From positions 1 to 25,388 of the IMG/VR virus record IMGVR_UViG_3300009425_000084: a stretch of 25,388 nt of DNA. One strand, written 5' to 3'. The notes under the pieces were generated by a model. It had not been told where the DNA came from and searched no databases. It saw nothing but the letters and a program-made list of their open reading frames with translations. Numbering within the stretch: the first letter of the stretch is position 1; every line of letters starts with the position of its first letter. This document shows, in pieces, positions 1 to 25,388 of the stretch. Made by a program: the position numbers and the translations under genes. Source of the DNA: a virus.

Positions 1-457
1 TAATCGCAATTGCATTTGTATCAGAAGAACTACCAATGTTTCCAGCATCAGCAATTACTATATTACCAGTGGTAAGTAAATTTGTAGAAGGGTTATAAGT
101 AAATCCTGTATCTGTTTCTAATCCTTGTTCACCAGTTGCACCATCCACAAAGACAGGATAAACTGTTTCATTAGTAGAATTGTTTGCAATAATTGTAGAC
201 GTTGTTGATTGAATAAGGGCACTAGTTGTTAAAAGTGTACCAGATTCATTTGGTAAATAAATTGTTCTATCCGCAGTCGGATCCATAACAGTGAAAGAGG
301 TTTCGTGTGCATCATTAGTTGTACCTTCAAAAATGATTGTATTGCCATAGGTAGGCGTGGCCTGAAGTGTTGTCACATCAGATTGAAGGTTATTAAATTG
401 CTGTCTTATTTGTTCTAAGGTAGAACCAGCATCTATTTGTCTCGCAACAATGGGCAT
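1..457 (-). CDS. Phage fibre-like structural protein, C-terminus beyond window
   Basis: The gene starts at ATG 455-457, behind a GAGGT ribosome site, and stays open for 152 codons to the left edge, so its C-terminus is missing. Residues 1-30 (MPIVARQIDAG...) look like a short helical N-terminus. The next part carries the block IFEG-x4-DAHET, DPTADRTI and PNESGTLLTT. The same block occurs in the 304-residue fibre-like protein at 8953-9867. Such blocks are common in peripheral fibre or spike proteins of marine phages, usually near the virion-attachment end. It is the last gene of the structural cluster seen here, a usual place for fibres. The role (fibre, possibly host recognition) is inferred from this module and position; no receptor-binding domain is visible in the part present. 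Confidence 0.75.
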   Translation of the reverse strand, partial: MPIVARQIDAGSTLEQIRQQFNNLQSDVTTLQATPTYGNTIIFEGTTNDAHETSFTVMDPTADRTIYLPNESGTLLTTSALIQSTTSTIIANNSTNETVYPVFVDGATGEQGLETDTGFTYNPSTNLLTTGNIVIADAGNIGSSSDTNAIAI

Positions 458-463
458 TATTTA

Positions 464-724
464 TTACCTCTTCGTTAATTCTAGCAGCATACTTTTAATA
501 CTATGCAACTCTGATTTAATACTATTTATTTCTCTCGTTGCATTACGAATCTCATCTCTTGAGTTTTGTGCTTCATGTGCTCTCTTTACTGCTTTATGAT
601 ATGCAGCATAATTAGTATTAATAATTCCATGAGAAGCAGTTTCTCTTTCTAAATCAGCATGTCCTTCTACTTTAAGGTGTGTTATCTCTATTTCTTCATC
701 AATTTGCAGTTCACTTTTTATCAT
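464..724 (-). CDS. Small charged helical protein (86 aa), unknown function
   Basis: This 86-residue protein begins one base after the stop of the 2228-residue structural gene and ends just before the fibre-like gene, so it sits inside the structural operon. It is rich in Glu, Lys, Arg and Ala. From about residue 40 onward it looks like one long amphipathic helix, probably a coiled coil (...INSIKSELHSIKSMLLELTKR). It has no signal peptide, membrane segment or cysteines. I do not recognise a family. A role as a chaperone or connector for the neighbouring fibre or baseplate proteins is possible from size and position only. Confidence 0.7.
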   Translation of the reverse strand: MIKSELQIDEEIEITHLKVEGHADLERETASHGIINTNYAAYHKAVKRAHEAQNSRDEIRNATREINSIKSELHSIKSMLLELTKR

Positions 725-725
725 T

Positions 726-3700
726 TTATGTTGCCAATGCTAAAGCTCGAAAGTCTTTGATTCGAGGTGGTTGTGCAGAGTTTGTTCCCTGTAACACTAC
801 TTTAATTGCAAACTGAATGAAACTATCCAACTCAGTTCCAATACCATCATCTGTAACACCAGCTGTATAGACATACTCTCGTAAATCAGATTGGGTTAGG
901 GATGAGGGTGTAGTTACATCGGGATCAGCTGTTCCGTTAAACATTGTCCAACCCAAATCATCAAAGTTAGATGCATCATCCGTCCTCAAAATCTTATAAA
1001 GAACTTTGATTTCAGAAGTACTATGTCGATATCCAGAGAAGAACACTTTTATAGCAGTAGCAGGATTTTCTAGGGTAACACGTTTTGTCATATAGATGGC
1101 AGCGTTTTGATCACCCTCTTTACCTGTTAATGCAACATAATCCGTTGTTGGATAAACATCAGATGAAGAGTCAATATTGTTCAGTCGGTTTGCAACTGCT
1201 ACAAAATTTGTCCTTGATAAATCAATTACTGGTGAAAGATTTTCTCTATCCGAATGCAAGTTCATATCAATATTTAGGGATTTACTACCACCCAAATGGG
1301 TTGTTTCATTAATGGGAGAACAAATCATTCTAGTTATATCATGCACGAAATTTTCTTCCAATGGAATAGTAATTGCATCAGACGTAGCTGTAAGTGAGAA
1401 TGAACTTTCTACTCCAGAAGGACTTGTTCCTGAAGTTCCTCGCATCTTAGTAGAAATAGTAGTATCTGGTAATGCCATAGTGGAGCATAACAAATCAGAT
1501 ACATTGTATATAGCATTTTCTGTTGCTAAAACGGTAGTTCCACCATTACTAGCAACACCTGATCCTCCAATAGTAGGAGTACTGGTAGAAAGTGCAAGTG
1601 TATAAGAATCCATACCAATATTTGATATACTAGAAAAGGTTTTATTTACTTCTGTAAGAGGAACACCATGTAGACTATAAAATTCTACGGTTGAACCATC
1701 AGCATGTGATACTGCATTTGTTGAACCTTGAGCTCTCGTTACATTAGAGACATTAGTTCCACTAATTGTAGTGTACTTTATAATCTCATCATTAATTTTA
1801 ATATACCATTCACTACTAGAATTATATCTGTATCGTCCTGTAGTATCATCAAAGTTTGTACCAGACAATAATACTAATGATGCTGATGAAGATGTTATCG
1901 CACCATTTAGTGTTGTAGACGCACCAGATTTAACTCCAGATAATGTAACATTATTTGTGGTGTTATACATATGATGATTCTTATGCAATACTCGTAAAAC
2001 TGCACTACCAGTTGTAAAGATCAATGGGTTAGCGGGCAACGTCTTTGATGGTAGAGTTTTATTCTGCAATGTCAATTTACCATCTTTTCGATCATCAAAT
2101 CTAGCAACATTCAGTTTGTACTTAATATCCTCCGTGAGAGAAATTGACCAACCCGTATTGTTATGTGATTTGAAATGAACACCCAAATGAGGTTGTTTAG
2201 AAACGTGTCTTGTTTTACCTATTTCCCTTTCACCCATTCGAGAAATCCAAATTTTATATTCAATGGAATGAGAGAAAACAACAAAACAATATTCTGTATC
2301 TGGTTTTAAAAATACAGGTGAAGGAAACGTAAACTTGGTGGCAACTGTTGCATCATCTGATATTAGAACATCAGCTGCTTGTACATAAGCACGACCAAAT
2401 GGCATAATCTTTCCGCCGGGATATCCGTTTTCAGTTGTTCGTATCTCAACCCAAGTTGGAAGAACATCATCTTTACTAAAGAAGAATATATCCAAACTTG
2501 TAACAAACTGTCCACCTTTCATAGATCCAAGGGCGCCGGTGGTATAATGTTTATTTTCTTTGTTATTTTGAACTGCGAAAGTTTGAGCTAGTGGATCACC
2601 ATCATCACCACCACCATCGCCACCATCATCACCACCACCATCATCACCAGCATCATCACCACCATCACCATCACCACCATCACCGAAAAAGGGCTGTTGA
2701 ATCACACTACTTGATGAAGAAGTAGAAGATTCTGTAATAGATGTTGTATCATTTGTACCCCTTCTAACAACTTCAGCATTTCTTGTCGCAATAATGGTTT
2801 CTTGTTCAGTTTCTAAAATTCCTTTTGCATAGTAAATTGATTCACCAGCAGTAATTGGTTTGGTGGCACGGTCATTAGTTTGACTTGAAGTTAACCTAAA
2901 TGATACTTCACCAGTTTGGAATCGTAAATTACCCAACGTCCTTGGATCAGGAATTGTAAATACACCCTCAACCTTACCAGCACCATTTGTAATTAATGGA
3001 CTACCAACAATAGGAACATTTACAGAACCGTCACTATATTGTGCTTCTTTTGGTTTAACATGAAGACTCACTGCTTTTTCTGCAAAGAACAAGTACATAC
3101 GAGTGTTGGGATAAAATCCCTCTCCGTCAAATGTAATCTCTTTACTTCTACAAAAAGGTATCATGGCACGTTGAATAATTTTACTACCTTGTGATTCCCT
3201 ATCAATTTTTTCAAGGACTTGAGTGTTAACACCAGTTCGTGTCAAATCTGACCGTGTGGTTGAAGTAGTTCGTGAATTTCGGGTGATACCACCTTGACCA
3301 TCGAATACATCATTTGAAGTTGTTGAGGTTGCAACAACACCACTCCACTGAGTCTGCCAAGCGTTCCAAATTGTTCCTAATGCATCTTTGTTCTCATTGA
3401 GAAGTGTACTATAGTTACCTTCCACATTAATAACAAGAGCAGGAGCAACTTCGGTTTCAAACCAATTATCACTATCGGGAGATAATGTTATTCTACCCAA
3501 CCACTGACTAAGCATAACAGGTTGTACACGTTCAACTCTAGTTGCATATGGTTGTTCTGTATATACAACTTCAGTATAAGGTAGAGTAATCAAATCCCCT
3601 GTCTTTTGATAATGGGCAGATGTTCTATCAGTATCACTCGAAACTGATTCTTCTAAGTCAACTCCCTTAGAGCAATGCATAGGACGTAGAGTATTATTAA

Positions 3701-6700
3701 TACCATCTATTGAAACTTTATAATCAGGATGTTGTGTATCACCAACTTTATGTCCTGTAAAGTTATCAACAATAAAACCAGATTTAAATCTATTTAATCC
3801 ATTCGAATCTGTAACCTCAAAGGATTCTGCATCTCGTTCTAGAAGAGAAAGAGAAGTATAGTACTCTAAATTTTCTACACGATCTTGAAGTTTACCAATA
3901 TCCCTCATAGTAAACCGCTGATTTTTCTCTCTAGTAATACCAACGTCTTGTGGTGTGAATGTATATGCAGGCAAAGCAATTTCGCAAAGCTTCATCATCT
4001 GATCTGGTTCTTTTGGTTTTTCTGGAATCTCAGAAGAAATTCCTTTAGTTACAATCAACGTCCCATTTTTATCCATATGAACCAGATCATAACGAGGTAA
4101 GTAATATTCAAAATCACTTTGAACTGTTGAGTTAGGTTTCGGCCAATGAGTTGTTGATGAACCTGTTCCATCGAACTGTCGATTAGTAATATCAAACGAG
4201 TTTCCTGTAATCTCATCTACCACATCTACACTACTGACCGCACCAGTAATATCCTCACATCTAGGACGGAAATCAAATACGTCATAGAGAGGAAATTCAC
4301 CAGAAGGTTTAGGTAAATCTGGATCAATCTTAGAGGCACTATATGTTGGAATATCTTCGTATGTCATCTGATTAGCAATATCAGAATATGAATCGACTGT
4401 AAAAAATGCACCAGCACCGTGTTCCAAATAATCATGAACTACTAACAAACGTCCAGTTGGAGCAGGACTCCCTGGCTTTCTTTCTAATCGTCCAATATCA
4501 TAATAGTTATCTCGTTGACCAGTATCTAAAACATATCGAGTAGTGATAACAGTAGAACCAGTAGTGACTGAAGAAATAGTACCTTTAGCACCAGATTTTT
4601 CACCTGTTACTATTTCTGCAACTGCAAAAGAAGATACAGAAGTTTGGACAAAATTCATTGGAGTTGATATGTCAATAATTCTTGCAGCTGCACCAGTAGT
4701 TCCACCAGTGATTCTCTCACCTTTAATAAATGTTCCACTTGTATCTGTTAATTGAAACTCTGGAGCTACCGCATCGGCACTTGTACTTTCACTATCATAA
4801 ACTGCGACTAACTTAAACACATCAGCACGACCAAGAGATATAGTTTGATCTGTGGGTCTTGTACCGTAGGCATGTGTATCACCTTCGATAACTTTAAGTT
4901 GTTTCATTAGTTTTGTTGTTTTGGTTTTTGCACCAACAGAAGTTTTAAGAAGAGTTGCAAGAATTTTAACTTTTGCACTACTACCCAAAATTGAGGAATC
5001 AGTAATAGTAAGAGTTCCACTACCTGTACCAGAAGTTTTTCCAGTCAGAGTAACAACATCACCTTGAACACCCGAACCACCACCAGCAGTAAGGATTGAC
5101 ATAGTATAATCCCCTTCTGCAAATCCAGCAAAAGTTTCACTCGTACCAGCGGAAAGAGTAACAACACCAGAAGAATTTGTTGTTCCAACAAACTGTTTTC
5201 TTAATGTGTATTGTGAATCACTTGCACCATTATTTGTTCCCGTCAAATGAGTTTTAACTGTAGACTTAGGAAGTTTAATAATCGACAAATTCTTTTCTGT
5301 ATCATACAATTTTGCACGATTACGAATAATGCTAGAAGTTGTAATAGCATCTGTAGTTGGTGCGGCAGTAAAGGAGATTGCAGTTGCTGTGACTGCATCT
5401 ACAATTCGTTCTTCCGTTGCACCAGCAGTACCAGTAGGAATAGTAACAACATCCCCTATCTTAACTTGAGATGTATCATAACCAGACACACCAATAAGAT
5501 TATCCGTTCCACTTGTCTCTGTACGATATGTACCAGAAATAGTTAGTGTAGAATCTAGTGAAACATCACAAGTAAAATCTTGTCCAGAATCAGCACCAGT
5601 ATCTTGCATATAAATTTGTTTTACATCAGCAAAGGTATATGATACCAGAGATGAAATTGTTAAATCTGCATTACTACTATTTTCTACAATATCATCTGTT
5701 TCAGTAGAGTCAGATGCAGTAATTTTTTCTCCGGCAGAAAAAGTTCCCGATACGTTTGTCAGATTTACATTTGTACTAGAAGTTCCTTCGGCAAATACCC
5801 AACCTGTCGCTTTAGAAGTTACACCTTTAACCTGTACTCCACCGGCAGTATGATTTGCAATAAGTGTAGCACTTGGTGTTCCACTAAGAGTTAATTTTGT
5901 AAACGGACGAATATCAAACAAGAACAATCTATATTTTGATGTTGCATTAGAAGATGTTGAACCAGCAGTACCAGAGTCATACGACATAGTTCGTACACGG
6001 GCAGCACCAATCAATGTACCAGCGGCAGTTCCTCTTGTTGCTGTGCGTGTATTATATAACTTACACACTTTATATGCAGTTGTCTCACCTGATACAAAAT
6101 CAACATCAGGAGAACCGTAAATTTTTGTAATCTTTGCATAGTTACCCATATTAAAGGTTGACACACCAGCATTGACTGTATTAAATTCTCGAGCTTTATC
6201 GATATCTAGAATACGAGTAGATATTTGTTCGATCTCATAACCAGAAACATAAGCTTTACCAGGCGATAATTTTAATGCAAGTTTTGATGTAGAAGCAATT
6301 CCACGATCAGAAGTTTTCTGTCCATCAGTATAGTAACCAATATTGTCATTAAGTGTAACACTTTCCGATACTTCAAATGTAAATGGGCGGACTGTGTAGT
6401 TACCAGATTCATCAAAAGTTCTTCGTGCCATAGTTTGTTCAATAGCACCAAATTCTGTCCTTCTAGTTTCGTCAACTACGACAGAATTTTCAGTTCTCAT
6501 TAATTCAACAAAATCTGAATCATCTGTTGACTCTAGAGGAATTGCATGAATTGTGGCAGTGATTTTAAGTCGATGAGCACCCTTCGCAGCAAAGTTTGAA
6601 GAACCAGTAGAATTATCCAAAAGACTACTATCTATTTCAGGAGTAACAACTTCTTCTTTAATTTTAAGTCCAATCCTACCTGTGTATAAATGTTGTTTAG

Positions 6701-7412
6701 ACTCTCCTATTCGAGAATTGGAACCAGCAATAGATTCCAATACCACTAACTTTTCTTCTACATTTACAAAGGTTCCTCGTATATAATAAATTCCCGCTTC
6801 AAGTTTAACAGCAGGCCGCACCAGTACCATTTCGGTGGCGGTTTTAAGTTTAATTTGTTCTGCGGTTTCACCTGTTAGACTAATTATATTAGCATTATAT
6901 TCTGAGGTGTGTGTGATTGAAACATTAGCAGAGAATGATTCCCCTACCGAAAATTTTCTATTAACTTTTGTGAGTTCTGTAGCACTTGTACTGTCTAATT
7001 TTGTATCTTTTCCACCAATAAATTGTACATAAAGTTTTGCTGGTTGAGTTGTAGTGGCTTCTGCATATGCGAATACTTTTGCACTAACCCCACTTGTAGC
7101 ACCCGTTATGATAACTGGTTTAGTCTCATTTACAAATTGTGAGAGGTTAACATCTTCTCCACTAAAGGTAGTTTGTACACGAACCATGAACAGTCCAGTA
7201 ACATAGGACAGCTGACCAGGCACCACCATTGCACCATCTTTGAAAAGATGGTCACCAACCGTAGATATTTTATTTTTCAGAAGAGATTGAATTTGCGAAA
7301 GTTCACGAGCTTGTACTGCGAAACCAGGCCGAAACAAAATATTCTGGAAGTTTTTTTCCTCATCAAAATCATCATAATAAGGGGATACGTTTAAATCAGT
7401 TTTCTGTGTCAT
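726..7412 (-). CDS. Giant virion structural protein with DUF4815-like N-terminus (2228 aa)
   Basis: This is the largest gene in the window. Its N-terminus (NVSPYYDDFDEEKNF, then FRPGFAVQARELSQIQ) matches the start of DUF4815-type proteins, which occur as baseplate or tail structural proteins in marine T4-like phages. The rest is mostly Ser/Thr/Gly-rich and probably beta-rich. It includes repeated GExITG-type hairpin segments near residues 555, 890-915 and 930-945. A strongly acidic Asp/Gly stretch of about 30 residues lies near 1575-1605 and probably works as a linker or ion-binding segment. The C-terminal third resembles a carbohydrate-type beta sandwich but I cannot name it. It starts three bases after the 498-residue gene and its ribosome site is weak, so coupling is likely. 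Structural role is well supported; exact position in the baseplate is inferred. Confidence 0.88.
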   Translation of the reverse strand: MTQKTDLNVSPYYDDFDEEKNFQNILFRPGFAVQARELSQIQSLLKNKISTVGDHLFKDGAMVVPGQLSYVTGLFMVRVQTTFSGEDVNLSQFVNETKPVIITGATSGVSAKVFAYAEATTTQPAKLYVQFIGGKDTKLDSTSATELTKVNRKFSVGESFSANVSITHTSEYNANIISLTGETAEQIKLKTATEMVLVRPAVKLEAGIYYIRGTFVNVEEKLVVLESIAGSNSRIGESKQHLYTGRIGLKIKEEVVTPEIDSSLLDNSTGSSNFAAKGAHRLKITATIHAIPLESTDDSDFVELMRTENSVVVDETRRTEFGAIEQTMARRTFDESGNYTVRPFTFEVSESVTLNDNIGYYTDGQKTSDRGIASTSKLALKLSPGKAYVSGYEIEQISTRILDIDKAREFNTVNAGVSTFNMGNYAKITKIYGSPDVDFVSGETTAYKVCKLYNTRTATRGTAAGTLIGAARVRTMSYDSGTAGSTSSNATSKYRLFLFDIRPFTKLTLSGTPSATLIANHTAGGVQVKGVTSKATGWVFAEGTSSTNVNLTNVSGTFSAGEKITASDSTETDDIVENSSNADLTISSLVSYTFADVKQIYMQDTGADSGQDFTCDVSLDSTLTISGTYRTETSGTDNLIGVSGYDTSQVKIGDVVTIPTGTAGATEERIVDAVTATAISFTAAPTTDAITTSSIIRNRAKLYDTEKNLSIIKLPKSTVKTHLTGTNNGASDSQYTLRKQFVGTTNSSGVVTLSAGTSETFAGFAEGDYTMSILTAGGGSGVQGDVVTLTGKTSGTGSGTLTITDSSILGSSAKVKILATLLKTSVGAKTKTTKLMKQLKVIEGDTHAYGTRPTDQTISLGRADVFKLVAVYDSESTSADAVAPEFQLTDTSGTFIKGERITGGTTGAAARIIDISTPMNFVQTSVSSFAVAEIVTGEKSGAKGTISSVTTGSTVITTRYVLDTGQRDNYYDIGRLERKPGSPAPTGRLLVVHDYLEHGAGAFFTVDSYSDIANQMTYEDIPTYSASKIDPDLPKPSGEFPLYDVFDFRPRCEDITGAVSSVDVVDEITGNSFDITNRQFDGTGSSTTHWPKPNSTVQSDFEYYLPRYDLVHMDKNGTLIVTKGISSEIPEKPKEPDQMMKLCEIALPAYTFTPQDVGITREKNQRFTMRDIGKLQDRVENLEYYTSLSLLERDAESFEVTDSNGLNRFKSGFIVDNFTGHKVGDTQHPDYKVSIDGINNTLRPMHCSKGVDLEESVSSDTDRTSAHYQKTGDLITLPYTEVVYTEQPYATRVERVQPVMLSQWLGRITLSPDSDNWFETEVAPALVINVEGNYSTLLNENKDALGTIWNAWQTQWSGVVATSTTSNDVFDGQGGITRNSRTTSTTRSDLTRTGVNTQVLEKIDRESQGSKIIQRAMIPFCRSKEITFDGEGFYPNTRMYLFFAEKAVSLHVKPKEAQYSDGSVNVPIVGSPLITNGAGKVEGVFTIPDPRTLGNLRFQTGEVSFRLTSSQTNDRATKPITAGESIYYAKGILETEQETIIATRNAEVVRRGTNDTTSITESSTSSSSSVIQQPFFGDGGDGDGGDDAGDDGGGDDGGDGGGDDGDPLAQTFAVQNNKENKHYTTGALGSMKGGQFVTSLDIFFFSKDDVLPTWVEIRTTENGYPGGKIMPFGRAYVQAADVLISDDATVATKFTFPSPVFLKPDTEYCFVVFSHSIEYKIWISRMGEREIGKTRHVSKQPHLGVHFKSHNNTGWSISLTEDIKYKLNVARFDDRKDGKLTLQNKTLPSKTLPANPLIFTTGSAVLRVLHKNHHMYNTTNNVTLSGVKSGASTTLNGAITSSSASLVLLSGTNFDDTTGRYRYNSSSEWYIKINDEIIKYTTISGTNVSNVTRAQGSTNAVSHADGSTVEFYSLHGVPLTEVNKTFSSISNIGMDSYTLALSTSTPTIGGSGVASNGGTTVLATENAIYNVSDLLCSTMALPDTTISTKMRGTSGTSPSGVESSFSLTATSDAITIPLEENFVHDITRMICSPINETTHLGGSKSLNIDMNLHSDRENLSPVIDLSRTNFVAVANRLNNIDSSSDVYPTTDYVALTGKEGDQNAAIYMTKRVTLENPATAIKVFFSGYRHSTSEIKVLYKILRTDDASNFDDLGWTMFNGTADPDVTTPSSLTQSDLREYVYTAGVTDDGIGTELDSFIQFAIKVVLQGTNSAQPPRIKDFRALALAT
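2596..2690 (-). repeat. Low-complexity GAT/GGT codon repeat encoding acidic Asp/Gly linker
   Basis: About 95 bases made almost only of ATC, ACC and CATC units on the + strand, read on the minus strand as GAT, GAC and GGT/GGC codons. They encode an uninterrupted run of Asp and Gly in the 2228-residue structural protein. The tract keeps the frame open. Such short-unit tracts change length easily by slippage, but only whole-codon changes would be tolerated here. Confidence 0.85.
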
Positions 7413-7415
7413 ATC

Positions 7416-8912
7416 TTAAAATTCCACTACTAGTTTAATATCTTCCGTTTGATCAGAAGCACGACTAATCGGTTTCCTGTTTTCTACATATATAATGTTT
7501 CCACTATCTGGATCCAATTCTGGATTAGCATAACCATTTGTAAATGTAATACTTCCTCCACCGGCAAGAGTTATTGCGGCATCAGCACTTGCATCTGGTG
7601 TTCCTGATGCATTAGAAGTTGCACCAGTTACGGCATTTGCACCAGAGAATGCAATAAAGGCACCGACAGAAGATGTTCCATAATCTCCAAATCGTTCTTG
7701 TTGATAATAGAGAATGTTATTTACTGCATCCCACTCTACTACCTTACCGATTGCACCTGTGGTTGTTTGAGAAATTTTTTCATCTGGATCGAAAGTTCCT
7801 GATGTACTAGTTAGTTTTAATGAAGCTGTTTGTCTACGAGTAGAAGCGGATGCAATTGTTGTTGTCCCATAATTATATGGGTCGATTACAAGTCCAACTC
7901 TACGGAAATCATTTTTAGTTGTAAAGTCATCACCTTCTGCTTGGGTTAATGTAGTGTTCATCATAACATAATGTCCACCCAATTCTGTAATAGCATTGTC
8001 ACCATGTCCACCTTTAGGACCTGCCTGTACACTAACAACACCACCCGAACCACTTCCTACAGAAGATGCACTTGAAAGAGATGTATCCGAAAATGTATAA
8101 CCAGTTCCCAAATTAACTGTACCATATGTATATGCAGCACCAGCGGCATGAATGGTTGTATCTGTTCCAGCAGTAACACCAAAACCTTGAATTGCACCAG
8201 AAGCAATTGTTATACGAACAATTGCACCAGTAGCCGTTCCTTGGTTTGTACCATCTCCATAAATTGCGGCATAAAATGTACCATCGGTATATCCTGTTCC
8301 ACCTGTAATAACCAAAGATTCAATTGAACCATCAACTGCGGCGGCAGAAACAGTAGAGTCTGTACTAACAGGCATAAAGTCTGTCGTCAAGTACTTTTCA
8401 ATCTCTGTACTTGTCAGTGAGTACATGTATTTAAGAACATAACCACCCAATGTGATTGTAGATGTGGATGTAGATGTTGGTTCAATACCACTATAGGCAA
8501 CTCCATTATTATTGTCAATAACTTTGTATACACGATAATCAGAAGTCATAAAATAAAATGACGAACTGTATAAATTTGTTGCACCCGAACTAGCAGTATT
8601 CGACGAATTAATGTTATCTTCATACTGATCGTAAATAATACTGTTCGTCCAATTTCTACGAGGAATTGCATAAGTAATATCTGTGGTTCCGATTTTCTTG
8701 GCAGCAAGCATATCGTCCCAAATATAAAACTCATCGGCAGGCGAATCTGAAGGGGTAGGTGGAGCTGCATCCGTCCCACCACTTGTCCCTGTCGAATAAG
8801 GTGTTGATTTACCCAAAAATAGGTAATATGTATTGTTCGCAGTTTCACTAAACGATTCAAAGAACTGATTCGCATTGTGCTGCTTAAATTTTTCTGTTAT
8901 GATAGCTGCCAT
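7416..8912 (-). CDS. Virion structural protein (498 aa), marine T4-like type
   Basis: The first 40 residues (ITEKFKQHNANQFFESFSE, then NTYYLFLGKSTPYS) are typical of a structural protein family found beside baseplate and fibre genes in marine T4-like phages; I cannot assign a T4 counterpart. The body is Gly/Thr/Ser-rich and probably all beta. A hairpin segment near residues 370-395 (GTFDPDEKISQTTTGAIGKV) resembles those in the 1408- and 2228-residue proteins. No membrane segment or catalytic motif is visible. The start is supported by AGAGGAT upstream, and a near-consensus late promoter box lies at 8941-8948. It sits between the fibre-like gene and the giant structural gene, which supports a peripheral baseplate or fibre-attachment role by inference. 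Confidence 0.82.
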   Translation of the reverse strand: MAAIITEKFKQHNANQFFESFSETANNTYYLFLGKSTPYSTGTSGGTDAAPPTPSDSPADEFYIWDDMLAAKKIGTTDITYAIPRRNWTNSIIYDQYEDNINSSNTASSGATNLYSSSFYFMTSDYRVYKVIDNNNGVAYSGIEPTSTSTSTITLGGYVLKYMYSLTSTEIEKYLTTDFMPVSTDSTVSAAAVDGSIESLVITGGTGYTDGTFYAAIYGDGTNQGTATGAIVRITIASGAIQGFGVTAGTDTTIHAAGAAYTYGTVNLGTGYTFSDTSLSSASSVGSGSGGVVSVQAGPKGGHGDNAITELGGHYVMMNTTLTQAEGDDFTTKNDFRRVGLVIDPYNYGTTTIASASTRRQTASLKLTSTSGTFDPDEKISQTTTGAIGKVVEWDAVNNILYYQQERFGDYGTSSVGAFIAFSGANAVTGATSNASGTPDASADAAITLAGGGSITFTNGYANPELDPDSGNIIYVENRKPISRASDQTEDIKLVVEF

Positions 8913-8940
8913 TTTTTATATCCTCTTATATCCTCGTTTA

Positions 8941-8948
8941 TATTTATG
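8941..8948 (-). promoter_or_regulatory. Near-consensus T4-type late promoter box (CATAAATA)
   Basis: On the minus strand the bases read CATAAATA, one mismatch from the T4 late -10 box TATAAATA. The box lies 29 bases before the start of the 498-residue gene, in the 40-base gap after the fibre-like gene. Spacing is similar to the three exact boxes in this window. Confidence 0.5.
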
Positions 8949-8952
8949 CATC

Positions 8953-9867
8953 TTATGCACCAGCTGTATGACATGTTTTTAATGTGCTACCGCTTGAATT
9001 TTTAATTAATAGTGTAGATAGTGTTTTAAGTTGATTTTGACCAATCGAATCAGCGGCCATATTTGATTCAGCAATTGTTCCGGCGGCAATATCAGCTGAG
9101 ACGATAGTTCCATTAATTATTTCATTAGTACTAACTGAATTATCAGCCATTTTAGCGAGTGTGATTGAATTACTTGCGATATCGGCAGAAACTATTGTTC
9201 CATCCACTATCATTGCAGATGTGATAACATTTGAATCACCAGTAGTAATAAGAGTACCAGTTGAATTGGGTATTGTAATTGTTCTATCAGCGGTAGGATC
9301 TACAACAGTCAATACTGTTTCATATGCATCAGCTGATGAACCTTCAAAAATAACAGTTGCACCAGTACCAAGTTCGATATTACCACTTGATAAAACTGTA
9401 CCCGTTACACTTATACCAGCAGATGTAGTAGCAACTTTCACCGCATTATCATAGTAGAGAGTAACAGCACCATTGTTAGCCGCAGTTATATAATTTTCGG
9501 CAAAGGTAGAATTAGTAAGTTGAAAATCATCTGCACGAAGACTTAAATTGCCTGTGCCATTATCCTTAATAATACTATTAGAACCGTCATGATAAATTTC
9601 TAGATCATCACCAGTACCAAATCTTGCTTTTGCGTTATCTGCAAACTCCAAAGCATTATCAGATTTATCCCAAACAGCATTATACGCAGCACCAATAAAA
9701 GTGAAATCATCACCATTGGCCGTTATACTGGAAACTAATGCGGTTCCTGTTCCCAAAAGATTATATAATTCACTGAAGTTAGAATTGACTTTAGTACCGC
9801 CTGCTCGTAAACTATCTCCTGTGCCGTCATCTGCGGCGGAACCTAATCCTACTGCTTGATATGCCAT
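8953..9867 (-). CDS. Tail fibre-like protein (304 aa)
   Basis: The N-terminus (GLGSAADDGTGDSLR...KVNSNFSELY) is a common start of phage fibre proteins that attach to a baseplate. It is followed by the module ARFGTGDDLEIYHDGSN, frequent in marine phage fibres, and by IFEG-x4-DAYET, DPTADRTI, PNSTGTLITT. From about residue 215 there are short tandem repeats around NGTIVSADIA and DGTIVSADIA, which suggest a trimeric, rod-like shaft. The protein ends soon after the repeats, without a recognisable receptor-binding head, so it may be a proximal fibre segment or may work with another fibre subunit. It has its own exact late promoter box (9893-9900) and a GGAGAG ribosome site. It shares its central module with the partial gene at the left edge. 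Confidence 0.82.
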   Translation of the reverse strand: MAYQAVGLGSAADDGTGDSLRAGGTKVNSNFSELYNLLGTGTALVSSITANGDDFTFIGAAYNAVWDKSDNALEFADNAKARFGTGDDLEIYHDGSNSIIKDNGTGNLSLRADDFQLTNSTFAENYITAANNGAVTLYYDNAVKVATTSAGISVTGTVLSSGNIELGTGATVIFEGSSADAYETVLTVVDPTADRTITIPNSTGTLITTGDSNVITSAMIVDGTIVSADIASNSITLAKMADNSVSTNEIINGTIVSADIAAGTIAESNMAADSIGQNQLKTLSTLLIKNSSGSTLKTCHTAGA

Positions 9868-9892
9868 TTATTTCTCTCCGTGTAATTACTAT

Positions 9893-9900
9893 TATTTATA
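9893..9900 (-). promoter_or_regulatory. T4-type late promoter box TATAAATA upstream of fibre-like gene
   Basis: The minus strand reads TATAAATA exactly, the T4 late promoter -10 box recognised by gp55-type sigma factors. It lies in the 47-base gap between the 1408-residue gene and the fibre-like gene, 26 bases before the ATG at 9867. Confidence 0.7.
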
Positions 9901-9914
9901 ACGGTTCGCATAGC

Positions 9915-12900
9915 TTATGAACCCCCATCACCAAATACTCTGTCAAATGTGAATGTTTCACTATCAAAGAACCCATCTGTTCTATCAAATGTTTCTGGTT
10001 TATCAAGAACAAATACTGGATAAGAACCAGATAATGAATTATATGTTCCTCTCTCAAAATCAATATATCCACCAGTTTCTAGCAGAGTAAATCCACCTTC
10101 TGGTGTTTCTGGATGTAAATCATATGCACCACGTTCACCTATAATATTTTCACCAGCATCTAATCCACCAGCATCAACATTGTCTATAAGTAAATTATCA
10201 CCATCCTCTAATATAAACGTAAGGGTTTGAGTTTCATCTTGTATTGCTACTCTTCCTCTTGTTCTAATATTTATCTTAGCAGGTCGAGTGAACGTAACCC
10301 ATTTAGAATCTTCTTCATTTTCTGGTTGGAAAGTACCTTCATCATCACCGTCATCTAATTGGAAACCAGTATTCTCGACAGCAAAGCGACCACCTATCTG
10401 TAATCCTGTTCTTACTTCTAACTCCAGATTACCAGAATTGTCTTCCATTCTGAAAGTATCACCCTCGTTTTGACCATCTAATGTATCTTCTGGAACAATC
10501 TTCTCTGTAGACAAAGTACCATCTTCTGATAATATTGTTGATGGACGTACAAAGTCATTAACAGTTGCTGTGTGAACAAAATCTGGTTCTGTGGTAAATC
10601 TAATATTACCAGCAGCAGGAGTACCTTCAATAACAAGATTATCCCCCGCTTCTGATATAAGATCGAATATATCTTTATATGCAATATCAGTAAATGATGC
10701 ATTATAATCTATATTAGGATTACTCGCATCTTCCAATTGCATTAACGAACCCATATCAGCAACCGTATCCTGTGCATGTTCATGAACATGTCCATTAAGA
10801 ACAAGTCTATCACGCATAGTAGTAGGACCTGCTATCCTGTAACCATCTTCTAATTCTATTCCACCAAATTCTGAAGTTGTTGTTGCTGGTGATGTAGAGA
10901 AATATTGAAGTCCAGTTGACGAAAATGGAGTTGGTTTTGGTAATACCATTTTTGCTTTAAGCATACTAATCAACGTAACATCTCTAGTTGAAGATGGAGT
11001 AAGTGCAGCTAGTTCGTATGCAAGGTATCCTCCTTGTTCTCTTTCTAATTCAATCCTACCATCAATACTGTCTTCTAAAATTATTTTTTCAAACAGTCCT
11101 TCACCCACTCGATAATCTTCAGAAACACCTAATCTACGCTGAATAGTTGAAGTAAATGCAGCTTCCAACATAGAAGCAATTTCTGGTGTAAATCTAGTAT
11201 CACCACCATAATCTACAACATGTCCCGCAGCAGGAATATTAATGTTTGCAGCAACCGAACTTGCAAGGTTCACCTTACCAAAAGGAATAAATCCTGATGG
11301 ATGTACTGTACCTTTTAATTCTTGTAGATAATCAGTTGTTGATTGACCAATCTTAATCTCATAAGAAAAGTCTTGATAGTAATATGAATCTTGTAATCGA
11401 ACTGTAAATTCACTAATTTGATGATCCGTAGTTGAAAAGAAACCGTCCTTTGTACTAACTGATCCTAATATCGGTGTGGCAGATGCCAGATCGGCAGTCT
11501 GAATTATACCAGAACCTCCGTCCGAATCAATAATATGTTCATTAATATATGGTCGTTTTATTTCTGTAATAGCATAACTATTGGTATCTGTACCATCTGC
11601 ATCTGTACCATCAAGTAGAATATCGTCCAACCCATAGATTTCAGTTTCGTGAACCATGAAGGATGGAGATGCGGCAGTATGATCTTCTAAATTAATTTGT
11701 TGTCCAACGTCCTCATTAATAAGACGATTCCCATCTTCAGTTGTAAGGAATATTGTTTCAATATTACCATCTCTAAAGAAATTATCTATACCAATTACAT
11801 CAACCTGTGGATGTTCTGTCTTTGTGAAAAGGTATTTGTTATCGGTAGAAGCAAGTGAAGGCATTAAAATACTATCTTCAAGTAGAATTTCACTACCTTC
11901 ATCTGTTCCATCACCATCTGTACCAGAAATAGTTATTCTATCACCACCGACAATAAATCCTCTGATTTGGGTTGCTACATCATTAGATGAAAGTTCTTGT
12001 GCAAGATATAATTCGTTTGTTGCAGAACGAATTTCACGCATCGTGGCGGCGAAAGAACCAGTTCCATAAAAACTTCCACCTTCTCTTCGCATTCTGCCAG
12101 GAGAGCCAGGTGATGCATCTTCAAGTGCAACACCCATACTTCCTGTTCTAAAGGTATTCATATAAGTTTCGGGAGTATCAACAGCACCAAATTCTATTCT
12201 ATTTGTTTCTGCATTTTCGATTACATTATCTGCAATCATACATTCACCATCAGTGCCAGGAAATTCTTCTAACTGAAATTTGGTTGTAAGACTACCAGAT
12301 GTCTCTTGAATAAATCTTTCATTATCCGTTAACTCTACTGCCAATATATTTGTGATGGGATCAAAGGCTTTAACAGTACCAGGCTGTGTAGTTAGAGCAG
12401 AACCAATAGTAAAAGACCCACTGACATTCCGTACTATAAATCTTGCAAGGAAAGAAACAGGGGGTGTTTCATTATATGCAAATCCACCATCCTTTAGAGT
12501 GATGGAAAGAACTCTTCCTATATCAGTCGTATTTGCATATAAACTTGCACCCGTTCCATTTGTAGAAGTAACACCTACTACTGGCATAAGAGTAAATCCA
12601 TTACCACCATCGGTTAACACAATCTTCGTAATCTTTCCGATATCAGCTGAAGGTAAAGAAGCTTCCTCTAATACAATCTGTCTATTTGCATCTGAATATA
12701 AATCAGTAAGTTGAATCTCACCCTCATTTAATAGAGCACTGTTTTCATCTGTACTAGAACCGTCAGTACCCTCTAATATAATTCCACTATTATTGTTTGC
12801 AAAGTTGACATCAGTACCATTTAGTGCCATAGTAGGATGTTCTATACGGGACGTTGTTCCGTGCTCTTGAATTAAATAATCATCATACCCATCAAGATTA

Positions 12901-14141
12901 TCTGTATCTTCTAATAGAAAACTACCACCAACAACAGACACTTCTCCAAATGGAGTTGTAGATTTAATCTCTGCTGCATTTGGAGTAAATGTTAATTTAT
13001 CCCCAACCTCATATCCAGTACCACCAGATTCAACAAAAATTTTGTTTAATCCACCTGTCCCTACTTCATCAACAACTGCTTCCGCAAAACCATTACCTAC
13101 AGTAGTATCAACTGTAATAGAATCACCTTTTTTATATAGAATACCATCATTAGTAATTGTCATTCCAACAACAAACTGGTTAACAACAAAACTCATAGCT
13201 TTATCTTCTGTTAAAGAATTAACATTAATAATTTCTTCATTAACGAAAGTACCACTTATACTATCTGAATCAAGAGTAAGTTCTGTAACAGAATACAATC
13301 CTTGCTGAAAGGCAATCGCAGATACTACATTTGCAAAGGCTCCAGAAGTTCCACCCGTAATTTTTTGTCCTATAATTGCATCACCAGAAGATCCAGAATT
13401 TGCAGTACATCTTATAACGGTAGGATTAACCCATTCCGCTTTTGAATTTCTCATCATGAAACGGTTTGGATATGTTATTTCTGCTTCTTCGTCAAATAAA
13501 AGTCTAAGGAATAATTTGTGTCCTTCTGAACTACCTTTTGCAGAATATAAATCTCGAATATTCTTAATAAGATTTCTTTTTGAAATTCCTGAGGCCATAG
13601 TGCGAGGAACTGCATTAACAAACTGGTTAACTAATTCATCTAAAAATGTGTCTACGGTATTATCAGGATCACGGAAATCTAAAAGTTGTTGAATATTCTG
13701 GATAGGATTTGCTCGATAACCTGTTACCACAGCGGTAGCACCAGAAGTCAGTCCAGTAATTTCTTCTCCAATTATAAATCTTTGTTGTGAGATAATAAAG
13801 AGTCGATCATTAGAAACCATATCATCGACAAGAACAGTAGAAGTAGCCAGAGAGGTTACACCTGTAATAGTTTCGTTTACAATAAACTTACCACTTGTTC
13901 CCGAACCAGATTCAGTAACAATTCTTTCATCCTGTTCGTCAAGAACATATTGTGTAGATATAGTTTCTTGTAAAAAATGATCTACTGTGGCCGTAATAAT
14001 TAATTCTGCCGACTCCATAAATTTATAATAATCTTTAAGGAGTTGTACATAAACAGAATGATCTTCCCGAATAAAATCAGGAACCTGTTCATCAATTAGC
14101 GGACTAATTTTTGTAGTCAGAGTAGAGTCAAAAGGTGCCAT
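9915..14141 (-). CDS. Large baseplate/tail structural protein (1408 aa)
   Basis: Residues 1-60 (ISPLIDEQVPDFIREDHSV...LLKDYYKFMES) and about 148-240 (LLDFRDPDNTVDTFLDEL, then RNLIKNIRDLYSAKGSSEGH) form a helical pattern typical of large wedge-like structural proteins encoded next to gp6 in marine T4-like phages. Between and after these parts are repeated hairpin motifs: KFIVNETITG near 85, FIIGEEITG near 122 and IIGQKITGGTSGAFA near 256. The long remainder contains many short variations on I-LED/LLEDG and TDGDGTDEGS, likely a repeating beta structure. No enzyme motif is seen. The gene begins two bases after the gp6 stop, so it is probably translated from the same message. A T4 gp7-like role is possible by position, but not shown. 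Confidence 0.83.
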   Translation of the reverse strand: MAPFDSTLTTKISPLIDEQVPDFIREDHSVYVQLLKDYYKFMESAELIITATVDHFLQETISTQYVLDEQDERIVTESGSGTSGKFIVNETITGVTSLATSTVLVDDMVSNDRLFIISQQRFIIGEEITGLTSGATAVVTGYRANPIQNIQQLLDFRDPDNTVDTFLDELVNQFVNAVPRTMASGISKRNLIKNIRDLYSAKGSSEGHKLFLRLLFDEEAEITYPNRFMMRNSKAEWVNPTVIRCTANSGSSGDAIIGQKITGGTSGAFANVVSAIAFQQGLYSVTELTLDSDSISGTFVNEEIINVNSLTEDKAMSFVVNQFVVGMTITNDGILYKKGDSITVDTTVGNGFAEAVVDEVGTGGLNKIFVESGGTGYEVGDKLTFTPNAAEIKSTTPFGEVSVVGGSFLLEDTDNLDGYDDYLIQEHGTTSRIEHPTMALNGTDVNFANNNSGIILEGTDGSSTDENSALLNEGEIQLTDLYSDANRQIVLEEASLPSADIGKITKIVLTDGGNGFTLMPVVGVTSTNGTGASLYANTTDIGRVLSITLKDGGFAYNETPPVSFLARFIVRNVSGSFTIGSALTTQPGTVKAFDPITNILAVELTDNERFIQETSGSLTTKFQLEEFPGTDGECMIADNVIENAETNRIEFGAVDTPETYMNTFRTGSMGVALEDASPGSPGRMRREGGSFYGTGSFAATMREIRSATNELYLAQELSSNDVATQIRGFIVGGDRITISGTDGDGTDEGSEILLEDSILMPSLASTDNKYLFTKTEHPQVDVIGIDNFFRDGNIETIFLTTEDGNRLINEDVGQQINLEDHTAASPSFMVHETEIYGLDDILLDGTDADGTDTNSYAITEIKRPYINEHIIDSDGGSGIIQTADLASATPILGSVSTKDGFFSTTDHQISEFTVRLQDSYYYQDFSYEIKIGQSTTDYLQELKGTVHPSGFIPFGKVNLASSVAANINIPAAGHVVDYGGDTRFTPEIASMLEAAFTSTIQRRLGVSEDYRVGEGLFEKIILEDSIDGRIELEREQGGYLAYELAALTPSSTRDVTLISMLKAKMVLPKPTPFSSTGLQYFSTSPATTTSEFGGIELEDGYRIAGPTTMRDRLVLNGHVHEHAQDTVADMGSLMQLEDASNPNIDYNASFTDIAYKDIFDLISEAGDNLVIEGTPAAGNIRFTTEPDFVHTATVNDFVRPSTILSEDGTLSTEKIVPEDTLDGQNEGDTFRMEDNSGNLELEVRTGLQIGGRFAVENTGFQLDDGDDEGTFQPENEEDSKWVTFTRPAKINIRTRGRVAIQDETQTLTFILEDGDNLLIDNVDAGGLDAGENIIGERGAYDLHPETPEGGFTLLETGGYIDFERGTYNSLSGSYPVFVLDKPETFDRTDGFFDSETFTFDRVFGDGGS

Positions 14142-14142
14142 T

Positions 14143-16044
14143 TTAGTAACTCGATGCTATTGGGTTATGTGGCGTTGCGGAATACGATGACGTTCCTCCT
14201 TGATTGGAAACTTCAATAGTATCTACTTCCGCAATTACAGTAGTATTCACCATGTCAAGTTCTAATAGTTGATTTCGTAAAGGAACGATATCTTTAGAAT
14301 CAGGTAGTGCTGTTATTCTAAATTTTAATGATGCAAGTCCATCAACTGTATTAACACTGGAAATATTAATACCATTAATAGTAATAATACCAGTAAGGTA
14401 ATCAACTACTCCTGATACATTATCAACATATGTTCTCGTAGAACCCACAAGATAAAACCTTCTAATATTTCCAGACCCGTCATCATCAAAATAGAAAATA
14501 TCAGAAGTGTTCCCTGTAATCTTAAATCCTGTAGAAGATATAATTCCTCCACCATCTTTATTATGTCCAAGATGAGGATTATATAATTTGTTATTAAATG
14601 CTACAGTGTAACTTACAGTTTTTGATACCGTTGGTTCAACATATTTTGCAAGAGTAACATTAATAGAATTACTTGTTATTGATGTGTCTGAATCATCCAC
14701 AAGTTTTATAACATGAGAATGTCGTAGTGGAGCATTAAATTCTTTCAAATCAGAATTCCCAAAAGATGTTAATTTACTAATTACTTCACTTTTCAATGTA
14801 TCCTTTGACTTGGTTGTTTTATTTGAATTGTATTTAAATACAGATTGCAAAATAATAAATGTTACTTCTGGATCAACTATAACTGGTGTAATAGATGCTA
14901 CATTATATTGTTTAAGACTCTTTATAAGATTAGATTTTTCAGAGGAAGTTAAGTTATTTCCAGATACAGATTTAATAGATATGAATACTCTACCATATTC
15001 GGGAGTACTCACAACACCCAATGAACTATCGAATGATCCGTCTTCTCCACCAAACACCTGTATAGTTTGAGCAGAAGGATATAACTTTTTAGCATATACC
15101 TTATAATCATTTGCAGTAACACAACGACCTTGAGAAGCGTAGTCTAAAGGTGCGAGTAGTTTAATGGAATTAATAGTTTCTCTCTCTCCACCACCACTAG
15201 CTTTTGATACAGTAGTAACAGTAACATCCGTTTCACCTTGAATAGAGGCTGCATTAGTAAATCCTGATGCACCATTTGATGCATCTTTGTTGGAAACAAC
15301 ATAAGAAATTATTACAATATTACCATTCAATAGTGATTTACTTACAACTCCATCTCCAAATACAAGTTCAAATTTTCCATTCTCTACCTCTTGAGAAAAA
15401 TATGTCGTACTACTTTGAGTCAGTTGTGTAATATCTGTTGCTTTTATCCATGCGGTTTGTAGGGAATCGGTAGATGAATTTTGAACTGAAACTCCGATTG
15501 TCCTTGTATCTACGCTACTATTTGGAATAATAAATCTCTGTTCAACGTCAGCAGTATTAACAACGTACCTAGTTGATATATAACTTCCTTCGTAAAGTAA
15601 AACCCCATTAAACGTGACAGTTGTACCAGACTTCGATGATGTATATTCAGAAGTTGTAACAAAGGTATATGATTGACCATCTACAGTTGCATTAAATTTT
15701 GTTCCTATTGGCATAGTATAGGTATCACTAGAAACATTATTCAATGTTATATTAACAGTTGCTGTTGGTGATACTACAGAAGTAGGTTCGTATCCTAAAG
15801 TTTTTGCATGAGAAACAACACTAGAACGTAAGGAAGAACTATCCAAGAACATTTCATTCGCAAGCATGTTTGCGTTAAATGCTAGATAGTGAGTGTTATA
15901 TGCTAGAGTATCCAAAAGTATATTAATACCCGATCCTTCAAAATCGTAATCCGTAAAGGTATCTTGATTTTTTAAGAAGATTTTTAGATTTGATTTGATA
16001 GTATCGAAATCTAGTTGGGTAACGTCTAATCTTTTATCTGCCAT
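14143..16044 (-). CDS. 6: Baseplate wedge protein gp6 (baseplate J family)
   Basis: The 633-residue length and N-terminus (LDVTQLDFDTIKSNLKIFL, DYDFEGSGINILLDTLAYNT, NANMLANEMFLDSSSLRSS) match T4 gp6, the core wedge protein of the baseplate; the first 110 residues are the most conserved part. In T4, gp6 dimers form the inner ring with gp25 and gp53 and hold the wedge around the hub. The region at about 290-330 (LAPLDYASQGRCVTANDYK) is also typical of baseplate J-type proteins. The ATG overlaps the gp25 stop by one base (TAATG), which indicates translational coupling. The order gp25-gp6 is conserved in this phage group. The product is cytoplasmic before assembly into virions. Confidence 0.93.
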   Translation of the reverse strand: MADKRLDVTQLDFDTIKSNLKIFLKNQDTFTDYDFEGSGINILLDTLAYNTHYLAFNANMLANEMFLDSSSLRSSVVSHAKTLGYEPTSVVSPTATVNITLNNVSSDTYTMPIGTKFNATVDGQSYTFVTTSEYTSSKSGTTVTFNGVLLYEGSYISTRYVVNTADVEQRFIIPNSSVDTRTIGVSVQNSSTDSLQTAWIKATDITQLTQSSTTYFSQEVENGKFELVFGDGVVSKSLLNGNIVIISYVVSNKDASNGASGFTNAASIQGETDVTVTTVSKASGGGERETINSIKLLAPLDYASQGRCVTANDYKVYAKKLYPSAQTIQVFGGEDGSFDSSLGVVSTPEYGRVFISIKSVSGNNLTSSEKSNLIKSLKQYNVASITPVIVDPEVTFIILQSVFKYNSNKTTKSKDTLKSEVISKLTSFGNSDLKEFNAPLRHSHVIKLVDDSDTSITSNSINVTLAKYVEPTVSKTVSYTVAFNNKLYNPHLGHNKDGGGIISSTGFKITGNTSDIFYFDDDGSGNIRRFYLVGSTRTYVDNVSGVVDYLTGIITINGINISSVNTVDGLASLKFRITALPDSKDIVPLRNQLLELDMVNTTVIAEVDTIEVSNQGGTSSYSATPHNPIASSY

Positions 16045-16490
16045 TATCGTAATCTCTCTAACATTAATTCTATTGTTTGAACATCACGGGGCGCATTTAT
16101 TATGTTAAATAGTATATTAACGTCAAATGCGTTCTGAGAATATTTAGGTACAACCATAACATCCTCTAATTCGACCCGTGGTTCATAGGTGTCTATAACC
16201 ATTCTAATTTTTTGTGACAATACTTGAGCCACTACGATAGTCAATGGTTGGAACAACATACCACGAACACCGCCTCCAATTTCTGGATGGAACGGTTTTT
16301 CATGGTGGTTCAATAATATTAAATTACGAACCGATCTTTTGATTGCCACAACATCATGGATGATATTAACATCGGACGTTGACGGTTTCCTCGTAAAAAA
16401 TAAATCTAAATCAGAAAAATGTCTGGTGATTCTTTTAGTTTTATTAGATACTTGGGCATCCGAATATGCATTGTTATTCCAACTTCTCAT
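16044..16490 (-). CDS. 25: Baseplate wedge protein gp25 (gpW/gp25 family)
   Basis: This 148-residue protein fits T4 gp25 in size and pattern: DLDLFFTRKPSTSDVNIIHD, then AIKRSVRNLILLNHHEKPFHPEIGG, then a C-terminal EVRVELEDV-like part ending in TIELMLERLR. gp25 belongs to the GPW_gp25 domain family and is a component of the inner baseplate; in T4 it helps start sheath polymerisation. The start has GGGAG six to seven bases upstream, and an exact late box is at 16512-16519. The stop overlaps the gp6 start. No anomaly is visible. Confidence 0.93.
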   Translation of the reverse strand: MRSWNNNAYSDAQVSNKTKRITRHFSDLDLFFTRKPSTSDVNIIHDVVAIKRSVRNLILLNHHEKPFHPEIGGGVRGMLFQPLTIVVAQVLSQKIRMVIDTYEPRVELEDVMVVPKYSQNAFDVNILFNIINAPRDVQTIELMLERLR

Positions 16491-16511
16491 TTGTACTCCC
16501 TGTCCTTCTAT

Positions 16512-16519
16512 TATTTATA
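16512..16519 (-). promoter_or_regulatory. T4-type late promoter box TATAAATA upstream of gp25
   Basis: Exact TATAAATA on the minus strand in the 29-base gap between the 411-residue gene and gp25, 22 bases before the gp25 start. It could drive gp25, gp6 and the large structural gene downstream. Confidence 0.68.
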
Positions 16520-17755
16520 CTAAACCTCAGAAACATTTGGAAGAGATTGTTCATTAAAGTCAACATCTTCTTCTATTATTTTATCATTATCTGTGATTGG
16601 ACGAGTAAACTTAGTTTCTAAATCTGTGAGCGAAGTTCCAATAGAATTAGTAAGAGTTTTAACATCAGTTTCAAATGATTTAAACAAAGTATCTGTAGTA
16701 TCTGATCCCGTAGAAGCTTCATTAATAAGAATTGATTTTCTCACTCTCGTTTCGTAAACTCTAATTCTATTAGCTCTTTGTATGTGTTCTTCAAAATCAC
16801 CAGAACCATCATTGTAAAATACAGAGGTTCCTTTATCATCAATATTATGTGGAAATCCACTTTGGGATTTCTTAATAAATTCTGCATACTTTGTAGATGC
16901 AGTAGATAAAGGAGACAAGGTAGAAGTAATCTTTTGTTCATATGATTCGGATGATGTTGTTGTACTAGAATGTTTCAACTTCTGAGCACTAGTTCCGGCA
17001 CCCCCAATCAAATGTGTTTCCATAGAACTAATATCAGACAGTCTTGAATCAACAGCAAGAGCATATCCTTCTTTTAACATTGAACCTTTAATCTTTGCAT
17101 CTGCTTCAGCAAATGCATATCTAGTTTTTGCAGTTACACGACCAGTTGTTCCAGCACTAGCGTCAACCTTTATTATTTCCGCAGCAAATAACTCTGCTGA
17201 TTTTTTCAAGCGTTTTCCCATTGGAGCATTTGCTTTTTTCATTGCGGCAACGGGTGTAGTAATAGCAGATGCAATATCTTCTACAGAGTTTTTGTCTGGT
17301 TGTGATACATTTTTTGCAAGCAAAACAACTGTGCCACCGGCAGCAGGAATAGTCATATTTGGAATCAAATCACATATATCCTTTTTACCAGCAATAAGAA
17401 GAGCTGCCCCAATAATTAATTTTGCAAGATCTTTATTTTCGTTAGACAGTGCGACACCAAACTGTTTTATAAGAGTAGCAAGTTTAGCATTATATTGATT
17501 AGTACCAATTACAAGTCCAACCAAATCCTTAATTTCTGACTGTAAACTAACATTAGCTATAATAGGTTTTTGAACTAACAACCCCCTCAAATCCAAATCT
17601 AATTGAACAAGTCCACCTGTCAAATTAGATACAAGTGCAGATGCTTCAGCCTCAATATCATTTAGAAGTTTCTTCTTTAAATCTTCAAATTGGACTTCTA
17701 GTTTATTATAGCCGACATTGGTTCCACAAAGTCCAGCTAGATTAAATTGTGCCAT
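16520..17755 (-). CDS. Helical structural protein of unknown function (411 aa)
   Basis: The protein is mostly helical, with Leu/Ala/Lys-rich segments in residues 20-200 and 250-400, and no clear enzymatic motif. A hydrophobic stretch near residues 115-160 (LIIGAALLIAG, then GGTVVLLA) could be buried or interact with a membrane. The N-terminus (MAQFNLAGLCGTNVGYNKLE) has one Cys. It starts behind a strong GGAGGA ribosome site, three bases after the PAAR gene, and is followed by gp25. This places it in the baseplate hub/wedge operon. A tail structural or tail-completion role is inferred from position only; I do not recognise the family. Confidence 0.78.
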   Translation of the reverse strand: MAQFNLAGLCGTNVGYNKLEVQFEDLKKKLLNDIEAEASALVSNLTGGLVQLDLDLRGLLVQKPIIANVSLQSEIKDLVGLVIGTNQYNAKLATLIKQFGVALSNENKDLAKLIIGAALLIAGKKDICDLIPNMTIPAAGGTVVLLAKNVSQPDKNSVEDIASAITTPVAAMKKANAPMGKRLKKSAELFAAEIIKVDASAGTTGRVTAKTRYAFAEADAKIKGSMLKEGYALAVDSRLSDISSMETHLIGGAGTSAQKLKHSSTTTSSESYEQKITSTLSPLSTASTKYAEFIKKSQSGFPHNIDDKGTSVFYNDGSGDFEEHIQRANRIRVYETRVRKSILINEASTGSDTTDTLFKSFETDVKTLTNSIGTSLTDLETKFTRPITDNDKIIEEDVDFNEQSLPNVSEV

Positions 17756-17757
17756 TC

Positions 17758-18054
17758 TTATCCTCCAGCAAATACATCAGGGGAACCAGAAGCTGAAGCA
17801 TTAGGAACCCATGAACCGTGGCCACCAGTTGCATCACCTTTACGATGTACTGCAAGTCCATTTGCAAAAACAGTAGAACTACCAGCGGTGGCAGGATCAC
17901 TACATGCAGTAGTATCTGTTATACGAGTACACTTAGAACTATTCACAAACACATTCGGGGAACCAGTTGCATATGCAGTCTGGTGGAATGGGTTAGGTGT
18001 AGGACTAGCATGACCAATATGACTATCGTCACCAACTCTTGTTACTTCTGCCAC
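17758..18054 (-). CDS. PAAR-domain tail spike tip protein
   Basis: This small 98-residue protein has the sequence pattern of PAAR tips: a short N-terminus (VTRVGDDSHIGHASPTPNP), paired TGSPNVFVNS and SGSPDVFAGG segments, and scattered His and Cys residues (H13, H16, H25, C43 and others) that could bind a metal. PAAR proteins form a sharp cone capping a trimeric VgrG/gp5 spike and help it pierce the cell envelope. Its place immediately after the gp5-like gene fits this exactly. The start is GTG (18052-18054) behind AGGAG; no ATG exists near it. The start codon and the gp5 stop are nine bases apart. Confidence 0.9.
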   Translation of the reverse strand: MAEVTRVGDDSHIGHASPTPNPFHQTAYATGSPNVFVNSSKCTRITDTTACSDPATAGSSTVFANGLAVHRKGDATGGHGSWVPNASASGSPDVFAGG

Positions 18055-18063
18055 TGTATTCTC

Positions 18064-19368
18064 CTATGGGTTCAGATGGATATTCGGTCCACCAACAACG
18101 GTGATATCACCACCTGATGTATGGTTCCATGTACTACCTGTCGTTGATACCTTAGTTGTTGCAACATTTTCAGTTAAAGTAGCTTCACTCTTAACATGCA
18201 TATCGGAAGCAGACTTTATATTAAGTTTACTACCAGATTTGTGGGACATGATTCCTGAAGTAGTACTTACTGCCATATTGTTCTTTGCATTAGTGAGTAT
18301 ATCGTTTCCGACTAATGTAGTAAAATCTTTTTGTATCTGTAATTTATTCTCACCATTAATCTTATAACTTTGATCTCCACCGATAAGAACATCTACATCA
18401 TCTTCGATTCGTCCCTTAACATTATCATTAATATTAAATGATAAGTTACCAAGAATTTCTTCGTACTTATTTCCACCCTTATTCCAACCAATTTTAGTTC
18501 TCAGGTTCTTACCAATATGCTGAGTATAGTCTCCCTCGACTTCAAGAACATAATCACCTTTGATTAACTCTCGTTTTGTTCCTTCAATCGTAACATTAAC
18601 ATCACCAGTGATAAGAACATTAGATTTACCAGCAATAATTTCGTAGTTATCACCAACAACCTTTACTGTCTTAGAACCGTCTGGATGTATCTCATAGTGA
18701 CTTCCACTACTGTGATATTCCATAAGTCTTTCCGCACCTGGCGTATCATCTATTTCATGTACATGTCCTGCTTCTGATTCAGAAGACTTATTAAACGGGT
18801 ACATGGAAACAGTATTTGATTTAGGATCAAGTTCATCCCATGTCTGTCTAGCTTCATCTGTACTATCCTTGTCTGTTTCCGTAAGAAAAGGTTTCTTTGC
18901 AATAGGAACCTTAGTCTGTTTTAATGCTCTTCGCTTTTTGAGGGAAGGATGAGTCTCCGCCATGGTTCCTCTTGATAAACGACCAGTATCAGGTTCTCCC
19001 TCATTCACTGGATACTTACCCTTCGGATCAGAGAACCCCTTACTGAAGTCTGGTTTCTCAAGATTAAAGCCTGGCAAAGACCCCATGATAATAGGGTGCT
19101 GTCCTTTTTCTCCGTCTTGAAAGAAACCAATAATCCACGAACCCTCTACAAGAGCTGTGGGTGTTATTCCTAGTCCACCAACAGTAGAACTATTTGTGGG
19201 GGCCATGACAGTAGACCACGGTAAATCTGTGTGAGGTAAATCTTCTCGACTGTCAGTATGCCAGCCTAAACATCGGACTCGTACACGCCCCAGCATTTCT
19301 GGATCGTCACGATCTTCTACTACACCAACGAACCAGACGAACCCGTCCTTACCCATAAAATCTTGCAT
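18064..19368 (-). CDS. 5: gp5-like baseplate hub / central spike protein
   Basis: The 434-residue protein begins with an OB-fold-like segment (FVWFVGVVEDRDDPEMLGRV, then WSTVMAPT...LVEGSWIIGFF, GSLPGF), as in T4 gp5 and VgrG proteins. The C-terminal half, about residues 235-400, is a run of short repeats around VKVVGDNYEIIAG, VLITGDVNVTIEG and YVLEVEGDYTQHIG, which match the triple-stranded beta-helix of the spike. Residues 110-220 link the two, but I find no lysozyme domain like that in T4 gp5. The product should form the trimeric needle that carries the PAAR tip. The ATG has AAGGAG upstream and an exact late box at 19393-19400. A start at residue 5 is also possible. Confidence 0.9.
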   Translation of the reverse strand: MQDFMGKDGFVWFVGVVEDRDDPEMLGRVRVRCLGWHTDSREDLPHTDLPWSTVMAPTNSSTVGGLGITPTALVEGSWIIGFFQDGEKGQHPIIMGSLPGFNLEKPDFSKGFSDPKGKYPVNEGEPDTGRLSRGTMAETHPSLKKRRALKQTKVPIAKKPFLTETDKDSTDEARQTWDELDPKSNTVSMYPFNKSSESEAGHVHEIDDTPGAERLMEYHSSGSHYEIHPDGSKTVKVVGDNYEIIAGKSNVLITGDVNVTIEGTKRELIKGDYVLEVEGDYTQHIGKNLRTKIGWNKGGNKYEEILGNLSFNINDNVKGRIEDDVDVLIGGDQSYKINGENKLQIQKDFTTLVGNDILTNAKNNMAVSTTSGIMSHKSGSKLNIKSASDMHVKSEATLTENVATTKVSTTGSTWNHTSGGDITVVGGPNIHLNP

Positions 19369-19392
19369 ATAAAAACGCTCCTTATATGCAAC

Positions 19393-19400
19393 TATTTATA
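19393..19400 (-). promoter_or_regulatory. T4-type late promoter box TATAAATA upstream of gp5-like gene
   Basis: Exact TATAAATA on the minus strand, 25 bases before the gp5-like start. It lies in the short gap between the 59-codon gene and the hub gene, at the border of the accessory and structural regions. Confidence 0.7.
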
Positions 19401-19404
19401 AGGA

Positions 19405-19584
19405 TTAATGAAGGTCGGGGTCTCGGCCTAGTCGTTTATATTCAGACGGAATGTAGTCATATTCTACTACTTCATATTCAATGTCAGGGTAGGTATGCCG
19501 TAACTGCTCAGCAGTCACAAGGGCATCATTGTAAGACATTCCATCACATACCAAATCCGTATGGATTATTTTGTATCTTATCAT
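19405..19584 (-). CDS. Small conserved-looking hypothetical protein (59 aa)
   Basis: An ATG at 19582-19584 opens a 59-codon frame ending in TAA at 19405. The product begins MIRYKIIHTDLVCDG and continues MSYNDALVTAEQLRHTYPD, then IEYEVVEYDYIPSEYKRLG. The composition is that of a small alpha/beta protein: a beta strand, a helix over about residues 16-30 and a second strand. It fills the gap between the oxygenase-like gene and the gp5-like gene almost exactly. There is no clear ribosome site, which lowers confidence. I know no function for it. Confidence 0.65.
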   Translation of the reverse strand: MIRYKIIHTDLVCDGMSYNDALVTAEQLRHTYPDIEYEVVEYDYIPSEYKRLGRDPDLH

Positions 19585-19603
19585 GGTGATTTATTTAGTA
19601 AAT

Positions 19604-20218
19604 TTAAATATCTTTAGATAGGTTCGAGTGAACATTTTTAGTGTCCCAATTCAATCGCCATACAATATCTAGATTTCCAGCAACAATAATTCTATCGTGA
19701 CTGCAAGGTTGAGTACGCACTTCATGGTTTAACCACGCTGGAAATAGAGTGAGCTGTCCATCTACAGGATTAATAATAGTGTCTTTGTCATATACAGTAT
19801 TAGAAGGTAGTATAAGAGGGGAACATTGTGAGCAGGATTTTACGTTATAAACAAACGCCCAAGTAGAAGGCCAATGTGAATGGGAACGAGTCTCCTGTCC
19901 TTGGGAATATACAAGTCCCCAACATTCTCGTATGCCATACTCAATCTCTGCTGGTGTTCCATCGGGAGATGTTCGGCCTGCAAGGGGATTTTTATGTGCA
20001 ATGGTAATTGCTGTTTGTCCAATTTGATCAATCACTGGTGAGACAGTATGTAAGTCCCAACGAGTACGATAGCATTTCGCCCGTGTTCGTTGTCCATCCT
20101 GATCACCTACAGAACGAATAACATTCTCTATATCATTATTATCAAAAGTCTGATGTTCTATAATGACAGGATATGAATTCGTAAATTTACCTTTTCTGGA
20201 CGAAACATTGTTCGCCAT
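19604..20218 (-). CDS. 2OG-Fe(II) oxygenase-like protein
   Basis: The C-terminal half has the pattern of phage 2-oxoglutarate/Fe(II) oxygenase-fold proteins: SHSHWPSTWAFVYNV near residues 112-126, then VDGQLTLFPAWLNHEV near 152-167 and DRIIVAGNLDI. Candidate iron ligands are H113 or H115 and H165, and R176 could bind 2-oxoglutarate. Related genes lie beside baseplate hub genes in marine T4-like phages; their substrates are not known. Here the usual HxD is replaced by HxH, so activity is not certain. Several cysteines (C129, C132, C172) are unusual for the fold. I chose ATG 20218; a TTG at 20236 overlapping the upstream stop would add six residues (MSALRK) and is a real alternative. Confidence 0.75.
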   Translation of the reverse strand: MANNVSSRKGKFTNSYPVIIEHQTFDNNDIENVIRSVGDQDGQRTRAKCYRTRWDLHTVSPVIDQIGQTAITIAHKNPLAGRTSPDGTPAEIEYGIRECWGLVYSQGQETRSHSHWPSTWAFVYNVKSCSQCSPLILPSNTVYDKDTIINPVDGQLTLFPAWLNHEVRTQPCSHDRIIVAGNLDIVWRLNWDTKNVHSNLSKDI

Positions 20219-20232
20219 TTTTCTCAGAGCGC

Positions 20233-20475
20233 TCAATGATATATGGTATCCTCTACATTTTCCTCAAGTTGGTGTCGTGCCATATCAAGTAACTCACGCA
20301 TATCTTCTTTAGTCAAAACCATCGAATACATATTCAATGCAGTTTGTAACATCATTGCAGATGTGGACATGATAGAAACAGGATCAGAGAAATCAGTCAT
20401 AGCATTAATTCCTACCATCACTGATGCCTTCGCATGATCTTCCATAGTCTCAGTCGTTGTTGATATCTTTTTCAT
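20233..20475 (-). CDS. Hypothetical protein (80 aa)
   Basis: The 80-residue product is Met-rich (13 Met) and largely helical, with a central hydrophobic part (PVSIMSTSAMMLQTALNMYSMVL) too polar to be a sure membrane segment, and an acidic C-terminus (LEENVEDTIYH). The start at 20475 is supported by AGGGAG six bases upstream and overlaps the 94-residue gene by 26 bases. The stop overlaps the possible TTG start of the oxygenase-like gene. I do not recognise the family; the gene is supported by its frame, ribosome site and tight packing. Confidence 0.68.
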   Translation of the reverse strand: MKKISTTTETMEDHAKASVMVGINAMTDFSDPVSIMSTSAMMLQTALNMYSMVLTKEDMRELLDMARHQLEENVEDTIYH

Positions 20476-20734
20476 ATGAACTCCCTAGAATGTTTTTAAC
20501 CACAACGAAGTCGTCAGCGACCTTTTGAGGAATCGTGAAATAAAGAGTGTCCATGTTTTTAGGTTTAACAGGAACATACCTTCTTAATTTCTTGGAATAA
20601 TAATGAACAATATCATCATTAACTTCCAGATTAACATACGAATCCAAATCAGAACTAACTTCGGAAATGGTTCCACATTTGATTTTTTCGCTATGCTCAT
20701 CATAATAGCTGACTTCATCACCAATACTATACAT
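20450..20734 (-). CDS. Hypothetical protein with SH3-like N-terminus (94 aa)
   Basis: The first 50 residues (YSIGDEVSYYDEHSEKIKCG, then VSSDLDSYVNLEVNDDIVHYY) look like a small SH3-like or Tudor-like barrel, a fold in which GDxV begins the first strand. The second half (KLRRYVPVKPKN...) is basic, then ends in an acidic tail. This could be a small nucleic-acid or protein-binding adapter, but no function can be assigned. It starts behind TTGGAG and overlaps the 80-residue gene downstream. Confidence 0.7.
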   Translation of the reverse strand: MYSIGDEVSYYDEHSEKIKCGTISEVSSDLDSYVNLEVNDDIVHYYSKKLRRYVPVKPKNMDTLYFTIPQKVADDFVVVKNILGSSYEKDINND

Positions 20735-20767
20735 ACTATTTAGTCTCCAAGACTTAGTTTATTGAGA

Positions 20768-21226
20768 TTATCGAATGAAACCGAAACTATCTCTAGTTCC
20801 CGAACCATTACGACCATACCCACTGTTGTAGGCATTCTTTTCCATTCGACGCTGATTCTCTTGTTCACGTTTCGCTACTCCACGATTACATGCAGAGCGA
20901 GCACCCTCATTCGCATATCCAGCGCAGCGACCTGACCCGACCTGCGGACGATACGTCACTGGAGGCTGTTGATAGATCACAGTAGTACGAGGGCGATCCA
21001 TAGATTGTCCCACAGAGGAACCAGAGATCGCACCGATTACCGCACCAAGTGCTGTCGCAGCAGTCTTACCAGAACCTTTACCGAACTGATTTCCTACTAC
21101 CCCACCAGCGACTCCGCCGATAACAGTACCCATCTGAGAGTTATTAAACCCACCAGAGGTCGCATTACATGCACCGAGCATGAGGAACGCCCCCACAGCA
21201 GTGACTATTTTTAGTTGTTTGTTCAT
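20768..21226 (-). CDS. Glycine-zipper outer-membrane lipoprotein (17-kDa antigen type)
   Basis: The 152-residue product has a lipoprotein signal peptide: MNKQLK, a hydrophobic core, then lipobox LGAC with the acylated Cys at residue 20. Residues 33-75 are a glycine zipper (MGTVIGGVAGGVVGNQFG, GAVIGAISGSSVGQS), as in the Rickettsia 17-kDa antigen/SlyB group. The C-terminal part is basic and Gly/Asn-rich with one Cys pair (CAGYANEGARSAC). I chose ATG 21226, behind AAGGAAA, instead of the upstream ATG pair at 21250. It has its own consensus promoter at 21261-21289. Codon and base use look less A/T-rich than in neighbours, which may mean capture from a bacterium. A role in altering the host envelope, superinfection or lysis is possible but unproven. 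Confidence 0.82.
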   Translation of the reverse strand: MNKQLKIVTAVGAFLMLGACNATSGGFNNSQMGTVIGGVAGGVVGNQFGKGSGKTAATALGAVIGAISGSSVGQSMDRPRTTVIYQQPPVTYRPQVGSGRCAGYANEGARSACNRGVAKREQENQRRMEKNAYNSGYGRNGSGTRDSFGFIR

Positions 21227-21260
21227 GTTATTTTCCTTTCTGAACATCAATTATAGATAC

Positions 21261-21289
21261 ATTATATATCAAAGGTCAGCTTTTGTCAA
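21261..21289 (-). promoter_or_regulatory. Consensus sigma70-type promoter with TGACC block (P3)
   Basis: Minus strand: TTGACA at 21284-21289, 17-base spacer, TATAAT at 21261-21266. Both hexamers are perfect. The predicted start is near 21254, giving a short leader for the lipoprotein gene at 21226. The spacer contains TGACC, at the same place as in the other two promoters of this region. Confidence 0.85.
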
Positions 21290-21301
21290 GTAAAATCGAC
21301 A

Positions 21302-21598
21302 TCAAGTGTCCCTACAATAGGGCATATTATCATCATCCCATGAGTATGTCTCACAACCCATGTCAATAAGTAACTCTATGTCGTGATCTCGACAGACTTT
21401 GTTTCCCTTAAACATACGAAACACTGCACAATCCTGCTGCATTCCAGCAGATACCACATTGTCAATTGCACCCTTACCCGTAGTGACCTGAGAAACTACG
21501 TCAGCACCAGACATAATAGTGAGAACACTACTAATCCCAGCGCCCGCACATCCACTCACAAGGAGTGAGATCGCAACTATCGGGAGTATTCTTCTCAT
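21302..21598 (-). CDS. Small lipoprotein (98 aa)
   Basis: The product has a clear lipoprotein signal: MRRILPIVAISLLVSGC, with lipobox VSGC and acylated Cys17. The mature part is short, with a Gly/Ser-rich stretch and then paired cysteines (DCAVFRMFKGNKVCRD and GCETYS...YCRDT) that could form disulphides in the periplasm. I chose ATG 21598, because the signal peptide begins exactly there and the ATG overlaps the stop of the 49-residue membrane gene as ATGA. A longer frame to 21691 would put the signal sequence in the middle of the protein. It could be an outer-membrane spanin-like or exclusion factor, but the sequence does not decide this. Confidence 0.75.
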   Translation of the reverse strand: MRRILPIVAISLLVSGCAGAGISSVLTIMSGADVVSQVTTGKGAIDNVVSAGMQQDCAVFRMFKGNKVCRDHDIELLIDMGCETYSWDDDNMPYCRDT

Positions 21599-21744
21599 AA
21601 CAATATATATAATAAACCTGACAGCAACAGTGTGATTAATACCATACCATGAATAAATCCCCAAAAATATGCATTGATAGGATTCCTCCAAGGAAACGTA
21701 GAATCATTGCTCCTATACATATTGGGTGTGTGTCGTGGAGTCAT
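21595..21744 (-). CDS. Very small membrane protein (49 aa)
   Basis: ATG 21742-21744 opens a frame of 49 codons ending with TGA at 21595. The first 25 residues are polar (MTPRHTPNMYRSNDSTFPWR). The rest is one strong transmembrane segment (NAYFWGFIHGMVLITLLLSG, then LLYILL) that ends the protein. Its ATG overlaps the stop of the tRNA-containing ORF and its stop overlaps the start of the lipoprotein gene, both as ATGA, so all three are probably translated from one message by coupling. One membrane segment next to a small lipoprotein suggests an envelope or lysis role, as inference only. Confidence 0.68.
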   Translation of the reverse strand: MTPRHTPNMYRSNDSTFPWRNPINAYFWGFIHGMVLITLLLSGLLYILL

Positions 21745-22091
21745 CTTCCTATATCCTTTACATTACTCTTAGTGATTACCTGATATGCACCCTTGTTATA
21801 TGCGGGAGCAATAGTGAAATTGTGTGGGAGTATTTTTTTCTTAGGAGTCTGTCCTGTAGGAATGTTATTACTCAGGGGAGCAATGGTGCTCTCGACAGGA
21901 CTCGAACCTGTGACCCACGGCTTAGAAGGCCGTTGCTCTAATCCAACTGAGCTACGAGAGCTAATACCCATCTTCTTTAGGAACTTAGCATGCTTGGCGT
22001 CTGCGGCAATAGTTGCTTTGGACTTCTTTTTAGATTTACGCTTGCGAGTATTCGTAGTCGAATAATACACAGGTAGTAATGAATAGCTCAT
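21741..22091 (-). CDS. Basic protein (116 aa) with a tRNA gene embedded in frame
   Basis: The ORF starts at ATG 22091 behind GGAG seven bases upstream and reads through the complete tRNA-Arg gene without a stop. Residues 1-44 are basic (VYYSTTNTRKRKSKKKSK, then DAKHAKFLKKMGI). About residues 44-70 are the translated tRNA (SRSSVGLEQRPSKPWVTGSS). The remainder ends in IAPAYNKGAYQVITKSNVKD and IGR, which looks like genuine protein and resembles C-termini of small phage proteins I have met but cannot name. Both ends join neighbours through ATGA overlaps, strong evidence that ribosomes use the frame. Function is unknown. The alternative is a shorter gene broken by tRNA insertion; the intact frame after the tRNA argues against that. 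A GTG start at 22166 would overlap the 34-residue gene and is less likely. Confidence 0.62.
   Translation of the reverse strand: MSYSLLPVYYSTTNTRKRKSKKKSKATIAADAKHAKFLKKMGISSRSSVGLEQRPSKPWVTGSSPVESTIAPLSNNIPTGQTPKKKILPHNFTIAPAYNKGAYQVITKSNVKDIGR
21884..21961 (-). tRNA. tRNA-Arg (anticodon UCU), CCA encoded
   Basis: The full cloverleaf can be drawn by eye: acceptor GCTCTCG with CGAGAGC (7 bp), D stem GCTC with GAGC, anticodon stem ACGGC with GCCGT around loop CTTCTAA, five-base variable loop, T stem ACAGG with CCTGT around TTCGAGT, discriminator A and encoded CCA. The anticodon TCT reads AGA (and AGG), Arg codons favoured in A/T-rich phage genes. All stems are perfect. No promoter is adjacent, so it must be cut from the operon message. 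It lies entirely within a protein frame on the same strand. Confidence 0.96.
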
Positions 22092-22192
22092 CCGTAGACT
22101 CCATGTGTCCAAGTAGAGCTCACAATCAGGTAACAGAGAAACGTCATACTGAAACCGGCTATGCACCCATAGACAAAATCTTTAGTAATCAT
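22088..22192 (-). CDS. Very small membrane protein (34 aa)
   Basis: ATG 22190-22192 follows a strong AAGGAGA ribosome site at eight bases and opens a 34-codon frame. The product (MITKDFVYGCIAGFSMTFLC, then YLIVSSTWTHGVYG) is almost one transmembrane helix, about residues 7-28. Its start overlaps the stop of the 141-residue gene (TAATG), and its TGA overlaps the ATG of the tRNA-containing ORF. Size and composition are like small phage membrane regulators or holin-associated peptides, but there is no proof of function. Confidence 0.65.
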   Translation of the reverse strand: MITKDFVYGCIAGFSMTFLCYLIVSSTWTHGVYG

Positions 22193-22617
22193 TAGTGTTC
22201 TCCTTTTATATCTCTTACCATTTCACCATCACGAACCACATGCATATGAATCGGGCACATACTTGATTTGATATACGAACGTCCACCATCAATCATATTA
22301 CCGTTCTCAAACATCTTGTAGTCATGTCGATGGGCACTATACTGTAGATTATCATCATCATCTTCTACAAGCCCAAAATCCTGTTTTTCAATCCTATCAG
22401 CATTAGTAATCATTGTCTTCCCACTCATTACGTTATGATAAACACCAAAGTATCTATTACCAAACGTAGGATGGGGAGTGCCACGATAGAAGATATCCAT
22501 CGCTTGTGCTTCGTGTCCTAGTGCAGACGTACACACATACTTGACAGGAACTCCATCTTTCTCTGTATAGTGTTCGCAAATCTTGTCAGTATCAAAAAGA
22601 GGTTCGTGTTTAATCAT
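22192..22617 (-). CDS. Hypothetical protein (141 aa)
   Basis: The product appears to be a soluble alpha/beta protein with conserved-looking blocks: FGNRYFGVYHNVMSGKTMIT, then ADRIEKQDFGLVEDDDDN, SAHRHDYKMF, NGNMIDGGRSYI. The last blocks (HRHD, DGGR) look like those of a hypothetical protein family in marine T4-like phages whose role I do not know. Many His residues near the C-terminus (H94, H96, H123, H125) could bind metal, but no known motif is formed. The gene overlaps the previous one by eight bases and its stop overlaps the start of the 34-residue gene. Confidence 0.75.
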   Translation of the reverse strand: MIKHEPLFDTDKICEHYTEKDGVPVKYVCTSALGHEAQAMDIFYRGTPHPTFGNRYFGVYHNVMSGKTMITNADRIEKQDFGLVEDDDDNLQYSAHRHDYKMFENGNMIDGGRSYIKSSMCPIHMHVVRDGEMVRDIKGEH

Positions 22618-22921
22618 TACTAATACTTTTCCTCACCCTTGCAATCTTCTGGTCCTTTGTCCATTCACGCAGATAATCATTATCCTTATCAAACAGTTCA
22701 AGCATGTCTTCTTCATTCATCTCAACAGTATCAACAATATATTCGCCCATGTATTCTTGAGAGAACTCTTCACAATCGTCGTTAGTAACGGTATCGTTAG
22801 ACCACTCAATAGCATTAACTGACTTTGATGGATTAAATTTCTGTAGATCATCACGGTGCATTACATAACGCATACGATGTGATGAAATACAAGTGACAAC
22901 AACATAATCTTTATTTGTCAT
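22610..22921 (-). CDS. Hypothetical acidic protein (103 aa)
   Basis: The protein starts MTNKDYVVVTCISSHRMRYV, followed by MHRDDLQKFN and an acidic C-terminal half (DTVEMNEEDMLELFDKDNDY) and ends with a basic tail. I chose ATG 22921 because the frame upstream of it runs inside the 84-residue gene in another phase and because the N-terminus then fits a compact beta-start protein. It overlaps the preceding gene by 11 bases and the next by eight. I cannot assign a function. Confidence 0.72.
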   Translation of the reverse strand: MTNKDYVVVTCISSHRMRYVMHRDDLQKFNPSKSVNAIEWSNDTVTNDDCEEFSQEYMGEYIVDTVEMNEEDMLELFDKDNDYLREWTKDQKIARVRKSISND

Positions 22922-23165
22922 CAGACTTCCAATCTTTATAATCTTCAAATACCATATTGTATGAAAGGACTTTTGCAACAGCATCGATGTGGTTTTGAAT
23001 CTCAGCACAATCGGCATCTTTATCCTCATCAAAGATACCCGATCCTGTATAATCATCTGATAATCTTTGATCGAGATCATTTTTTAAACTCGAAAACTGA
23101 GATTTAAGTTCTAGAACAAGTATGGCATCAACCTGTTCGTATTCCATTTCAATAGTATGTTTCAT
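22911..23165 (-). CDS. Hypothetical helical protein (84 aa)
   Basis: This acidic protein (MKHTIEMEYEQVDAILVLEL, then KSQFSSLKNDLDQRL) is probably a helical pair: one long helix in residues 8-38 and another in 55-75, joined by an acidic loop (DEDKDADCAE). It starts behind a strong AAGGAG site. It is the first gene after the gene-free structured segment, so that segment may be its leader. Small helical proteins of this pattern are common in marine T4-like phages; the function is not known. Confidence 0.75.
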   Translation of the reverse strand: MKHTIEMEYEQVDAILVLELKSQFSSLKNDLDQRLSDDYTGSGIFDEDKDADCAEIQNHIDAVAKVLSYNMVFEDYKDWKSDDK

Positions 23166-23270
23166 TAGTATTCTCCTTGAATCAATGAAAGCTTAGGGGG
23201 GTGTTTTTAGCTGGCAGAAAATTTATCATTAGTAGTATTTGTTTCTAGGTTCATATTGCATTTATAGTTT

Positions 23271-23559
23271 AGCTACCGTTTCGTAGCTCTTAGTCGGCTC
23301 ACAGCTGACTCGATAGTAGGTGGAGTAGGGGGGAATCGAACCCCCCGTTAGGTAGTGTGAGCTACCTTGATATTGTCTCACAACAATCCCGACTCTCTGA
23401 TTACTGTCAGCTTCACCGAGCGATCTTCAGTCTTCAGTCCATCAGGATATATATCATTCACGCAACCAGCATCTCCGTTATAATGGTAATGAGTACAGTG
23501 TCAGGACACATAGCAATTCAGCAATTTTCGAAACCCCACACGGGACACTGTTCTCATTA
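23271..23559 (-). ncRNA. Candidate structured RNA with kissing hairpins and tRNA-like T-arm
   Basis: This gene-free segment follows a consensus promoter whose predicted start is at about 23558-23560. From its 5' end it can form a 15-bp helix with one mismatch (23544-23559 with 23487-23502). Then come hairpin A (ATTGT, loop TGTGAG, ACAAT; 23372-23387), hairpin B (GGTAG, loop CTCACA, CTACC; 23351-23366), a perfect T-arm GGGGGG-TTCGATT-CCCCCC (23328-23346) followed by CTACTCCACC, hairpin C (23292-23310) and hairpin D (AGCTAC, loop, GTAGCT; 23271-23288). The loops of A and B are exact complements. No complete tRNA fits, and no terminator follows, so it may be a separate RNA cut from the message or a long leader of the 84-residue gene. 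Its boundaries and family are unknown. Confidence 0.6.
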
Positions 23560-23565
23560 TAATAG

Positions 23566-23594
23566 ATCATAACATAAGGGTCATCTTTTGTCAA
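23566..23594 (-). promoter_or_regulatory. Near-perfect sigma70-type promoter with TGACC block (P2)
   Basis: Minus strand: TTGACA at 23589-23594, 17-base spacer with TGACC, and TATGAT at 23566-23571. The stop codon of the SprT-like gene is inside the -35 box. Transcription should begin near 23559, exactly at the foot of the long helix of the structured segment. The first 16 bases match promoter P3 at all but one position. Confidence 0.84.
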
Positions 23595-24076
23595 CCTTTT
23601 TCTTTCTCAAATCGAAGATAATCTTGCAACATTTTCCCTTGCATACGGTATGCTTGTCGTTCCCATGGCTGCTTGCTATAAGCAGTGTCAGTGTGATCCA
23701 CACCCTTCCAGTACTTGCGATAACCCTTCGCTGTACCATCACCAAAGGTATCTCGCATTGTACCCCTAGCATTCTGCCATACATGCACCATCTCATGGCA
23801 GAGGGTCTCTATGAACGCTTCACGTCCATTCTTACAACCGTGGATCTTCTTAGGCATTATAGGCAGTCTCTTGTCGATCTCTATCGTGAAGTCCCTGTCG
23901 TTCTCCCCCTCATAGCAGAATCCATACGCACCCTCATTGAGGCACTTATTCAGTTGTATCTCTATCTCAAGGGTTCGCATACGGGATAGTCCTAGCTCAT
24001 CGATACACCACCATGCCACACTCTCTGAGAGGGCTCTGAGGGACTTCGTACCACCGACAGCTTTGATGTAGTTCAT
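23591..24076 (-). CDS. SprT-like zinc metalloprotein
   Basis: The 161-residue product has the SprT-like hallmark HEMVH at residues 94-98 (His94, Glu95, His98), within ETLCHEMVHVWQNARG, followed by GYRKYWKG and a downstream PWERQA region that may give the third zinc ligand. The N-terminal 60 residues form the usual alpha/beta lead-in. SprT-like proteins include proteases that remove DNA-protein crosslinks (SPRTN) and many small phage versions of unknown target. The start at ATG 24076 has only a weak ribosome site, but is close to promoter P1. The gene stop lies inside the -35 box of promoter P2. Confidence 0.82.
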   Translation of the reverse strand: MNYIKAVGGTKSLRALSESVAWWCIDELGLSRMRTLEIEIQLNKCLNEGAYGFCYEGENDRDFTIEIDKRLPIMPKKIHGCKNGREAFIETLCHEMVHVWQNARGTMRDTFGDGTAKGYRKYWKGVDHTDTAYSKQPWERQAYRMQGKMLQDYLRFEKEKG

Positions 24077-24111
24077 GTCTTTTAGCTACTCTTTATCAAT
24101 CCAACATAGAG

Positions 24112-24140
24112 ATCATACCAGCTTGGTCACGGTATGTCAA
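24112..24140 (-). promoter_or_regulatory. Near-perfect sigma70-type promoter with TGACC block (P1)
   Basis: Minus strand: TTGACA at 24135-24140, 17-base spacer containing TGACC, TATGAT at 24112-24117. The predicted start near 24105 gives a leader of about 30 bases for the SprT-like gene. The gap between the 37-residue ORF and the SprT-like gene (24077-24180) otherwise shows nothing clear. Confidence 0.83.
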
Positions 24141-24180
24141 GTCTTTTCTTCATGTTTTCTGCACTTTCTTTGAGATTTCT

Positions 24181-24294
24181 TTAGAATCTTGTAGCTATGC
24201 TCGGATGGTCAACTGATGCATGGGGGTCTCTAATCACATCACCTCTACGTTTATTTAAACCTTTATTCAAATGTTCCGCAAATACCCATGTCAT
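24181..24294 (-). CDS. Small hypothetical protein (37 aa)
   Basis: ATG 24292-24294 opens a frame of 37 codons with product MTWVFAEHLNKGLNKRRGDV and then IRDPHASVDHPSIATRF. The composition (helix, basic turn, Asp/Pro-rich tail) and the balanced residue choice look like a real, short protein rather than random A/T-rich translation. Ribosome site GGGAT is weak. A TTG in the same frame 15 bases upstream (GYHG...) may extend it and would lie closer to the preceding stop. Function unknown. Confidence 0.55.
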   Translation of the reverse strand: MTWVFAEHLNKGLNKRRGDVIRDPHASVDHPSIATRF

Positions 24295-24310
24295 CCCATG
24301 ATATCCCAAT

Positions 24311-24607
24311 TCACCATCCTAGTGCTAGACGTGTTTCCTCTGGCACACTATCCATAGTGAACGGTGGATCAAACGTGGTGATCACTTCTACGTTCATAGC
24401 ACCTGTGCCTTTATACCCTGCTGCTGTGATGTCCTCTACTATTGTATCTGCAAATGGACAGAAAGCGCTGGTCAGTGTATGTGTTATTGTGATCCACTTG
24501 TTATCCTCATCTATGTCTATACCATATATGAGTCCTAGATCGTATATGTTAATACTGATCTCAGGGTCGAATACTTCTTTGAGGTTGCTTATTACGATGT
24601 TCTTCAT
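24311..24607 (-). CDS. DUF59/MIP18-family (SufT/PaaD-like) protein
   Basis: The 98-residue protein matches the small MIP18/DUF59 domain: VFDPEISINIYDLGLIYGID (residues 12-31), then the strand-turn ITHTLTSAFCPFADTIVEDI with the conserved Cys50. In bacteria the family assists iron-sulphur cluster assembly (SufT) or phenylacetate oxygenase assembly (PaaD); in eukaryotes it is in the cytosolic Fe-S targeting complex. A phage copy may support host Fe-S enzymes or phage Fe-S proteins during infection; this is inference. Its ATG overlaps the stop of the DUF1289-like gene (ATGA), so the two are co-translated. Confidence 0.86.
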   Translation of the reverse strand: MKNIVISNLKEVFDPEISINIYDLGLIYGIDIDEDNKWITITHTLTSAFCPFADTIVEDITAAGYKGTGAMNVEVITTFDPPFTMDSVPEETRLALGW

Positions 24608-24792
24608 GTTCTTTTATACTTATCTGGCACTTTTCCGATTCCTACTATGCGATCCCATGCACGTTGTGTGTATGTGGATTTGGGGTGTATGTCTATGATT
24701 TCTGAAATATGTCGATTGCACCCTATGCATATGTCATCCTCATTCAGCTTGCATATTCCTATACATGGGGATGTGGTGTCGGTCAAGGTCAA
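24604..24792 (-). CDS. DUF1289-like small cysteine protein
   Basis: The first 32 residues carry four cysteines in the pattern C-x3-C-x7-C-x2-C (C10, C14, C22, C25: SPCIGICKLNEDDICIGCNR), as in DUF1289 proteins (SPC-GxC...C-GC-R). The cysteines probably bind zinc or an Fe-S cluster. The rest is helical, ending in ARDRIV-like and basic residues. No ATG precedes the cysteine motif; the frame begins at TTG 24792, overlapping the upstream stop, or at a second TTG at 24786. The ribosome site (GGAA) is weak, so translation is probably coupled. The pairing with a DUF59 gene suggests a shared metal-related task. Confidence 0.8.
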   Translation of the reverse strand: MTLTDTTSPCIGICKLNEDDICIGCNRHISEIIDIHPKSTYTQRAWDRIVGIGKVPDKYKRT

Positions 24793-25331
24793 TTCGTTCC
24801 GTGTGGTACATCGTATGACATGTGAGGTGGTCCGAGCGCTCCATCGTTACATGTAACGGTTATGAATAGGAATAGCGGGGAGAGGTCTAACTCTATGAAT
24901 ATGTCTTTTCTTCCTTGGGATAACAGGTACAGCGATTGTGTATCATATGCAAGTTCTTCTAACTGTCCCATGCATTTGTATGGTACTTTAGCTGGGAATT
25001 GCATGGCGTGTACCAGTTCGTGTACCACTATTGAGTCTGATACAACGGAATCCATGTCCTTTATGGATGGATTCAGGAATATTCGATGATTGTGATGATC
25101 GTATAACCCTAGAGTGTTGTTTTGTATTTTAGAGGATGCATCCATATTGCGAATTTCTTTGCAAATCTCAGGGTGAATAGACTCTCCTGGCAGGTCGCAT
25201 CCGTACAGTAACAGCTTCATTGTTCTTCCGTCACTATATTCGATTGATGGTGAAATGGAGGGAATTGGGAGTCCTGTTACGGTCGATATCCATATCATCA
25301 TTGCGGTTATTACTGCGCTAGTAGGAATCAT
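24789..25331 (-). CDS. Membrane-anchored or secreted HExxH metallopeptidase-like protein
   Basis: The product starts with a hydrophobic N-terminal segment (MIPTSAVITAMMIWISTVTG), which is a signal peptide or membrane anchor. The core contains HELVH at residues 104-108 (VVHELVHAMQF) and an acidic stretch (QLEELAYD) about 16 residues later that could provide a third ligand, as in small phage zincin-like proteins. Three cysteines in the mature part (C45, C57, and a later one in YKCMG) could form a disulphide. I chose ATG 25331 with AAGGGA upstream; GTG 25352 would add seven residues. Target unknown: periplasmic or envelope proteins are likely if it is exported. Confidence 0.78.
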   Translation of the reverse strand: MIPTSAVITAMMIWISTVTGLPIPSISPSIEYSDGRTMKLLLYGCDLPGESIHPEICKEIRNMDASSKIQNNTLGLYDHHNHRIFLNPSIKDMDSVVSDSIVVHELVHAMQFPAKVPYKCMGQLEELAYDTQSLYLLSQGRKDIFIELDLSPLFLFITVTCNDGALGPPHMSYDVPHGTN

Positions 25332-25388
25332 GATTGAGGTTTCCCTTCGCACATCACCATGTGGACTCGATTCGGGCCTGCATTGAGA

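Follow-up and report, generated by a model that had tools for sequence, protein, structure and literature searches.

A small protein gene of marine T4-like phages that appears to carry exchangeable tRNAs in frame

A family of small genes in marine phage contigs carries complete tRNAs, sense-oriented and in frame, with a conserved protein part on either side, an arrangement which, judged by comparison of its many relatives, is real, widespread and strongly selected. It is probable, in our opinion, that the phage gene is bifunctional, that one transcript of it would serve either as tRNA precursor or as mRNA, and that it would act as a docking site for exchangeable tRNAs. The case from which we started is a 116-codon ORF in a stretch of 25,388 nucleotides (the window), positions 1–25,388 of the IMG/VR virus record IMGVR_UViG_3300009425_000084. 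This contig represents part of a T4-like phage genome: it encodes a baseplate wedge protein (PHROGs phrog_219, E 3e-178) and has homologues in the SAR11 phages HTVC008M and Mosig, the former of which also carries a homologue of the 116-codon ORF. The T4-type baseplate genes and this homologue place the contig with the HTVC008M-like T4-type marine phages. The features of the region, in window positions, are:

22088..22192 (-): putative upstream 34-codon ORF, its stop overlapping the start of the 116-codon ORF (ATGA)
22099..22102 (-): GGAG, Shine-Dalgarno-like, 7 nt before the ATG, read in the sequence
21741..22091 (-): 116-codon ORF (N-module, tRNA and C-module, stop included), open throughout, both ends shared by relatives
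21962..22091 (-): N-module MSYSLLPVYYSTTNTRKRKSKKKSKATIAADAKHAKFLKKMGI, basic, with a predicted helix at residues 25–40; kept in relatives, pooled dN/dS 0.36
21884..21961 (-): tRNA-Arg(UCU), 78 nt, CCA encoded, in-frame reading SRSSVGLEQRPSKPWVTGSSPVEST; found by ARAGORN and by Rfam RF00005 at 72.8 bits (cut-off 29 bits)
21741..21883 (-): C-module with spacer, up to the stop codon; pooled dN/dS 0.22, third-position excess
21744..21821 (-): conserved C-terminal motif NFTIAPAYNKGAYQVITKSNVKDIGR, a partial match to phrog_4593
21595..21744 (-): putative downstream 49-codon ORF, its start overlapping the stop of the 116-codon ORF (ATGA)

The first-pass annotation of this DNA had recognized the tRNA-Arg(UCU) with its encoded CCA, its position in sense and in frame wholly inside the ORF, and the GGAG site; ARAGORN and the Rfam model agree with it on the tRNA, the frame is open through the tRNA, and the GGAG is present in the sequence. 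It had further proposed that the ORF is coupled to a gene on either side. Both ATGA overlaps exist, but the flanking 34- and 49-codon ORFs have no match in the fetched relatives.

Viral contigs searched with the 116-codon ORF yielded hundreds of relatives, which have in common a basic N-part (LLPVYYSTTNTRKRK... or shorter variants, also basic), a linker predicted to be disordered, and a conserved C-part of type A (NFTIAPAYNKGAYQVI.K..IKDIGR) or type B (YTGTEIIGIAQMHKSNAVPV...AKMRRG). Both C-part types occur in PHROGs as families of small phage proteins with no assigned function (phrog_4593 and phrog_27048), which have their C-terminal motifs in common with the tRNA-bearing ORFs; the window protein matches the phrog_4593 profile at residues 91–116 only (E 2.6e-4). 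Unlike the window ORF, the members of these families in HTVC008M, Mosig, PhiW-14, ACP17 and C48C1, where they are annotated as hypothetical proteins, and in BUCT-ZZ01, where the gene is unannotated, contain no tRNA. The cultured relatives in the searched collection have such tRNA-free versions, and the tRNA-bearing form is absent from the cultured phages there. Sequence searches of Pfam and PDB with the protein gave no significant match, and those of Pfam, PHROGs and PDB no function. Judging by these relatives, the 116-codon ORF is a member of a real protein-coding gene family.

One or two tRNAs lie between the N- and C-parts in 128 of the 207 distinct ORFs which bear a C-part. Among these 128 the tRNAs are Ala-UGC, Arg-UCU, Asp-GUC, Pro-UGG, Thr-UGU, Glu-UUC and Met-CAU, and the tandem pairs are Arg+Pro, Ala+Pro, Arg+Met, Arg+Ala, Glu+Ala and Met+Pro. 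A later scan added an embedded tRNA-Trp (L490, 46.4 bits), which brings the kinds to at least eight. The reading frame is not fixed with respect to the tRNA: tRNA-Asp is read in three different frames across groups and tRNA-Ala in two. Median protein length is 105, 122 and 147 residues with none, one and two tRNAs, so that a tRNA appears mostly to add to a tolerant linker. An AlphaFold2 model (25-row alignment; overall pTM only 0.25) has a confident helix at residues 25–40 (pLDDT about 92 at residues 21–40) and a short hairpin in the C-part; the tRNA-encoded segment, with pLDDT about 45, is probably disordered. In two relatives (L072, 1338–1412, and L174) a tRNA-Asp stands immediately before the ATG of a family member that has no tRNA inside, and is not nested, which is possibly a step before or after nesting.

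The frame is open through the tRNA in all 128 distinct tRNA-bearing ORFs (75/75 of type A, 53/53 of type B). Scans from a single end were run to avoid bias: with the C-part only (A1), all 38 loci with a tRNA between the parts were open and one further tRNA preceded the ATG; with the N-part only (A6), 72/72 were open, plus three more when read by hand, making 75/75. Stops or frameshifts beside the tRNA in relatives, named by the first-pass annotation as what would refute its proposal, were thus sought from both ends and none was found. When tRNAs are clustered at 90% identity the used frame is open in 37/37 clusters, which are not fully independent of each other, as against 21/74 for the other two frames (Fisher p 9e-15). 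Ten clusters of non-embedded tRNAs have 11/30 frames open (Fisher p 2e-9 against the used frame), a rough comparison in that some of the ten are in fact embedded and were missed by the C-part pattern. Eight further tRNAs were found on the same phage contigs, none of them inside a long ORF. These counts support selection on the frame through the tRNA. That the tRNA is intergenic and the ORF an annotation artefact, akin to spurious tRNA-derived peptides, is ruled out by the frame counts: tRNAs do often have one open frame (28% of the other frames of embedded tRNAs, 37% for non-embedded ones), yet here it is always the used one and runs between conserved protein parts with dN/dS of 0.22–0.36, the other tRNAs of these contigs are not so placed, and cultured phages such as HTVC008M have annotated genes for the tRNA-free members.

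We compared 411 pairs of relatives matched for tRNA content. The part before the tRNA has a dN/dS of 0.36 and the part after it one of 0.22, with an excess at third positions, as against 0.75 for the tRNA segment, in which codon periodicity is almost absent. The flanks evolve as protein-coding sequence does; the part behind the tRNA, which the initial reading had taken for real coding sequence, proved to be so by its dN/dS and its conservation in relatives. The tRNA fold is kept as well. In the embedded tRNA-Ala, 14 of 21 stem pairs have changes on both sides, and 368 of 378 cells are paired. Based upon flank dN/dS and stem covariation, both layers are under selection, and the same DNA appears to be maintained in two capacities, as a tRNA and as coding sequence for a protein.

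RNA ligases are among the enzymes that T4-like phages can encode, and it might be supposed that the tRNA is excised like an intron and the message halves rejoined before translation. However, in 81 of 101 single tRNAs the length is not divisible by three. Their exact removal would disrupt the very frame which is conserved with the tRNA included, and we give this explanation hardly any credence.

The content of the slot changes often and in frame. Two relatives with near-identical flanks (L019 and L029) have a tRNA-Ala of 76 nt in the one and a tRNA-Pro of 77 nt in the other, and a one-base shift at the 5' junction preserves the frame. In L146 a tRNA-Pro remnant with an altered anticodon region and a 3-nt in-frame insertion is no longer called as tRNA, and the frame continues through it. 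In five others (L127, L130, L131, L132 and L134) partial tRNA-Pro ends lie, also in frame, behind an intact tRNA-Ala. On the tree we count at least 46 changes of tRNA content in 203 rows, 15 presence changes included, and at least 29 in the 87 rows of the LLPVYY group; these counts are rough, as few columns support the trees. One tRNA-free linker (L473) was considered as a decayed tRNA-Trp and rejected, the DNA alignment showing no tRNA-Trp.

The protein parts on either side of the slot vary in their combination as well. One N-part is joined to either C-part type with the tRNA slot between them (L009–L015, L024 and others versus L001–L030), which suggests module exchange at the tRNA. In L112 and L444 an unrelated sequence, SIDEKDKEIECLRAENTAQSAAIDLLKDALSRTKRRQP, replaces the usual C-part after tRNA-Arg, and the frame is still open.

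In type B the C-part often opens, behind the tRNA, with a Met-Ala/Ser-Lys stretch. One might therefore argue that the tRNA is the sole product of the middle region and that the C-part is initiated separately behind it, with no read-through. The frame through the tRNA would then be free to close, yet it is open in every ORF of type B and type A alike; furthermore, no start is found consistently behind the tRNA in type A, and the decayed tRNA of L146 remains in frame. As a general account this is very improbable, although in type B, where an ATG often stands just there, separate initiation after the tRNA is possible.

The cloverleaf might alternatively be mRNA structure only, a tRNA mimic rather than a working tRNA. 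A few embedded tRNAs are weak, such as the 79-nt tRNA-Thr at 3118–3196 of L033 (34.8 bits), which is perhaps in decay. Against this, most of those tested score 57–73 bits with Rfam (the L490 tRNA-Trp being moderate), and the embedded tRNAs have the intact cloverleaf, the encoded CCA and the covariance-model scores of functional tRNAs, with covarying stems and normal anticodons, which together specify eight amino acids or more; pure structure would need no isotype features. We regard a mimic as improbable.

For the bifunctional gene, then, we propose the following. A single transcript would encode a small protein and, within its disordered linker, a complete tRNA. Ribosomes may translate straight across the tRNA to give the full protein, or the tRNA may fold and be excised by RNase P and 3' nucleases, the molecule being lost as message; on any one RNA molecule the two fates would be mutually exclusive. 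Selection would keep both products, the tRNA through its fold and the protein through its frame and flanks. Since the linker presumably tolerates almost any 25-residue peptide, the gene could act as a docking site at which recombination adds, doubles, exchanges and removes tRNAs, provided that the frame stays open. Transcription, translation, processing and the competition between the latter two are what we infer from this layout. The benefit of tRNA exchange would presumably lie in codon supply, or in replacing host tRNAs hit by anticodon nucleases.

Potential promoters resembling those of sigma-70 were identified upstream of 82 of 124 tRNA-bearing ORFs, compared with 49 of 4060 shuffled controls. 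In 79 of the 124 the -10 box ends 6–8 nt before the ATG, so that leaderless or nearly leaderless messages are predicted; in tRNA-free members it lies mostly 23–31 nt from the ATG. Relatives with such predicted leaderless-message promoters upstream of the ORF include L005, L029, L078 and L283. Shine-Dalgarno sites are rarer in tRNA-bearing ORFs than in tRNA-free members, and most tRNA-bearing relatives are without one. The raw counts linking tRNA presence to a leaderless promoter or a missing Shine-Dalgarno site are strong, but there are only seven independent contrasts and the association is not significant. The window itself is an exception, having a Shine-Dalgarno-like site and no sigma-70-like promoter at the ATG.

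These leaders bear on the proposal that folding and cutting of the tRNA is a regulatory switch which controls the protein and whatever genes follow it. In this layout one molecule can meet only one of the two fates, as Mukai 2021 (PMC8124441) also proposed for selB/tRNA-Sec, and a promoter at the ATG together with rarer Shine-Dalgarno sites would weaken translation. On the other hand, the downstream genes vary and coupling to them is not conserved, the leader difference loses significance once relatedness is counted, and eight exchanged tRNA kinds with frequent loss favour a tolerated passenger over a fixed switch. We therefore think a switch rather unlikely. The first-pass annotation had gone further and suggested that tRNA processing controls the operon. 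That excision would destroy the message follows from the layout; the wider suggestion found no backing, since the neighbours are without matches in the fetched relatives, the ATGA overlap at the stop occurs in tRNA-free ORFs as well (33/79, as against 69/128 tRNA-bearing ones), and most tRNA-bearing relatives have a sigma-70-like promoter at the ATG instead of a place within an operon. We regard operon control through tRNA cutting as a possibility without support.

Returning to the docking-site reading, a more specific form of it can be offered only tentatively: a dedicated tRNA docking gene, the linker of which would be a recombination slot for cassette-like exchange of functional tRNAs under dual selection, with maturation and translation competing on one, often leaderless, transcript and so setting protein output during infection.

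Rickettsia palindromic elements are structured repeats of a mobile family, inserted in frame and spread over many protein genes. They share with the phage case a structured in-frame element tolerated as extra peptide; theirs are mobile repeats in many genes, ours many tRNA kinds in one gene family.

The closest precedent is selB/selC of Alphaproteobacteria, where tRNA-Sec is nested at the end of selB, described as the first instance of a tRNA gene nested within a protein ORF of bacteria (Mukai 2021, PMC8124441) and the only case of a bacterial tRNA wholly nested in a protein ORF in the literature searched. Common to both systems are a whole tRNA placed in frame and in sense orientation within a protein ORF, a stop codon that often overlaps the following start, tRNA remnants that have decayed without leaving the frame, and a proposed either-tRNA-or-message logic. 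The selB case involves one tRNA species, a C-terminal SelB extension and a length that is mostly a multiple of three. In the phage gene, by contrast, the tRNA is internal, at least eight kinds and tandem pairs occupy one slot with frequent exchange, and lengths are mostly not multiples of three. The selB/selC overlap proper was rejected as an identification, the protein having no Pfam match and the isotypes being Ala, Arg, Asp, Glu, Met, Pro, Thr and Trp, as was a C-terminal tRNA extension of the selB kind, since 38–60 codons follow the tRNA and include the most conserved part of the protein. A mitochondrial tRNA-Lys inside cox1 of Armadillidium vulgare (Doublet 2015, as cited in PMC8124441) is likewise described there as a whole tRNA in direct orientation within a coding region, with processing competing with the message; as cited, it differs in being a single case in a compact animal mitochondrial genome, with no exchangeable tRNA set. 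No nested tRNA in a phage was found in the literature searched, most subscription papers being outside its reach, and the parts seen of a pelagimyophage survey list tRNAs without mention of nesting. What is new here is widespread, internal and combinatorial nesting, in which a single site holds no fewer than eight kinds of tRNA, and several tandem pairs. Its variants form a natural experimental series for studying the sharing of one RNA between ribosomes and RNase P, and the ways in which phages acquire and swap tRNAs. Such genes will stay hidden wherever a gene finder discards ORFs that overlap tRNAs, or tRNAs that lie within ORFs.

Elsewhere in the window two further elements were observed. 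Positions 23291–23475 (-) hold a candidate for a structured RNA, conserved and ending like the T-arm of a tRNA (GGGGGGTTCGATTCCCCCC), but no full tRNA; no Rfam family fits it. It is 81% identical in another phage contig (L408, 1500–1665), where ARAGORN reports a doubtful tRNA-His. Finally, a perfect sigma-70 promoter (TTGACA-17-TATAAT) lies at 21261–21289 (-), its -10 box about 11 nt before the start of a glycine-zipper ORF (20768–21250).
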